A DNA stretch of 64,000 nucleotides from Pontibacter sp. E15-1 (GTDB taxonomy: Bacteria; Bacteroidota; Bacteroidia; Cytophagales; Hymenobacteraceae): NCBI RefSeq assembly GCF_022601975.1, contig NZ_JAKVIR010000030.1, positions 1 through 64,000 on the forward strand, in the 5' to 3' direction. The position numbers and the translations under genes were made by a program. The notes beneath the pieces were generated by a model, which worked only from the letters and a program-made list of their open reading frames with translations, was not told the origin of the DNA and searched no databases. Positions 1 through 64,000 of the stretch are shown here, piece by piece (position 1 is the stretch's first letter; every line of letters begins with the position of its first letter).

Positions 1-96
1 GCAAGACGCCTGAGCAAAGACTATGAGAAAGACAGAGTCAATGCCCAGAGCATGGTCTATTTGGCGATGATCTCTATTATGTTAAAAAGGCCTTAA
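1..96 (+). mobile_element. C-terminal remnant of an IS5-family transposase
   Basis: The first frame reads 31 residues (ARRLSKDYEKDRVNAQSM..., then VYLAMISIMLKRP) and stops at 94-96. This matches the conserved C-terminal block of IS5-type DDE transposases, where an RRL-x-xDYE stretch is followed by an alanine/isoleucine-rich helix ending in MLxRL. Only the end is in the window, so I cannot tell whether an intact element lies to the left. No terminal inverted repeat could be identified. The following open frame overlaps this end. Confidence 0.7.
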
Positions 97-179
97 TAGG
101 TTTTAAAACAGCTTCTAATCCTGAAAATAAGAAGGGGCAGGCAATAAAGAAGTATGTTGACCAGAACTTCAATTTCTCT

Positions 180-401
180 TTGACTCAAGAAAATAAGAAA
201 GGCCTTATTAAAGATTTAGCCTCAAGCTTTGTGGATGGAGAAATTTGCCACTATCTCTTTATCAAGAACTCAGTTAAAATTGGAGAGGGATTCGACAATT
301 GTGAAATAAATTACTTGAACCCTAAATACTTTCATTTGACGGCTGAACATCTTGAAATTTTAGGAGATGTATACATCCATTTAACCGATGAACTAAATTA
401 A
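180..401 (+). pseudogene. Hypothetical protein, probably 5'-truncated
   Basis: I do not recognise the product. The frame has its only possible start, a TTG, at 180, giving 73 residues. The same frame is open back to 27, with protein-like composition from about 66 onward (DDLYYVKKALIGF..., then a lysine-rich stretch), and contains no ATG, GTG or TTG before 180. That fits a gene whose 5' part was lost when the transposase fragment to the left arrived or rearranged. The visible product is AT-rich and acidic at its end (HLTAEHLEILGDVYIHLTDELN), with no signal peptide or membrane segment. The alternative is a small intact gene starting at TTG. Confidence 0.45.
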
Positions 402-403
402 AA

Positions 404-457
404 ATAGTATCCTACAACAAGATAGTATCCTACAACAAGATAGTATCCTACAACAAG
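404..457. repeat. Three perfect tandem copies of an 18-bp unit
   Basis: The unit ATAGTATCCTACAACAAG occurs at 404-421, 422-439 and 440-457 without a mismatch. The array starts 2 bp after the stop of the truncated gene. It has no spacers, so it is a simple tandem repeat and not a CRISPR array. Perfect identity suggests recent expansion. Confidence 0.95.
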
Positions 458-573
458 GTTTTATACCTTATGCTTCGGATGACAGCCTCGCACACGTTAT
501 ACACAAGACGTTAGCGGCAAAATACATAAGAAATGAAACTCGTATATTAGTAGAGTTTTTAAATGAAAAAAGC

Positions 574-795
574 ATGGCAGCAAAAACGGTAAATATAGAT
601 ACTATACTTAATCAGGTAAGGCAGCTTGATTATATGGACAAAATTAATTTATTGGAAAGGGTAATCTCATTGATCAAAAAAGAGAATGTGGTAAAAGAGC
701 AGGTGAAACTGACCTCAATTAATGGGCTAGGCTCTGAAATTTGGGAAAATATGGATTTAGATAAGTATGTGGAGAATGAGAGACAATGGGACTAA
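574..795 (+). CDS. Putative antitoxin of a PIN-type toxin-antitoxin pair
   Basis: This 73-residue protein has a helical N-terminal half (IDTILNQVRQLDYMDKINLLERVISLIKKE). Its C-terminal tail (LTSINGLGSEIWENMDLDKYVENERQWD) resembles tails that antitoxins thread into a PIN partner. The assignment rests mainly on context: the stop at 793-795 overlaps the ATG of the PIN gene by 10 bp, the usual antitoxin-first arrangement with coupled translation. The DNA-binding fold is not clear from sequence, so the family is left unnamed. ATG at 574 is the first start in the frame. Base composition is AT-richer than the chromosomal genes to the right, consistent with acquisition. Confidence 0.65.
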   Translation: MAAKTVNIDTILNQVRQLDYMDKINLLERVISLIKKENVVKEQVKLTSINGLGSEIWENMDLDKYVENERQWD

Positions 796-1220
796 TAAAG
801 TTCAAATCACAAAAAGTCTTTCTGGACACAGCCCCGCTAATTTATTTTATAGAAGGTAATACAGTCTACCAAACAAGTCTGATTAAACTATTTACCGCTT
901 ATGATAATGGTGACTTTTCATTCATTACCTCTACGCTAACGCTTCTGGAAGTTCTCGTTCAACCAATGAAATTGAATCGGCAAGATTTAGTTGAGCAATT
1001 TCAACGCATTTTATCCGAAGCATTAGGTATAGAATTAGTTGAAATTACAGCGGCTGTCGCAGTTAAAGCAGCTGAATTAAGAGCAAAATATGGATTAAAA
1101 ACACCAGACTCTATCCAAGTTGCAACAGCTGTAACAAATGAAGCAAAGTATTTTCTGACAAACGACATTAGGCTAAAAACAGTCAAGGAAATTGTAACTG
1201 TTACTCCGAATGATTTATAG
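786..1220 (+). CDS. PIN-domain ribonuclease toxin (VapC-like)
   Basis: This 144-residue single-domain protein is a likely Mg2+-dependent endoribonuclease that cleaves cellular RNA when its antitoxin is lost. The acidic PIN residues are visible: D14 in FLDTAPLIYFIEG, E55 in TLLEVL, D108 in KTPDSIQVATA and D127 in FLTNDIRLK. The length is normal for VapC-type toxins and all four positions are filled, so it should be catalytically competent. It overlaps the upstream antitoxin gene by 10 bp. The RNA target cannot be predicted. Its low GC content matches its partner and differs from the lactonase gene downstream. Confidence 0.85.
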   Translation: MGLIKFKSQKVFLDTAPLIYFIEGNTVYQTSLIKLFTAYDNGDFSFITSTLTLLEVLVQPMKLNRQDLVEQFQRILSEALGIELVEITAAVAVKAAELRAKYGLKTPDSIQVATAVTNEAKYFLTNDIRLKTVKEIVTVTPNDL

Positions 1221-1520
1221 AAGCATATTGCTCAACCAAATGCGTACTTAACCCTACTCCCGGCAGCTTCAACTACACAGTGCCGAGCGGGAAAACGCGA
1301 CCCAGCTTAAGAAGGGCCGCTACCCCAGGCGTGGAGCGCAAAGCAAGCTATGGAATAAGGCTGTTTGAGTTTTGAAATAACCGCTATATTCTCGAGTTAA
1401 CGTAAAAGTACTCACCTATTGGCCGGGGGGTATAGTTGGTGGTTTAGGCAGGCCGAGGCTACCGGAGTTGCGAAGCGTTCCATACATTGTTATCTAGAAA
1501 AGTTTATTTATACATCCTCC
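1221..1520. other. 300-bp gap between the toxin gene and the lactonase gene
   Basis: No gene, RNA or clear repeat is visible here. An open frame leads into the lactonase gene from a TTG at 1419, but its first 34 residues (MAGGYSWWFRQAEATG...) precede a complete signal peptide and are best read as 5' untranslated sequence. GC content rises through this gap, marking the boundary between accessory and core-like DNA. Confidence 0.5.
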
Positions 1521-2441
1521 ATGAAGCATCCTGTAAATTTTATCGCCGCTTTGGGTATAGCACTGCTACAGTTCTTGCCTGCCTTGTCGTTTGCCCAAAT
1601 CACAGACAAGAATTCGATAGTCGCAAAGGGGGCGCAGGTCGAGAAGCTGGGCGAGGGGTATACCTTTACCGAAGGCCCGGCAGTGGACGCGGAGGGAAAT
1701 GTGTACTTCACGGATCAGCCCAACGATAAGATTATCCGCTGGGATGCGGCTACCGGCGAACTGAGCACCTTTCTGGACAAAACGGGCCGCTCCAACGGCA
1801 TGTACTTCGACCAAAAGGGCAATCTGGTTACCACCGCCGACAGCACCAACGCGATCTGGGCCTTCGACAAAGCAGGCAAGCACACTGTGCTGGTCACCGA
1901 TTTTGAGGGCAAGCTGTTGAACGGGCCCAACGACCTTTGGATAGCCCCCAATGGCGGAATGTACATCACGGACCCGCTGTACAAGCGCGGCTACTGGACC
2001 CGCGACCCGGAAATGCAGCCGGACGGCGAACACCTCTATTACCTGGCACCTGGCAGCAGTCGACTTATCAAAGCAGACGATAGCATGGAAAAGCCCAACG
2101 GTATTGTAGGCACTCCAAACGGCCGGAAACTATATGTGGCGGATATCGGCGCAGATAAAACCTATGTATATGACATTGCCGCAGACGGCTCCCTCAAGAA
2201 CAAAAAGCTGTTTGCCCCGAAGGGGTCGGATGGCATGACCATCGATAGCAAAGGCAACATTTACCTCACGGGCAAAGGCGTGACCGTGTTCAACAAAAAA
2301 GGCGAGCAAATTGCCCACATCCCGATTGATGCAGGCTGGACGGCCAACGTGGTGTTCGGTGGGAAAGACCGCAAAACGCTTTTCATCACCGCCATGGACG
2401 CCGTATACGCCCTGAAAATGAAAGTAAAAGGCGTACAGTAA
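1521..2441 (+). CDS. SMP-30/gluconolactonase/LRE family protein, secreted
   Basis: This 306-residue six-bladed beta-propeller hydrolase is likely periplasmic and opens sugar lactones or related substrates with a bound divalent metal. Family marks are GEGYTFTEGPAVDAEGNVYFTDQPNDKIIRW near the mature N-terminus (metal-ligand Glu in TEGP), LNGPNDLWIAPNGGMYITDPLY in the middle (Asn and Asp ligands), and EKPNGIVGTPNGRKLYVAD. I chose the ATG at 1521 because it begins a clean signal peptide (MKHPVNFIAALGIALLQFLP, then ALSFAQ). The TTG-initiated longer frame would bury it. The gene stands alone, so the substrate is not indicated by its neighbours. Confidence 0.85.
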   Translation: MKHPVNFIAALGIALLQFLPALSFAQITDKNSIVAKGAQVEKLGEGYTFTEGPAVDAEGNVYFTDQPNDKIIRWDAATGELSTFLDKTGRSNGMYFDQKGNLVTTADSTNAIWAFDKAGKHTVLVTDFEGKLLNGPNDLWIAPNGGMYITDPLYKRGYWTRDPEMQPDGEHLYYLAPGSSRLIKADDSMEKPNGIVGTPNGRKLYVADIGADKTYVYDIAADGSLKNKKLFAPKGSDGMTIDSKGNIYLTGKGVTVFNKKGEQIAHIPIDAGWTANVVFGGKDRKTLFITAMDAVYALKMKVKGVQ

Positions 2442-2550
2442 TCATCCGAACTCCCCTCCTCATTTCGAAGGATGGTATACATCAGTAGCAACGAATTCTC
2501 AGGTAGGCAGTTTCGTACTTGCCTGCCTGTGGCTCGTGAGCTACTCATGT

Positions 2551-2671
2551 TGGGCCTCTGGCCCAGTCGGGTAGCATACCCGACTTTATTGATAAGCACG
2601 GATTACAAATCCGCGCCATGATAAGAAGCCTCTTCAGCCTTAAAACTCCCCTCCTTAATTTCAAGGAGGGG
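2551..2671. repeat. Hairpin cassette, copy 1 (REP-like)
   Basis: Four short palindromes follow one another: TGGGCC-TCT-GGCCCA (2551-2565), GTCGGGT-AGCAT-ACCCGAC (2566-2584), GCaCGGATT-ACA-AATCCGcGC (2596-2616) and CCCCTCCTT-AATTTC-AAGGAGGGG (2648-2671). The stretch 2591-2671 recurs at 2800-2880 with few differences. The last stem also resembles a terminator. Dispersed REP-type elements mobilised by Y1 (RAYT) transposases look like this in general, but no such transposase gene is present in the window. Confidence 0.8.
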
Positions 2672-2774
2672 TAGTTCTAACACCTTGGTGTTCTCTATTC
2701 TGTATATGAACCAGCTGGGCCTTGCAGCATTACATGCCACGGACATCCTGCCACAACATTAGGCTACTGGCCCA

Positions 2775-2880
2775 TTCGAGTCACAGACTCGAAATTATTG
2801 AAAGGCACGGATTACAAATCCGCGCCATGATAAGGAGCCGCTGCTGCCTTAAAACTCCCCTCCTTATTTTCAAGGAGGGG
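2775..2880. repeat. Hairpin cassette, copy 2 (REP-like)
   Basis: This is a second copy of the cassette at 2551-2671. It contains TTCGAGT-CACAG-ACTCGAA (2775-2793), the same GGATT-ACA-AATCC hairpin (2805-2825) and the same CCCCTCCTT/AAGGAGGGG stem (2857-2865 and 2872-2880). The second hairpin differs in sequence from copy 1 but keeps the palindrome, as expected if structure is what is conserved. The two copies plus spacer fill the gap between two convergent genes (2442-2950). A degenerate third CCCCTCCT stem begins at about 2451. Confidence 0.8.
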
Positions 2881-2950
2881 CAGGGGGTGGTCTTACACAA
2901 GCAGAACCTGAAGCCTCAAGAAGGTATAAACAAAATCTGCTTTACTTCTT

Positions 2951-5155
2951 TTACAACAGCAGCAACCCCTTCTCCCGCAATTCAAACCAACTCGGCGAGG
3001 CCAGGAACTCGGTAAAGCTCAGGTGCGCGTCCGTCGGGAAGGTTGCTTCCAGTTGCTTTAGCAGCACCGGCGCTGTATGGTCGGGGTGTATCTTTTGCAG
3101 CGCATCAAACAGCCACTGCCCGATGTTGGCAGTCGTCTTCACCTGAAAATCCTCGCCTTTCTCATAGAACGTGAGCACACAGCGCTCAATCGTCTGACCT
3201 TTTTTGGCGATCATGGTGAGCTCCAGTTCCGGCTGGTTGCCCAGCCACAATACGCGGGCGTTCGGTCGCTCTGCATCTGGTTTCTGGGGGTGCTGGATGG
3301 CTTTGTAGATCAGGTCCGGGCGGGTTTTCACACGTGGAACCTTGAAATCGAACCAGAACGAGAGCGGCTGCTCCAGTCCCACGCCGTGCATGTAATTGTA
3401 AATCGCCTTGGCCAGGCCCTGCCCGAACAGCTCGTGGTCGGTGCCGGTGGGGTCGTCGTGCCAGAGGTCGTTGTTGGCGAAGGGCCCTTCCTCCGGGCCG
3501 ACTTTCACCACGCCATACTTCTCCGGGTTCTTGCCCACGGGGCTGTGCGCCGTCATGCTGAAGCGGTGCCAGTAGCCTGACTGTATCACGTTGTTGATGA
3601 ACAGCTGCCGCACCACTTCCAGCGAGTCGACGGTTTCCTGGGCGGTCTGTGTCGGGAAGCCATACATTAGGTAGGCGTGCACCATAATGCCCGCCTGCGT
3701 GAACGCGTCGGTTACGCGGGCTACCTGCTCAATGCTCACGCCCTTCTCCATCAGTTCCAGCAGCCTGTCAGAAGCCACCTCCAGCCCCCCTGACACGGCA
3801 ATACAGCCCGAGGCGGCCAAAAGGCGGCACAAGTCCGGGGAGAATGTTTTCTCAAAGCGGATGTTACCCCACCACGAGATCTTGACACCCCTTCGGATCA
3901 ATTCAATGGCCATGTCGCGGAGCGGGGCAGGCGGCGCGGCCTCGTCCACAAAATGGAAACCGGTCTGCCCGGTCTGGGCGATGATCTGCTCGATGCGATC
4001 GACCAGCAGCGTGGCCGGGGCCACCTCGTAGCGGTTTATATAGTCTAAGGTGATGTCGCAGAAAGAGCAGCGCTTCCAGTAGCAGCCGTGGGCGATGGTG
4101 AGTTTGTTCCAGCGGCCGTCGCTCCAAAGGCGGTGCATCGGGTTGATCACGTCGATCACCGAAAGGTAGTCCTGCAACGGCAGGTCGCTGTAGTCGGGCG
4201 TCCCGATTTCAGTGTGCGGCACATCGGCGTCGGTGCTGCCGTTGCTATACTGCACCTCGCCCTCAGCCAGTACAAACGTGCGCTGCAAGGCCTCCGCGTC
4301 GCGCTGGCCCTGCAGGTGCTCCAGCAGTTTAAGCCAGGGTCCCTCGCCATCATCCAATGTCACAAAGTCGATGTAGTTGAACAGGCGCGGCTCGCGCAGG
4401 CTGCGCAGCTCGGTGTTGGGGTAGCCGCCGCCCATCGTGGTTTTTATGTGCGGATACTTCGCTTTTATATACTGCGCCATCCGGAGGCCGCCATACAGGT
4501 TGCCCGGAAAGGGTATGGAGAAGCCAACCACGGTGGGCTGCACCGCCTGCAGGCGCTCCTCCAGCAGTTCAAGCAGCAGTTGGTCCACCAGGTTGGGGGT
4601 TTCCTGCAGCGCCTCTTCCATGGGGTCGAAGTGCGTGGCCGACATGGCCAGGCTGTCGGCATAGCGGCTGAAGGCAAAGTAAGGGCAGATCGTTTCCTTA
4701 ATCAGGTCGCCGAGGTCCTCTAAATACAGCGTGGCCAGGTAGCGCGCCCTGTCGGTGATGCCCATGCTGCCAAAAGCCCAGTCGATGTCCTCCACCTGGT
4801 CGAAGCGGGCGGCCTCGGGCAGAAAGCGGCTGAAGCTGATCTGCTGTGCCAGCGTGTTGTCCTTGTTCTGGAGAAAGCGGATCACGGGCTCAATCGTCTG
4901 CAGGTACTCGCGCTTGAGGCGCAGCATCCGCAGACTATTGTCCGACAACGCATACCCGCCTGCCTCGATGGCATCGAAGATCTGTTGCAGCCCTTTGCGG
5001 CTGAACATGCGCAGCACCAGTTCTATCCCCATATCGGCCTGTGTCACCTGATGGCCGCGGCCCGTTAAAAAGCCTTTCAGGTAAGCCGTGGCGGGGTATG
5101 GGGTGTTGAGCTGGGTAAGTGGGGGCGTGATGAGCAGTATGGCTGGTTTCTCCAA
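2951..5155 (-). CDS. B12-binding-domain radical SAM protein of unknown reaction
   Basis: This 734-residue protein has an N-terminal segment of cobalamin-binding type (LLITPPLTQLNTPYPATAYL at the start; TVVGFSIPFPGNLYGGLRMA around 208-227; MGGGYPNTELR around 241) followed by a radical SAM core. The iron-sulfur cysteines are C358, C363 and C366 in HGCYWKRCSFCD, a CX4CX2C spacing where the textbook motif is CX3CX2C. GGLEVASDRLL and a long C-terminal extension follow. The class carries out methyl transfers or rearrangements using SAM and sometimes cobalamin. The substrate is not evident and no partner peptide or enzyme gene adjoins it. The ATG at 5155 directly precedes the hydrophobic first strand of the domain. 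Confidence 0.85.
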   Translation of the reverse strand: MEKPAILLITPPLTQLNTPYPATAYLKGFLTGRGHQVTQADMGIELVLRMFSRKGLQQIFDAIEAGGYALSDNSLRMLRLKREYLQTIEPVIRFLQNKDNTLAQQISFSRFLPEAARFDQVEDIDWAFGSMGITDRARYLATLYLEDLGDLIKETICPYFAFSRYADSLAMSATHFDPMEEALQETPNLVDQLLLELLEERLQAVQPTVVGFSIPFPGNLYGGLRMAQYIKAKYPHIKTTMGGGYPNTELRSLREPRLFNYIDFVTLDDGEGPWLKLLEHLQGQRDAEALQRTFVLAEGEVQYSNGSTDADVPHTEIGTPDYSDLPLQDYLSVIDVINPMHRLWSDGRWNKLTIAHGCYWKRCSFCDITLDYINRYEVAPATLLVDRIEQIIAQTGQTGFHFVDEAAPPAPLRDMAIELIRRGVKISWWGNIRFEKTFSPDLCRLLAASGCIAVSGGLEVASDRLLELMEKGVSIEQVARVTDAFTQAGIMVHAYLMYGFPTQTAQETVDSLEVVRQLFINNVIQSGYWHRFSMTAHSPVGKNPEKYGVVKVGPEEGPFANNDLWHDDPTGTDHELFGQGLAKAIYNYMHGVGLEQPLSFWFDFKVPRVKTRPDLIYKAIQHPQKPDAERPNARVLWLGNQPELELTMIAKKGQTIERCVLTFYEKGEDFQVKTTANIGQWLFDALQKIHPDHTAPVLLKQLEATFPTDAHLSFTEFLASPSWFELREKGLLLL

Positions 5156-5202
5156 AATAAAATCAATATAAAATGACTGGGCGCGTGGGCGCTTACAGGC
5201 GC

Positions 5203-5210
5203 AAAGTTAC
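5203..5210 (-). promoter_or_regulatory. -7 box for the radical SAM gene
   Basis: On the minus strand the sequence reads TAACTTTG, matching the Bacteroidota TAnnTTTG box, about 48 bp before the ATG. A TTG lies about 21 bp further upstream as a possible -33 element. Confidence 0.5.
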
Positions 5211-5367
5211 GCAAAATAGTGCAGTCGCTGGCAACGGTGCCCTGGCAACAGCCCTCGCTGCCGGGGAGTTCAATATCCAGATTATATATAACCGTATCTA
5301 TATTTTGACTACTTGATATGAAAGAATAAATATTTTGTATAAAAACTTTTATGTTGAAAAAAATTCA

Positions 5368-5375
5368 TATATTTG
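5368..5375 (+). promoter_or_regulatory. -7 box for the lipoprotein gene at 5451
   Basis: TATATTTG fits TAnnTTTG, in an AT-rich setting 75 bp before the start codon. A T-rich stretch 17-18 bp upstream could serve as the -33 region, but no clean TTTG is present there. Confidence 0.5.
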
Positions 5376-5450
5376 TAACGTTCTATATAAGAACAAAATG
5401 ATTATACGCCTCTGGCAACCTGTTACCAACGCACCCTAATCGCCCTTATC

Positions 5451-5990
5451 ATGTTTTCACGAAAAAATATTCAGATGATTGTGACGGTTGCTTTGCTGAT
5501 CATGGCAGCAGCCTGTTCGCTTTTTAAGCAGGATGTGAACGTTCCGCAGACGTTTGAGCTACGCCTGGACCGTCCGGCCGGTGCCGCCCAGCAGTTTGCC
5601 GTTTTGAAGGACGTGGACACGAACACAGAGGAACTGAAGAAATACAAAGGTGACGTGGAGTCTTTCGACATCAACTCCATTACATATAGGATTGAGGATT
5701 TTAAGGGCCACAGCGATGCGGTTATCTCCGGCAACCTGGAGTTTGCCGTTTCTGGCAGCAGCGAGTTTACCGTGCTGGACACGATATCGGACCTGCACCT
5801 GCGGAAGATGCAGGAAAGCGGCCAGCCGAACACCGTGGTGCTGCACGACCAGGCCGTGAAGCAAAAGCTGGCCATGCTCCTGCAGCGCGGCAGTGTGGTT
5901 ACCTTCCGCCTGAACGCCACCACCACAGACAGCCCGATCGCCGCCAGCCTGATCGTGGCCATCGACACGAAAATGACTGTGGAGCTGTAA
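5451..5990 (+). CDS. Hypothetical lipoprotein
   Basis: This 179-residue protein has a signal peptide ending in a lipobox (LLIMAAAC, lipidated Cys22), so it should be anchored in the periplasm or outer membrane. The mature part is rich in beta-type alternation (TFELRLDRPAGAAQQFAVL, SGSSEFTVLDTISDLHLRKM, GSVVTFRLNATTTDSPIAA). I do not recognise a family. It has its own promoter and is followed by a bidirectional terminator, so it is probably a single-gene transcript. Confidence 0.75.
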   Translation: MFSRKNIQMIVTVALLIMAAACSLFKQDVNVPQTFELRLDRPAGAAQQFAVLKDVDTNTEELKKYKGDVESFDINSITYRIEDFKGHSDAVISGNLEFAVSGSSEFTVLDTISDLHLRKMQESGQPNTVVLHDQAVKQKLAMLLQRGSVVTFRLNATTTDSPIAASLIVAIDTKMTVEL

Positions 5991-6025
5991 GGAAAAACCG
6001 CTCCGTAGCTATACCATACCATCTG

Positions 6026-6056
6026 AAAGCCTGCACCGCGTGCAGGCTTTTTTTAT
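6026..6056. terminator. Bidirectional rho-independent terminator
   Basis: AAAGCCTGCAC-CGC-GTGCAGGCTTT forms an 11-bp perfect stem followed by T residues on the plus strand and preceded by A residues. It serves the convergent lipoprotein and DUF2798-type genes. Confidence 0.9.
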
Positions 6057-6277
6057 TTGACTACTTTGCTGGCGACGTAGTTTACGGCTGGCACAATGGC
6101 GAGCACCGTCACGGCGATCAGAACGAAAAACACCAGGGTGCTGTTCAGCCACCGGCCCGCAAAGCCAGCGGAAAACCCGAAGGTATAAATCTGGAGGGCA
6201 GAGCCCAGAAACAGGCTAACCAGCCCGATCAGCAGCAGGCTGCGTTTCAGCTGCGGCGAGAGCACTTGTTTTTTCAT
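6053..6277 (-). CDS. DUF2798-type small membrane protein
   Basis: This 74-residue protein has two predicted membrane helices (about 13-35, LLLIGLVSLFLGSALQIYTFG, and about 46-70, STLVFFVLIAVTVLAIVPAVN) joined by a short loop, with a basic N-terminus. This is the layout of DUF2798 proteins, inner-membrane proteins of unknown function. The stop overlaps the tail of the shared terminator. A TACCTTTG box at 6298-6305 on the minus strand gives a short leader and supports the ATG at 6277. Confidence 0.65.
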   Translation of the reverse strand: MKKQVLSPQLKRSLLLIGLVSLFLGSALQIYTFGFSAGFAGRWLNSTLVFFVLIAVTVLAIVPAVNYVASKVVK

Positions 6278-6297
6278 AAGCGAATACCGTAAGGGCG

Positions 6298-6305
6298 CAA
6301 AGGTA
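6298..6305 (-). promoter_or_regulatory. -7 box for the DUF2798-type gene
   Basis: TACCTTTG on the minus strand, 20 bp before the ATG at 6277, matches TAnnTTTG. Confidence 0.5.
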
Positions 6306-6329
6306 TGCAGCGGCAGGCAGATATGTGTG

Positions 6330-6497
6330 TCAGGCGTGCCCTTTTTCTGCCTCCTCGTCTTCTTTGGCCGCGTCGCCAGCTTGCTTCTCTCCTGGTTGCG
6401 GTGGCGGCGACTGCTTGTCCTGCTTCACTTTTTCTATGTCCGACGAGTCGTCTTTTGTGGTTTCTGTCATTGGTTGTTTCGGCTTGTTGTCTTGCAT
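6330..6497 (-). CDS. Small highly charged hypothetical protein (55 aa)
   Basis: An ATG at 6497 opens a 55-residue frame reading MQDNKPKQPMTETTKDDSSD, IEKVKQDKQSPPPQPGEKQA, GDAAKEDEEAEKGHA. It has no hydrophobic residues to speak of, so it should be intrinsically disordered and soluble. The overlapping plus-strand frames are hydrophobic mirror images of this charged sequence and look like shadows. Its style matches the 61-residue protein at 13332-13517. I know no function for either. Confidence is limited by the short length. Confidence 0.5.
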   Translation of the reverse strand: MQDNKPKQPMTETTKDDSSDIEKVKQDKQSPPPQPGEKQAGDAAKEDEEAEKGHA

Positions 6498-6650
6498 GGG
6501 GTTTTGGTTTTGGTGGGATAGTCTGTTTACGGAGCGATGCGTGCCGTGGTGCCACTATTTCAACAATAAGCCTGCGGCGGACGTACATGAAGGGGTTGGC
6601 TGCCAGAAATGCAGCCGAAATATATGTTTAACCGGAAAGAGACGAATCAG

Positions 6651-6953
6651 ATGAACAGCAATAAACTTAAGACACCTTTACTTACGCTGGGCGTAGCGGC
6701 GCTAACCACCTTTGGGCTGGCTTCCTGTAGCACAGGCACTGAGCCGGGCGACGTCAACATCGAGCGGAGCGATATAAAAGACGAGGGGTCGATGATAGGG
6801 GATGAGGACAATGAGGCCACCCGCGACAGCGACACTACCGACCTGGAGGAAAAATACTACGGCGACGACCGCAAAAACAGCGGCGAGGCCATCGGCGACG
6901 GTGCCTACGACGGCAAGGGCGATGGCAAGCAGCGCGACGAGGTGAAACAGTAG
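6651..6953 (+). CDS. Small acidic lipoprotein
   Basis: This 100-residue protein starts at ATG 6651 with a lipoprotein signal (MNSNKLKTPLLTLGVAALTT, then FGLASC, lipidated Cys26). The mature part is low-complexity and strongly acidic (DIKDEGSMIGDEDNEATRD, DDRKNSGEAIGDGAYDGKGD), so it is probably disordered and could bind cations. An upstream ATG in the same frame would put 14 charged residues before the signal, so I prefer the later start. No family is recognised. A strong terminator follows directly. Confidence 0.65.
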   Translation: MNSNKLKTPLLTLGVAALTTFGLASCSTGTEPGDVNIERSDIKDEGSMIGDEDNEATRDSDTTDLEEKYYGDDRKNSGEAIGDGAYDGKGDGKQRDEVKQ

Positions 6954-6970
6954 ACACGCAGACAGGTATA

Positions 6971-7008
6971 AAAAAAGCGCCTTCCCGGCTTTCGGGGAGG
7001 CGCTTTTT
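6971..7008 (+). terminator. Terminator after the acidic lipoprotein gene
   Basis: AAAAAAGCGCCTTCCC and GGGGAGGCGCTTTTT form a long GC-rich stem flanked by A and T runs, beginning 18 bp after the stop codon. Confidence 0.85.
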
Positions 7009-7029
7009 GCATCTGGGGCAAGCCAGGTT

Positions 7030-7192
7030 AGAGCATGTTTAAATTTCGTTTTTGGAAGCGAAAATTGTTCAGGAAGGGTTCTGGCGAAGCGTTTTTTGAG
7101 CCGCATAGCAGCGCTATGGGGTGATAAAAAGGCGAAGTCAGGTTCCTTAATGAACAATTTGCAGCCCAAAAGATGAATTTTAAACATGCTCT
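7030..7192. mobile_element. 163-bp foldback (MITE-like) element
   Basis: The element is bounded by perfect 14-bp inverted ends, AGAGCATGTTTAAA at 7030-7043 and TTTAAACATGCTCT at 7179-7192. The symmetry continues inward imperfectly (AAAATTGTTCA against TGAACAATTT, GGAAGGGTTC against GGTTCCTT) to a central CATAGCAGCGCTATG hairpin. It has no coding capacity. Related half-sites occur at 13180-13218 and 29057-29154. Its right end overlaps the stop codon of the btuG-like gene. Confidence 0.8.
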
Positions 7193-8298
7193 TAGTTAAA
7201 CACGAAGCCGTTCGGCCCAATGCCGACTTTAAACTCTTTCACCTTGGTGCCATCCGGCTGGTAAATGAAAACTGTTCCATCGCCGGAAAACCCGTTTTGG
7301 TCGGAGCCATAGATGTAGCCGTTGTCGGGGTCTATGCCCAGGCCGTAGAAGCTCCGGTTGATGAGGGGAGTAGAGGCAAGGCTGGTGGCACTGGCGCTTT
7401 GGGCATAGGTGGCACCCTGATAGTTGTAGTATAACTTCGCGCCGTCACCGGTTATGGCCAGGTTCCCGGGCGAAGCCTGGTTGCTGCCAAAGGTAAGTGT
7501 GTTCAGCACGGTGCTGTTGGCCGTGTTGATGGCAATCAGGGCACCGGGGGTTGTCTCGCTGTAGTTCACGGTCCAGTCGGAGTTGTACACGGTTCTGCCC
7601 TTGGCAAGCACCCAGAGCCTTTTGTCTGCGTCCAGTTCCAGTTCTGCCGGTCCGTCCGTCACTGTGATATCACGTTCCACCACGTCGGTGCTGGTATTGA
7701 TGACGGTGACCACGTTAGACCCGTTGATGGCGACGTACAGCTTCCCGTCCGCTACCAGCAGCTCCTCGGGCAGTGGCCCAACAGGTATGGTTTTCACCAC
7801 TTGCAAGGTTTTCAGGTCAATAACCGACACCTGGCCCGGCTGCCCATACGTTATCCACTCCGAAACATAGGCTTTGTCTGCGCTGGCGGCGGCAAAAAAG
7901 CGCGGCTGCTTCAGCTCTACCGCGCCCTCCGTCTGAAAGGTATAGGCATTCACCACCTCCAGCTTGTTGCTGTTGTTGGCCACAATATAAGCGCGGTCGC
8001 CTACAATGTCCAGGTCCATCACCACATCCCCCAGCGGGCGGTCGTTATTGGCTTTTTGCGAAATGCTGTTGATAACCGTCTGGTTGGCGCTATCGCTTAA
8101 GAAAGAAATGGAGCCGTTTGGTGTGCCGTAGTTGCCCTCGTTCAGGATAAAGACGCCGTGCTGGTCGTAGGGGCCCCGCACCTCGGTGCTGGTGGCAGGC
8201 GTTACGTCGTTGTCTTTATCGCAGCTGGTAAGGCCAAGAGAGCCGGAAAAAAGCGCTGTAGCCACAAAGAGGCTACGGAAGAAATTACTGTTTTTCAT
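7192..8298 (-). CDS. BtuG-like surface lipoprotein, YncE/DUF5074 beta-propeller
   Basis: This 368-residue protein has a lipoprotein signal (SGSLGLTSC, lipidated Cys26) followed by DKDND, an acidic tail of the kind linked to surface export in Bacteroidota. The mature part opens with GVFILNEGNYGTPNGSISF, typical of DUF5074/YncE propellers, and repeats blade motifs such as VSVIDLKTLQVVKTIPVGPLP and VTVINTSTDVV. It lies directly downstream of a TonB receptor gene under a cobalamin riboswitch. In Bacteroides the equivalent propeller, BtuG, binds B12 on the surface and feeds BtuB. The B12 role here is inferred from that synteny. The stop codon falls at the tip of the foldback element. Confidence 0.75.
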   Translation of the reverse strand: MKNSNFFRSLFVATALFSGSLGLTSCDKDNDVTPATSTEVRGPYDQHGVFILNEGNYGTPNGSISFLSDSANQTVINSISQKANNDRPLGDVVMDLDIVGDRAYIVANNSNKLEVVNAYTFQTEGAVELKQPRFFAAASADKAYVSEWITYGQPGQVSVIDLKTLQVVKTIPVGPLPEELLVADGKLYVAINGSNVVTVINTSTDVVERDITVTDGPAELELDADKRLWVLAKGRTVYNSDWTVNYSETTPGALIAINTANSTVLNTLTFGSNQASPGNLAITGDGAKLYYNYQGATYAQSASATSLASTPLINRSFYGLGIDPDNGYIYGSDQNGFSGDGTVFIYQPDGTKVKEFKVGIGPNGFVFN

Positions 8299-8392
8299 GG
8301 TATGTATTGGTATAGGTTGGTTTAGTTGCTATAAGATGATGCTCGGGAAGGGCAGTGATACCCGTGTGCCGGGTACCGGCGATTTCGTGCTG

Positions 8393-10315
8393 TTACGGCA
8401 GGCTGAAGCGTATGCTAAAGGTATAGCTGCGTGGTGGCATGGCCCGGTACGCCATGGTCTGGTACACGGTATTCGTCACGTTGTCGGAGCGGAGCGTGAG
8501 CAGGAGCGGGGTTTCCCAGAGCTCCAGTTTTTTGCTCAGGGCCAGCTGCAACAGCAGGAAGCCGTTTAGGCTGGTGGTTTCGGAGTTGGTGGTATAGCGC
8601 AGGCCGGTATAGTTCAGGTTGCCCAGCAGCGCCCAGTTGTGGTACTGCGCCGTTGTAGCGAAGATGGCCTTGTGCAAGGGCACATACATCAGTTGCTTGC
8701 CTTTGTCGCCTGTGCCGTCGTATACCTTCTCCTGCTCCGAGGAGGTATAGGTATAGCCGGCAGAACCGCTCAGCTTCATCTCGCCCACCGTGGCTGTTAC
8801 CTGGCTGCTGAGCTCCACCCCCCTCGACCGTACCTTCTGCAGGTTGGCGGGCCTCCAACGGCCTATGTCGTCCGGTGCCCACTGGATCCAATCATCGATC
8901 AGCATGTGGTATGCGGTTGCCTCTGTCTCCAGCAGCAGGGTGCTGCCCAATGGCAGCACGTGGCGCAGGCCACTTTCGTAGCTCCAGCCCTGCTCAGGCC
9001 TCAGGTCGGGGTTGCCCGCGCCAATCCAGTAGCGGTCGTTTAGGGTAGGCACGCGGTAACTGCCCGAGGCGCTTCCTTTCAGGGATAGCCGGTGTTGGTG
9101 CTGCTTGTAAAACGTCCAGTCGAAGCCCAGCGCTGGCGTGGGCATGGGGCTATACCCCTCCACCAGCGCCTGTCGCAGATTCAGGCTCAGGGCCAGCGGG
9201 GCTACGGGGTTATAGCGGAAAAGCGCGAACACGGCAGCCCGGTTCTCCTGCTGCTGTCCGGCGTAGCCATCGTTCTCGGCCACAAAATGCTGTAGGTTTA
9301 TACCCCCGCGCAGGCTCCAGTTGCTGCCCTTGGTATAGGTTTGCTCCGCCTGTAGCTGGTAGGTCTGCACGTCGGCTTCGGAGTTGGTGGTGTTGTCGGT
9401 ATAGTGCAGGTAATCTTTGAAGTAAGCCGCCTTCACGTCTGTCTGGCCCCAGCGGCTGCTATGTTTCAGTTCCGCTAGCAGCCGCAGGTTTTCGTCCTTT
9501 TGCGCCGCGTTATCGGGGGCAGAGCCCATGGCGGGCTGCAGGTCGCGGGCGGTGTAGGTATACCAGCCGTGCAGCGCCACTTGCGTTTTGTCGGTAAGGT
9601 GATAGGTGATATCCTGGGTGATGCCGTGCTGCTGCAGGGCGGCGTACTCCTGCTTTACCCTGGGTGTCTGATAGCGGGAAAGGTCGGTATAGGTGAAGTC
9701 GTTCCCGGCGAGGCGCAGGTAGGCGCTGGCGCCCACCTCCAGCTTCTGGCTGCCATAGCTGAGGCGGCCACTGCCAAAGTAACGGCCAAAGCTCCCCGCT
9801 TCCAGTTGCGCCTCCCACCCAAGCCCTTCGCCTTTGTACTCGGGAGAGTGGAGCAGCACCGCCCCACCGATCGCGCCGCTTCCGTAGGTGGCCGCTGCCG
9901 CACCGTGCTGCACCTCCACTGCGCCGATGCCACCTACCGGCAGCGTCGAGAAGTCGGTTTGCCCCAGCGTGGCCGACGCAATATTCAGCCCGTTCCAAAG
10001 CACGGCGGTTTGAGACGCGTTGGTCCCCCGAAACGACACGGAAGACAAGCCGCTGGCACCGTAGCTTTTGAAGTAGAGGGGGGTGCGGGCCTGCAACGCA
10101 TCTGCCAGCGAGCCGGAGGCATAGGTGCGGAGGTAGCTGCTGTCGATGGCGCTCACACGGCTGCCCGCGGCGTATACCTCGGCAGGCCTGCCAAACACCT
10201 CCACGGTGCGCAGTTGGTGCACAGTAGAATCGGGCTGCTGCGCCACTGCCGTAAACGACAAGGCCAGCAGGCAGGCGGTTAAGCCCCAAAAATCACGGAA
10301 AGAAAATAATGCCAC
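8393..10315 (-). CDS. btuB: TonB-dependent outer-membrane receptor, BtuB-like
   Basis: This 640-residue receptor has a signal peptide (ends TAVAQQ), a plug domain (LADALQARTPLYFKSYGASG, SVSFRGTNASQTAVLWNGLN, VGGIGAVEVQHGAAAATYGS, GAIGGAVLLHSPEY) and a beta-barrel ending in a C-terminal aromatic strand (YTFSIRFSLP). The length and plug fit BtuB-type transporters, which import cobalamin using TonB energy. The cobalamin riboswitch about 110 nt upstream on the same strand supports the substrate. The start is GTG at 10315: an in-frame stop at 10328 and the signal peptide leave no other choice. It is the first gene of a pair with the propeller lipoprotein, 94 bp downstream. Confidence 0.88.
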   Translation of the reverse strand: MALFSFRDFWGLTACLLALSFTAVAQQPDSTVHQLRTVEVFGRPAEVYAAGSRVSAIDSSYLRTYASGSLADALQARTPLYFKSYGASGLSSVSFRGTNASQTAVLWNGLNIASATLGQTDFSTLPVGGIGAVEVQHGAAAATYGSGAIGGAVLLHSPEYKGEGLGWEAQLEAGSFGRYFGSGRLSYGSQKLEVGASAYLRLAGNDFTYTDLSRYQTPRVKQEYAALQQHGITQDITYHLTDKTQVALHGWYTYTARDLQPAMGSAPDNAAQKDENLRLLAELKHSSRWGQTDVKAAYFKDYLHYTDNTTNSEADVQTYQLQAEQTYTKGSNWSLRGGINLQHFVAENDGYAGQQQENRAAVFALFRYNPVAPLALSLNLRQALVEGYSPMPTPALGFDWTFYKQHQHRLSLKGSASGSYRVPTLNDRYWIGAGNPDLRPEQGWSYESGLRHVLPLGSTLLLETEATAYHMLIDDWIQWAPDDIGRWRPANLQKVRSRGVELSSQVTATVGEMKLSGSAGYTYTSSEQEKVYDGTGDKGKQLMYVPLHKAIFATTAQYHNWALLGNLNYTGLRYTTNSETTSLNGFLLLQLALSKKLELWETPLLLTLRSDNVTNTVYQTMAYRAMPPRSYTFSIRFSLP

Positions 10316-10427
10316 GTACCCGGTTGCTTAAATCCCGAAGCATGCAAAACAGGCAGAAAGGCAGAGACAGCAAGCGCTAACATAGCGGAGGCCGTGCAGC
10401 TTTTTACCCGAAAGCATACGACAAATC

Positions 10428-10612
10428 AGTGTCGGACTGGCAGGTCTCCTGGCTCTCTTCAGTTAGCTCGCCTTCCCATGCAGCAAGTGCCGCACAGTGG
10501 CCGTTGGTATGGGCTAACCCCTTTTGTGAAGATGACAGTTGCGGGAACAGCACAGGTTTTGCACCTGTTTCCCTTTTAAGGCTCTTACCACGGCAGTAGT
10601 AAGCGCCACCAA
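10428..10612 (-). promoter_or_regulatory. Cobalamin (AdoCbl) riboswitch
   Basis: On the minus strand the hallmark B12 box AGCCAGGAGACCTGCC lies at 10439-10454. It is preceded by GGGAAACAGGTGCAAAACC, GTTCCCGCAACTGT, GCCACTGTG and CATGGGAAGGCG in the order of the class. The element starts just after a promoter box and ends about 110 nt before the receptor gene. No U-tailed terminator follows the aptamer, so control is probably at translation, shutting down btuB when cobalamin is plentiful. Boundaries are approximate. Confidence 0.93.
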
Positions 10613-10620
10613 TCTGAGAG

Positions 10621-10628
10621 CAAAAGTA
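10621..10628 (-). promoter_or_regulatory. -7 box for the riboswitch-btuB transcript
   Basis: TACTTTTG on the minus strand matches TAnnTTTG and would start transcription just before the aptamer. The -33 area, about 19 bp further upstream, falls inside a heptanucleotide repeat array and has no TTG. Confidence 0.55.
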
Positions 10629-10634
10629 GTGAAT

Positions 10635-10669
10635 AATTACGAATTACGAGTTACGAATTCCGAATTAGG
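10635..10669. repeat. Heptanucleotide tandem array A
   Basis: Five 7-bp units fill 35 bp: AATTACG, AATTACG, AGTTACG, AATTCCG, AATTAGG. The array lies just upstream of the minus-strand -7 box of the riboswitch transcript. Confidence 0.85.
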
Positions 10670-10733
10670 TGGTACCAAAGGCGTTGCCGCTTTTAACCAG
10701 ACCGCCACCCTATCGTACTACCAAACACAAACC

Positions 10734-10812
10734 ACGAAATACGAACAACGAATAACACCCATATATTAAAACCATTTACGAACAACGAACAACGAAAAAC
10801 AAACAACGACCG
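10734..10812. repeat. Heptanucleotide tandem arrays B and C
   Basis: Array B (10734-10761) reads ACGAAAT, ACGAACA, ACGAATA, ACACCCA. Array C (10778-10812) reads ACGAACA, ACGAACA, ACGAAAA, ACAAACA, ACGACCG. The last base of array C is the first base of the GTG start of the glycosylase gene, so the repeat forms its leader. The units differ from array A but share the 7-bp period. Confidence 0.8.
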
Positions 10813-11411
10813 TGAAGCTTCCGAAAGAATTCTATACCCGCCCGAATGTGGTGGCGCTTGCCCAGGAACTGATCGGGAAGCATCTGTATACCGCTGTGGA
10901 TGGCATCCTGACCGGTGGCATGATCGTGGAGACGGAGGCCTACTCCGGGGAGAACGACCGGGCCTGCCACGCGCACCTCAGCCGCCGAACCCCGCGCACC
11001 GAGATCATGTACCACGAGGGCGGGGTGGCTTATGTATACCTGGTGTACGGGATCTACCACCTCTTCAATATCATCACAAACACACACGGCAGAGCCGATG
11101 CCGTGCTGGTGCGGGCCATTGCGCCGGAAGAGGGGATTGAAGAAATGCAACTGCGCCGCAACATGGCCACCCTGAAACCGAACCTGACGGCAGGCCCCGG
11201 GGTGATGAGCAACGCCCTGGGGATCAGCAAAAAACTGTACGGTGCCGACCTGACCGGCGACACCATCTGGCTGGAGGATAGAGGGATGCGTTTCACTGCT
11301 GCAGAAATTGCCACAGGCCCCCGCATCGGCATCGACTATGCCGGAGAGGATGCCAGCCTGCCGTGGCGTTTCTGGCTAAAAGGGAACAAGTGGGTGAGCC
11401 GGAAAAAGTAG
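10812..11411 (+). CDS. 3-methyladenine DNA glycosylase, AAG/MPG family
   Basis: This 199-residue enzyme excises alkylated purines (3-methyladenine, hypoxanthine and others) in base-excision repair. The family core is plain: PKEFYTRPNVVALAQELIGK, then IVETEAYSGENDRACHA with the catalytic Glu (E40 or E42), THGRADAVLVRAIAP, and LTAGPGVMSNALGISKKLYG for product-site contacts. Length is normal. The start is GTG at 10812, since translation must include LPKEFY and no ATG precedes it. The leader is a heptad-repeat array. It is a single gene with no obvious operon partner. Confidence 0.92.
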   Translation: MKLPKEFYTRPNVVALAQELIGKHLYTAVDGILTGGMIVETEAYSGENDRACHAHLSRRTPRTEIMYHEGGVAYVYLVYGIYHLFNIITNTHGRADAVLVRAIAPEEGIEEMQLRRNMATLKPNLTAGPGVMSNALGISKKLYGADLTGDTIWLEDRGMRFTAAEIATGPRIGIDYAGEDASLPWRFWLKGNKWVSRKK

Positions 11412-12009
11412 TATAGCGTGGACTCGGTTGGTATCAACGCCGATATCTCTATGGCGCAAGCGTCCGCTTGTGCCTCACAATGCAATCCCACCTGCCGCCT
11501 AACATGATAGGCACAAGCGGACGCTTGCGCCAGGGTTTATAGGCTCCAAAATCACGAAATAAAAATGCTCCAGTGCGCAACATCCATTCGATAATGGTAT
11601 AACAGGTATTTTAAGTGCCTGAACTAAAGCAACTACAAAGTATAACTACCGCATTTCGGCTTGCCGGTGAAAACACGCGGCAAGGGCGGCGGGAGTTTTT
11701 GTGATTTATTTTGAGCGACCGCTTAACTCTTCCTTTTAGCAGAAGTTCTATATGCAATTTTCAGGTGCTACGGTTTATAATGGGCTTTCTGCGCTACGTG
11801 ATATTATCGCCACAAATGAGAACTAAGATCTTTTCTGCGTTTTATAGCGGACTTACCGCTCTACTTCCGGCGCATCTCAGAAAATATGAGCAGCTTGATG
11901 TTCTGATCTGACTATTGAATTGGGTTGCTTGTATAAATGATGGATGATCAAAAAGAGGTATGATCACTGATTGCCGCGGTTATTTTACATTAGTATCTCG
12001 CAGCAGCTT
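11412..12009. other. 598-bp intergenic region
   Basis: Apart from the 23-bp inverted repeat I see no gene here. Position 11640 onward is AT-richer than its surroundings and holds short frames (for example 66 codons at 11711-11911 and MQFSGATVYNGLSALRDI near 11751) that are broken by stops and match nothing I know. It may be degraded coding DNA. Confidence 0.5.
11453..11531. repeat. Perfect 23-bp inverted repeat
   Basis: The arms at 11453-11475 and 11509-11531 are exact reverse complements (left arm begins GGCGCAAGCGTCCGCTTG) around a 33-bp loop. Each arm itself holds a smaller near-palindrome, GCAAGCGTCCGCTTG. No T run follows, so it looks more like a REP-type or mobile palindrome than a terminator, though it could end transcripts after the glycosylase gene. 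Confidence 0.9.
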
Positions 12010-13152
12010 TTACTTCCTGGCAGGCAGAATGCTTTTCAGGGCAAACGGCATGCGTTTGGCCCAGGCCGCCTCCGCATGTTTTGCCTCTGCGTCTTTCACC
12101 CAGATAAAGTCTTTTCCTGCTTCATACCCCTTTTCCTTCAAGGCGGCCAGCATGTCATCTATACCGGGTTGCAGGCGCTCTTCCAGGTCAATGCCGCCAT
12201 TATCGATATAAAAGAAAAGGGGCTTCTTTTTGCCGTTGTAGCCACGGACGTCCTGCACATAATCGATATGCTGAATCTTGAAGGCCGGCGACATGCAGAT
12301 GGCTTTGGAGAAAACATATGGGTGCTCCCAGGCCAGCATGAACGCCATGATGCCGCCAGCGGAGGAGCCGCCGGTATACGTATGCTTTCTGCCTTTTCGG
12401 GTGCGGTACGCCTGGTCGATGAAGGGTTTGGCGGTGTTCACCACGAAATCCATATAGGCTGTGCCTTTTTCTCCCGGCGTGTACTCGTCGCTTCGGTCGG
12501 GGGTGTTGTAGATGCCCACTATGATGGCGGGGGCCATGGCTCCGGCCCTGATCAGGCTGTCTGCCGTCTCGTCAATCTGCCAGTCGGTGCCGAAGGAGCT
12601 GGTGGCGGGGTCGAACACGTTCTGGCCATCGTGCATGTATAGCACCTGATAGCGCTTGCGGCCGGATTCATAGCCAGGCGGCAACCACACCATCAGGTCG
12701 CGGGGGCGGATGCCCTTGCCGGTGAGGTTTGTGTGCAGCCTGGTTGTGCCGGTTATACCCCCTTTGCTCGGTGCGGGCTTCTTTTCGAGCCAATACCTCA
12801 CCTCATCTTTAACAAGGGTGTCTTTAGATGCCCGCACGCTGAAATTGGGCAGCGCCTGCGCCTGGGCGTCTGTGGCCTCGCGCTCCCAGGAGCCCAGGGT
12901 ATACTTATAGGCAAACGACTGCGGCTGTTGCAGCTGTATCTGTTTTGCCCAGATGTGGTTTCCCTGGTAGGCCATTTTAACTTTTGCCGGGTCCCAGTCG
13001 CCTAACTGCCCGAGGCTGCCCGTGATGTATACCGCAGTGGTATCGGAGAGGGTGGGGGCATGCAGCTGGATCTGCACCCGGACAGGCTGTTGGGCGCAGG
13101 CCGCTGTCAGCGACAACACGAAAGAAGCCAACAAGAGAAGCAGTAGTTTCAT
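12010..13152 (-). CDS. Secreted esterase with N-terminal CBM20-like domain
   Basis: This 380-residue protein has a signal peptide (ends LTAACAQQ). Residues 25-120 resemble a starch-binding/CBM20 sandwich (VYITGSLGQLGDWDPAKVKM, GNHIWAKQIQL, FAYKYTLGSWERE). Residues 135-375 form an enterochelin-esterase/esterase-D type alpha/beta hydrolase. The nucleophile is S264 in GGSSAGG and the likely catalytic His is H359 in AKHAEAAWAKR. RDLMVWLPPGYE and VLYMHDGQNVFD are typical of the fold. It probably cleaves an ester of a sugar or aromatic compound outside the cytoplasm, and the substrate is open. Ending AACAQ, it could be a lipoprotein or a freely secreted protein. Confidence 0.85.
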   Translation of the reverse strand: MKLLLLLLASFVLSLTAACAQQPVRVQIQLHAPTLSDTTAVYITGSLGQLGDWDPAKVKMAYQGNHIWAKQIQLQQPQSFAYKYTLGSWEREATDAQAQALPNFSVRASKDTLVKDEVRYWLEKKPAPSKGGITGTTRLHTNLTGKGIRPRDLMVWLPPGYESGRKRYQVLYMHDGQNVFDPATSSFGTDWQIDETADSLIRAGAMAPAIIVGIYNTPDRSDEYTPGEKGTAYMDFVVNTAKPFIDQAYRTRKGRKHTYTGGSSAGGIMAFMLAWEHPYVFSKAICMSPAFKIQHIDYVQDVRGYNGKKKPLFFYIDNGGIDLEERLQPGIDDMLAALKEKGYEAGKDFIWVKDAEAKHAEAAWAKRMPFALKSILPARK

Positions 13153-13179
13153 GGTAGGGGGTATGAGTGGGTCGACTTA

Positions 13180-13218
13180 AGCGCACGTCTGAATTTCATC
13201 TTTTGGAAGCAAAGTTCA
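13180..13218. repeat. Solo half-site related to the 163-bp foldback element
   Basis: AGCGCACGTCTGAATTTCAT followed by CTTTTGGAAGCAAAGTTC closely resembles the reverse complement of the right end of the element at 7030-7192 (GCATGTTTAAAATTCATC, TTTTGGGCTGCAAATTG). No matching opposite end is visible nearby. It lies upstream of the esterase gene start. Confidence 0.55.
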
Positions 13219-13280
13219 AAAATACGCCTGAACCCCAAGATATGGTTTTTGGAGCAAAACAGGGTTAGGGGTAAAACAAA

Positions 13281-13309
13281 ACAGCCACAACGTATGCGGT
13301 TGTGGCTGT
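13281..13309 (-). terminator. Terminator of the small charged-protein gene
   Basis: ACAGCCACAAC-GTATGCG-GTTGTGGCTGT is an 11-bp perfect stem. On the minus strand it is followed by a T-rich stretch, 23 bp after the stop of the gene at 13332-13517. Confidence 0.8.
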
Positions 13310-13331
13310 TTCAGGCAGTGCAGATGCGCTG

Positions 13332-13517
13332 TTACTTGTTGTGCTTTTTCACCTCTGCGTCCTGCTCGTTATCGGTGCGTGCCTGCGGCGTCTTGTCCTC
13401 TGGCATTTTGGTGTCGGTCACGTCGCGCTCCAGGCTGTTGGTGATGTCTTTCTTTTCGTCCTTGCCTTTGTTGGTCAGCTCCGACTGGTTTTGCTTGTTT
13501 TCCTTATCTGTGCTCAT
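13332..13517 (-). CDS. Small highly charged hypothetical protein (61 aa)
   Basis: The product begins MSTDKENKQNQSELTNKGKD and is almost wholly polar, rich in Lys, Asp, Glu and Asn, so it should be disordered and soluble. A longer frame from 13598 would add 27 residues of different composition across a palindrome, so I take the ATG at 13517. A good terminator follows. It resembles in style the 55-residue protein at 6330-6497. The function is unknown. Confidence 0.6.
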   Translation of the reverse strand: MSTDKENKQNQSELTNKGKDEKKDITNSLERDVTDTKMPEDKTPQARTDNEQDAEVKKHNK

Positions 13518-13550
13518 GGTTCTCAGGTTAAAATTAAAAAATAAAGTACT

Positions 13551-13612
13551 GCCCTGCGTGGAGCGATGCGCCCGCAGCTGCGGGAGGGTGCTACACACAG
13601 GGCTTTATTAGT
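13551..13612. repeat. Imperfect long palindrome
   Basis: GCCCTGcGTGgAGC and GCTaCAcACAGGGC (12 of 14 paired) enclose a perfect CCCGCAGCTGCGGG palindrome, so the whole 62 bp can extrude as one stem. It lies between two minus-strand genes and could terminate the methyltransferase transcript. Confidence 0.7.
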
Positions 13613-13699
13613 ACGGATGCCTGCCCCGGTGGTTTTGCAGGCGGGCACAGTCCGGGGAGATGCCGCCATAGGCGAAGCGCTGATTTGCCGGAAGCCGTT

Positions 13700-14887
13700 C
13701 TATGCCTTTCGGCAAATCAGCACCACAGGCTTTTGGTGCATGTCGGTGGTGAAGAAGAGGTAGGTATGGCCGCCCTCCCTGATACCCGTTTTCTGCCGGA
13801 TGCCCGCCACCGTGTCGGGAAAGTTGCGCACCGTGATGTTGGCCTGCTTGCCTGGCAGGTGGCGCAGCAGCTCCTTTTTGTTGTAGCGGCTCATGGCCAG
13901 GCACACAAAGCTGCGCCCCGGAAAGTCAGGAACCAGCGTGGCGGAGGTATAGAGGTGGCTGTTGGGGTGTAGCTTTTGCAACTGCAGACGCTGGGCCAGG
14001 TAGCGGTAAGCCCCGGCTTTCAGGATGGCGGCGTTCGGCTCGTAGATATACCGCTGCGGGTCGGCAAAGGAAACGTCCGCGTCTTCTTCGGCCGCCTTTG
14101 TAAAGACGATCTCTTGCGTGGTGCCATTCGGCAGCAGGTTGATGGCCGTGCGTATGGCCTGTGCCGGTGGCGTGGCCCCGGGCTCCAGCAGGTAGAGCAC
14201 TTCTTTCACTTCGTTCTGCACCGCCACGATCCATACCCTGGCCACATGCTGCAGTTGCTCCAGGGCCAGGTCGATGTCCAGCATCGGGGAGGATTTCAGC
14301 AACACCGCACTTGCCTTCGTGAAGAGCAGCGGCAGCAGGTGCAGCACATCGGGCTCGCAATCCTGCAGCAGGTGCAGCTTTTGGTTGCTGCCGCCCCGGC
14401 GGGCTGGGTCGAGGTAGAGCATGTCGGCCATACCGGTAAAGCTTTGCAGAAACGCCTCTGCCGTAATAGCCATGCTCTGGATGTTGCCTGCCTCCAGCAG
14501 CCCAAAGTTATACCGGGCAATCTCCTGCAAGTCCGGGTTCTGCTCTACATGTATGACCTCCGCGAAACGCGTGGCAAAGTAAAAGCTGTCTACGCCAAAT
14601 CCGCCGGTCAAATCCACCAGCAGCTTCCCCGATACCAGCGAGGCCTTGTAGGCCGCGGCAGCCTCCGACGAGCTCTGCTCCACCGACAGGGTAACCGGAA
14701 AGACTGTATCCGGATGCTGCGCCCAGGTGGGCAGTTTCTGCTCCGCTTTCTGGCGGGCCTGTATCTGCTGCACCAGTTCCTGCAGCGGCAAATGCGGGTA
14801 GCGCTTGGCCTGCAGCATCAGCGCAGCCGGTTCCTGGTGCCGGTGCTCCTGCATAAACGCTCTCTCTTCCGGAGTAAATTGGCGCAT
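13700..14887 (-). CDS. Class I SAM-dependent methyltransferase with THUMP-like domain
   Basis: This 395-residue protein has a Rossmann methyltransferase core: VDLTGGFGVDSFYFA as motif I, VIHVEQNPDLQEIARYNF, then MLYLDPARRG as the catalytic DPAR motif. The C-terminal part (GGHTYLFFTTDMHQKPVVLI at the end) is of the THUMP-like type seen in uncharacterised Bacteroidota proteins. An RNA substrate is likely but unproven. I prefer ATG 14887 (MRQFTPEERAFMQEH) to a GTG six codons earlier because the family begins around this TPEE segment. A -7 box lies at 14934-14941. Confidence 0.78.
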   Translation of the reverse strand: MRQFTPEERAFMQEHRHQEPAALMLQAKRYPHLPLQELVQQIQARQKAEQKLPTWAQHPDTVFPVTLSVEQSSSEAAAAYKASLVSGKLLVDLTGGFGVDSFYFATRFAEVIHVEQNPDLQEIARYNFGLLEAGNIQSMAITAEAFLQSFTGMADMLYLDPARRGGSNQKLHLLQDCEPDVLHLLPLLFTKASAVLLKSSPMLDIDLALEQLQHVARVWIVAVQNEVKEVLYLLEPGATPPAQAIRTAINLLPNGTTQEIVFTKAAEEDADVSFADPQRYIYEPNAAILKAGAYRYLAQRLQLQKLHPNSHLYTSATLVPDFPGRSFVCLAMSRYNKKELLRHLPGKQANITVRNFPDTVAGIRQKTGIREGGHTYLFFTTDMHQKPVVLICRKA

Positions 14888-14933
14888 CGTGTTAGGGTTA
14901 GCCACGGGAGTCGTGGACGGTTACAGCAAACCG

Positions 14934-14941
14934 CAAAGGTA
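14934..14941 (-). promoter_or_regulatory. -7 box for the methyltransferase gene
   Basis: TACCTTTG on the minus strand, 46 bp before the ATG at 14887, matches TAnnTTTG. Confidence 0.5.
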
Positions 14942-15048
14942 CGCTTTTTGGGGGCGTTTCAGCACAGGGCATCCGTCACGATTCCTCCAGGCTCTGCGTT
15001 CACGCGATTGTGCTTTGCTTCCGCAGCAGGCACAGTGGCTAACAAAAG

Positions 15049-15079
15049 TTGAAGATGCGCAACAAATTGTGTATTTTTG
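15049..15079 (+). promoter_or_regulatory. ahcY promoter
   Basis: TTG at 15049-15051 and TATTTTTG at 15072-15079, separated by 20 bp, fit the Bacteroidota -33/-7 pattern. Transcription would begin near 15086. This excludes the longer reading frame that starts at 15077. Confidence 0.7.
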
Positions 15080-15106
15080 TGTTCTCAACAGATGAAAACG
15101 AATAGT

Positions 15107-16414
<1,308 letters not shown>

Positions 16415-16435
16415 ACGACAGGTATACAGAAAAAA

Positions 16436-16472
16436 GAAAGCCGGTGCTGCAAAGCACCGGCTTTCTTTTTTT
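16436..16472 (+). terminator. ahcY terminator
   Basis: GAAAGCCGGTGCT and AGCACCGGCTTTC form a 13-bp stem with a 4-nt loop, followed by T residues. Confidence 0.92.
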
Positions 16473-16604
16473 AAGGTCATTCCCGGATTCAGCGTTCCTG
16501 CCAAACACGCGTTAGGTGAAATCCATACCTCTTCCACGGAAATAAAGATTCATGAAAAAATGCAGTATTTAGTAAAGCGGGTCAGGGGCACCGTAGGCGT
16601 GCTG

Positions 16605-17342
16605 TCATATAATGTTGAAGCGTGACATAAGCGTTTTCTTGTAAGACTTTCCGATTGGGATGTCGCCTTTGGCAAACACCACGGAGTTCTCCTCCAGCGC
16701 CTCAATCTTGTCGAGGTTGGCGATGTAGGAGCGGTGCACGCGCACGAAGTTCTGCGACGGGAGCTTGTGCTCCATATCCTTCAGTGTGGAGGAAACCAGG
16801 TACTTTTGGTCAGCCGTAACGATGAAGGAATAATTGTCATACGCCTCTACCCAAAGGATCTCGCTGTAGTGCACCTTGATGATCCGGTGCTTTACTTTCA
16901 CAAAGATATAGTCCGTGGCTACCTCCTGGTCTTTGGGGCTTGTCGCCGCGCCGTTTGTCTCTTTGTTGCTGTTGTCGTGCTTGTAGAGCGCAATCTCGAT
17001 GGCCGAGCGGAGGCTTTTCTCATCGAAGGGCTTTACCAGGAACCCGTCCGGCTCGGTCTTCTTCGCACGGTCAATAGTGGCGCGGTCGGCATAGGCGGTC
17101 AGGTATATAAAAGGGATATGAAACTCGTCTTTTATGCGTGCCCCGATCTCCACGCCATCGGCATCGCCGCGCAGGTTAATGTCTAACAGCACCAGGTCAG
17201 GGTGCAGCTCTCGGATCATGTCGATGGTGTCCTCGCCGGAGTCTATTGCGCACGTTTCGTAACCCAGGTCTGCAAGGCTCGCCGCAATATCTTCAGCAAT
17301 GATGGCCTCATCTTCCGAGATAAGGATTTTTGGTTTTATCAT
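16605..17342 (-). CDS. LytTR-family response regulator
   Basis: This 245-residue protein has an N-terminal receiver domain with acidic pocket E10/D11, phospho-acceptor D54 (LVLLDINLRG), T82 and K104 (FLVKPF). After a short linker, a LytTR DNA-binding domain occupies about 140-245 (DYIFVKVKHRIIKVHYSEIL, FVRVHRSYIANLDKIEALEE). It lies 29 bp downstream of the sensor kinase gene on the same strand and is presumably its partner. Target genes cannot be read from the sequence. Confidence 0.92.
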   Translation of the reverse strand: MIKPKILISEDEAIIAEDIAASLADLGYETCAIDSGEDTIDMIRELHPDLVLLDINLRGDADGVEIGARIKDEFHIPFIYLTAYADRATIDRAKKTEPDGFLVKPFDEKSLRSAIEIALYKHDNSNKETNGAATSPKDQEVATDYIFVKVKHRIIKVHYSEILWVEAYDNYSFIVTADQKYLVSSTLKDMEHKLPSQNFVRVHRSYIANLDKIEALEENSVVFAKGDIPIGKSYKKTLMSRFNII

Positions 17343-17371
17343 AGCATTAAGATTTTACGTGAAAAACCGAC

Positions 17372-20350
17372 TTATGATGCCAAAACAAAATACAATATTG
17401 ATTTAGTGCCATTTTTGTTATCAAATTTAAAGTGCCCTTCCAGATTCCGGCTCAACGATGTTACTAGTTTCAGCCCGAAAGACTGGCTTGTCTGCGGATT
17501 AAAGTTATGCGGCAACCCCTGGCCGTTATCGCTCACGGTTAAGGTATACTGCACGGCGTCGTGCCGTACAAGAACGATGCGCACCACGCCAGCCTGGCCA
17601 TTGGGGAAAGCGTATTTCAGCGAGTTGGAAATAAGCTCGTTTACAATTAACCCCAACGTAATGGCTGCATCAATGTTCACCTTTATCCGCGGCATGTCTA
17701 TTTCCAGGGCGATGCGGCTCATGGTTACCCCGTAGGCGGCATACAGACTCTCGCAAATCTCCTCAAAATACTCTTCCAGATCGATACAGTCGAGGTCGGC
17801 GTGCTGGTAAAGGCGCTCATGCAGGATAGACATCGACCGCACCCGGCTCCGGATGGCCTGCATCACTTCGGCCGCCAGCGGGTCGCTGACGTGGCGCGCC
17901 TGCAGGTTGAGCATGCTGATCACGATCTGAAGGTTGTTCTTCACGCGGTGGTGGATCTCCTGAAGCAGCATCTCCTTTTCGCGGTTTTTGCGCTCCAGTA
18001 GGCGGGTGCGGTGGTTTACCCGCATCTCCAGCAGCGAGTTCATCTTAACCAGGCTCTGCTCGCGCAGGCGCACCACGCTCAGCACCGTGGCCGCCACCAC
18101 CAGCAGCAGCACCCCGACAAACCACTCGCGCCGCCAGATCGGAGGAACGATGGCGAAGGTATACGTCACGGGCTCGTCGGCCCAGAAGCCGTCGTTGTTG
18201 CGGGCCAGCAGCTCGAAGGTATACGTGCCCGGCGACAGGTTGGCGTAGGTGGTAAAGGACTGCTCCACGGGTGGAGACCACTGCTCGTCAAACCCCATCA
18301 GCCGATACCGGTAACGCACCTGCTCCGGCCCCGACAGGCAAATGGCGTGAAAGTCGAAGGACAGGTAATTCTGGTTGTAGGGCAGCCGGAGGTTCTCTGG
18401 CAGGCCGGTCGTGCTGTCGGTGGGATAGCCCAGGGCGGTCCAGTCGGTTGGCTTGGAGTATAGCATCACGTCGGTGAGCATCACTTTGGGATCGGTGGCG
18501 TTACGGCGGTCCAGGCTGGGGAGGTACTGCGTCAGGCCTTTGGTGGTGCCAAACCACATGGTGCCGTCCGGCGACTGGGCCATGGCGTTGTCGCATACCT
18601 CCAGCCCCCTGAACCCGTTCTGACTCGTGTAGCTTCTGTAGTTCAGCTGGCCATCCTGCCGCAGTTGCGGCAGCCGCAGTTTCAGCACATTGCGGCTGGT
18701 GGCCACCCACATGTTGTCGCGCTTGTCTATATAGAGCGTCTTGATGGCTTCGGTCGGCAGCCCGTCTTTCGCCGTAAAAACCCTGGCATGGCTGTCCGCC
18801 AGCATCAGGATGCCCTGGTTGAAACCGGCAAAGTAGAGGTTGCCCAGCTTGTCTTCCGCCACAGAGCCCACCTCCGAAAACTTCACCCCCTCTAATGCGG
18901 GCGGGGAGATGATGCTATGGCCCCTGAGCTGGTATACCCCATCCTCAGCGCCGACCCAAACGCTGTTTTTGCTGTCGCGGAAGAGGCAGTTGGTCTTGCT
19001 GAAAGCACCTGAGGGAGCGGCGATAGGCACAAACACACTGTCCTGAAAATAGGCAAGCCCACCGGCTGTGGCAACCCACATGGTGCCGGCGGCGTCGGCT
19101 ACAGCCTGATATACCTCAGCGGAGGGAAGCCCGTGGGCAGTGGTATAATGCAGTGTGGTGTCTGGCCGCAGCAGCCAGACGCCATCGCTGCTGCAAACCC
19201 AAGTCGCCTGTTCATTTAGGGGGTATATGGTATTGAGTGTAGTGCCTTTTGGCCAGGGCAGGTGGGTTTGCCAGTTCGGGTGGGTTTTGGGCATGCTGGC
19301 AAACTCGCCCTCATCCGTGCCAAGCCACATGGTGCCACTGCTGTCGCAGGCGAGGGCCGTGATGCGCGGCTCATTCATGTTCTCGAAATCAAAGTAATGC
19401 ACAAACCACGGCGATTTATACTGCTGCAGCCCATAGCCGTTCGTCCCGATCCAGATGTTGCCTTCCGAGTCGGAGGCGAGGGAGCTGATGCGGGGGGTGC
19501 GGAGGCCGTTGCGGCGTGTCAGGTGAGTAAACTTCCCCTGGGTATACCTGAGCAGGCCGTTGCGCTCCAGCCCAACCCACACGTTGCCTTGCGCGTCGTA
19601 GGTAAAACTGGACACAGCGGGGGCCTGCAGCACACTGGGTAGCGCAGGAGTGGTAAGCGTGCCATGCTGCAGGCGCGAAAGCCCTTTGTCGGTGCCGATC
19701 CACAGCGCGCCCGAAGGGGCAACAGACAGCGCGGTGATGCTGTTGCTCGGGAGCGCACTGTTGGCCGTGGAATACCGCGCCATCCGCTTGCCAGAAATTT
19801 TATAGAGGCCGTGTTCCCTTGAGCCAACCCACAGCGTGCCGTCAGCTGCGTGGCTGATGGCGGTATAAACGCCCTCGGGCAAAGCGGTATAGCGGTGGAA
19901 CGAGCCATTGGCAAAATAATAGGCGCCTTTGCCTGTGGCCAGCCAGACACGGCCAAGCGTATCCTCAGAAATGGCATATATGGTTTTGGCAGGGAGTCCC
20001 TGCGCAGCACCGTAGGACTGAAAGCGGACCCCGTTATACAGCACCAGCCCGGCGTCCATGGTGCCGATCCAAAGCCTCTTCTGCCCATCCTGGTGTATGG
20101 CGGAAATGTTATGGCTGGTCAGCCCGTCCCGCTTGGTATACGTCCGGAAGTTGATACCGTCGAAGCGGCTAAGCCCGCCGCGGGTGGCAAGCCAGAGAAA
20201 CCCCTGGGCGTCCTGGGTGATGGCCGTGATCTGCGACTGCGGCAAGCCCTGCTCCAATGTCCAGCTACGGAAATTATACTGCTGTGCCTGCGGGTGGCGG
20301 GCAATAAGCAGCAAGGAAAACAGCAATAGGCAGCGTACAAAATATATCAC
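17372..20350 (-). CDS. Sensor histidine kinase: Reg_prop propeller, Y_Y_Y and HisKA_2
   Basis: This 992-residue membrane sensor has a signal peptide (ends PQAQQYNF), then some 600 residues of Reg_prop propeller repeats (ITAITQDAQGFLWLATRGGL, ISAIHQDGQKRLWIGTMDAG and others), then a Y_Y_Y domain (QSFTTYANLSPGTYTFELLA). One membrane helix follows at about 742-762, then a short coil and a HisKA_2 kinase with EIHHRVKNNLQ (His800/801), NELISNSLKYAF and SDNGQGLP. Unlike the PUL hybrid sensors it lacks an attached receiver and works with the separate LytTR regulator. The start is GTG at 20350, as an in-frame stop lies five codons upstream. The ligand is unknown. Confidence 0.92.
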   Translation of the reverse strand: MIYFVRCLLLFSLLLIARHPQAQQYNFRSWTLEQGLPQSQITAITQDAQGFLWLATRGGLSRFDGINFRTYTKRDGLTSHNISAIHQDGQKRLWIGTMDAGLVLYNGVRFQSYGAAQGLPAKTIYAISEDTLGRVWLATGKGAYYFANGSFHRYTALPEGVYTAISHAADGTLWVGSREHGLYKISGKRMARYSTANSALPSNSITALSVAPSGALWIGTDKGLSRLQHGTLTTPALPSVLQAPAVSSFTYDAQGNVWVGLERNGLLRYTQGKFTHLTRRNGLRTPRISSLASDSEGNIWIGTNGYGLQQYKSPWFVHYFDFENMNEPRITALACDSSGTMWLGTDEGEFASMPKTHPNWQTHLPWPKGTTLNTIYPLNEQATWVCSSDGVWLLRPDTTLHYTTAHGLPSAEVYQAVADAAGTMWVATAGGLAYFQDSVFVPIAAPSGAFSKTNCLFRDSKNSVWVGAEDGVYQLRGHSIISPPALEGVKFSEVGSVAEDKLGNLYFAGFNQGILMLADSHARVFTAKDGLPTEAIKTLYIDKRDNMWVATSRNVLKLRLPQLRQDGQLNYRSYTSQNGFRGLEVCDNAMAQSPDGTMWFGTTKGLTQYLPSLDRRNATDPKVMLTDVMLYSKPTDWTALGYPTDSTTGLPENLRLPYNQNYLSFDFHAICLSGPEQVRYRYRLMGFDEQWSPPVEQSFTTYANLSPGTYTFELLARNNDGFWADEPVTYTFAIVPPIWRREWFVGVLLLVVAATVLSVVRLREQSLVKMNSLLEMRVNHRTRLLERKNREKEMLLQEIHHRVKNNLQIVISMLNLQARHVSDPLAAEVMQAIRSRVRSMSILHERLYQHADLDCIDLEEYFEEICESLYAAYGVTMSRIALEIDMPRIKVNIDAAITLGLIVNELISNSLKYAFPNGQAGVVRIVLVRHDAVQYTLTVSDNGQGLPHNFNPQTSQSFGLKLVTSLSRNLEGHFKFDNKNGTKSILYFVLAS

Positions 20351-20477
20351 AGGCTCATACTTTTACCCTCCCATTCGGGTTGGCACGCGTCAGGGCACCA
20401 ACGAAGAGACGTTCCGGGTATAATTTGCTTACGAATGCGCAAGCGAAAAAGACAACGCTAAAAATTGTTTTAAAGTT

Positions 20478-21572
20478 TTAGCGAACACCTAAAACTTCTT
20501 TGTAAACAGCTGCAGTTTTGAGGGCAGTCTGCTCTTTTGAAAACGTTAGCGCCATTTTGTAGGCTTGTTCCGTGAGGCTTTCGCGCAACGTAGCGTCGCT
20601 GAGAAGACGCTGGAGGTGGCTAGCCAAGGCGGGAGCGTCTTTAACGGCTGCCAGTAGCCCTGTCTTTTCATGCAGCACGATTTCGGGTATGCCGCCGGCG
20701 GCTGTGGCTACCACCGCTGTGCGGCACGCAAAGGCGTCCAGGATGGTGGTTCCGAGTCCTTCTGTCTCCGACGTGACCAGCAGCACGTCCAGTTCCGGCA
20801 TCAGTTGGGGCACATCCTCCCGAAAGCCAGTGAAAATAATAGACTCCTGCAGGCCTTTCTCCTGCACGTAGGCCTCTACCTGCCGGCGTAGCGGCCCGTC
20901 CCCGATGATGAAAAAGGTGAGGTCGGTGCGCTGTTGCAGCAGCAAGGCGGCAGTGTCCACGAACGTAAAGTAGTCTTTGTGCGGGGCGATGGCCGACACG
21001 TTTCCGATTAGCTTCTGCTGAGGAGGCAGGTTGTATGCGCGGTGCAGGTTTTGCTGCCTGTTGCTGGCGGCAAAGCGGCTCATATCGATGCCGCTGTGCA
21101 CGGTAACGCAAACCTCCGGCCGCTTCAGGCTCCTCGACACCACCTCTTTTATCTTATCAGACACACAGATTATGCGCTTGATGCCTCCGAAGTTATACTT
21201 ATACCGCGAGAGGGCATTGTCCTTTACCGGAAAATCAACCCTGCGGCTGAGAATGATGGGCCTCCGGTTGCCAAGCAGGTATGACCAAACGCTGATGGCG
21301 TGCGCGTGGCCACTGTGGGCATGCACCAGGTCTATCTGCTGTTGCTGGCAATACTGCTTTATCTTTTGTGCCGTTCCCAGATCGAACTCGTTGGCGTAGG
21401 GCAGGGCGATGTATGGCAGCTTCCACTGTTGGCAGTGCGCCTCAAAGGGCGTGTTTTTACGGCAAGCCACATAGCAGCCGATGCCTTGTCTCGTCAGCTC
21501 TTCTATGAGGTAGGCCACCTGCTGCTCGCCGCCGCGCCATGTCTTTTCCGATACCAGATGCAATACACGCAT
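20478..21572 (-). CDS. Glycosyltransferase family 4
   Basis: This 364-residue GT-B enzyme probably adds a sugar to a cell-envelope glycan. Marks are the N-terminal MRVLHLVSEKTWRGGEQQVA, the acceptor-domain VHAHSGHAHAISVWSYLLG, and the donor site SETEGLGTTILDAFACRTAV. The second Glu of the usual EX7E is Asp here. I chose ATG 21572 because it begins the first beta strand; the 39 residues before it in the frame are not family-like. The start lies 1 bp from the stop of the glycosyltransferase gene upstream, so the two are translationally coupled. Confidence 0.9.
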   Translation of the reverse strand: MRVLHLVSEKTWRGGEQQVAYLIEELTRQGIGCYVACRKNTPFEAHCQQWKLPYIALPYANEFDLGTAQKIKQYCQQQQIDLVHAHSGHAHAISVWSYLLGNRRPIILSRRVDFPVKDNALSRYKYNFGGIKRIICVSDKIKEVVSRSLKRPEVCVTVHSGIDMSRFAASNRQQNLHRAYNLPPQQKLIGNVSAIAPHKDYFTFVDTAALLLQQRTDLTFFIIGDGPLRRQVEAYVQEKGLQESIIFTGFREDVPQLMPELDVLLVTSETEGLGTTILDAFACRTAVVATAAGGIPEIVLHEKTGLLAAVKDAPALASHLQRLLSDATLRESLTEQAYKMALTFSKEQTALKTAAVYKEVLGVR

Positions 21573-21573
21573 G

Positions 21574-22335
21574 TTATTTCGTCTTTTGGGGCTCTTCCTG
21601 AAGGCGCCATATTTTGAGGTAGCGCATAAACACGCTGCTGGCAGCCAGGTAAGCGATAATAAATCCAATGCGCCCGTCCAGGATGCCAAGCTTTAGGAAA
21701 TACTGCTTCAGGAAGCGCACCATCGGTTTTATGGCCAAGTGAAAGAGCGTCACCTTCCCGGTTTTTTTCGCTTTGTCCTGCGCCGAGAGCGAGCTGTACT
21801 GGTCCCATTTTGCAAGGAAGTGCGGGAGGTTGCGGTAGGTATAATGCAGCATCCGGTGGCGGAGTTTGCCGATGCTGCCGGGCACTACCAATTCCTCGTG
21901 CACCTGTTTGTCGGTATAGCGGCACTGGGTTTTGTCGAACAGGCGCGTCACGGCATCGTTTTGCCAGCCGCTGTACCGCACCTGCCTGCCCATGAAAAAG
22001 TTTTTGCGATGGATCTTGTAGGCAGCGTGCGCTGGTGTGCCTTCCAGAAGCTGCTGGAACTCCTGCTGCAGGTCGGCGGGGATGCGCTCGTCGGCATCCA
22101 GCATGAGCACCCAGGGCTGCGTGGTCTGCTCAATGGCCCAGTTGCGCTGGCGCGAGTAGTTGTCGAAGGGGCGTTGCAGCACCCGGACCGGGTACTGGCC
22201 TGCAATCCGCAGGGTATCGTCTGTGCTGTAAGAGTCTACCAGCAGCACCTCGTCTGCCCAAAGCAGCGACTCGATGGCCCCTGCTATAAACTGCTCCTCG
22301 TCCTTACAAATGATAACGGCGCTTATACCTCGCAT
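21574..22335 (-). CDS. Glycosyltransferase family 2 (WaaE/KdtX-like)
   Basis: This 253-residue GT-A enzyme has ISAVIICKDEEQFI at the start, VDSYSTDDT as the nucleotide-binding part, WVLMLDADERIP as the DxD region and WQNDAVTRLFDKTQCRYTDK for the acceptor side. This arrangement is typical of WaaE-like enzymes that decorate the lipopolysaccharide core. The ATG at 22335 begins the fold exactly. The gene is coupled to the GT4 gene downstream, suggesting a joint role in an envelope glycan. Confidence 0.9.
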   Translation of the reverse strand: MRGISAVIICKDEEQFIAGAIESLLWADEVLLVDSYSTDDTLRIAGQYPVRVLQRPFDNYSRQRNWAIEQTTQPWVLMLDADERIPADLQQEFQQLLEGTPAHAAYKIHRKNFFMGRQVRYSGWQNDAVTRLFDKTQCRYTDKQVHEELVVPGSIGKLRHRMLHYTYRNLPHFLAKWDQYSSLSAQDKAKKTGKVTLFHLAIKPMVRFLKQYFLKLGILDGRIGFIIAYLAASSVFMRYLKIWRLQEEPQKTK

Positions 22336-22475
22336 AAGAGTGAAATGAAAATACCAGCAACCGCAAATTACCGCAAAGAAATTCACTTACCAGCACAAGC
22401 GTTGGAATTGTACGGAAATGCGAGAGGCAGGATCAGCTTGAGAACAGTGGCTAAAACCCTTCCGCGACAGCCGGT

Positions 22476-23216
22476 TTATACCAGTTTCTGCGCGCGCACA
22501 ATCATCGTCTCCCCAAACAGTATGGGGGTGGCGTATAACTCTGCTATAATTTCTTTGTTCCGGTTTTGCTGGCCGGGGTCTTTCTCCTCGCTGCTGTATA
22601 CCAGCTTCGTGGTTAGGTATGCGAGCGGCACAAGCGGGGCGTATACCCACGCCACAGGCTTGATCCTGTTTGTGGCGATCGTGTCTATTTTGAAATTGTT
22701 AGAGTGCAGCAGATACCGCATCTCAGGATACGACAGCATCCCTATATGGTGAGAAGGGTCGGGATGCTGCTCATTCAGCGGGACCTTGCATTTGTTATGG
22801 TGACCGGTCAGAAGCCACCTGAACCTGGAATGCAGGGAGCTTATATTCGGGGTGGAAACGATGAAAACGCCTTGAGGCTTCAAAATCCGGTTTACTTCCT
22901 TCACGAAGTCGAACTGCCTGTTAATGTGCTCGATGCCGTCGATGCAAACCACTGCGTCTACAGTGTTGTCGTCGTATGGAAGGCGCTCGTTCATGTTGCC
23001 CAGCATAAAGCGGTCATGGTCGATCTGTAGCCCATTCACCACGTCTACGCTGATTACATTGGTATACCCCTTGTCTTTCAGCCGCTGCGTAAAAGCGCCA
23101 GCTCCGGAAGGGATATCCAAAACTGTGATGGCCTTGTTCTGAGGAAGCAGCGAAAAGACTTTTTCGTGGGTGTTTTTGGAGGTGTTGATCGGAATACCTT
23201 TGTATTGCCTTCTCAT
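22476..23216 (-). CDS. Class I SAM-dependent methyltransferase
   Basis: This 246-residue enzyme has VLDIPSGAGAFTQRLKDKGY as the SAM-binding motif I, VISVDVVNG as motif II, VVCIDGIEHINRQFDFVKEV for the post-I region and ILKPQGVFIVSTPNISSLHS as motif III. The closing part has a hydrophobic stretch (VAWVYAPLVPLAYLTTKLVY) that may touch a membrane. The family includes UbiE/UbiG-like and sugar methyltransferases. The glycosyltransferase genes next door hint at a lipid or glycan substrate, which is inference only. Confidence 0.82.
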   Translation of the reverse strand: MRRQYKGIPINTSKNTHEKVFSLLPQNKAITVLDIPSGAGAFTQRLKDKGYTNVISVDVVNGLQIDHDRFMLGNMNERLPYDDNTVDAVVCIDGIEHINRQFDFVKEVNRILKPQGVFIVSTPNISSLHSRFRWLLTGHHNKCKVPLNEQHPDPSHHIGMLSYPEMRYLLHSNNFKIDTIATNRIKPVAWVYAPLVPLAYLTTKLVYSSEEKDPGQQNRNKEIIAELYATPILFGETMIVRAQKLV

Positions 23217-23374
23217 AACTGTCTGGTTAATAAATACGGTCGCAAAAGCTGGGCGTTTTTATCTAAAGCTTTCTGTGGATTTTATCGCGAATGGAAGCCT
23301 CAACGAGAGCAAAGGCTACTTATCAAAGGCATCTCTCCATGCGGCAGAATGAAACCAGGGATTGCCTAAAAATG

Positions 23375-23425
23375 CCTTTGCCGCTTCTTAGTAAAAGGAA
23401 ACCCTGATCTAAGAAGCGGCAAAGG
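23375..23425 (-). terminator. gltA terminator
   Basis: CCTTTGCCGCTTCTTAG (23375-23391) and its exact complement (23409-23425) enclose a 17-nt loop. On the minus strand a short T run follows, 47 bp after the gltA stop. Confidence 0.75.
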
Positions 23426-23471
23426 TGGTATGGAGTGCTCAGCGAAAGCACGAGTATATCCAGAGTGCGTT

Positions 23472-24758
23472 TTATCTTTTCTCCATGTCGATGTAGTTGC
23501 GCTCTGTCTCGCCCACATAAACCTGGCGCGGACGACCGATCGGCTCTTTGTTCTCGCGCATCTCTTTCCACTGAGCGATCCAGCCGGGCAGGCGGCCAAG
23601 GGCAAACATCACCGTAAACATGTTGGTCGGGATGCCGATGGCGCGGTAAATGATGCCAGAGTAAAAGTCTACGTTCGGGTATAGCTTGCGCTCCACAAAG
23701 TACGGGTCGTTGAGGGCGGCCTCTTCCAGTTCTTTGGCGATGTTCAGGATCGGGTCCTTCACACCGAGGGCGGCCAGCACTTCATCCGCCGACTTCTTGA
23801 TGATCTTCGCGCGCGGGTCGAAGTTTTTATACACACGGTGTCCGAAGCCCATCAGGCGGAACGGATCATTTTTGTCTTTGGCCTTCTCGATAAATTTCTT
23901 GGAATCGCCGCCGTCCGCCTTGATGGCCTCCAGCATCTCGATCACGGCCTGGTTGGCTCCGCCATGCAGGGGGCCCCAAAGCGCACTGATACCGGCAGAC
24001 ACCGAAGAGTAGAGGCTGGCGTGTGCCGAGCCCACCAGACGCACCGTAGACGTGGAGCAGTTCTGCTCGTGGTCGGCGTGCAGAATCAGCAGCTTGTTCA
24101 GGGCATCCACCACCACCGGGTTGGTTTCGTATGTCTCGGTTGGGTAGGCAAACATCATGTGCATGAAGTTTGAGCAGTAATCGAGGTTGTTTTTCGGGTA
24201 ATTCACCGGGTGGCCCACAGAGTTCTTGTAAGACCAGGCCGCGATAGTAGGCATCTTGGCCATCAGGCGAACGATCGAAAGCTCCATCTCCTCATCGCTC
24301 TGGTTCGATTTGAGCGACTCCGGGTAAAACGCAGTAAGGGAGCTGACCAGGGCAGAGAGGATGCCCATGGGGTGCGCCGCAGACGGGAAACCATCCAAAA
24401 TCTTACGCATGTCTTCATTCACCAGGGTATGGCGGCTGATTCTGTCGCTGAAATCCTGCAGTTCGGCTGTAGTGGGCAACGAGCCGTATATGAGCAGGTA
24501 GGCTACCTCAATAAAGCTAGATTTCTCAGCCAACTGCTCAATCGGATACCCTCTGTAACGCAGAATGCCCTTTTCACCGTCCAGAAAGGTAATGGCACTG
24601 GTGGTGGCACCAGTATTCTTATATCCTGCATCCAGCGTGATATACCCAGACGCCGAGCGTAAGGACGAGATGTCAATGGCTTTTTCGTCTTCAGTACCCA
24701 CCACAACTGGCATTTGGTAGGATTTACCCTCTAAAGTAATTTCAGCAATATCTGACAT
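23472..24758 (-). CDS. gltA: Citrate synthase, type II
   Basis: This 428-residue cytosolic enzyme condenses acetyl-CoA and oxaloacetate to begin the TCA cycle. Active-site blocks are visible: GSAHASLYSSVSAGISALWG, PLHGGANQAV (His), GFGHRVYKNFDPRA (His), and VDFYSGIIYRAIGIPT (Asp). The N-terminal segment (AEITLEGKSYQMPVVVGTED) is that of the large, NADH-sensitive type known from many Gram-negative bacteria. Length is normal. It is transcribed alone, with a terminator behind it. Confidence 0.97.
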   Translation of the reverse strand: MSDIAEITLEGKSYQMPVVVGTEDEKAIDISSLRSASGYITLDAGYKNTGATTSAITFLDGEKGILRYRGYPIEQLAEKSSFIEVAYLLIYGSLPTTAELQDFSDRISRHTLVNEDMRKILDGFPSAAHPMGILSALVSSLTAFYPESLKSNQSDEEMELSIVRLMAKMPTIAAWSYKNSVGHPVNYPKNNLDYCSNFMHMMFAYPTETYETNPVVVDALNKLLILHADHEQNCSTSTVRLVGSAHASLYSSVSAGISALWGPLHGGANQAVIEMLEAIKADGGDSKKFIEKAKDKNDPFRLMGFGHRVYKNFDPRAKIIKKSADEVLAALGVKDPILNIAKELEEAALNDPYFVERKLYPNVDFYSGIIYRAIGIPTNMFTVMFALGRLPGWIAQWKEMRENKEPIGRPRQVYVGETERNYIDMEKR

Positions 24759-25286
24759 GTTTTATCTTAGTTTATGTCCCGTGTTGAATTGTGTCACTAA
24801 TAAAGCGAAATTATGGAAAAATGTTCTAAAATGAAATCAGCCTCCCCCTTTATATCAGACAAGGCCAATGTTTTCATAATCCTGCCGCTTACGTACATAT
24901 AAACGGCTGCAGGCGAAAAGGTTTGTTGTAACAATTTTTTCAGCCTGCGGTTGTGCGGCGCGTCGCTGTGGCCATACCACGGAGAGTGCTGACGCCATAC
25001 CTGGAGAAAGCGAAAAGCAGCGTCGGCCACAGAGGGCGGTGCAGGAGCGGGGTAGTTAAAAAGCTGATTAAACAGCGTTTATAGCCCGCTGCGGCCATTT
25101 GAGAGGCGGGTTGTAACAGGGCCGTACACGGGGAAACCGGGGCCAGCCAAAAAACAGCCGGGCAAAGTGCGCTCCCTGCAACCCTAGGGCTGTAAGCGAG
25201 GTATGTAATTAAAATTTCTATATTTGCGTATATTCGCAATAAGGGGATTACACCTAAAGTACAAACTTAGTACAAACTGCAAGTAA
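24759..25286. other. 528-bp divergent region between gltA and the ECF sigma gene
   Basis: Apart from promoter sequence at either end I see no supported feature. The centre is GC-rich. A 77-codon minus-strand frame at 24797-25030 and a 99-codon one at 24940-25239 have no family resemblance and I do not call them. The region is unusually long for this gene-dense segment. Confidence 0.45.
25219..25226 (+). promoter_or_regulatory. -7 box for the ECF sigma operon
   Basis: TATATTTG matches TAnnTTTG, 61 bp before the ATG at 25287. The -33 region has no clear TTG. Confidence 0.55.
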
Positions 25287-25880
25287 ATGAGCGAGCAAAC
25301 GGGGAAACAACTGAGTAAAGAGGAGAAGGACGCACGGTTCGAGGCCGAACTGCTGCCCGTGCTCGATCCCCTATACAACTTTGCCTATAGGCTCACCTTA
25401 GACGAAGACGACGCCAATGACCTGGTGCAGGAGACCTATCTGAAGGCGTACCGCTTTTTCGACTACTTCGAGCAAGGAACTAATGCAAAAGCGTGGCTGT
25501 TCCGAATCCTGAAGAACTCTTTCATTAATGAGTTCCGGAAAAAGAGCAAACAGCCTGCCAAAGTAGACTACAGCGAGGTAGAAGGCTACTATAACTCAGA
25601 GGACGTAGAGGGCGAGAGCGGGGTGGCCACCACCACCGACATGCGCACCGAAAGCGTGCAGGACCTGATCGGGGATGAAGTGGCCAGCGCGCTGAATGCC
25701 CTGCCCGTCGATTTCAGGACTGTGATTATCCTTTGCGACCTTGAGGGATTCACCTACGAGGAGATGGCCAAGATACTCGACATCCCAATCGGGACTGTCC
25801 GATCCAGACTGCACCGCGCCCGGAATTCTTTGAAAGAGAAGCTAGAGAAATACGCCAAAACCATGGGTTATAACAGTTAA
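25287..25880 (+). CDS. ECF-family RNA polymerase sigma factor
   Basis: This 197-residue sigma-70 family member has region 2 (LYNFAYRLTLDEDDANDLVQ, ETYLKAYRFFDYFEQGTNAK, AWLFRILKNSFINEFRK) and region 4 (ALPVDFRTVIILCDLEGFTY, EEMAKILDIPIGTVRSRLHR). An acidic linker of about 40 residues joins them. It redirects RNA polymerase in response to an unknown signal. The next gene encodes a zinc-type anti-sigma factor, 25 bp after its stop, so the two probably form a regulatory pair. Confidence 0.93.
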   Translation: MSEQTGKQLSKEEKDARFEAELLPVLDPLYNFAYRLTLDEDDANDLVQETYLKAYRFFDYFEQGTNAKAWLFRILKNSFINEFRKKSKQPAKVDYSEVEGYYNSEDVEGESGVATTTDMRTESVQDLIGDEVASALNALPVDFRTVIILCDLEGFTYEEMAKILDIPIGTVRSRLHRARNSLKEKLEKYAKTMGYNS

Positions 25881-25905
25881 GGTATCTTAAAGAGTTTGAG
25901 TGAAG

Positions 25906-26187
25906 ATGGAAACAAAATATACAGAAGTTTACCAAAATGCGCCGGTCGCGAGCAAAGAGGCCGAGTGTGAAAAAGTGTCGATGTTGCTGGACCTGGTCAT
26001 AGATGGGGAGGCGACTTCCGAAGACCAGCAGTATTTTAACCACCATATCGAAGATTGCGTTTCCTGCTTCGAAAGCCATCAGAAACAAAAGCTCCTCAAA
26101 GGCCTCGTTTGCGGCCATCTTAAGCGCGTGATAGTGCCCGAAAGCCTGGCACACCTTATCAAAGCGAAGATTCAAGAAACATTATAA
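25906..26187 (+). CDS. ZAS-type anti-sigma factor
   Basis: This 93-residue soluble protein carries HxxxCxxC (H47, C51, C54 in [10 protein letters not shown]), the zinc-binding core of anti-sigma factors that hold ECF sigmas inactive. C21 could be a fourth ligand. No membrane segment is present, so sensing would be cytoplasmic, perhaps of redox state. I chose ATG 25906 over a GTG two codons earlier. It follows the sigma gene and precedes gmk by 7 bp, so gmk-nadD may share the transcript. Confidence 0.82.
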
Positions 26188-26194
26188 TCCTCTA

Positions 26195-26779
26195 ATGCAA
26201 GGTAAAATCATCATTTTCTCGGCTCCCTCCGGTGCCGGGAAAACCACTATTGTAAAGCATCTGCTCAGCACTAACCCCCAACTGAGCTTTTCTATCTCTG
26301 CCTGCACCCGCGACAAGCGCGGCCGCTCCGAGGAAAACGGCAAGGACTACTACTTCATCACCCCCGAGGAATTTAAGAAGAGGATTGGCGCAGACGAGTT
26401 CGTGGAGTGGGAAGAGGTATATGAGGGTGCCTTCTACGGCACGCTGAAGTCTGAGATCGAGCGCATCTGGAAACAAGGCAAGCACGTGATTCTGGATGTG
26501 GACGTGAAAGGCGGGCTGAGCATCAAGAACTTCTACAAAGACCGCGCACTCGCCGTTTTCGTCAAGCCACCCTCCATCGAGGAACTGGCCAACCGCCTGA
26601 CCGCCCGCAACACCGACTCCACCTCCAGCATCAGCAGCCGTGTGTTTAAGGCCAAGTTTGAGATGAGCTTCGAAGACCAGTTTGACAAGGTGATCGTGAA
26701 CGACGACCTGAACAAAGCCTTCGCCGAAGCCGAGAACCTCGTGAGCCAGTTTTTGAACACAGAACCGGCTATCGTATGA
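26195..26779 (+). CDS. gmk: Guanylate kinase
   Basis: This 194-residue enzyme phosphorylates GMP to GDP with ATP in purine nucleotide recycling. The P-loop [12 protein letters not shown] is at the N-terminus, followed by the GMP-binding [20 protein letters not shown] and YGTLKSEIE, and the Walker-B-like [13 protein letters not shown]. The lid is RLTARNTDS. Length is standard. The stop overlaps the nadD start by 4 bp (ATGA). Confidence 0.97.
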
Positions 26780-27348
26780 AGGTAGGGCTTTTGTTTGGCT
26801 CTTTTAATCCCATACACATCGGCCACCTGATCCTGGCCAACTACATGGCCACCAACACCGACCTGGACACGGTATGGCTGGTGGTGTCGCCGCAGAACCC
26901 GTTTAAGCCCAGCAACACGCTGCAGCACGAGTTCGACCGGCTGCAGATGGTGACGCTGGCAATAGAGGACAACCCGAACCTGGGTGTCTCGAATATCGAG
27001 TTTAGCATGCCAAAGCCCAGCTATACCATCGACACGCTCACGTACCTGCAGGGGAAGTATCCCAGCTATGAGTTTGTGCTGATCATGGGCGAAGACAACA
27101 TTCCGCTCTTCCCAAAATGGAAAAACGCAGAGCGTATCCTGGAGTATCATCAGGTATATGTATACCCGCGTTCCGGCTCTGTTACGGAGGCGCTGCCCGA
27201 CATGCCCAATGCCACGTTTGTAAAAGCCCCCATTCTGGACATCTCGGCCACGTTTATACGCAAATGCATCAGGGAGGAGAAAAGCATTAAGTATCTGGTG
27301 CCCGACGCAGTGGCGGAATATATACAGGTGCATAAGCTGTATCAGTAG
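26776..27348 (+). CDS. nadD: Nicotinate-nucleotide adenylyltransferase
   Basis: This 190-residue enzyme makes deamido-NAD from nicotinate mononucleotide and ATP, the penultimate step of NAD synthesis. The nucleotidyltransferase signature [20 protein letters not shown] begins the protein, [20 protein letters not shown] is the substrate loop, and the C-terminal [20 protein letters not shown] holds the second ATP motif. It overlaps gmk by 4 bp and ends before a strong terminator. Confidence 0.96.
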
Positions 27349-27370
27349 CAGGAGGAACTGCTCCATTATA

Positions 27371-27434
27371 CCCCCATACATATAAAAACGGCGTTGCGGA
27401 TACATCGGCAACGCCGTTTTTATATGTATGGGGG
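27371..27434. terminator. Very long perfect-stem terminator after nadD
   Basis: The arms 27371-27397 and 27408-27434 pair perfectly over 27 bp around a 10-nt loop. The core is ACGGCGTTGC/GCAACGCCGT, with A/T runs placed so that it can work in both directions. The outer CCCCCATACATAT extension is unusual for a simple terminator. Confidence 0.85.
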
Positions 27435-27577
27435 CCTGCGAAAAAGTTGGTTGGGGGCGGTTATACATATAATAATAGCAATCAGTCAGGGAGCTATTGG
27501 CCGGCCGTTAAAATGCCTCAGATTTATTAGGTTGATTCCTGTTTTATATAGAAATTGGCCTAACCGAAACCTCAACT

Positions 27578-28363
27578 ATGAATTATTTACCTGTTTTCTT
27601 CAGATCAATAACTGCTGTGGCAGTTGTGCTGCTGTTCCAAATGTGCCAGCCTAACAACGAGCAGGCAAAAGGCAACCCACCCATGGAGGGCTTCAACGAA
27701 GCGGCCTCCGATGCAAAGGCCATCCAGCTTGCCGACTCCGTGATGGCAGCGCAAGGTGGCCGTCAGAGCTGGGACAATACCCGCTACATTGCCTGGAACT
27801 TCTTTGGCAACCGGAAACTGCTCTGGGACAAAGCCACTGGCGATGTGCGGGTAGAATACCTGAAGGAGGACGCCAAGACACTGGTGAACATAAATACCGG
27901 AGAAGGCAAAGTATACCGCAACGGCACAGAGCTCACGCAGCCCGACTCAGTGGCCAAGTACCTGCAGCGGGGCAAGGAGGCCTGGGTGAACGACTCTTAC
28001 TGGCTCGTGATGCCGTATAAGCTCAAGGACTCTGGCGTGACCCTGAAGTACCTTGGCGAGGAAACCACGCAGGCAGGGCAACCGGCCGACGTGCTGCAGC
28101 TGACTTTCGACAAAGTGGGCGTTACACCGGAGAACAGGTATAAAGTGTTTGTGGACAAAGAGACGAAGCTGGTGTCGCAATGGGCCTACTTCCCGAGCGC
28201 CAACGACACGGTGCCCGCCTTTGTGATGCCCTGGCAGGATTACAAGATGTACGACGGGATAAAGCTCTCCGGAGACAGGGGGCAGGCCAAAATCACAGAC
28301 ATCCAGGTGCTGAAGGAAGTGCCAAAAGAGGCCTTCACCTCTTTTGCGCCTGTACAGCTTTAA
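27578..28363 (+). CDS. DUF6503-type exported protein
   Basis: This 261-residue protein has a hydrophobic N-terminal segment followed by a possible lipidated Cys23 (VVLLFQMC). The mature part (AIQLADSVMAAQGGRQSWDN, TRYIAWNFFGNRKLLWDKAT) resembles the LolA-like fold of DUF6503 proteins, common in Bacteroidota and without a known function. The rest is beta-rich (YWLVMPYKLKDSGVTLKYLG, NRYKVFVDKETKLVSQWAYF). The family name is from memory of the motif, so it is tentative. It stands alone, between two terminators. Confidence 0.7.
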   Translation: MNYLPVFFRSITAVAVVLLFQMCQPNNEQAKGNPPMEGFNEAASDAKAIQLADSVMAAQGGRQSWDNTRYIAWNFFGNRKLLWDKATGDVRVEYLKEDAKTLVNINTGEGKVYRNGTELTQPDSVAKYLQRGKEAWVNDSYWLVMPYKLKDSGVTLKYLGEETTQAGQPADVLQLTFDKVGVTPENRYKVFVDKETKLVSQWAYFPSANDTVPAFVMPWQDYKMYDGIKLSGDRGQAKITDIQVLKEVPKEAFTSFAPVQL

Positions 28364-28382
28364 GGAGCCACTACAAAAGGCA

Positions 28383-28432
28383 TACAAAAGGGAAGCCCCG
28401 CGAATTTACGTTCGCGGGGCTTCCCTTTTGTA
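28383..28432. terminator. Bidirectional terminator
   Basis: A perfect 22-bp stem (28383-28404 with 28411-28432) around a 6-nt loop, core GGGAAGCCCCGCGAA, has A/T runs on both sides. It serves the convergent DUF6503-type and frr genes. Confidence 0.93.
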
Positions 28433-28455
28433 CATAGTGTGCGGCGTCGTCGGTT

Positions 28456-29019
28456 TTAGATCGTCATGATCTCGGCCTCTTTCTTAGACAGCAGCTCGTC
28501 TACCTTCACGATGTAATGGTCCGTCAGCTTCTGTACCTTGGCTTCCGCGTCGCGCACGAAATCCTCGGCGGTGCCTTCTTTCTGCAGCTTGCGCAGCGCG
28601 TCGTTCACGTCTTTGCGGATGTTGCGGATGCTGACCTTGCCATTCTCTGTTTCAGTCTTCACCTGCTTCACCAGGTCACGGCGGCGCTCCTCTGTCGGGG
28701 CCGGTATGTTCAGGCGAATGGCGTCTGCTTCCTGCTGCGGGTTCAGCCCGAGGTCGCTGTTCTTGATTGCTTTGTTTATCTCGCCCAGCATGTTTTTTTC
28801 CCAGGGCTTGATCAGGAGCGTGCGCGCGTCGGGTGTGGCCACATTTGCTACCTGAGAGAGAGGAGTTGGGGCGCCATAGTAATCCACGCGCAAATGCTCA
28901 ACCATGGCGGGAGATGCTTTGCCGGCACGTATCTTCGTCAATTCAGCATTCGTGTGCTGCACTGCCTTTTCCATCGACTCCTCAGCTTCGCTGAGGTAAA
29001 ACTGAATTTCTTCCGTCAT
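28456..29019 (-). CDS. frr: Ribosome recycling factor
   Basis: This 187-residue protein works with EF-G to split the post-termination ribosome. The family blocks are LTKIRAGKASPAMVEHLRVD, YYGAPTPLSQVANVATPDAR, LLIKPWEKNMLGEINKAIKN, LGLNPQQEADAIRLNIPAPT and EERRRDLVKQVKTETENGKV. Length is normal. It follows pyrH on the same strand with a 157-bp gap holding a foldback-related repeat. Confidence 0.97.
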   Translation of the reverse strand: MTEEIQFYLSEAEESMEKAVQHTNAELTKIRAGKASPAMVEHLRVDYYGAPTPLSQVANVATPDARTLLIKPWEKNMLGEINKAIKNSDLGLNPQQEADAIRLNIPAPTEERRRDLVKQVKTETENGKVSIRNIRKDVNDALRKLQKEGTAEDFVRDAEAKVQKLTDHYIVKVDELLSKKEAEIMTI

Positions 29020-29056
29020 ATCAATATTAACTTAGTGTAGTTCTGAAATAGTTAAA

Positions 29057-29154
29057 GCGTGTTTGAATTATACCTTTGAAGGCGAAAAATGAGCTTTGTC
29101 AGAATTTTAAAGCACCCATTCGCAGTGCAAAGGGTAAATTATAAACATGCTCAT
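29057..29154. repeat. Degenerate relative of the 163-bp foldback element
   Basis: The left end GCGTGTTTGAATTATACC and the reverse complement of the right end GCATGTTTATAATTTACC are imperfect inverted repeats related to the ends at 7030-7192. The element is about 100 bp, has no coding capacity and fills the pyrH-frr gap, so it would be transcribed as a hairpin if the genes are cotranscribed. Confidence 0.6.
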
Positions 29155-29176
29155 AGGGCAAAAATACGAATTTTTA

Positions 29177-29956
29177 TTATTTATTCGGCTGCAGCCCTTT
29201 TCCTGTCTGCAGCTGGTCTGCCGTTTCGCGCAGTGTGTCAGCTACATCGTCCATGCTCACCAGCGTCCCGATCTCCTCGCCGTTTACCAGGCGCTTCAGG
29301 TTGCCCTGCGTGTTCATGTCAAAAACGATGATCGACAGGTCGTTTTCCTTACACAGCGTGAAAGCGGTCATGTCCATCACGTTCAGGCCTTTCTCAAACA
29401 CATCTTTAAACGAGATGTTGCGATAGAAGATAGCGTCTGGGTCTTTCTCCGGGTCCGCAGAGTAGATGCCGTCCACGCGGGTGCCTTTCAGCACCACGTC
29501 TGCCTCAATCTCGATGGCGCGCAGCGAGGCGGCCGAGTCGGTGGTGAAGTATGGGTTGCCGGTTCCGGCCCCGAAGATTACGACACGGCCTTTTTCCAGG
29601 TGCCGCACCGCGCGGCGGCGGATGTATGGCTCACATACCTGCTGGATGTTGATGCCGGAGAGCAGTCGCGTGAAAACGCCCAGTTTCTCGAGCGCGCTTT
29701 GCAGCGCCATGCTGTTTATAACCGTGGCCAGCATACCCATATAGTCGCCCTGCACACGGTCCAGCCCTACCTGCTCGGCCTGCACCCCCCTAAAGATATT
29801 GCCTCCGCCTATCACAACCGCCACTTCCACGCCAAGTGCGGATACCTCCTTTATCTCCTGCGCGTATTGTAGCAATCGGTTAGAGTCGATTCCGTACTGT
29901 TGGTCACCCATGAGCGCTTCACCACTCAGCTTTAGCAAAATTCGTTTATACTTCAC
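29177..29956 (-). CDS. pyrH: UMP kinase
   Basis: This 259-residue hexameric enzyme phosphorylates UMP to [23 protein letters not shown] is the phosphate-binding start, [13 protein letters not shown] the glycine-rich loop, [20 protein letters not shown] the UMP site, and [20 protein letters not shown] the transition-state loop. After the fold ends at about residue 235 there is a tail ([19 protein letters not shown]) that is slightly longer than usual. pyrH before frr is a common bacterial order. Confidence 0.96.
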
Positions 29957-30039
29957 GGTATATATCTATATTGGTTATAAATTCTGGCTTACACAGCAAA
30001 GCGGCTACCGTGGCAGCCGCTTCTCCCTATTGGTCAGGC

Positions 30040-30540
30040 TTACTGGAAGAGCAACAGCACCTGGCTCTTCTCCACGTTCTGTTTCTCCTTTACCTTTATT
30101 TCCTTCACGGTGCCGTCTCCCGGCGACTTGATGATGTTCTCCATCTTCATGGCTTCCAGAATCAGGATCGGGTCGCCTTTTTTCACCTCCTGGCCCGGCT
30201 GTACTTTTATCTCCAGTATAAGTCCCGGCATGGGAGCCTTCACATCGTTTATCTTGTTGGCGTTGGCGTTGCTCATGCCCAGCTTCTCCAGCAGCAGGTC
30301 GAAGCGGTCTTTAACCCGCACGGTCTGCACCTTCCCGTTGATCTTGAAGGTGAAAGTTTTCTCCTCGTAGTTCGCCGACACCAACTCTGCCGTATACGAC
30401 CGTGCGTCTTTTATGATGTGGTATGTGTTGGGGCCGATAGGGGAGATGTCCCAGTCAAAAGGGGCATTATTTAGGAGTATGGTGCCTTTTTGAATATCAA
30501 CCTGCCATGTTTTGTCGTCAGCGGTTTTTACCTGGAGCAT
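30040..30540 (-). CDS. Biotin carboxyl carrier domain protein
   Basis: This 166-residue protein ends in a biotinyl domain: APMPGLILEIKVQPGQEVKK, then ILEAMKMENIIKSP with the biotin-accepting Lys132. The N-terminal 80 residues (TWQVDIQKGTILLNNAPFDW, YTAELVSANYEEKTFTFKIN) match the segment that precedes the biotinyl domain in acyl-CoA carboxylase alpha chains. It is therefore more likely the carrier of a propionyl-/acyl-CoA or related carboxylase than the AccB of fatty-acid synthesis. No carboxylase gene adjoins it. The divergent M1 peptidase gene starts 85 bp away. Confidence 0.85.
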   Translation of the reverse strand: MLQVKTADDKTWQVDIQKGTILLNNAPFDWDISPIGPNTYHIIKDARSYTAELVSANYEEKTFTFKINGKVQTVRVKDRFDLLLEKLGMSNANANKINDVKAPMPGLILEIKVQPGQEVKKGDPILILEAMKMENIIKSPGDGTVKEIKVKEKQNVEKSQVLLLFQ

Positions 30541-30625
30541 CGTAGTATGTGTGGTTTTGACCTTAAAGTTAGTTGATTTCTCAGAGTAATTTCAGAACTT
30601 CACCTCAAAATTAAAACATTCTACC

Positions 30626-33172
30626 ATGAATCATAGGTTTTTGAGCATTGCGGGCCTGGCTGCTGCCATGGCGTTTACAGGTGGCTGCAGTGCCAACAAA
30701 GCTGTTACAGATATAAGCGAGAAGCCCGTGGCTGTCGCTGAGCCGGTGGTTGCGCCCGTGGCCCAAACGCCAGCGTGGGTGCCCCAGCAGCACGCGTTTA
30801 ACCCTTCCCGCACCAAAGCACACGACCTGCTGCACACCAAGCTGCGCGTCAGCTTCGATTGGGAAAAGCAGTACCTCAACGGCACGGCCGAGCTCAAGCT
30901 CAAGCCCTGGTTTTACCCGCAGGACTCGCTGGTGCTGGACGCCAAGGGCATGACCATACATAGCGTTAGCCTGATGAAAGGGATGGACGGGACACCGCTA
31001 AAGTACAACTACGACGGGAAGCAGCTCACCATACGCCTCAACAAAGCCTATACCCGTTCCGAGGAGTATGTGGTAGAGGTGAATTATACCGCCAGGCCAA
31101 ACGAGCTGCCGACCGGCGGCAGCGACGCCATCTCCTCAGACAAGGGCCTGTATTTTATCAATCCGCTTGGGCAGGAGGCCAACAAACCCACCCAGATATG
31201 GACACAGGGCGAGACAGAGGCAAACTCCGCCTGGTTCCCGACGATAGACGCGCCGAACGAGCGCATGACGCAGGAGGTATACATCACCGTTGACCCAAAG
31301 TATACCACTATCTCTAACGGTATGTTCATGTATTCCAGGCAAAACGCCGACGGCACCAAAACCGACTACTGGAAGCAGGAGTTGCCGCACGCCCCCTACC
31401 TGGCCATGATGGCAATCGGGGAGTTTGCGGTGGTAAAGGACAAGTGGCGTGACAAGGAAGTAAATTACTACGTAGAGCCCGCCTACAAAGGCACCGCCAA
31501 GAAGATCTTCGGGAACACGCCCGCGATGATGGAGTTCTTCTCCACCAAGCTGGGCGTGCCATACCCCTGGGCTAAGTACGCGCAGGTAGTCGTGCGCGAC
31601 TACGTGTCCGGGGCGATGGAAAACACATCCGCCTCCATCTTTATGGAAAGCCTGCAGCTGAACGAGCGCGAGCTGCTGGACAAGAACTGGGATGGCATTA
31701 TTGCGCACGAGCTCTTTCACCAGTGGTTTGGCGACTACGTGACCACGGAGTCGTGGGCCAACCTGCCGCTGAACGAGTCGTTTGCCAACTACTCTGAGTA
31801 CCTCTGGGCTGAGCATAAATCCGGGGCAGACGAGGCGGCATACCTGCAACTGGACGAGCTGAGCCAGTATCTGGACGAAGCCGAGACCAAGCGCGTGCCG
31901 CTTATCCGCTACCGTTACAAAGACCGCGAAGACATGTTTGACAGCCACTCCTACGCCAAGGGCGGGCGGGTGCTCCACATGCTGCGCAAGCTCGTGGGCG
32001 ACGAGGCCTGGTGGGCCTCCCTCAACCTATACCTGACACGAAACAAATTCTCGGATGTGGAGGTGGCAGAGCTGCGCATGGCCTTCGAGGACGTGACCGG
32101 CATGGACCTGATGTGGTTCTTCGACCAGTGGTTTATGAACGCCGGCCACCCCGAACTGCAGGTGAAGGACACCTACCAGAACGGGCAGCTGACCCTGCAG
32201 GTAACGCAGACACAGGACTCCACCTACGCCCCGGTGTATAAACTGCCGTTACAGGTGGCCGTTTGGGCCGGAGGCAAGAAAACGGTATACTCCATCACGG
32301 TGGACAAGGCGGCGCAAACCTTCACGTTTAGTGTGGACACTGCCCCAGAGTTAGTTCTGTTTGACGCAGAACAGCAATTGCTTGGCGTGGTGCAGCACCA
32401 GAAAACAGACCAACAGTTGCTTTTCCAGTTCAGGAACGCCAACCAGCTCGCACCCAAGCTAGAGGCGCTGGCCGCTCTAGAGGACAAGCTGACGGAGCCC
32501 GCAGTGATGCAAATCTACCAACTGGCCCTGCGCGACGCGTACTGGCGGGTGCGCAGCAGCGCCCTCTCAAGCCTGGCAAAGCTGAAAGAGGCCCAAGCCA
32601 CTGCCATAGCGCCAACCATCCGGGAAATGGCGCAGCACGACAAGAAAGGGGAAGTGCGCGCAGACGCGCTCCTGGCCCTTGCCAATTGGGGCAGTGAGAA
32701 GTACAAGCCATTGTTTGCGCAAGCCATGCGCGACAGCTCATACCAGGCCACGGCAGCGGCCATACTCGCCTATGCCGGAACCGGTGCCGCCGACACAAAG
32801 CAGCAACTGGCCAGGTTCGACAAAGAGAGTAACGACGAAGTGGTGCTCGCGCTGTCTTCCTTCTACGCCGTGCAGGGCGGGCCGGAGAAATACGACTGGT
32901 TTCTGCAGCAGGTGAAGAAAGCGAGCGGCGGCCAGCTGTATTATCTGCTGCAAAGCTTCGGCGCATACCTGGCCGCCAACAACCAGGCAAACACCCCCGA
33001 GGTGATTGCCCTGCTGGCAGACATGGCCCGGAATAATTCGCTCTATTATGTGCGGGCCTCAGCGTATCAGGCACTTATGGTTATGTCGGAGAAGCCGGAA
33101 GTGAAGGCGCTGCTAGATGAGATACGCCAGAACGAGAAAGACGAGCGGTTGCTGCAACTGTATGGCAGTTAA
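30626..33172 (+). CDS. M1-family metallopeptidase (aminopeptidase N-like), lipoprotein
   Basis: This 848-residue zinc aminopeptidase is probably anchored by lipid at Cys21 (AMAFTGGC). Substrate-binding GAMEN is at 329-333. The zinc site is H361-E362-x-x-H365 (HELFHQWFGD) with E384 as third ligand (PLNESFANY), and a catalytic Tyr lies in DSHSYAKGGRVLHML. The last 250 residues are HEAT-like helical repeats (YWRVRSSALSSLAKL, GEVRADALLALANWG). It likely trims peptides in the periplasm. Start ATG 30626 begins the lipoprotein signal. Confidence 0.95.
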   Translation: MNHRFLSIAGLAAAMAFTGGCSANKAVTDISEKPVAVAEPVVAPVAQTPAWVPQQHAFNPSRTKAHDLLHTKLRVSFDWEKQYLNGTAELKLKPWFYPQDSLVLDAKGMTIHSVSLMKGMDGTPLKYNYDGKQLTIRLNKAYTRSEEYVVEVNYTARPNELPTGGSDAISSDKGLYFINPLGQEANKPTQIWTQGETEANSAWFPTIDAPNERMTQEVYITVDPKYTTISNGMFMYSRQNADGTKTDYWKQELPHAPYLAMMAIGEFAVVKDKWRDKEVNYYVEPAYKGTAKKIFGNTPAMMEFFSTKLGVPYPWAKYAQVVVRDYVSGAMENTSASIFMESLQLNERELLDKNWDGIIAHELFHQWFGDYVTTESWANLPLNESFANYSEYLWAEHKSGADEAAYLQLDELSQYLDEAETKRVPLIRYRYKDREDMFDSHSYAKGGRVLHMLRKLVGDEAWWASLNLYLTRNKFSDVEVAELRMAFEDVTGMDLMWFFDQWFMNAGHPELQVKDTYQNGQLTLQVTQTQDSTYAPVYKLPLQVAVWAGGKKTVYSITVDKAAQTFTFSVDTAPELVLFDAEQQLLGVVQHQKTDQQLLFQFRNANQLAPKLEALAALEDKLTEPAVMQIYQLALRDAYWRVRSSALSSLAKLKEAQATAIAPTIREMAQHDKKGEVRADALLALANWGSEKYKPLFAQAMRDSSYQATAAAILAYAGTGAADTKQQLARFDKESNDEVVLALSSFYAVQGGPEKYDWFLQQVKKASGGQLYYLLQSFGAYLAANNQANTPEVIALLADMARNNSLYYVRASAYQALMVMSEKPEVKALLDEIRQNEKDERLLQLYGS

Positions 33173-33209
33173 GCCGCTAGAAAATATTTCGTTTTTTTTT
33201 CACCGAATG

Positions 33210-33240
33210 TTTGACTGGAAAGAAAAAGGGCTTAATTTTG
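33210..33240 (+). promoter_or_regulatory. Promoter of the tRNA-Tyr-Gly-Thr-tuf transcript
   Basis: TTTG at 33210-33213 and TAATTTTG at 33233-33240 with a 19-bp spacer are a near-ideal Bacteroidota promoter, about 80 bp before tRNA-Tyr. Confidence 0.8.
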
Positions 33241-33320
33241 CATCTCTTTAGAACAAGCAGGGCATCGAAAGGATGTCAGTCTAAAGAGAAGTTTTGCTGA
33301 TTTTTGTGATTAGTGAAATC

Positions 33321-33403
33321 GGGGAGATTCCAGAGCGGCCAAATGGAACGGACTGTAACTCCGTTAGTGTAAACTTTCGCAGGTTCGAATCCTGCTCTCC
33401 CCA
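33321..33403 (+). tRNA. tRNA-Tyr (GTA)
   Basis: 83 nt with acceptor GGGGAGA/TCTCCCC, discriminator A, long variable arm as in class II tRNAs, anticodon GTA in GGACTGTAACTCC and TTCGAAT T-loop. CCA is not encoded. Confidence 0.95.
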
Positions 33404-33414
33404 CAACTAATTTT

Positions 33415-33446
33415 GAATAACTGAATGAGCGAATAGCTGAATTGGA
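33415..33446. repeat. Octanucleotide repeat between tRNA-Tyr and tRNA-Gly
   Basis: GAATAACT, GAATGAGC, GAATAGCT and GAATTGGA follow with an 8-bp period. TTTTGAATAACTGAATGAGC here pairs imperfectly with a related stretch at about 33453-33475. Confidence 0.55.
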
Positions 33447-33498
33447 CTTAGTTGTTTTGCTCAATCATTCAAAATTATGTCATTCATGATTAGTAAAA

Positions 33499-33571
33499 GC
33501 GGGAGTAGCTCAGTTGGTAGAGCGATAGCCTTCCAAGCTATAGGCCGCGAGTTCGACCCTCGTCTCCCGCT
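33499..33571 (+). tRNA. tRNA-Gly (TCC)
   Basis: 73 nt with acceptor GCGGGAG/CTCCCGC, D-arm AGCTCAGTTGGTAGAGC, anticodon TCC in AGCCTTCCAAGCT, T-arm GTTCGACCC. Reads GGA and GGG. Confidence 0.96.
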
Positions 33572-33687
33572 CAGTTAAGTTATAGATTGCGACTTATTTC
33601 ATTTACGGATTAACTGGAGAAGGAAATTCATGCAGATGAGCTTCCTTTTTACTGTAAATAGGGTTGTAATATTATATGAACTTAGAA

Positions 33688-33759
33688 GCCGACGTAGCTC
33701 AGGGGTAGAGTGCTTCCTTGGTAAGGAAGAGGTCGTGGGTTCAATTCCCATCGTTGGCT
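33688..33759 (+). tRNA. tRNA-Thr (GGT)
   Basis: 72 nt with acceptor GCCGACG/CGTTGGC (one G-T pair), anticodon GGT in CTTCCTTGGTAAGGAAG, T-arm GGTTCAATTCC. It is 72 bp upstream of tuf, the usual tRNA-tuf arrangement. Confidence 0.96.
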
Positions 33760-33831
33760 CAAAGTCCGTTACGTGTAATTAAAAAGCGCAACATAAACTT
33801 AAACGTTTTAACCTTAATTTAATATCATACA

Positions 33832-35019
33832 ATGGCTAAAGAAACATTTGACCGTTCCAAACCGCACGTAAATATCGGTACTATTGGTCACGTTGACCAC
33901 GGCAAAACTACTTTGACAGCTGCTATCACAACTGTGCTGGCGAATAAAGGTCTTGCTAAGCTTCGTGATTTCTCTTCAATTGACAACGCTCCTGAAGAAA
34001 AAGAAAGAGGTATTACTATCAATACATCACACGTAGAATACGCAACTGTAAACCGTCACTATGCTCACGTTGACTGCCCAGGTCACGCTGACTACGTGAA
34101 GAACATGGTTACGGGTGCTGCCCAGATGGACGGCGCCATCCTTGTGGTTGCCGCTACTGATGGCCCTATGCCACAGACACGTGAGCACATCCTGCTTGCC
34201 CGTCAGGTAGGTGTTCCTCAGCTTGTTGTTTTCATGAACAAAGTGGACATGGTTGACGATCCAGAGCTTCTTGAGCTTGTTGAGATGGAAATCCGTGAAC
34301 TTCTTTCTTTCTACGATTTCGACGGCGACAACATTCCAGTAATTCAGGGTTCTGCTCTTGGTGGCCTGAACGGCGACGAGAAGTGGGTGAAGACTATTGA
34401 AGAACTGATGGATGCTGTGGATAGCTTTATTCCAATCCCAGCGCGTCTGACAGATCTTCCGTTCCTGATGCCAGTAGAGGACGTGTTCTCTATCACGGGT
34501 CGTGGTACTGTGGCTACAGGCCGTATCGAGCGTGGTGTAATCAACTCTGGTGAGCAGGTTGACATCCTGGGTATGGGTGCTGAGAACCTGAAGTCAGTAG
34601 TTACAGGTGTTGAGATGTTCCGTAAGATCCTTGACAGAGGAGAAGCCGGTGACAACGTAGGTCTGTTGCTGCGTGGTATTGAGAAAACTGATATCCGCCG
34701 TGGTATGGTTATCTGCAAGCCAGGTTCAGTGAAGCCGCACCAGGAGTTCAAAGCTGAGGTATATGTTCTTTCTAAAGAAGAAGGTGGCCGACACACGCCA
34801 TTCTTCAACAAGTACCGTCCACAGTTCTACCTGAGAACTACAGACGTTACAGGTGAGATCGTACTTCCAGAAGGCGTAGAAATGGTAATGCCAGGAGACA
34901 ACATCACAATCACTGTGAAGTTGATCAACAAAGTGGCCATGGAGAAAGGTCTGCGTTTCGCTATCCGTGAGGGTGGTAGAACTGTAGGTGCCGGCCAGGT
35001 AACTGAGATCCTTGACTAA
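33832..35019 (+). CDS. tuf: Elongation factor Tu
   Basis: This 395-residue GTPase carries aminoacyl-tRNA to the ribosome. The GTP motifs are [26 protein letters not shown] and NKVDMVD; the [12 protein letters not shown] switch and the domain 2 segment [20 protein letters not shown] are intact. The gene lies downstream of three tRNA genes and is followed by a terminator-like hairpin. Codon use is strongly biased, as expected for a highly expressed gene. Confidence 0.99.
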
Positions 35020-35034
35020 TACTTTATGAATCGG

Positions 35035-35067
35035 ACCCGTTCTTGAAAAGATTTTTCAGGAACGGGT
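35035..35067 (+). terminator. Terminator after tuf
   Basis: ACCCGTTCtTGAAAA and TTTTCAgGAACGGGT pair around a 3-nt loop with a T-rich tail. The following promoter's -33 box overlaps its end. Confidence 0.75.
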
Positions 35068-35097
35068 TTGTTTTCATAGATAATTTGAATAAGTTTG
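35067..35097 (+). promoter_or_regulatory. Promoter of the tRNA-Trp-secE-nusG-rplKAJL operon
   Basis: TTTG at 35067-35070 and TAAGTTTG at 35090-35097 with a 19-bp spacer match the Bacteroidota pattern. The start site would fall 25-30 bp before tRNA-Trp. Confidence 0.8.
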
Positions 35098-35130
35098 CAC
35101 TCCATTTAGAAAAATGGCGTGCATTTTTTT

Positions 35131-35203
35131 ACGGGTGTAGCTCAATTGGTAGAGTAGTGGTCTCCAAAACCATTGGCTGGGAGTTCGAGTCTCTCCACCC
35201 GTG
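35131..35203 (+). tRNA. tRNA-Trp (CCA)
   Basis: 73 nt with acceptor ACGGGTG/CACCCGT, discriminator G, anticodon CCA in GTGGTCTCCAAAACCAT, T-arm GTTCGAGTC. It lies 29 bp before secE. Confidence 0.96.
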
Positions 35204-35232
35204 CAATTTTTCACCCTCAGTAAAGCGAAGCG

Positions 35233-35424
35233 ATGAGCAAAGTAACAACCTATGTAAACGACACAGTAGAGGAGATGAGAGACAAAGTCTCTTGGCCTAC
35301 CTATTCAGAGTTGCAGCGCAGTTCTGTGTTAGTATTGATAGGTTCTTTGATTTTCGCGCTCGTAGTTGGTGCCATGGATTTTGTTTTCGATTCAGGCCTG
35401 ACATGGTTTTACAACCAGTTTTAG
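35233..35424 (+). CDS. secE: Preprotein translocase subunit SecE
   Basis: This 63-residue protein has one membrane helix (about 31-55, SVLVLIGSLIFALVVGAMDF). The amphipathic segment before it (YVNDTVEEMRDKVSWPTYSELQ) holds the conserved VSWPT that clamps SecY. It is the short single-helix form. The gene is 9 bp before nusG, the standard order. Confidence 0.96.
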   Translation: MSKVTTYVNDTVEEMRDKVSWPTYSELQRSSVLVLIGSLIFALVVGAMDFVFDSGLTWFYNQF

Positions 35425-35433
35425 ATTAGGAAT

Positions 35434-35991
35434 ATGGCTGATTTAAAGTGGTATGTAGTTCGCGCTGTAAGTGGCCAGGAGAAGAAAGCCAAGGCTTACC
35501 TGGAGAATGAGATAATGAGACAAGGCCTTGAAGAGTACGTGCCGCAGGTGCTGATTCCTGCGGAGAAAGTGTACGAAATGCGGGGCGGCAAGAAAAGAAT
35601 CAGGGAGCGCAGCTTCTTTCCGGGGTACGTGCTGATTCACGCCGACTTGTCTCATGGAGAGGCAGAGCATATTATCATCAGCACACCGGGGGTTATTGGC
35701 TTTCTGGGCGCAAATGATGGTTCTGCAACCAAAAAGGCAGTTCCGCTCCGCCAGTCTGAGGTAAACAGGATACTGGGTACCGTGGATGAAGCCGAGGAGC
35801 AGGCAGAAGTGCTGGACACACCGTTTGTGGTAGGCGAAACCATCAAAGTGATGGACGGCCCATTCAGCGGATTCTCCGGAACAGTGGAGGAAGTGTTCGA
35901 GGAGCGCAAAAAGCTGAACGTAATGGTGAAGATCTTCGGCCGCAACACGCCGGTAGAGCTGAACTACATGCAAGTAGAAAAGGAATCGTAG
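35434..35991 (+). CDS. nusG: Transcription termination/antitermination factor NusG
   Basis: This 185-residue protein has an NGN domain (KWYVVRAVSGQEKKAKAYLE, FFPGYVLIHADLSHGEAEHI) that binds the RNA polymerase clamp and a C-terminal KOW domain (GETIKVMDGPFSGFSGTVEE) that contacts Rho or ribosomal protein S10. Length is normal, and it sits between secE and rplK as in most bacteria. Confidence 0.98.
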   Translation: MADLKWYVVRAVSGQEKKAKAYLENEIMRQGLEEYVPQVLIPAEKVYEMRGGKKRIRERSFFPGYVLIHADLSHGEAEHIIISTPGVIGFLGANDGSATKKAVPLRQSEVNRILGTVDEAEEQAEVLDTPFVVGETIKVMDGPFSGFSGTVEEVFEERKKLNVMVKIFGRNTPVELNYMQVEKES

Positions 35992-36003
35992 TAAATTTAA
36001 ATA

Positions 36004-36447
36004 ATGGCAAAAGAAATAAAAGGTTACCTGAAAATTCAGGTAAAGGGAGGTGCCGCGAATCCATCGCCACCGATTGGACCTGCACTTGGTTCGAAGGGTC
36101 TTAACATCATGGAGTTCTGTAAGCAGTTTAACGCCAGAACGCAGGATAAGCCCGGACAAGTGTTACCAGTATTGATTACAATCTATGCAGACAAGTCTTT
36201 TGATTTCGTTATCAAGACGCCTCCTGCTCCAGTATTGTTAATGGATGCTGCTAAAATCAAGGGCGGTTCAAAAGAGCCGAACAGAAATAAGGTAGGTTCT
36301 GTAACATGGGATCAGATCAGAGAAATTGCAGAGATCAAGATGCCCGATTTGAATGCGTTTAAAGTTGAGGCCGCTATGAAGCAAGTAGCAGGTACAGCAA
36401 GAAGCATGGGTATCACAGTTTCTGGTAATGCTCCGTGGAACGAATAA
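36004..36447 (+). CDS. rplK: 50S ribosomal protein L11
   Basis: This 147-residue protein binds 23S rRNA at the GTPase-associated centre. [20 protein letters not shown] and [20 protein letters not shown] are typical. The N-terminal Pro-rich segment that thiopeptides target is intact. It lies 12 bp after nusG and 15 bp before rplA. Confidence 0.98.
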
Positions 36448-36462
36448 TAAGTTAAAGGACTA

Positions 36463-37155
36463 ATGGCGAAGATTTCAAAAAAGAGGAAGGCTGCTTTAGA
36501 AAAAGCTGACCTGACAAAAGAGTATTCTTTAACAGATGCCGCTTCAGTAGTAAAGGACATTACCTTCACCAAGTTTGATGCCTCTGTTGACATAGACGTG
36601 CGCTTAGGCGTTGACCCGCGTAAGGCAGACCAAATGGTGCGTGGCATTGTTACACTGCCCCACGGTACAGGGAAGGATGTTAAAGTACTTGCCCTGGTTA
36701 CACCTGACAAAGAGCAGGAAGCCAAAGACGCAGGCGCTGATTTTGTTGGTCTGGACGACTATATCCAGAAAATCGAAAAAGGCTGGACAGATGTGGACGT
36801 GATTATCACGATGCCTGCCGTAATGGCAAAGGTAGGTCGCCTTGGAAGAATCCTGGGACCCCGTAACCTGATGCCAAACCCTAAGTCTGGCACCGTGACA
36901 CAGGATGTGGCAAAAGCGGTAAGAGAAGTGAAAGCCGGTAAAATTGACTTTAAAGTTGACAAGTTCGGAATCATTCACACAAGCGTTGGGAAGGCTTCTT
37001 TCACTACTGAGCAACTTGCTGCAAATGCAGCTGAAGTAATCCAGACGCTGAACCGTCTGAAGCCATCTTCAGCAAAGGGCACATACATCAGAAGCATCAC
37101 GATGTCCAGCACCATGAGCCCGGCCGTAATCGTTGACAAGAACGCAACAATCTAA
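36463..37155 (+). CDS. rplA: 50S ribosomal protein L1
   Basis: This 230-residue protein forms the L1 stalk that handles the E-site tRNA. Motifs include [40 protein letters not shown] and [19 protein letters not shown]. In many bacteria L1 represses its own operon by binding the rplK leader. I could not pick out such a site here. Confidence 0.98.
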
Positions 37156-37159
37156 GAAC

Positions 37160-37684
37160 ATGACCAGGGAAGAAAAAGAGATAATCGTAAATGAACTGAG
37201 TGAGAAGTTCGCCAACACGAACTACTTCTATATTACAGATGCCTCTACCATGAGCGTAGCCAGCATCAACCAGTTCAGGAGAATGTGCTTCGACCGCGGT
37301 CTTGAGTACAAAGTTTACAAGAACACACTCATCCAAAAGGCTCTAGGCACTCTGGAGGCTGATACAACTGCACTGGAAGGTGTTTTGAAAGGCGCTTCTG
37401 GTATCCTGTTCTCTGCGGAGTCAGGCAATGCCCCTGCAAAACTCCTCAAGGATTTCAGAAAGAAAGGCACTACGCTTCCACTTCTGAAAGGTGCATACAT
37501 CGATGCAGGCCTGTACATAGGCGATGACCAACTGGAGACCTTGTCTCAGATCAAGTCTAAAAACGAGCTCATCGGTGATATTATCAGCTTACTGCAGTCT
37601 CCTGCGAAGAACGTTGTTTCTGCGCTACAGAGCAGTGGAGGTAAATTGGCCGGTATCCTGAAGACTTTATCGGAAAAAGAATAA
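37160..37684 (+). CDS. rplJ: 50S ribosomal protein L10
   Basis: This 174-residue base of the L7/L12 stalk has an rRNA-binding N-terminal domain (NYFYITDASTMSVASINQFR, GLEYKVYKNTLIQKALG) and a C-terminal helix that carries L7/L12 dimers (SPAKNVVSALQSSGGKLAGI). I chose ATG 37160, 4 bp after rplA, over a TTG inside rplA. Confidence 0.97.
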   Translation: MTREEKEIIVNELSEKFANTNYFYITDASTMSVASINQFRRMCFDRGLEYKVYKNTLIQKALGTLEADTTALEGVLKGASGILFSAESGNAPAKLLKDFRKKGTTLPLLKGAYIDAGLYIGDDQLETLSQIKSKNELIGDIISLLQSPAKNVVSALQSSGGKLAGILKTLSEKE

Positions 37685-37726
37685 TTTAAAAACGTAATCA
37701 ATAAGTAACTTTTAATTTCAATAAAA

Positions 37727-38107
37727 ATGGCAGATTTGAAAGCATTCGCTGAGCAGTTAGTAAACTTAACTGTTAAGGAAGTTAGTGAACTAGCTACTAT
37801 TCTGAAGGACGAGTACGGTATCGAGCCAGCTGCTGCAGCCCCAATGATGGTAGCAGGTGGTGGTGGCGCTGAAGCAGGAGCCGCTGCAGAAGAAAAAACT
37901 TCTTTTGATGTAGTCCTGAAGGCAGCAGGTGCCTCTAAATTAGCAGTTGTGAAACTGGTAAAAGAGTTAACTGGTCTTGGTCTGAAAGAGGCAAAAGAAT
38001 TAGTTGATGGCGCTCCTAAAACCTTGAAAGAAGGTGTGGATAAAAACGAAGCTGAATCACTGAAGAAATCTTTGGAAGAAGCTGGTGCTGAAGTGGAGGT
38101 TAAATAA
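37727..38107 (+). CDS. rplL: 50S ribosomal protein L7/L12
   Basis: This 126-residue stalk protein recruits translational GTPases. It has a dimerising N-terminal domain ([20 protein letters not shown]), an Ala-rich hinge at about 38-54 and the C-terminal domain with the factor-binding surface ([33 protein letters not shown]). Confidence 0.98.
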
Positions 38108-38137
38108 TCCCACTATATCAACATACCGATAACAGGT

Positions 38138-38165
38138 AGACCTGGCAGTTTCGTCAGGTCTTTTC
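38138..38165 (+). terminator. Partial terminator/attenuator between rplL and rpoB
   Basis: AGACCTG-(10 nt)-CAGGTCT followed by TTTTCC forms a modest 7-bp stem in the 159-bp rplL-rpoB gap. This is where many bacteria attenuate to lower rpoBC relative to ribosomal protein expression. Confidence 0.6.
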
Positions 38166-38266
38166 CTGTTTGTTATGGATTCAAGTTTTCTTGGATCCTT
38201 TTTTTGCCCACAGTTGTTTTGGACTCTGTGTGTGTGTAACTGTTCATTAACTAAAATTCCAAGGCT

Positions 38267-41200
38267 TTGGCTAACAATAGAACGACAGAGCGAATTAGTT
38301 TCGCCTCTATTAATCCGGTCATTGACTATCCTGACTTCCTCGATGTTCAGCTTCAGTCATTCCAGGACTTCTTTCAGTTGGAAACCCCGGCGGAGAATAG
38401 AGCCCAGGAGGGTTTGTTCAAGGTATTTGCCGAGAACTTTCCCATATCAGATTCGAGAGAAAACTTCGTGTTGGAGTTTATCGACTATCATATAGACCCT
38501 CCTAAATACTCCGTTGACGAGAGCATCGACAGAGGCTTGACGTATTCCGTGCCGCTCAAAGCAAAACTTCGCCTGATCTGCAACGATGAGGACAACGAGG
38601 ACTTTGAGACAATTGAGCAGGAAGTGTTTTTGGGTAACATCCCCTATATGACCGAGAAAGGCTCTTTTGTAATAAACGGAGCTGAGCGCGTGATTGTATC
38701 CCAATTGCACCGTTCGCCGGGTGTGTTCTTTGCGCAAAGCAAGCACACAAACGGCACAAAACTATATTCTGCCAGAATTATTCCTTTTAAAGGTTCTTGG
38801 GTTGAATTCGCCACCGACGTGAATAACGTGATGTATGCGTATATCGACCGCAAGAAGAAATTCCCGGTTACGACGCTGCTACGCGCTATCGGCTACGGTA
38901 CTGACAAAGACATCCTCGATCTGTTCGGGTTGTCTGAGGAGATCCCGGCTGACAAAGGCACGCTGAAAAACTCTATCGGAAGACGACTTGCCGCACGCGT
39001 TCTGAGAACATGGACGGAAGACTTTGTGGATGAGGATACAGGTGAAGTAGTTTCTATTGACCGTAACGAAGTGATTCTGGAGCGTGACTCTGAGATCACT
39101 GCCGAAGACATCGACGTGATCGTAGACTCAGGTGTGAAGTCAATCATCCTGCACCGCGAGAACGTGAACATCGCGGACTACGCCATCATCTATAACACAC
39201 TTCAGAAAGACAACTCTAACTCAGAGCAGGAGGCCGTAGAGCAGATCTACCGTCAGCTGCGAAATACAGAGGCTCCAGACGTTGAGACAGCGCGTGATAT
39301 CATCCAGAAGCTGTTCTTTTCTGACAAGCGCTATGACCTGGGCGAGGTTGGTCGTTACAGAATCAACAAGAAGCTTGGCCTTGACACAAACTGGGAAGCG
39401 AAAGTGCTGACCAACGAGGATATCGTCCTGATCGTGAAGTACCTGATCGGTCTGATCAACTCCAAGGCTGTTGTCGATGATATTGACCACTTGAGCAACC
39501 GCCGTGTACGAACGGTAGGCGAGCAGCTATATGCACAGTTCGGCGTTGGCCTGGCCCGTATGGCCCGTACCATCAAAGAGCGTATGAACGTGCGCGACAA
39601 CGAAGACTTCAAGCCTGTTGACCTAATCAATGCGCGTACGCTGTCTTCTGTGATCAACTCGTTCTTCGGAACAAACCAGCTGTCTCAGTTTATGGACCAG
39701 ACTAACCCACTAGCTGAAGTGACGCACAAGCGTCGTGTATCAGCACTGGGGCCAGGTGGTCTGTCAAGAGAGCGTGCCGGTTTCGAGGTTCGTGACGTGC
39801 ATTACACACACTACGGACGACTTTGTACCATTGAAACACCAGAGGGACCAAACATCGGTCTGATCTCTTCACTGTGTGTGCACGCCCGCGTGAACCACAT
39901 GGGCTTTATCGAGACACCATACAGAAAGGTGATCGGAGGTAAGGTAGTGATAGACGGTACTGTAGAGTACCTGACAGCAGAGGAGGAAGACACCCACCAC
40001 ATCGCACAGGCGAACGCCGTGATCGACGATGGCGGTAACTTTGTTAACCCAACTGTAAAAGGACGTTTCGAAGGTGACTTCCCGGTTGAAGCACCAGAGA
40101 CTTATACCTATATGGACGTTGCGCCGAACCAGATTGTGTCGGTGGCAGCATCAATGATTCCGTTCCTGGAGCATGATGACGCCAACCGTGCCCTGATGGG
40201 TTCGAACATGCAGCGCCAGGCCGTGCCACTTCTGAAGCCGCAGGCTCCGATAGTAGGTACTGGTTTGGAGAGGAGAGCAGCAATTGACTCAAGAGCACTG
40301 GTTATCGCTGAAGGCGAAGGTGAGATTGACTTTGTTGACTCAACCAAGATTGTGGTGAAGTATGACCTGAGCGATGATGAGAAACTCGTTTCTTTCGACG
40401 CCGAGTATGTTACCTACAAATTGATCAAATTCAGAAGAACAAACCAGGATACATGCATCAACCTTTCTCCGATTGTGAGAAAAGGCCAGCGTGTAACCAA
40501 AGGAGAGCCGTTGTGCGAGGGCTATGCCACAAACGAAGGCGAGCTGGCACTGGGCCGTAACCTGCAGGTGGCGTTCATGCCTTGGCAGGGGTATAACTTC
40601 GAGGATGCGATTGTAATCTCCGAGAAAGTAGTGCGTGACGATGTGTTCACGTCTATCCACATCGAGGAGTTTGAGCTTGAGGTGCGCGAAACGAAGCGTG
40701 GCGAGGAGGAACTGACCTCTGAGATCCCGAACGTAAGTGAAGAGGCGGTTCGTAACCTGGACGAAAACGGTATTATCCGTATCGGTGCTGAGGTTCGTGA
40801 AGGAGATATCCTGATCGGAAAGATCACACCGAAGGGCGAGACTGACCCGACTCCAGAGGAGAAACTGCTCCGTGCTATCTTCGGAGACAAGGCCGGTGAT
40901 GTGAAGGATGCCTCGCTTAAGGCGCCGCCATCATTAAATGGCGTGGTTATTGAGACCAAGCTGTTCTCACGTCCGAAGAAAGACAAGAACCTCCGTGCCA
41001 AGTCGAAGAAGGAAGTTGAAGAGCTGAAGGTAAAATACAGCAAAGAGCTGATCGCGATCAAGAACGTGATGGCAGACAAGCTTGTAGCATTACTGGAAGG
41101 CAAGACTTCACAAGGAATTAAGCACAAGTTTGGGGATGATATTCTGACGAAAGGATCCAAGTTCTCAAGAAAGAATATTTCAGAGGCATTGTTCCCGGAG

Positions 41201-42139
41201 AAGAACCCATATAAAGACGAGAGCAACTACGCTGTTCCGGAAGAAGTGAACATGTTCAAGGATCTGATCCTGGAGAACTGGACTGCTGACGACAAAACGA
41301 ACGGCATGCTGGTTGAGCTTGTGAAAAATTACAACAAGCGCAGAAACATCGTATCCGCGCACTTCAAGCGTGAGCGTTTCACACTGGAGGTAGGAGACGA
41401 GTTGCCGGCAGGTATCGTGCAGCTGGCCAAAGTATACATCGCCAAGAAGCGCAAGCTGAAGGTGGGAGACAAGATGGCAGGCCGTCACGGTAACAAGGGT
41501 GTGGTAGCAAGGATCGTTCGTGAGGAGGATATGCCGTTCCTGGAGGACGGAACCCCAATGGACATCGTGTTGAACCCACTTGGTGTGCCATCCCGAATGA
41601 ACATCGGGCAGATATATGAGACAGTGCTTGGATGGGCAGGTCTGAAGTTAGGCAGAACGTATGCGACGCCAATTTTCGACGGTGCCACGGAAGAGCAGGT
41701 TTCTGCAGAACTGGCTGAGGCAGGACTTCCTGTGTTCGGTCGTTCATACCTGTTCGATGGATTGAGCGGCGACCGCTTCGACCAGCCGGTAACAGTAGGT
41801 GTAATTTACATGCTGAAACTGGGCCACTTGGTAGATGATAAGATGCACGCGCGTTCTATCGGACCATACTCATTGATCACGCAGCAGCCATTGGGTGGTA
41901 AAGCCCAGTTCGGTGGTCAGCGTTTCGGTGAGATGGAGGTATGGGCGCTGGAGGCCTTCGGTGCCTCTAACGTGTTGCAGGAAATACTTACAGTGAAATC
42001 AGATGACGTGATCGGCCGTGCGAAAGCTTATGAAGCAATCGTGAAAGGCGACGTGTTGCCGAAGCCGAATATCCCGGAATCATTCAACGTACTGATTCAC
42101 GAGCTAAGAGGCCTGGCACTGGAGATTACGTTAGAGTAG
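38267..42139 (+). CDS. rpoB: RNA polymerase beta subunit
   Basis: This 1290-residue subunit forms half of the catalytic cleft. The start [20 protein letters not shown], the rifampicin pocket ([40 protein letters not shown]) and the C-terminal [20 protein letters not shown] are typical. The pocket shows no classic resistance substitution. The only start that precedes the conserved N-terminus is TTG at 38267: an in-frame TAA lies five codons upstream and no ATG, GTG or other TTG lies between. rpoC follows. Confidence 0.98.
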
Positions 42140-42149
42140 TAAAGTATAA

Positions 42150-42185
42150 GCTAAGCGCCAAGGTATAGATGCCGGGGCGCTTAGC
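42150..42185 (+). other. Stem-loop in the rpoB-rpoC gap
   Basis: GCTAAGCGCC (42150-42159) and GGCGCTTAGC (42176-42185) form a perfect 10-bp stem around 16 nt. No T run follows, so it is more likely an mRNA-processing or stability element than a terminator. Confidence 0.7.
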
Positions 42186-42246
42186 GCACTTTATACTGGT
42201 GTAGCTGTAGAGCAAATTCATTGTATCGACATTATTATTTTATAAT

Positions 42247-45200
42247 ATGGCATTTGCAAAAAATAAAAAGCTTTCTCAGGACTTCTCAAAAGTAACGATT
42301 AGTCTGGCTTCCCCGGAATCCATTCTGGAGCGTTCCAACGGAGAGGTGACAAAGCCTGAGACCATTAACTATAGAACTTACAAGCCGGAGATGGGTGGTT
42401 TATTCTGCGAAAGAATATTCGGGCCTGTAAAGGATTGGGAATGCCACTGCGGAAAATACAAGAGAATCAGATATAAGGGCATCATCTGCGACCGTTGCGG
42501 TGTAGAGGTGACCGAGAAGAAAGTGCGCCGCGAGCGCATGGGCCATATCGAGCTGGTAGTTCCTGTGGCGCACATCTGGTATTTCAAATCACTTCCGAAC
42601 AAAATTGGATATCTGTTAGGCTTACCAACCAAGAAGCTTGACCAGATCATCTATTACGAGCGATATGCAGTAATCCAGCCGGGTATTCTGGCAGAGGACG
42701 GTGTGAACACACTGGACTTCCTGACAGAAGACGAATACCTGGACATGGTAGACAAGCTTCCGCGCGAGAACCAGCAACTGGACAACAGCGACCCGAACAA
42801 ATTCATCGCTAAGATGGGTGCCGAGGCGCTGCAAATGCTGTTAGAGCGTACGAACCTCGATGACCTGTCATACGAGCTTCGCCACGCAGCGGCACACGAG
42901 ACTTCTCAGCAGCGTAAAGCAGAGGCTTTAAAGCGCCTGCGTGTTGTAGAGGCTTTCCGTGATGCTACTACACGAATCGAGAACAGACCAGAGTGGATGA
43001 TCATCCGTATGGTGCCTGTTATCCCGCCAGAACTTCGCCCACTCGTTCCGTTGGACGGTGGCCGTTTCGCGACTTCTGACCTGAACGACCTATACCGACG
43101 CGTTATTATCCGTAACAACCGTCTGAAGCGTCTGATCGAGATCAAAGCGCCAGAGGTGATTCTCCGTAACGAGAAGCGTATGCTTCAGGAGGCGGTTGAC
43201 TCCCTGTTCGACAACTCACGTAAAGTGAACGCTGTCCGGGCAGAAGGTAACCGTGCGCTGAAATCGCTTTCTGACATGCTGAAAGGTAAGCAAGGGCGTT
43301 TCCGTCAGAACTTGCTTGGTAAGCGTGTTGACTACTCTGGCCGTTCGGTAATTGTTGTTGGTCCTGAACTAAAGCTGCATGAGTGCGGTCTGCCTAAGAA
43401 CATGGCAGCTGAGCTCTTCAAGCCGTTCATCATCCGCAAGCTGATCGAAAGAGGCATCGTGAAAACGGTGAAGTCTGCTAAGAAGATTGTAGACCGCAAG
43501 GACCCTGTTGTTTGGGATATCCTGGAGAACGTGTTGAAAGGCCACCCAGTGCTCCTTAACCGTGCTCCTACGCTCCACAGACTTGGTATCCAGGCGTTCC
43601 AGCCAAAACTAATCGAAGGAAAGGCAATCCAGCTGCACCCATTGGTATGTACGGCATTCAACGCCGACTTTGACGGTGACCAGATGGCGGTGCACGTTCC
43701 ACTCGGACCTGCTGCTGTACTGGAAGCCTCTATGCTGATGCTGGCGTCGCACAACATCCTGAACCCTGCCAATGGTGCGCCTATCGCGGTACCTTCTCAG
43801 GACATGGTACTAGGTTTATACTATGTATCAAAAGGAAAGCGCACCACAGAAACAGAAAACATCCCGGGTGAGGGTATGAGCTTCTACGCAGCAGAGGAAG
43901 TGATCATCGCCATCAACGAAGGGCGTCTGTCTAAGCAGGCATATATAAAAGTAAGAGCCACGATCAGAAATGAGCAAGGCGTTCTTGAGCATAAGCTGAT
44001 CGAGACGGTAGCCGGACGCGTTATCTTTAACCAGTTCGTGCCCGAGGAAGTTGGCTACATTGATGAGCTGCTAACGAAGAAGAAACTGCAGCAGATCATC
44101 TCCCGTGTGTTTAAGGAGACAGGTATGGCCCGCGCCGCTCAGTTCCTGGATGATATCAAGACACTCGGATTCCAGTCAGCCTACAAAGGCGGTCTGTCAA
44201 TGGGGCTTGGCGATATCCAGATACCGAAAGAGAAAGACATATTGGTTGCTCAGGCCAAGAAAGATGTAGACGCCGTATGGCAGAACTACTCTATGGGTCT
44301 GATCACAGACAACGAGCGTTACAACCAGGTAATTGACATCTGGACCCGTATCAACAACCAGATCACGGAAACGTTGATGCGCCGTCTGGAGAACGACGAC
44401 CAAGGCTTCAACTCTATCTTCATGATGATGCACTCCGGAGCCCGTGGTTCAAGAGAGCAGATCCGTCAGTTGGGTGGTATGCGAGGTCTGATGGCCAAGC
44501 CTCAGAAGTCACTGCAGGGTTCTGTGGGTGAGATTATCGAGAACCCGATCCTTTCCAACTTTAAGGAAGGTCTGGATGTAATCGAGTACTTTATCTCTAC
44601 ACACGGTGCGCGTAAAGGTCTTGCCGATACGGCCCTTAAAACTGCCGATGCGGGTTACCTGACCCGTCGTCTGGTAGACGTATCGCAGGATGTGATCGTG
44701 AACGAAGAAGACTGCGGAACGCTGCGTGGCCTTGAAGTGAGTGCACTGAAAGACAACGAGGATATCGTGGAGTCGCTTTCTGAGCGTATCCTGGGCCGTG
44801 TAATGGTGCACGATGTATACGACCCGATTACCAACGAGCTGGTAGCTGAGTCTGGCGTCGAGATCACAGAAGAAATTGCCCGTGCTATTGAGGAGACGGC
44901 AATCGACACTGTAGAGATACGCTCCGTACTCACCTGCGAGTCTAAGCGCGGTATTTGTGCCAAGTGCTACGGCCGTAACCTGGCGACAGGCTTTATGGTG
45001 CAGCGTGGTGAGGCTGTTGGTGTTATCGCCGCACAGTCAATTGGTGAGCCGGGTACACAGCTGACACTCCGTACTTTCCACGTGGGTGGTACGGCGTCTA
45101 ACATTGCGGTAGATGCCACTATTCTGGCAAAGTTCGGCGGTAAGATCGAGTTTGAAGATATTCGCTCACTGGATACAGTGAACAACGAAGGTGCTCCGGT

Positions 45201-46560
45201 AAAAGTAGTGATGGGCCGTTCAGGCGAGGTAAGAGTAGTAGACCCTAACACAGGCAAACTGCTCATCAGTAACCACGTTCCGTATGGCTCATTCCTACAC
45301 GTAACTGATGGACAGACTGTGGAGAAAGGAGCTCAGTTGTGTAACTGGGATCCATATAACGCGGTTATCCTGTCTGAGTTCGACGGCGATATCGCGTATG
45401 AGGCTATCATTGAAGGCATCACATACCGTGAGGAGTCGGATGAGCAGACAGGTTACCGTGAGAAAGTAATCATCGACACAAAAGACAAGACGCAGAACCC
45501 TGCCATTATCGTGAACCCGAAGAACGGCGAGTCGAAAGGCTACAACATTCCGGTGGGCGCGCACTTAACGGTAGAGAACGGCGAGAAAATCAAAGCTGGC
45601 CAGATCCTGGTGAAGATACCGCGTGCCATTGGTAAGACTAGGGACATTACAGGTGGTCTGCCACGTGTGACGGAACTGTTCGAGGCGCGTAACCCATCTA
45701 ACCCGGCCGTTGTGTCTGAGATTGATGGCGTGGTAACCTACGGAAGCGTAAAACGCGGTAACCGTGAAATTTACATCGAGTCGAAAGACGGTGTGAAGAA
45801 GAAATACATGGTTCCCCTGTCCAAGCACATTCTGGTGCAGGACAATGATTTCGTGCGTGCCGGTATGCCATTGTCGGATGGAGCGATCACTCCGTCAGAC
45901 ATTCTGAACATACAGGGTCCGGGAGCCGTGCAGGAATACCTGGTGAACGAGATTCAGGAGGTATACCGCTTGCAGGGTGTAAAGATCAACGACAAGCACA
46001 TTGAAGTAGTGGTGCGTCAGATGATGCAGAAAGTGATCGTGGTGGACGCCGGTGACACAAGCTTCCTGGAAAACCAGGTGGTGGACAAAATCACGTTCAT
46101 GGAAGAGAACGACCGCATCATCGACATGAAAGTAGTGGAAGAGTCAGGCGATTCGGCAACGATGAAGCCAGGCCAGATCATCACTGCCAGAAAGCTGCGT
46201 GACGAGAACTCAAGCCTGAAGCGCCGTGACATGCAACTGGTAACTGTGCGTGATGCACAGCCATCAGTGTCCAGACCTACGCTGCAGGGTATCACACAGG
46301 CATCCTTGGGTACGCAAAGCTTTATATCTGCCGCATCCTTCCAGGAGACGACAAAGGTGCTGAGTGAGGCTGCTATCAAAGGTAAAGCGGATGAACTGCT
46401 TGGTCTGAAAGAAAACGTGATCGTAGGTCACTTGATTCCTGCAGGTACGGGACTGAGAGAGTATCAGAAGCTGATTGTGGGAAGCCAGGAGGAGTATGAT
46501 GCACTGGTAGACTCGAAGAAAGCGACAACCAAGAGACAGCAGGAGTTACAAAGCAAATAA
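42247..46560 (+). CDS. rpoC: RNA polymerase beta' subunit
   Basis: This 1437-residue catalytic subunit has the N-terminal zinc ribbon ([29 protein letters not shown]), the Mg-binding NADFDGDQ with D474, D476 and D478, the bridge helix/trigger loop region ([20 protein letters not shown]) and the second zinc site ([20 protein letters not shown]). The product is complete and of usual length for Bacteroidota. The DUF3467 gene follows after 7 bp. Confidence 0.99.
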
Positions 46561-46567
46561 CAAGGAC

Positions 46568-46885
46568 ATGGCGGAAGATCTGCAGAAGCAAAATCAGATA
46601 AACATTGAGTTGACGGAGGAGATAGCGGAGGGCGAATATGCCAACCTGGCTATGATCGCCCATTCCAGCAGTGAGTTTGTGATTGACTTTATACGACTGA
46701 TGCCAGGTCTGCCAAAAGCAAAAGTAAAATCAAGAGTCGTTATCACGCCAGAGCATGCCAAGCGATTATTGGCGGCTCTGGCCGATAACGTCAAGAAATT
46801 TGAGGCGAGCTTTGGCGAGATCAAGCATGCCGACGAAGCCCCGTCTTTCCCCATGAACTTTGGGGGAACGGTAGGGGAGGCCTAA
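46568..46885 (+). CDS. DUF3467 family protein
   Basis: This 105-residue protein contains the DUF3467 core: INIELTEEIAEGEYANLAMI, AHSSSEFVIDFIRLMPGLPK and KVKSRVVITPEHAKRLLAAL. The function is unknown. In Bacteroidota the gene regularly lies directly after rpoC, as here (7-bp gap), which hints at a role near transcription. That link is inference. No catalytic residues or membrane segment are visible. Confidence 0.9.
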   Translation: MAEDLQKQNQINIELTEEIAEGEYANLAMIAHSSSEFVIDFIRLMPGLPKAKVKSRVVITPEHAKRLLAALADNVKKFEASFGEIKHADEAPSFPMNFGGTVGEA

Positions 46886-46911
46886 GGTGCTAATAATTAA
46901 TGAATTAAAAT

Positions 46912-46943
46912 TTTGAATTTGCAAGCGTATTTACATACCTTTG
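46912..46943 (+). promoter_or_regulatory. str operon promoter
   Basis: TTTG at 46912-46915 and TACCTTTG at 46936-46943 with a 20-bp spacer fit the Bacteroidota pattern. It drives rpsL-rpsG-fusA-rpsJ. Confidence 0.75.
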
Positions 46944-46990
46944 CAGTCCGAATTTTTGAGTAGAAAAAATCTATAATTAACAGATTGTAA

Positions 46991-47401
46991 ATGCCTACTA
47001 TACAGCAATTAGTAAGAAAGGGAAGAGAGAAATTGACTTCAAAGTCAAAGTCTCCGGCCCTAGATTCATGCCCACAGCGTCGTGGAGTATGTACAAGAGT
47101 ATATACCACAACGCCTAAGAAGCCAAACTCTGCGATGCGTAAAGTTGCCAGGGTACGATTAACGAACGGCAAGGAAGTCAATGCCTACATTCCGGGTGAA
47201 GGCCACAACCTGCAGGAGCACTCTATTGTGCTGATCAGAGGTGGTAGAGTAAAAGACCTTCCAGGTGTGCGATACCATATCGTGCGTGGAGCGTTGGATA
47301 CAGCGGGAGTAAGCGGACGTCTTCAGTCACGTTCTAAGTACGGCGCGAAGCGACCAAAACCAGGACAGGCTGCGGCTCCTACAAAAGGTAAAAAGAAATA
47401 A
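46991..47401 (+). CDS. rpsL: 30S ribosomal protein S12
   Basis: This 136-residue decoding-centre protein has [20 protein letters not shown] and [20 protein letters not shown]. The lysines in TPKKPNS (K43) and RVKDLPG, where streptomycin-resistance substitutions arise in other bacteria, are the unmutated residues. The C-terminal tail [14 protein letters not shown] is slightly extended. First gene of the str operon. Confidence 0.98.
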
Positions 47402-47420
47402 TCTATAGTGAACTAATACG

Positions 47421-47888
47421 ATGAGAAAAGCAAAGCCGAAAAGTAGAATACTCCTTCCTGATCCAAAATACAAAGAGACATTGGTAACACGTTTCGTTAA
47501 CTACATGATGGAAGACGGAAAGAAAAGTGTTGCTTATGGTATCTTCTACGACGCTGTAGAAATAGTAGAGCAAAGGACAAAGGAAAACGGTCTTGAGATG
47601 TGGAAGAAGGCGTTGAACAACGTCATGCCAAGCGTCGAAGTAAAAAGCCGTCGCGTAGGAGGAGCTACTTTCCAAGTGCCGACTGAGGTTCGTCCGGACC
47701 GCAGAGTATCTCTGGGAATCAAGTGGATGATTTCCTACGCTCGCAAGAGAGGTGAGAAGACAATGAAGGACAGATTAGCAGGGGAGATAGTAGCTGCTGC
47801 TAAAGGTGAAGGTGCTGCCGTTAAGAAGAAAGACGACACACACAGAATGGCAGAAGCGAACAAAGCGTTCTCACATTTTAGATTCTAG
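47421..47888 (+). CDS. rpsG: 30S ribosomal protein S7
   Basis: This 155-residue primary assembly protein of the 30S head has [40 protein letters not shown] and [13 protein letters not shown] at the end. It begins 19 bp after rpsL and ends 2 bp before fusA. Confidence 0.98.
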
Positions 47889-47890
47889 TA

Positions 47891-49993
47891 ATGGCAAGAG
47901 ACTTAAAATACACACGAAATATTGGTATTGCCGCGCATATTGATGCCGGTAAGACCACTACGACCGAACGTATATTATATTATGCAGGAGTAAGCCATAA
48001 AATTGGAGAAGTTCATGATGGCGCTGCAACAATGGACTGGATGGAGCAGGAGCAGGAGCGTGGCATCACGATTACTTCAGCTGCGACAACAGTTACCTGG
48101 CCTTACAGAGGTGACAGCTACCATATCAACATCATTGACACTCCCGGACACGTTGACTTTACCGTAGAGGTAAACCGTTCACTGCGCGTACTGGATGGTC
48201 TGGTGTTTCTTTTTTCTGCCGTTGACGGCGTGGAGCCTCAGTCTGAGACTAACTGGCGCCTGGCAGACAACTACAAGGTTGCCCGTATCGGATTCGTTAA
48301 CAAAATGGACCGTTCTGGCGCTGATTTCCTTGCTGTTTGTAAGCAGGTAAAAGAAATGCTGGGAAGCAACGCTGTAGCCCTTCAGTTGCCTATTGGCGGC
48401 GAGGATAACTTCAGAGGTGTTGTGGACCTGGTAAACAACCGCGGTATCATCTGGAACGAGGAAGATAAGGGTATGACCTTTACCGAAATTCCAATCCCAG
48501 AGGATATGGTTGAGGAGGCTACTGAGTACAGAGAGAAACTTCTCGAGGCAGTAGCTGAGTACGACGAAACGCTGATGGAGAAATATTTCGAGGATCCGGA
48601 TTCAATTTCGGAAGAAGAAATCATCGCTGCGCTTCGTGCCGCTACCATCGACATGGCCATTGTGCCTATGCTTTGCGGTTCATCTTTCAAGAACAAAGGC
48701 GTACAGACAATGCTTGACTATGTGATGGCGCTTTGCCCGTCACCAATGGATAAGGAGAGCATCAAAGGTATAAACCCAGACACAGGCGAGGATATTTTTC
48801 GCAAGCCAAGTGAAAGCGAGCCTTTCGCAGGCCTTGCGTTTAAGATCGCAACTGACCCTTATGTAGGCCGTCTTTGCTTTGTGCGTGCTTACTCTGGTGT
48901 GCTGGAATCTGGTTCATATATCTTCAACACGCGCTCTGGTAACAAAGAGCGTATCTCCCGTATCTTCCAGATGCATGCCAACAAGCAGAACCAGATCGAA
49001 AGACTGGCTGCCGGTGACATTGCTGCCGTGGTAGGTTTCAAGGACATCAAAACAGGAGACACCCTTTGCGACCAAAGCGCGAAGATTGTTCTAGAGTCTA
49101 TGGACTTCCCTGAGCCAGTAATCGGGTATGCAATTGAGCCAAAGACACAGGCTGACTCTGACAAAATGGGTATGGCGATTGCCAAGCTTGTGGAAGAGGA
49201 TCCAACACTTCAGGTGAACACGGACGAGGAGACTGGCCAGACGATCCTGAGAGGTATGGGTGAGCTTCACCTGGAGATCATCATCGACCGTATGAAGCGC
49301 GAGTTCAAGGTTGAGCTAAACCAGGGTGCTCCGCAGGTAGCTTACAAAGAGACCATCACAAAGTCTATTGAGCACCGTGAGGTATTCAAGAAGCAGTCTG
49401 GTGGTCGTGGTAAGTTCGCTGACATCGTGTTCAACATGGGCCCACGTGAAGACGGCAAGCAAGGGCTTGAATTCGAGAATGCTATTGTGGGTGGTGTGAT
49501 TCCACGTGAATTCATACCAGCTATCCAAAAAGGCTTCGAAGAGGCGATGAAGAACGGTATACTTGCTGGCTTTCCTATCGATTCAATGAAAGTGCGTCTG
49601 TTCCACGGATCATTCCACGACGTTGACTCTGATGCATTGTCTTTCGAACTGGCTGCACGTCAAGGTTTCAGAGAGGCTGGCAAGCAGTGCGCGCCAAGAC
49701 TTCTTGAGCCGATCATGGGTGTTGACGTAGTGACACCTGATGAGTATACTGGTCCGGTAACAGGTGACTTAAACAGAAGAAGAGGTTTGATGAAAGGTAT
49801 GGATACGAAAGGCACCGCCACTGTGGTAAAAGCCGACGTTCCGCTTTCTGAACTGTTCGGTTATGTAACAGACCTTCGTACCATTACTTCTGGTAGAGCT
49901 ACAGCGTCGCTTACCTTCTCGCATTACGAGCAGGTACCGCAGAACTTAGCAGATGCCATCATTGCCAAATTAAAAGGAACTGCAGCTAAATAG
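47891..49993 (+). CDS. fusA: Elongation factor G
   Basis: This 700-residue GTPase drives translocation. GTP motifs are [26 protein letters not shown] and NKMDRSG. Domain IV ([20 protein letters not shown]) and domain V ([20 protein letters not shown]) are complete. The position in the str operon supports the canonical EF-G rather than an EF-G2 paralogue. Confidence 0.98.
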
Positions 49994-50002
49994 TAGTAAA
50001 AA

Positions 50003-50308
50003 ATGAATCAGAAAATAAGAATAAAGCTTAAGTCTTACGACCATAACCTGGTAGACAAGTCTTCTGAGAAGATCGTAAAAGCTGTAAAAGCAACTGGTGC
50101 CATCGTAAGCGGACCAATTCCTCTTCCAACCGAGAAAGACAAGTTCACGGTACTGCGATCGCCGCACGTTAACAAGAAGTCTCGTGAGCAGTTCCAACTT
50201 TGCACCTACAAGCGCTTGGTAGACATCTACTCAACAAGCTCTAAAACAGTAGATGCACTGATGAAACTTGAATTGCCTAGCGGCGTGGATGTAGAGATCA
50301 AGGTTTGA
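50003..50308 (+). CDS. rpsJ: 30S ribosomal protein S10
   Basis: This 101-residue protein ([40 protein letters not shown]) is both a 30S head component and the NusE partner of NusG. It lies 9 bp after fusA and belongs to the str transcript here: a strong terminator separates it from rplC, whereas in E. coli it opens the S10 operon. Confidence 0.98.
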
Positions 50309-50326
50309 TGCACTACAAGGCTATAT

Positions 50327-50362
50327 AAAAAAAGAGAACCGGGAAACTGGTTCTCTTTTTTT
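50327..50362 (+). terminator. Terminator between rpsJ and rplC
   Basis: AAAAAAAGAGAACC and GGTTCTCTTTTTTT pair perfectly around an 8-nt loop, 18 bp after the rpsJ stop. Confidence 0.9.
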
Positions 50363-50400
50363 ATAACTACGTGATTCATAAATAATTTAAGGCGATGTTA

Positions 50401-50429
50401 TTGAAACCTAAAAATATTTTATAACTTTG
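50401..50429 (+). promoter_or_regulatory. Promoter of the S10/spc genes from rplC
   Basis: TTG at 50401-50403 and TAACTTTG at 50422-50429 with an 18-bp spacer fit the Bacteroidota pattern. The start site would leave a leader of about 55 nt before rplC. Confidence 0.75.
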
Positions 50430-50491
50430 CACTCCCTTAGAAAACTGAGGGCAAACCATATATTATATCCATCTTTTAAAAAATTAGTTGA

Positions 50492-51109
50492 ATGCCTGGA
50501 ATTATCGGTAAGAAAATCGGAATGACAAGCCTCTTCACAGCAGATGGTAAATACACTCCAGTTACGCTTATTCAAGCTGGCCCATGTGTAGTTACTCAGG
50601 TGAAGACAGTCGAAACGGATGGCTACGAAGCTGTACAGATCGGCTTTGGCGAGAAGAAACTGAAGAGAGTAACTAAGGCAGAAGCCGGACATTACAAGAA
50701 AGCAAACACAGCTCCTAGCAAAAAAGTAGCTGAATTTGACATGGAAGGTATCTCTCCAAGCTTAGGGGATACAATCGATGTGAATCTGTTTATTGAAGGT
50801 GAGTACGTGGATGTGGTTGGAACCTCGAAAGGTAAAGGTTTCCAGGGCGTTGTGAAGCGTCATAACTTTGCCGGTGTTGGCGGCCAGACGCACGGTCAGC
50901 ACAACAGGGCAAGGCACCCTGGTTCAATTGGTGCATGTTCTTGGCCATCAAGAGTGTTCAAGGGTATGCGCATGGCTGGTAGAATGGGCGGTAACCGCGT
51001 TAAGATCGAGAACTTAACCGTGCTGCGCGTGATACAAGACAAAAACCTTTTGGTTGTTAGTGGCTCTGTACCAGGTGCCAAAAATTCTTACGTATTAATC
51101 GAGAAATAA
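50492..51109 (+). CDS. rplC: 50S ribosomal protein L3
   Basis: This 205-residue protein reaches the peptidyl transferase centre. [20 protein letters not shown] begins it, and [20 protein letters not shown] with [20 protein letters not shown] is the central loop. The Gln in GGQTHGQ is the residue methylated by PrmB in other bacteria. First gene of its transcript here. Confidence 0.98.
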
Positions 51110-51111
51110 TA

Positions 51112-51741
51112 ATGGAGCTTTCTGTATTAAATAGCAAAGGTGAGGATACAGGCAGAAAGGTAACACTTTCTGATGCTGTGTTTGGTTTAGAGCCAAATGA
51201 GCATGCAATGTATCTTGACGTGAAGCAGTACCTGGCAAATCAGCGCCAAGGTACGCACAAATCAAAGGAGCGCGCAGAAGTTGCTGGCTCAACAAAGAAG
51301 ATCAAGAAGCAAAAAGGTACTGGCGGAGCCCGTGCGGGTTCTATAAAGTCGCCTTTGTTTGTGGGTGGTGGCCGTGTGTTCGGTCCTAAGCCAAGAAACT
51401 ATAGCTTTAAGCTGAACAAGAAACTGAAGAGAGCAGCACGTCTTTCTGCCCTTTCTTTACTGGCCCGCGACAACCGGGTTGCTTTGGTTGAGGCGTTCAA
51501 ACTGGATGCGCCGAAGACGAGCGAGTTCAAAGGCATTCTGAGCAACCTGCAGGCAACCGGCAAGACGCTTATCGTGCTTCCTGCTGTAGACAAGAACGTT
51601 GTTCTTTCTGGCCGTAACTTGCAGAAGGTTAAAATATCTACTGCCAGCGATGTAAACACATACGACCTGTTGAACACAGAGAAGTTGTTGTTGGTAGAAG
51701 AGTCAGTTAATGTATTAGAAACCCTCTTTAGCGAAAAGTAA
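51112..51741 (+). CDS. rplD: 50S ribosomal protein L4
   Basis: This 209-residue tunnel protein has [40 protein letters not shown] as the extended loop and [20 protein letters not shown]. In E. coli L4 represses the S10 operon, and whether it does so here is unknown. Its stop overlaps the rplW start by 1 bp. Confidence 0.98.
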
Positions 51742-52028
51742 TGAACGTTCTGAAAAGACCCATAATCACAGAGAAATTTGCAGCCTTGAACGAGGTAGGC
51801 AAATATGCTTTTGAGGTGAGCAAGAACGCCAATAAAGTAGAAATCAAGAAGCAGATAGAGAAACAGTACGGCGTTACCGTGGAGAAAGTGGCTACCATGC
51901 GCTCTATCGGTAAGGTGAAGACGAAGTACACAAAGTCAGGAGCTGTTAGCGGTCGTACTTCTCTGATCAAGAAAGCAATAGTAACCCTGAAAGAGGGCGA
52001 AGTAATAGACTTTTACAGCGGCATATAA
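51741..52028 (+). CDS. rplW: 50S ribosomal protein L23
   Basis: This 95-residue protein at the tunnel exit binds signal recognition particle and trigger factor. It has VLKRPIITEKFAALNEVGKY, AFEVSKNANKVEIKKQIEKQ and YGVTVEKVATM. It overlaps rplD by one base and precedes rplB by 10 bp. Confidence 0.97.
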   Translation: MNVLKRPIITEKFAALNEVGKYAFEVSKNANKVEIKKQIEKQYGVTVEKVATMRSIGKVKTKYTKSGAVSGRTSLIKKAIVTLKEGEVIDFYSGI

Positions 52029-52038
52029 TTAAGTTAAA

Positions 52039-52866
52039 ATGGCTTTAAAAAAGTTAAGACCAACAACACCAGGTCAAAGATTTAGAGTAGCCCCTGCCTT
52101 TGATGAAATCACGGCATCTACTCCAGAGAAATCTTTGTTGGCACCTATTAAAAAATCTGGTGGACGCAACAACTCAGGTAAAATGACCATGCGCTATTTA
52201 GGCGGCGGTCATAAGAAGAAATACCGGGTTATCGATTTCAAGCGTACCAAGCACGGCATTCCGGCTACAGTGAAGACGATCGAGTACGATCCGAACAGAA
52301 CTGCCCGTATCGCGCTGCTGCATTACGTTGACGGCGAGAAAGCATATATCATTGCTCCTGCCGGCTTGCAAGTAGGCACTGTTATTACTTCAGGCCCGGG
52401 CGTAGCCCCTGAGGTAGGTAACTGCCTTCCTTTATCTGATATTCCTCTAGGTACTATCATTCACAACATTGAGCTTCAGCCCGGCAACGGTGCAATTCTT
52501 GCCCGTAGTGCAGGCTCTTACGCTCAGCTAGTAGCCAGAGAAGGTCGTTATGCTACAATTAAACTTCCTTCAGGCGAGTTGAGAATGGTACTTGTAAACT
52601 GTTCAGCTACAGTTGGTACTGTTTCTAATGGCGACCATATGAACGTGAAGCTTGGTAAAGCCGGACGTAACAGATGGTTAGGTAAGCGTCCTCGCGTGCG
52701 TGGTGTTGCCATGAACCCTGTCGATCACCCTATGGGTGGTGGTGAAGGTAAGTCTTCAGGCGGTCACCCACGTTCTCGTAAGGGCTTGTATTCTAAAGGC
52801 CTTAAGACCAGAAACAAGAACAAGTATTCTGAAAAGCTTATTGTTAACAGAGGAAAGAAAAAATAA
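52039..52866 (+). CDS. rplB: 50S ribosomal protein L2
   Basis: This 275-residue protein is needed for subunit joining and peptidyl transferase. It has [20 protein letters not shown], the SH3-like core [20 protein letters not shown] and the C-terminal [20 protein letters not shown] with the conserved His. It abuts rpsS. Confidence 0.99.
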
Positions 52867-53145
52867 ATGGCTAGATCATTAAAAAAAGGGCCTTACATTG
52901 ACTTTAGGCTCGAGAAGAAAGTGACTGTAATGAATGAGGCTGGCAAGAAGTCTGTTATCAAGACTTGGTCACGCAGATCCATGATTTCTCCGGATTTCGT
53001 TGGTCATACCTTTGCAGTACACAATGGCAATAAATTTATTCCGGTATATGTGACGGAGAACATGGTAGGACACAAACTCGGCGAGTTTGCCCCAACCAGA
53101 AACTTCAGAGGTCACGTTGCTAAAAAAGATAAAGGCAAGCGATAA
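52867..53145 (+). CDS. rpsS: 30S ribosomal protein S19
   Basis: This 92-residue head protein begins [19 protein letters not shown] and has [20 protein letters not shown] and [17 protein letters not shown]. It begins immediately after the rplB stop. Confidence 0.98.
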
Positions 53146-53147
53146 CC

Positions 53148-53540
53148 ATGGAAGCAGTAGCAAAATTAAATAACGTGCCTACTTCTCCTCGTAAAATGAG
53201 ATTAGTAGCAGGCTTGATCCGTGGCAAAAGCGTATCAAGAGCCCTTAGCCTATTGAAGTTCGAGCCGAACTCTGGTTCTGAGAGACTTGAAAAGCTTCTT
53301 CTGTCTGCCTTGTCTAATTGGCAGGCTAAAAACGAAGACGCTCGCATTGAAGAGGCCAACCTTTTCATTAAAGAGATCTACGTGAACGAAGGCAAAATGC
53401 TGAAGCGTCTTCGTCCGGCCCCACAGGGTCGCGGCTACCGCATCAGGAAGCGATCTAACCATGTTACGGTGATCATCGACAGCCTGACTGAGGAGCAAAT
53501 GGAACAGCAATCAAAGAAATCTAAAAAAGCCAACAAGTAA
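53148..53540 (+). CDS. rplV: 50S ribosomal protein L22
   Basis: This 130-residue tunnel protein has [20 protein letters not shown] and the beta-hairpin [20 protein letters not shown] that lines the macrolide-binding stretch of the exit tunnel. No deletion in the hairpin is evident. Confidence 0.98.
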
Positions 53541-53544
53541 GAAA

Positions 53545-54315
53545 ATGGGACAGAAAGTAAATCCAATCGGTTTTCGACTCGGCATTATTAAAGGTTGGGA
53601 TTCTAACTGGTATGGCGGCAAAGATTTCGCTGAGAAGCTGATCGAAGACGAGAGAATCAGAAAATATATATTAGCGCGTATTCCTAAAGGCGGAATTTCT
53701 AAAATCATCATCGAGAGAACGCTGAAGCGTATCACCATCACTGTAAACACTGCCCGTCCGGGTGTGGTTATCGGTAAAGGCGGCCAGGAAGTAGATAAGA
53801 TCAAGGAAGAGCTCAAGAAGCTGACGAACAAGGATATTCAGATCAACATCTTTGAGATCAAGCGCCCTGAGTTGGATGCCAAGCTGGTAGGCGAGTCAAT
53901 CGCGCAGCAGCTGCAGGCACGTATCTCTTTCCGCCGTGCCATGAAGCAGGCAATCTCCTCTGCTCTCCGCGTTGGAGCCGAAGGTATCAAGGTACAGGTG
54001 TCAGGCCGCTTGGGCGGTGCTGAAATGGCCAGAACGGAGCACTACAAAGAGGGAAGAACTCCTCTTCACACGCTCCGTGCCGACATCGACTATGCTTTGT
54101 CTGAAGCACAGACGGTGTATGGAAAACTTGGTATCAAGGTTTGGGTATTTAAAGGCGAGGTATACGGTAAGCGCGATCTTACTCCGAATGCTGGCATGGA
54201 GAGTGGCAAAGGACCTGCTGGTTCAAGTGCTGGTGGTGGTGACAGACGTGGCGGCAACCGTAAGAAAACGGATAATGCCGGTGGGCCAAAGCGCAACACC
54301 AAGCGTCGTCAGTAA
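53545..54315 (+). CDS. rpsC: 30S ribosomal protein S3
   Basis: This 256-residue protein lines the mRNA entry channel. [20 protein letters not shown] begins it, and [20 protein letters not shown] is the KH domain. The last 30 residues form a Gly/Arg/Lys-rich tail ([20 protein letters not shown]) that is longer than in E. coli and is probably disordered. Confidence 0.98.
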
Positions 54316-54346
54316 TCGATTGATAACATTATTAGGATTTTAGAAA

Positions 54347-54769
54347 ATGTTACAGCCTAAAAGGACTAAATATAGAAAAATGCAAAAAGGCCGCGTGAAG
54401 GGTCTGGCTCATAGAGGCAGCACCATTTCATTTGGTTCATTTGCAATAAAATCGCTGGAAGCATCATGGATTACAAGCCGCCAGATTGAGGCCGCCCGTA
54501 TTGCCATGACGAGAGCTATGAAGCGTGAAGGACAAGTATGGATCCGGATTTTCCCTGACAAGCCTATCACAAAGAAGCCTGCAGAGGTTCGAATGGGTAA
54601 GGGTAAGGGTTCGCCTGAGTATTGGGTAGCCGTGGTGAAGCCAGGAACGATCATGTTTGAATCGGATGGCGTTACCCTGGATGTGGCCAAAGAGTCGTTG
54701 CGATTAGCAGCTCAGAAGCTCCCAGTTAAGTCAAAATTTGTAGTACGTAGGGATTACGTTGAGAAATAG
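54347..54769 (+). CDS. rplP: 50S ribosomal protein L16
   Basis: This 140-residue protein near the A-site begins [20 protein letters not shown] and has [20 protein letters not shown]. It lies 31 bp after rpsC and 3 bp before rpmC. Confidence 0.98.
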
Positions 54770-54772
54770 AAA

Positions 54773-54973
54773 ATGAAAAATTCAGAGATCAAGGCTTTAT
54801 CTTCAGAAGAGCTGAAAGAGAAGCTAAACACTGAGCGCTCCAACATGCAGAACCTGCGTTTTGCACATGCTATATCTCCGTTGGAGAACCCAATGAAAAT
54901 CCGTGAGTCGAAGCGCACGATCGCTCGTCTCCACACGGAAATCAACAGTCGTGAATCACAAGCTAACTCTTAA
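54773..54973 (+). CDS. rpmC: 50S ribosomal protein L29
   Basis: This 66-residue two-helix protein at the tunnel exit has [20 protein letters not shown] and [20 protein letters not shown]. Standard length and position between rplP and rpsQ. Confidence 0.96.
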
Positions 54974-54987
54974 GACCTAGTTATATC

Positions 54988-55245
54988 ATGGAAGAGAGAA
55001 ATCTAAGAAAAGAAAGAAGTGGTAAGGTTGTTAGCAACAAGATGAACAAGTCTATCACGGTAATGGTGGAAAGCAGAATGAAGCATCCGATGTACGGAAA
55101 GTTTCTGAAGAAATCCAACAAGTTCATGGCTCACGACGAGAACAACGATTGCAACATTGGAGACTTTGTTCGCATTGAGGAGACACGCCCGCTTAGCAAG
55201 AATAAGAACTGGCGTTTAGTAGAAATCATAGAAAGAGCGAAATAA
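54988..55245 (+). CDS. rpsQ: 30S ribosomal protein S17
   Basis: This 85-residue OB-fold primary binding protein has [40 protein letters not shown] and [20 protein letters not shown]. It lies 1 bp before rplN. Confidence 0.97.
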
Positions 55246-55246
55246 G

Positions 55247-55615
55247 ATGATACAGCAGGAATCAAGACTTAGTGTGGCTGACAATAGCGGTGCCAAAGAG
55301 GTGCTTTGCATCCGCGTGTTAGGTGGTACTGGCAAGAAATACGCTTCTATCGGAGATAGAATCGTGGTGACTGTAAAATCAGCTCTTTCTTCTGGTAACA
55401 TTAAAAAAGGAACTGTTTCAAAAGCAGTTATTGTAAGAACAAAGAAAGAGGTTAGAAGAAAGGACGGATCATATATTCGTTTTGACGACAATGCAGCCGT
55501 TCTTCTAAATGCAAACAATGAGCCACGCGGCACCCGGATCTTCGGACCAGTAGCCCGTGAGCTTCGTGAAAAGCAATTCATGAAGATTGTTTCGTTAGCG
55601 CCTGAAGTTCTTTAA
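55247..55615 (+). CDS. rplN: 50S ribosomal protein L14
   Basis: This 122-residue intersubunit-bridge protein begins [20 protein letters not shown] and has [20 protein letters not shown] and [20 protein letters not shown]. Fully typical. Confidence 0.98.
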
Positions 55616-55633
55616 CCTATAATTCAGATTAAA

Positions 55634-55957
55634 ATGAATAAGAAAAAACTTCATGTAAAGACTGGCGATACAGTTAAAGTTATTGCCGGTGACGATCGCG
55701 GTAAAACAGGCCGTGTAATCGCTGTGAATGCAGATAAGCAGAGAGTAACTATTGAAGGCCTTAACATGGTGACTAAGCACGCTAAGCCTAGCGCGCAGAA
55801 TCCACAGGGCGGCATCAGCCAGATAGAAGCTCCGGTACACGCTAGCAATGTCGCGTTGGTTGACCCTAAGACAGGAGAGACGACTAAAGCTGCTAGAAGA
55901 ACGAACAGCGAAGGTAAATCAGAGCGTTACTCTAAAAAGACAGGGGAGGTTATCTAA
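55634..55957 (+). CDS. rplX: 50S ribosomal protein L24
   Basis: This 107-residue early-assembly protein has a KOW motif ([40 protein letters not shown]) and [20 protein letters not shown]. It ends 1 bp before rplE. Confidence 0.97.
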
Positions 55958-55958
55958 G

Positions 55959-56513
55959 ATGGCAACTACAAGATTCAAAGAAAAATACGAAAATGAGGTA
56001 GTGCCTGCCTTGAAAGAGAAGTTCCAGTATAAGAACATCATGCAGGTGCCTAAACTCACAAAAATCTCTATCAACAAAGGTATCGGTGCAGCCGTTTCCG
56101 ACAAAAAGTTGGTGGACATTGGTGTGGAGGAGCTTTCGACTATTACAGGACAGAAGGCTGTTTCTACAATCGCGAAGAAGTCTGTTTCGAACTTTAAGCT
56201 GCGTGAGGGCATGCCGATTGGCGCCCGCGTGACGCTAAGAGGTGAGAAGATGTATGAGTTCCTGGACCGTTTGGTGACGATTGCCCTTCCACGTGTGCGT
56301 GACTTTAGAGGCATCAACGAAAAAGGGTTTGATGGCCGCGGAAACTACACACTGGGTGTAAAGGAGCAGATCATCTTCCCAGAAATCAGCATCGATAAGG
56401 TGAAAGCGATTTCGGGTATGGATATCACATTCGTAACCACCGCTCAGACAGACGAGGAAAGCTACGAACTGTTAAAAGCATTCGGCATGCCTTTCATAAA
56501 CGCTAAGAAATAA
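55959..56513 (+). CDS. rplE: 50S ribosomal protein L5
   Basis: This 184-residue 5S rRNA-binding protein begins [20 protein letters not shown] and has [20 protein letters not shown] and [21 protein letters not shown] longer frame starts inside rplX, but the ATG at 55959, 1 bp after the rplX stop, begins the family's sequence. Confidence 0.98.
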
Positions 56514-56517
56514 GAAA

Positions 56518-56787
56518 ATGGCAAAAGAATCAGTAAAAGCGAGAGAGCTTAAAAGACAGAAGCTGGTAGCGAAATATGCTACCAAAAGAGCCGAATTGAA
56601 AGCTAACGGAGACTATGAGGCCTTAGACAAGTTGCCACGCAACGCGTCGCCTGTTCGTCTGCACAACCGTTGCAAGCTTTCAGGACGCCCGAGAGGGTAT
56701 ATGCGGAAATTTGGAATTTCCCGCGTCCTTTTCAGAGAGCTTGCTTCTGCTGGTAAAATTCCTGGTGTTACAAAATCAAGCTGGTAA
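56518..56787 (+). CDS. rpsN: 30S ribosomal protein S14, zinc-independent form
   Basis: This 89-residue protein has [20 protein letters not shown] and [20 protein letters not shown]. It is the longer form without the CxxC zinc pairs (only C59 near the middle). A 90-bp gap with a promoter-like box follows it. Confidence 0.97.
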
Positions 56788-56826
56788 TTTTTTTCTTACT
56801 CGGTAAGGAAAAAGAAAAGATATTCG

Positions 56827-56834
56827 TATCTTTG
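56827..56834 (+). promoter_or_regulatory. Possible internal promoter before rpsH
   Basis: TATCTTTG matches TAnnTTTG in the largest gap of the spc region, 43 bp before the rpsH start. No TTG is found at -33. Confidence 0.5.
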
Positions 56835-56877
56835 CCCCTCGCTTAGATAAAGCATTCATTATTATATAGTTTCCATA

Positions 56878-57276
56878 ATGAACACAGATCCAATAGCAGA
56901 TTATTTAACTAGAGTGCGTAACGCTATCAAGGCGAACCATAGAATAGTTGAAATACCATCTAGCAACATAAAAAAAGAGATTACTAAAGTATTGTACGAC
57001 AAAGGGTACATCCAGAGTTATAAATTTGATGACGCTGCGGTACAAGGTACAATCAAGATAGCTCTGAAGTACAACCCTAACACTAAGCAGTCTGCTATTG
57101 TGAAACTGGACAGGGTAAGTAAGCCAGGGTTGCGTAAGTACGCCGGAAGCGAGAACCTGCCACGTGTATTGAACGGGCTTGGCATTGCCATTTTGTCGAC
57201 TTCTCAGGGCGTAATGACAGAGAAAGAAGCCAAGTCACTTAAGATTGGTGGCGAGGTATTGTGTTACGTTTATTAA
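56878..57276 (+). CDS. rpsH: 30S ribosomal protein S8
   Basis: This 132-residue primary assembly protein begins MNTDPIADYLTRVRNAIKAN and has GLRKYAGSENLPRVLNGLGI and AILSTSQGVMTEKEAKSLKI. In E. coli S8 represses the spc operon. A comparable site here would be in the 90-bp leader, which I could not identify. Confidence 0.98.
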   Translation: MNTDPIADYLTRVRNAIKANHRIVEIPSSNIKKEITKVLYDKGYIQSYKFDDAAVQGTIKIALKYNPNTKQSAIVKLDRVSKPGLRKYAGSENLPRVLNGLGIAILSTSQGVMTEKEAKSLKIGGEVLCYVY

Positions 57277-57291
57277 TTAGGAGGATAGACA

Positions 57292-57846
57292 ATGTCACGT
57301 ATAGGAAAATTGCCAATCAGCCTGCCTTCCAGTATTGAAGTATCCGTTGCCGATAACAACGTAGTTACAGTGAAAGGCCCAAAAGGATCCCTTTCTACTG
57401 CTGTAGATAAAGATATGATTGTGAAGCAGCAGGATAACCAACTTGTTGTGGAGCGCCCTACGGAGCAGAAGCGCCACAAGGCTATGCATGGTCTGTATCG
57501 TTCACTTATCAACAACATGGTGATAGGTGTAAGCGAAGGTTACAAAGAGCAGCTTGAGTTAGTGGGTGTAGGGTATAAAGCAACAGTACAGGGAACTATC
57601 CTTGAACTGTCTCTTGGTTACTCGCACAACATCTTTCTGAGCGTTCCTTCTGAAGTGACGGCTACTGCTGTTACTGAAAAAGGTAAGTCTCCTGTAATCA
57701 CGCTGGAGTCTAGCGACAAGCAATTGCTTGGCCAGGTAGCGGCGAAGATCAGGTCACTCCGTAAAGTAGAGCCATACAAAGGCAAGGGTATCCGCTTTGT
57801 AGGCGAAGTAATCAGAAGAAAAGCTGGTAAGACAGCGTCTAAATAA
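57292..57846 (+). CDS. rplF: 50S ribosomal protein L6
   Basis: This 184-residue protein near the factor-binding site begins [20 protein letters not shown] and ends with the conserved [26 protein letters not shown]. Typical in length and position. Confidence 0.98.
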
Positions 57847-57854
57847 TCATCATC

Positions 57855-58202
57855 ATGTCTACTAACAAGATTTCAAGAAGACTAAGAATAAAGAGAAGTA
57901 TCAGAAACAAGATTTCTGGTACTTCTGAAAGGCCACGATTATCTGTGTTCCGCAGCAACAAGGCGATTTATGCACAGCTGATTGACGATACTACTGGTGT
58001 GACACTAGCAGCAGCCTCTTCCGTTAAGCTTGATGATGCAAAAGCTAATGTAGAAACTGCCAATAGAGTTGGAAAAGACATTGCCGAGAAAGCCATTTCA
58101 AAGGGTATTTCTGCTGTAGTGTTCGACCGCTCCGGATACCTGTATCATGGTAAAGTTAAATCGTTGGCAGAAGGCGCTCGTGAGGCTGGCCTTAAATTCT
58201 AA
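57855..58202 (+). CDS. rplR: 50S ribosomal protein L18
   Basis: This 115-residue 5S rRNA-binding protein has [40 protein letters not shown] and [20 protein letters not shown]. Six bp before rpsE. Confidence 0.98.
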
Positions 58203-58208
58203 ATAACT

Positions 58209-58727
58209 ATGTTGAAGAATAATATACGAAGTGTAAAGGCGAGCGAAATCGAACTCAAGGAGAAAGTAGTCGCCATTAACCGCGTTGCCAAGGTAGTAAA
58301 AGGTGGTCGAAGATTCTCATTCGCCGCCATTGTAGTTGTTGGTGATGGAAACGGTGTTGTTGGATACGGACTGGGCAAGGCGAACGAAGTAACGGATGCT
58401 ATCGCTAAGGGTATCGACGATGCAAAGAAGAATCTGGTAAAGGTTCCTACATACCATAGCACTGTTCCTCATTCTCAGGAAGGCAAGTTCTCAGGTGGTT
58501 TCGTGTTGATTAAGCCAGCTGCGCCGGGTACGGGTGTAATTGCAGGTGGTGCGATGCGTGCCGTACTGGAAAGCGCCGGAATCAAAGACGTGCTTTGTAA
58601 GTCTAAAGGCTCTTCTAACCCACACAACGTGGTGAAGGCAACTTTCGATGCTCTTTCAAAAATGCGTGATCCTTTGGCAGTTGCACAGCAACGCGGTGTT
58701 AACTTACAAAAAGTATTTAACGGATAA
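58209..58727 (+). CDS. rpsE: 30S ribosomal protein S5
   Basis: This 172-residue protein of the mRNA entry channel has [40 protein letters not shown] and [20 protein letters not shown]. No spectinomycin-type loop change is obvious in [10 protein letters not shown]. Confidence 0.98.
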
Positions 58728-58732
58728 TCGAG

Positions 58733-58915
58733 ATGGCTAAAGTTACTATCACTCAGGTCAAAAGTATCATTGACCGCCCGAAAGACCAGAAGGCTACGAT
58801 TAAGGCGCTTGGTCTTGGCAAGATAAGCAGATCAGTTTCTGTAGAGTTGACTCCGCAGATTGCTGGTATGGTAAAAAAAATTCATAATTTAGTAGAAGTT
58901 AAAGACTTTCAATAA
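58733..58915 (+). CDS. rpmD: 50S ribosomal protein L30
   Basis: This 60-residue protein (AKVTITQVKSIIDRPKDQKA, TIKALGLGKISRSVSVELTP) is of normal length. Its stop overlaps the rplO start by 1 bp. Confidence 0.97.
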   Translation: MAKVTITQVKSIIDRPKDQKATIKALGLGKISRSVSVELTPQIAGMVKKIHNLVEVKDFQ

Positions 58916-59361
58916 TGTACTTAAATTCTTTACAACCTGCAGAAGGTGCTGTCAAAACCAGAAAAAGAATCGGTAGAGGTACTGGATCAGGTAGAGGTGG
59001 TACTTCTACGCGTGGTCACAAAGGTGCCAAGTCCCGCTCTGGTTATTCACAGAAATCCGGCTTCGAAGGTGGTCAGATGCCACTTCAGAGACGTGTACCT
59101 AAGTATGGCTTTAAAAACATCAACCGTGTTGAGTATAAGGCTATCAACTTAGATGTTATTCAGTCTTTAGCCGAGTCGACCAACGAAGCTGTGTTGAACT
59201 TTGATTTCTTCAAAGCCCACGGCCTGGTTCAGAAAAACGATAAAGTTAAAATATTGGGTAGAGGAGAATTGAACAAGGCTGTAGAAATACACGCTCACGC
59301 GTTCTCTGGTACTGCAACATCATCCATAGAAAAAGCAGGCGGTAAAACAGTAGCGCTTTAA
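58915..59361 (+). CDS. rplO: 50S ribosomal protein L15
   Basis: This 148-residue late-assembly protein has the basic Gly-rich N-terminus (RIGRGTGSGRGGTSTRGHKG, AKSRSGYSQKSGFEGGQMPL) and the C-terminal VEIHAHAFSGTATSSIEKAG. It lies directly before secY, as in most bacteria. Confidence 0.98.
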   Translation: MYLNSLQPAEGAVKTRKRIGRGTGSGRGGTSTRGHKGAKSRSGYSQKSGFEGGQMPLQRRVPKYGFKNINRVEYKAINLDVIQSLAESTNEAVLNFDFFKAHGLVQKNDKVKILGRGELNKAVEIHAHAFSGTATSSIEKAGGKTVAL

Positions 59362-59370
59362 TCGATCGGT

Positions 59371-60687
59371 ATGAAGAAGTTTATAACAACTATTAAGAAC
59401 ATCTTTGCTATTGAAGATCTTAGAGTCCGTATTTTAAATACGGTTTTCTTTATAGCAATTTTCAGACTCGGTTCTTTTGTTGTTTTACCTGGTGTGGATC
59501 CAAATCAGCTGCAGGCGAACACTAGTGGCCTGTTTGGTTTGTTGGATACTTTCCTTGGTGGGGCATTTAGTAATGCCTCTATCTTTGCATTAGGTATAAT
59601 GCCATACATATCGGCTTCGATTGTGTTGCAGCTTCTTACAATTGCAGTTCCGTATTTCCAAAAGATGCAGAAGGAGGGTGAGTCTGGTAGAAAGAAAATC
59701 AACCAAATCACCCGAGTTCTTACCATAGTAATCACGTTGGCGCAGGCAGTTGGCTTTGTCGCCACGATCAATGCCGAGGCTATCGTCATCAGCCAGACAT
59801 TATTTACCATCACATCAATGATTGTCCTCACTTCAGGTACGATCTTCTGTATGTGGCTAGGTGAAAAAATCACTGACAAGGGGATTGGTAACGGTATATC
59901 CATGCTGATTATGATCGGTATAGTTTCCCGATTCCCTGGGGCTATCGTGGCTGAATTCTTATCTAAGCAGCTGAACGGGGCCCTTTTATTCTTGTTCGAA
60001 CTGTTCATTCTATTCTTTGTTGTAATGTCGGTAGTAATGCTGACGCAAGCAATCAGAAGAATACCTGTGCAGTATGCCAAGCAAGTAGGTGGAAGCTCTT
60101 TATACAGCGGACAGCGCCAGTTCATACCCCTTAAGGTAAATGCTGCCGGTGTAATGCCCATCATCTTTGCGCAGTCGCTGATGTTCCTGCCTTCTATGAT
60201 TGCCTCTATCTGGGCAAGCTCTAACGACACGGCAAACTATATTGGTGCTACATTCTCAGACTTTACCTCATGGCAGTATAACCTTGTTTTTGGTCTGTTG
60301 ATTCTGGTCTTCACCTATTTCTATACAGCCATTAGCGTTAACCCTAATCAGATTGCAGATGATCTGAAAAGAAGCGGCGGCTTTGTTCCTGGGATTAAGC
60401 CTGGTCTTGCCACATCGGAGTACATTGATGCGATCCTGACCAGAATCACGCTGCCGGGTGCCATTTACCTTGCCCTTGTTGCGATTTTCCCTTCTATCGC
60501 CATGCTATTGGGTGTAACCAGAGAGTTTTCTCAGTTCTTTGGCGGTACTTCCCTTATCATTATGGTAGGTGTTGTGTTGGATACGCTTCAGCAAGTTGAA
60601 AGCTACTTGTTAATGAGACACTATGATGGCATGATGAAATCAGGTAAGCTTCGTGGCAGAACTGAGAACATTGCCATGGCATCATAA
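59371..60687 (+). CDS. secY: Preprotein translocase subunit SecY
   Basis: This 438-residue protein is the channel of the Sec translocon, with about ten membrane helices. RLGSFVVLPGVDPNQLQ is the first periplasmic segment, GGAFSNASIFALGIMPYISA the plug-adjacent part, and PNQIADDLKRSGGFVPGIKP the conserved cytoplasmic loop that meets SecA. It is the canonical copy, in the spc cluster. Confidence 0.98.
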   Translation: MKKFITTIKNIFAIEDLRVRILNTVFFIAIFRLGSFVVLPGVDPNQLQANTSGLFGLLDTFLGGAFSNASIFALGIMPYISASIVLQLLTIAVPYFQKMQKEGESGRKKINQITRVLTIVITLAQAVGFVATINAEAIVISQTLFTITSMIVLTSGTIFCMWLGEKITDKGIGNGISMLIMIGIVSRFPGAIVAEFLSKQLNGALLFLFELFILFFVVMSVVMLTQAIRRIPVQYAKQVGGSSLYSGQRQFIPLKVNAAGVMPIIFAQSLMFLPSMIASIWASSNDTANYIGATFSDFTSWQYNLVFGLLILVFTYFYTAISVNPNQIADDLKRSGGFVPGIKPGLATSEYIDAILTRITLPGAIYLALVAIFPSIAMLLGVTREFSQFFGGTSLIIMVGVVLDTLQQVESYLLMRHYDGMMKSGKLRGRTENIAMAS

Positions 60688-60690
60688 TCT

Positions 60691-61464
60691 ATGATCATAT
60701 ATAAAACAGAAGAAGAAATTGAGCTGATTCGCCAGAGTGCTTTGATTTTAAGCAAAGCACATGGCGAAATTGCTCAGCTTATAAAGGAAGGTGTTTCCAC
60801 GGTAACATTAGATAACCGCGCTGAAGAATATATCCGTGATAACGGAGGACAGCCTTCTTTCAAAAATTACAACGGTTTTCCCTATAGCCTGTGTATATCA
60901 GTGAATTCCACTGTTGTGCACGGTTTTCCCGGTGAATACGTTTTGAACGATGGTGATGTGATCTCTGTTGACGCAGGGGTATACTATAAAGGGTTTCACA
61001 GCGATTGTGCTTATACCCACGCTGTCGGTAATGTTTCGGAAGAGGTAACTGACCTCTTGAAAGTGACGAAAGAGTCGCTTTACAAAGGGATAGACAAAGC
61101 AACCATAGGTTTCCGGATGGGAGATGTGAGTTTTGCTATACAGGACCATGCCGAAAAGCATGGCTATGGTGTGGTCAGAGAACTGGTTGGCCACGGCATC
61201 GGCCGCAATTTGCATGAGTCTCCTGAAGTGCCCAATTACGGCAAGCGCGGTCAGGGTCCCAAACTGCAGGACGGTTTGGTTATCGCTATCGAGCCTATGA
61301 TTACCTTGGGCACACGGCACATTGTGCAGGAAGATGATGGCTGGACAATCAGAACGCGAGACAACAAACCTTCCGCACACTTTGAGCACACAGTGGTTGT
61401 GCGGAAAGATCAGGCAGAGATCTTAACAACATTTGATTATATAGAACAAGCAAAAAAATCATAA
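60691..61464 (+). CDS. map: Methionine aminopeptidase, type I
   Basis: This 257-residue enzyme removes the initiator Met from new proteins. Metal ligands lie in VISVDAGVYYKGFHSDCAYT (two Asp), ELVGHGIGRNLHE (His), AIEPMITLG (Glu) and FEHTVVV (Glu). No N-terminal zinc-finger extension, so it is the short bacterial type. It lies between secY and infA, with no gap to infA. Confidence 0.97.
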   Translation: MIIYKTEEEIELIRQSALILSKAHGEIAQLIKEGVSTVTLDNRAEEYIRDNGGQPSFKNYNGFPYSLCISVNSTVVHGFPGEYVLNDGDVISVDAGVYYKGFHSDCAYTHAVGNVSEEVTDLLKVTKESLYKGIDKATIGFRMGDVSFAIQDHAEKHGYGVVRELVGHGIGRNLHESPEVPNYGKRGQGPKLQDGLVIAIEPMITLGTRHIVQEDDGWTIRTRDNKPSAHFEHTVVVRKDQAEILTTFDYIEQAKKS

Positions 61465-61683
61465 ATGGCAAAACAGTCGTCAATCGAACAAGACGGAACT
61501 ATCATCGAGGCTTTGTCTAACGCCATGTTTAGAGTTGAGCTTGAAAACGGTCATCAGTTGATTGCTCATATCTCCGGAAAAATGAGAATGAATTACATTA
61601 AGATTCTCCCGGGTGATCGAGTGAAGTTGGAAATGTCTCCTTATGACCTGACTAAAGGCAGAATTGTTTACAGATATAAATAA
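61465..61683 (+). CDS. infA: Translation initiation factor IF-1
   Basis: This 72-residue OB-fold protein ([60 protein letters not shown]) occupies the A-site during initiation. It begins immediately after the map stop. Confidence 0.98.
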
Positions 61684-61688
61684 ATATA

Positions 61689-61805
61689 ATGAAAGTTAAA
61701 GCATCAGTAAAAAAGCGAAGTGCTGACTGTAAGATTATCCGTCGCAAGGGTAAGCTTTATGTCATCAACAAAAAGAATCCAAGATATAAACAAAGACAAG
61801 GATAA
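61689..61805 (+). CDS. rpmJ: 50S ribosomal protein L36, zinc-independent form
   Basis: This 38-residue protein reads [20 protein letters not shown] then [18 protein letters not shown]. It is the smallest ribosomal protein and easily missed. Of the CxxC...CxxxxH zinc ligands only C14 is kept, so it is the zinc-free type. It lies 5 bp after infA and 10 bp before rpsM, the standard place. Confidence 0.97.
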
Positions 61806-61815
61806 TTAAATTAGT

Positions 61816-62193
61816 ATGGCTAGAATCGCAGGAGTAGATATTCCGGATAACAAAAGAGGCGAGATTGCATTGACCTATATCTTCGGTATTGGTCGTAACC
61901 TCTCCATTAAAATTCTTCAGAAAGCCGGGGTGGATCTTGACAAAAAAGTGAAAGACTGGACAGAAGAAGAAGCCGGTGAGATCAGAAATATTATAGCAGC
62001 GGACCACAAGACTGAAGGTGTGCTGAGATCTGAGGTGCAGTTGCACATCAAGCGTCTCATGGACATCGGTAGCTACCGCGGGTTGAGACATCGTAAGGGT
62101 TTGCCAGTGCGCGGTCAGCGTACCAAAAACAACTCACGTACCCGAAAAGGTAAGCGTAAGACAGTTGCGAACAAGAAGAAAGCTTCTAAATAA
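61816..62193 (+). CDS. rpsM: 30S ribosomal protein S13
   Basis: This 125-residue head protein has [20 protein letters not shown], the helix-two-turn-helix and the basic C-terminal tail [20 protein letters not shown] that touches P-site tRNA. First gene of the alpha-operon segment. Confidence 0.98.
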
Positions 62194-62202
62194 TAATTGA
62201 TC

Positions 62203-62595
62203 ATGGCTCAAAAAAGAAAAGACAAAGCTAAAAAGCGTGTCGTAGTTGTTGAATCAACCGGACAGATACACATTAAGGCTTCTTTCAATAACATCATTAT
62301 ATCAGTAACCAACAACGTAGGTCAGGTTATTTCTTGGGCTTCTGCTGGTAAAATGGGCTTCAAAGGTTCTAAAAAGAACACTCCGTATGCAGCGCAGATG
62401 GCTGCCGGCGATTGCGCAAAGGTTGCTTATGACCTGGGTATGCGCAAGGCTGAGGTTTTTGTAAAAGGTCCGGGTGCAGGTAGAGAGTCTGCCATCCGTA
62501 CTGTACAGAACACCGGTATCGAGGTGACTTCCATTAAAGATGTTACACCGTTGCCACACAACGGATGTCGTCCTCCAAAACGCAGAAGAGTTTAA
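62203..62595 (+). CDS. rpsK: 30S ribosomal protein S11
   Basis: This 130-residue platform protein has [40 protein letters not shown] and the C-terminal [14 protein letters not shown] chose ATG 62203 over a TTG two codons earlier. Confidence 0.98.
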
Positions 62596-62615
62596 TTTTA
62601 AATTTAAATTAAGAA

Positions 62616-63221
62616 ATGGCAAGATATACTGGTCCAAAAAGCAAAATCTCAAGACGTTTCAACGAAGAGATTTTCGGTCCAAGCAAAGCGCTTAAGAAGA
62701 AGAGCTATCCTCCCGGGATGCATGGCCGTGGTCGTCGTAAGAAGCAGTCGGAATATGCTGTTCAGTTAGCTGAGAAGCAGAAAGCGAAATATATATACGG
62801 TATCCTGGAAAAACAATTTGCTAACATTTTCGCTAAGGCACACCGTAAGAGTGGCGTTACAGGCGAAAACCTGCTGGCAATGCTTGAGTCTAGGTTAGAT
62901 AATACTGTTTACCGTTTGGGCATTGCCCCGACAAGGAGAGCTGCCCGTCAGCTTGTGCTGCATAAGCACGTTCTGGTGAACGGCGAAATTGTAAATATCC
63001 CTTCCTTCAGCCTGAAGATTGGTGATGTAGTGGCTGTTAGAGAGAAGTCTAAGACGCTTGAGGCAATCACTACTTCCCTTACTACGCGCAATGCGCGTCA
63101 GTTTAGCTGGTTAGAGTGGGATGCTTCAGAGATGGCTGGCAAGTACATCGCGACTCCAGAGAGAGAGCAGATACCTGAGAAAATCCAGGAGCAGCTGATC
63201 GTCGAGCTTTACTCTAAGTAA
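62616..63221 (+). CDS. rpsD: 30S ribosomal protein S4
   Basis: This 201-residue primary assembly protein begins [20 protein letters not shown] and has an S4 RNA-binding domain ([40 protein letters not shown]). The N-terminal part lacks the zinc cysteines. Confidence 0.98.
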
Positions 63222-63258
63222 GCAGCATAATCAATTTCTAACCTTTAACACTGCAAGT

Positions 63259-64000
63259 ATGTCAATATTAGCATTTCAGATGCCAGAGAAAGTTGTGATG
63301 GAAAAAGCCAACGACTTTCATGGGCTATTTGAATTCAAGCCGCTTGAAAAAGGTTACGGTGTAACCATCGGTAATGCTTTGCGAAGAATTCTTCTTTCAT
63401 CATTAGAAGGATATGCCATCACAAGCATCCGCATAGGTGGTGTATTGCATGAGTTCTCGTCTGTTGAAGGGGTGGTTGAGGATGTCTCTGACGTAATCCT
63501 TAACTTAAAGATGGTTCGTTTAAAGAAACTAAACGATGTTGTAGACGAAAAGATCACGATCAATCTTAGTGGTCAGGATACTTTCAAGGCTGGCGACATC
63601 AACAAGTTTACAGCGAGCTATGAAGTGCTGAACCCAGAGTTGGTAATTTGCCACCTGGATACAAGCATCAATTTCGAAGTAGAACTGACTGTTCAGAAAG
63701 GGCGTGGTTACGTGCCTGCTGAGGAGAACAAGCCTGCTGAGCAAGTGTTTGGTCAGATCTCTATCGATGCCATCTACACACCTATCAAAAATGTAAAGTT
63801 TAGCGTTGAGAACACTCGAGTAGAGCAGAAAACTGACTACGAGAAGCTCGTGCTAGACATACAGACCGACGGTTCGATCCATCCTGAGGATGCATTGAAA
63901 GGCGCGGCCAATATCCTGATTCAGCATTTCATGCTGTTCTCTGACAACACAATGACTTTTGAGACTGCCAAGCCTGAAGAAGAGGAGGCCGTTGACGAAG
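63259..64000 (+). CDS. rpoA: RNA polymerase alpha subunit (3' end outside window)
   Basis: The first 247 codons are present. The N-terminal dimerisation domain has [40 protein letters not shown] and [20 protein letters not shown], the assembly platform for beta and beta'. The linker begins at about residue 235 ([13 protein letters not shown]). The C-terminal DNA-binding domain and, by usual synteny, rplQ lie beyond the edge. ATG 63259 begins a sequence ([20 protein letters not shown]) normal for Bacteroidota. Confidence 0.98.

Follow-up and report, generated by a model that had tools for sequence, protein, structure and literature searches.

A BtuB/BtuG-type gene pair preceded by a cobalamin riboswitch in Pontibacter sp. 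E15-1

The stretch of Pontibacter sp. E15-1 DNA analyzed in this study (64,000 nucleotides; the window) contains a cobalamin riboswitch, btuB and btuG, in that order and all on the minus strand. The aptamer (positions 10422-10628) covers the RF00174 model end to end (model positions 1-189), with a score of 99.5 bits (E 1.1e-23) against a gathering score of 31.5; no other RF00174 match was found in the genome. The btuB ORF (8393-10315; 640 aa, GTG start codon) encodes a predicted TonB-dependent receptor of the Bacteroidota BtuB type, and the btuG ORF (7192-8298; 368 aa) encodes a predicted lipoprotein with a DUF5074 seven-bladed propeller. The riboswitch score and the Pfam matches of both proteins confirm the observation, made in an initial sequence-only reading, that a B12 aptamer lies directly upstream of a TonB receptor and a propeller lipoprotein. 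The end then assigned to the element (position 10612) leaves out 16 nt of the aptamer.

The Pfam domains Plug and TonB_dep_Rec_b-barrel were recognized in the receptor. Its best match among solved proteins is Bacteroides BtuB3 (8p97_A, E 1.7e-56); the E values obtained with 8p97_A, 8p98_A and 8bmx_C are all about 1e-56, and that obtained with 8blw_A is 1.6e-16. By these alignments, the nearest solved relatives of this TonB receptor are the BtuBs from the BtuBG complexes. Its EL8 loop can be aligned without gaps with that of BtuB3 and carries Trp at the position of Y538. An aromatic residue occupies this position in 55 of 63 BtuG-linked BtuBs and also in one of the two BtuBs that lack a BtuG, and it was therefore rejected as a mark of the BtuG-linked receptors.

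The propeller matches the Pfam DUF5074 model with 87.2 bits (cut-off 27.2). Of the label "YncE/DUF5074" given to it earlier, only the second part can be retained, since YncE describes the fold class only and the score against the YncE model NF052280 is 31.7 bits, against a cut-off of 400. The closest solved protein is BtuG3 (8okv_B, E 5.3e-25). Modelling of the propeller, which had been proposed together with the sequence-only reading, gave a confident prediction (pLDDT 92.9), and a structural search with this model placed BtuG entries in all of the 11 top rows (Z 42.0-37.6; next row, Z 32.1). The predicted fold is thus of the seven-bladed DUF5074 type and is closest to the solved BtuGs. The N-terminal part contains a lipobox (LTSC, followed by DKDNDV) whose Cys, C26, is invariant in all 55 aligned homologues; in 52 of these 55 an acidic residue is present within six positions after the Cys. 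The protein may therefore be described as a predicted lipoprotein with a lipobox and a putative surface export signal.

The identity of the propeller to BtuG2 is only 26-27%, which counts against its assignment to a cobamide uptake system, and most of the aromatics named for the pocket of BtuG2 are different here. B12 binding by this protein is proposed by analogy. It is possible, though in our judgment rather unlikely, that BtuB alone accounts for uptake and that the propeller is a lower-affinity accessory protein or lid, lacking the extreme B12 affinity of the gut BtuG2. Such a role would fit the replacement of Trp194 and Trp272 by Asn and Ser, respectively, and of Tyr335 by Phe. However, the fold and the gene pairing are those of BtuG, Tyr316 is kept (the only one of the five named residues; the alignment at Tyr239 is ambiguous), 68 of 69 rows have an aromatic residue at position 335, and BtuG3, which has been solved with B12 (8okv), also lacks Trp272, having Ala at this position.

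We also inspected the leader for the hairpin P13, whose loop L13 forms the kissing partner of the aptamer loop L5. The L5 sequence UUCCCG (10542-10547, minus strand), which agrees with the consensus UCCCG given in the available text of PMC10653944, is complementary to CGGG of L13, and the hairpin P13a (GCUUU[CGGGUAA]AAAGC; 10399-10415, minus strand) carries the corresponding loop, L13a. Riboswitches across the phylum, and the leaders used for the hairpin and covariation counts, were located with a two-motif pattern that recovered all 33 known riboswitch loci and matched twice in 402,521 shuffled bases; chance matches inside genes, two of them in the window, were excluded. The 167 pattern matches included 13 without L5 (some of which are chance matches), and the remainder were collapsed to 148 distinct leaders. 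Among these, L5 loops with CCCG are accompanied by CGGG loops and those with CGCG by CGCG loops. This natural covariation supports the presence of the usual P13/L13 hairpin, predicted to kiss L5. The preceding stem has the loop GUGCA, which was rejected as the kissing partner, since it varies while the L13 loop is constant, and also in view of the published L5 consensus.

As regards the B12 economy of the host, the Pontibacter-like genome carries genes for the B12-dependent MetH and a mutase, and CbiC was found neither there nor in any of 29 genomes of the order; the organism therefore probably imports B12. No inner-membrane B12 transporter is encoded in the btuB-btuG operon, which counts against the proposed uptake function. 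The best candidate for such a transporter is a FecCD permease (contig C4), with no riboswitch match and with B12 as putative cargo.

The same arrangement, riboswitch-btuB-btuG in that order, was found in all 18 same-genus relatives examined; sampling across Bacteroidota showed it in 33 of 39 DUF5074 neighbourhoods. A scan for related loci gave six loci, and searches over further genomes were added for breadth, in which DUF5074 rows with E values of 8.6e-9 or stronger were taken up. The nearest named relatives of the locus belong to Pontibacter and Hymenobacter, not to gut Bacteroides. The suggestion that a gut pair occurs here in a non-gut genome thus stands as far as the pair is concerned; an unusual transfer of a gut system is contradicted by the phylum-wide arrangement. 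The description of the host as "non-gut" and "aerobic-type" is an extrapolation from its relatedness to other organisms.

Sequence, predicted fold, lipoprotein signal, gene order and riboswitch all agree, and they support the identification of the locus as a Bacteroides-type BtuB/BtuG pair under a cobalamin riboswitch, as had been proposed. It is highly probable that the locus constitutes a B12-repressed operon for cobamide uptake across the outer membrane; the direct basis of this interpretation is the homology in sequence and predicted fold, the gene order, the riboswitch, the L5/L13 covariation and the presence of B12-dependent genes without CbiC. It is very improbable that the receptor and propeller import another cargo, e.g. 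iron chelates, beside an incidental riboswitch: the NCBI curated models of the vitamin B12 receptor indeed score far below their cut-offs (TIGR01779, 104 vs 599.7 bits; PRK10641, 83.3 vs 836 bits) and there are weak matches to models of siderophore and heme receptors as well, but Bacteroides BtuB and BtuG are the best solved relatives and a cobalamin riboswitch accompanies the pair across the phylum.

By analogy with work on Bacteroides, from which the surface location, complex formation, B12 binding, hand-over and direction of regulation are taken, the cobamide uptake operon may be envisaged as follows. At a low intracellular cobamide level btuB and btuG would be expressed, and BtuG would be exported, lipid-anchored and placed as a lid on the BtuB barrel. 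A face of the propeller would capture the cobamide, the lid would close and the ligand would be handed to BtuB, whose loop EL8 may aid its ejection. TonB would then drive the cobamide into the periplasm, from where an ABC system encoded elsewhere would continue the transport. Plentiful cobamide would bind the aptamer, L5 would kiss L13 of P13, and expression would be switched off.

Downstream of the aptamer, the Pontibacter leader contains a second, L13-like hairpin, P13b (UGCUU[CGGGAUUU]AAGCA; 10325-10342, minus strand), which ends 9 nt upstream of the btuB start codon and is present in 31 of 33 same-genus leaders. In 30 distinct leaders P13a and P13b are each paired in 99.3% of cells. An alternative long hairpin (10340-10419, minus strand), which is also the RNAalifold consensus of this stretch, has outer arms GUAUGC (10414-10419) and GCAUGC (10340-10345), paired in 100% and 93.4% of cells. 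Of 22 Pontibacter leaders, 20 had two CGGG hairpins in an automated count; the other two (L002 and L046) were missed because their ORF start was called upstream, and both carry P13b. Among 11 further same-genus leaders, two hairpins were counted automatically in 7 and by reading the sequences in 9, the lower number being due to the stretch having ended at the predicted start. A small-peptide ORF was rejected as the reason for the conserved leader stretch: almost every position of its two blocks is conserved, even the third base of codons, and the distance separating the blocks changes in increments not divisible by three.

The long hairpin is mutually exclusive with both P13a and P13b, which suggests that the Pontibacter leader may act as a bistable switch, a proposal drawn from conservation, not covariation. 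In Pontibacter the off state would then use P13b as well, and the on state would consist of the long hairpin. The view that the leader has a single P13, as in other Bacteroidota, and that P13b is a start-site hairpin or a relic that does not kiss L5, appears to us evenly balanced between right and wrong. P13b and the long hairpin show no two-sided covariation among the 30 distinct leaders, six leaders have unremarkable fold energies (z -0.38 to -1.69), 2 of the 33 same-genus leaders lack P13b, and 23 leaders of three sister genera did not show its sequence; against this, the P13b stem and its CGGG are nearly invariant in the 30 distinct leaders while the preceding stretch is variable, and only 0.5% of shuffled Pontibacter leaders have two CGGG hairpins (the shuffles preserve single-base composition only). 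A comparison of constrained and unconstrained fold energies carries little weight, because a fold without constraints is always at least as stable as one with them. We put forward, tentatively and as the less favoured option, a bistable riboswitch variant with a doubled kissing hairpin, in which a single L5 would pair with either L13a, by the aptamer, or L13b, at the start of btuB; pairing between the 5′ arms of P13a and P13b would form the long hairpin and dissolve both hairpins. In the two riboswitch papers sampled, including the available part of PMC10653944, no description of one aptamer choosing between two L13 partners was found.

The locus resembles the BtuB1G1, BtuB2G2 and BtuB3G3 systems of B. 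thetaiotaomicron in (i) the adjacent btuB and btuG genes, (ii) the DUF5074-type lipoprotein propeller, (iii) the control by a cobalamin riboswitch and (iv) the lack of a detected CbiC. It differs from them in that there is one two-gene locus instead of three multi-gene loci (as described in the accessible text of PMC10404256), btuB precedes btuG, several pocket aromatics are changed, and genes for BtuH, BtuF, BtuC and BtuD are missing from the operon. With Escherichia coli BtuB and its riboswitch it shares the receptor superfamily and, following the portion of PMC10653944 at hand, the riboswitch class with an L5-L13 kissing loop; unlike E. coli BtuB, the receptor misses the cut-offs of the NCBI BtuB models. 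The mutual exclusion of P13, an alternative pairing and a downstream hairpin has also been proposed for the metE corrinoid riboswitch of Priestia megaterium, where the downstream hairpin is a terminator (PMC10653944, in part), whereas here it would be a start-codon hairpin that repeats the loop of P13.

A published survey of BtuG covered 313 human gut genomes; the protein has been discussed as an advantage in the gut (PMC6143338 and PMC10404256, in the text available), and is reportedly absent from other organisms using BtuB (PMC12751083, likewise in part). No paper treating btuB, riboswitch and Pontibacter together was found in the open-access collection searched, and none with BtuG was among the open-access matches listed for environmental groups. 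Since the riboswitch-btuB-btuG set is common across the phylum, the present locus is a further, largely expected example of the BtuB/BtuG grabber known from gut bacteria. A picture of BtuG centred on the gut is too narrow: given the occurrence of the unit in all same-genus relatives examined and in most of the DUF5074 neighbourhoods sampled, within an order in which none of 29 genomes showed CbiC, lid-assisted B12 capture looks like a general trait of Bacteroidota and not one made in the gut. In organisms with a single locus, BtuG could be studied with no redundant copies present, and the leader with two P13 hairpins may offer a natural test case for a kissing loop driving alternative folds.

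On the minus strand of the window, a cobalamin riboswitch (positions 10422-10628; full-length match to RF00174, 99.5 bits) is followed by btuB (8393-10315), encoding a 640-aa protein with Plug and TonB barrel domains, and, after a gap of 94 nt, by btuG (7192-8298), whose 368-aa product, the propeller, matches DUF5074 with 87.2 bits (cut-off 27.2). These matches confirm the arrangement described in the sequence-only reading. No other RF00174 match and no second hit to the propeller protein were found in the 5.59 Mb genome. The closest named relatives of the propeller are those of Pontibacter diazotrophicus (62%, best segment), P. anaerobius (61%) and P. pamirensis (50%), followed by Hymenobacter; Pontibacter is placed in the Hymenobacteraceae (Cytophagales). 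An operon of this kind is already known. What is new here is the spread of the BtuG unit over the phylum and the leader found in Pontibacter.

The interpretation of the two proteins as a BtuB/BtuG pair is supported by their best solved relatives by sequence, i.e. BtuBs of the Bacteroides thetaiotaomicron BtuBG complexes (8p97_A, E 1.7e-56) for the receptor, and BtuG3 (E 5.3e-25) and BtuG2 (E about 1e-23) of the same species for the propeller. The receptor scored below the cut-offs of the NCBI models of E. coli-type BtuB. A model of the propeller, for which BtuG-type B12 binding had been proposed, was built from 55 aligned proteins (mean pLDDT 92.9, pTM 0.86), and its comparison with solved structures placed BtuG entries first, in the 11 leading VIA-align entries (Z 42.0 down to 37.6) and in rows 1-16 of Foldseek. 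The top VIA-align entry was 8bmz_A (Z 42.0, rmsd 1.9 over 312 residues, 27% identity); the BtuG entries were followed by an archaeal propeller (Z 32.1) and BtuK1 (Z 30.7). The lipobox Cys is present in 55/55 aligned proteins, 52 of which carry an acidic residue shortly after it, and the nearly invariant positions include N53, E54, G55, N84, P132 and R133.

The residues named for the B12 pocket of BtuG2 are Trp194, Trp272, Tyr316, Tyr335 and Tyr239, and the hydrogen bonds are located in blades 1 to 4 (PMC10404256). When BtuG3, the window propeller and 68 homologues are aligned (70 rows), the first four of these positions are occupied in the propeller by Asn, Ser, Tyr and Phe, respectively, and that of Tyr239 by Thr in this alignment and by Tyr in the HMMER alignment. 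Tyr316 is retained in 49/69 rows, and 68/69 have an aromatic residue at position 335. The EL8 loop of BtuB, which helps B12 ejection in B. thetaiotaomicron, aligns without gaps between the window receptor and BtuB3, with Tyr538 replaced by Trp; this position is aromatic in 55 of the 63 BtuG-linked BtuBs. The aromatic residue was dropped as a mark of such BtuBs, because the two BtuBs without BtuG show Phe in one case and a gap in the other.

MetH is encoded in 28/29 genomes of the order sample, including the genome studied, whose contigs C3 and C34 also match methylmalonyl-CoA mutase. A search for CbiC, which marks corrin-ring synthesis, was positive in 7/14 control genomes and in 0/29 of the sample. 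The sole strong FecCD permease is encoded outside the operon, on contig C4, adjoining a periplasmic binding protein.

Two further features lie close to the operon. A radical SAM protein (2951-5155, minus strand), with a sub-threshold match to a B12-binding domain, is encoded close to btuB-btuG in 18/18 same-genus loci and three named Pontibacter, as well as in three more loci of the family (two named Hymenobacter and L141); it is possibly a B12 user linked to B12 uptake. A near-palindromic element of approximately 167 bp (7030-7196), overlapping the btuG stop codon (7192-7194), has 40 or more direct-strand matches in the genome, at least 37 of them nearly full length (40 of 100 candidates scored), and looks like a MITE.

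In cobalamin riboswitches the aptamer loop L5 (consensus UCCCG) kisses L13, the loop of hairpin P13 (PMC10653944, PMC9600662). L5 of the window reads UUCCCG, and the hairpin GCUUU[CGGGUAA]AAAGC (P13a) is located shortly 3′ of the aptamer. Among 148 distinct leaders, with the loop taken from the strongest hairpin chosen by a script, 118 have CCCG in L5; the loop is CGGG in 74 of them and CGCG in 3, and 97 show a three-base complement; the full four-base complement is absent from the script-chosen hairpin in 44. In the 24 leaders with CGCG in L5, the loop is CGCG in 18 and CGGG in 1, and single leaders with CTCG/CGAG and CGTG/CACG also match the pattern. Since CCCG pairs with CGGG loops and CGCG with CGCG, the L5/L13 kissing pair covaries in nature.

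The Pontibacter leader contains a second L13-like hairpin, UGCUU[CGGGAUUU]AAGCA (P13b), whose 3′ end lies 9 nt upstream of the btuB start codon. One or more CGGG hairpins were counted in 22/22 Pontibacter leaders and 36/45 others (shuffles, 11% and 10%), and two such hairpins in 20/22 and 1/45, respectively (shuffles, 0.5% and 1.4%); both Pontibacter leaders missed in the latter count are start-call artefacts. Eleven further leaders of the genus contain P13b in 9 cases by reading of the sequence and in 7 by automatic count, giving a total of 31/33 same-genus leaders, two of which share the same sequence over this stretch. None of 23 leaders from three sister genera showed the P13b sequence; one of these leaders (L162) has a different CGGG hairpin. 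In one sister genus, at the loci L153, L171-L173, L175, L183, L198, L202, L203, L205, L209, L210 and L214, the stretch preceding the btuB start, CUCUGCUUU, appears by eye to be complementary to the P13 3′ side, AAAGCAG, a different candidate anti-P13 element.

The RNAalifold consensus of the Pontibacter stretch is a long hairpin (GUAUGC/GCAUGC plus a GGGUA arm with its partner), mutually exclusive with P13a and P13b. Across 30 distinct leaders, the fraction of paired cells is 99.3% for both P13a and P13b, and 100% and 93.4% for the two parts of the long hairpin. No two-sided changes were found in these three structures, the only ones observed being in a hairpin between P13a and P13b; the support is conservation without covariation. 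Fold energies were ordinary in six leaders. We infer, with at best an even chance of being right, an on/off switch. In the on state the long hairpin would form, leaving the btuB start region free, and in the off state P13a would kiss L5 with P13b closed at the btuB start. This reading borrows the logic of the metE switch in P. megaterium (PMC10653944).

Cobalamin riboswitches occur in 27/29 genomes of the order (own genome counted) and in 60/60 genomes sampled from the family. Inspection of 33 riboswitch loci from 26 relatives revealed the riboswitch-btuB-btuG unit at 23: every one of the 18 same-genus genomes has it once, and it is also present in five genomes from other families. The remaining ten comprise btuB without btuG (2), btuG without btuB (1), four loci preceding a short gene (of the Pfam 4HBT thioesterase family in the one tested, the others being alike by eye), one preceding other genes, and two preceding a gene that we take to be metE. 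In four Pontibacter relatives (L062, L065, L067 and L070), a second cobalamin riboswitch precedes a 133-aa 4HBT-thioesterase-type gene, with fatty-acid genes nearby (by eye), and a similar gene (L063, 4820-5212) lies inside a riboswitch operon of another family.

DUF5074 was matched in 62/148 Bacteroidota genomes, over the cut-off in 52 (own genome counted). The 39 strongest neighbourhoods, own genome excluded, contain riboswitch, btuB and btuG in this order in 33 cases, riboswitch and btuG without btuB in 4, the propeller alone in 1 and the riboswitch alone in 1. At L058, L113, L123, L130 and L143 the riboswitch precedes a BtuG-like gene with no BtuB detected between them, and the btuB-adjacent BtuG-like proteins of L114, L118, L121, L126, L128, L131 and L139 have approximately 440-450 aa (usually 350-370). 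A riboswitch-btuB-btuG operon of Bacteroidota type also lies on a contig that bears the label of a Thalassovita MAG (L006, PBYL01000192.1), probably through mis-binning. A published BtuG survey covered 313 human gut genomes and termed BtuG exclusive to Bacteroidetes (PMC6143338). For DUF4465, another B12-binding family, a 2026 paper argued that such scavenging extends beyond the gut (PMC13398666), and the present survey says the same of BtuG: it is not restricted to the gut.
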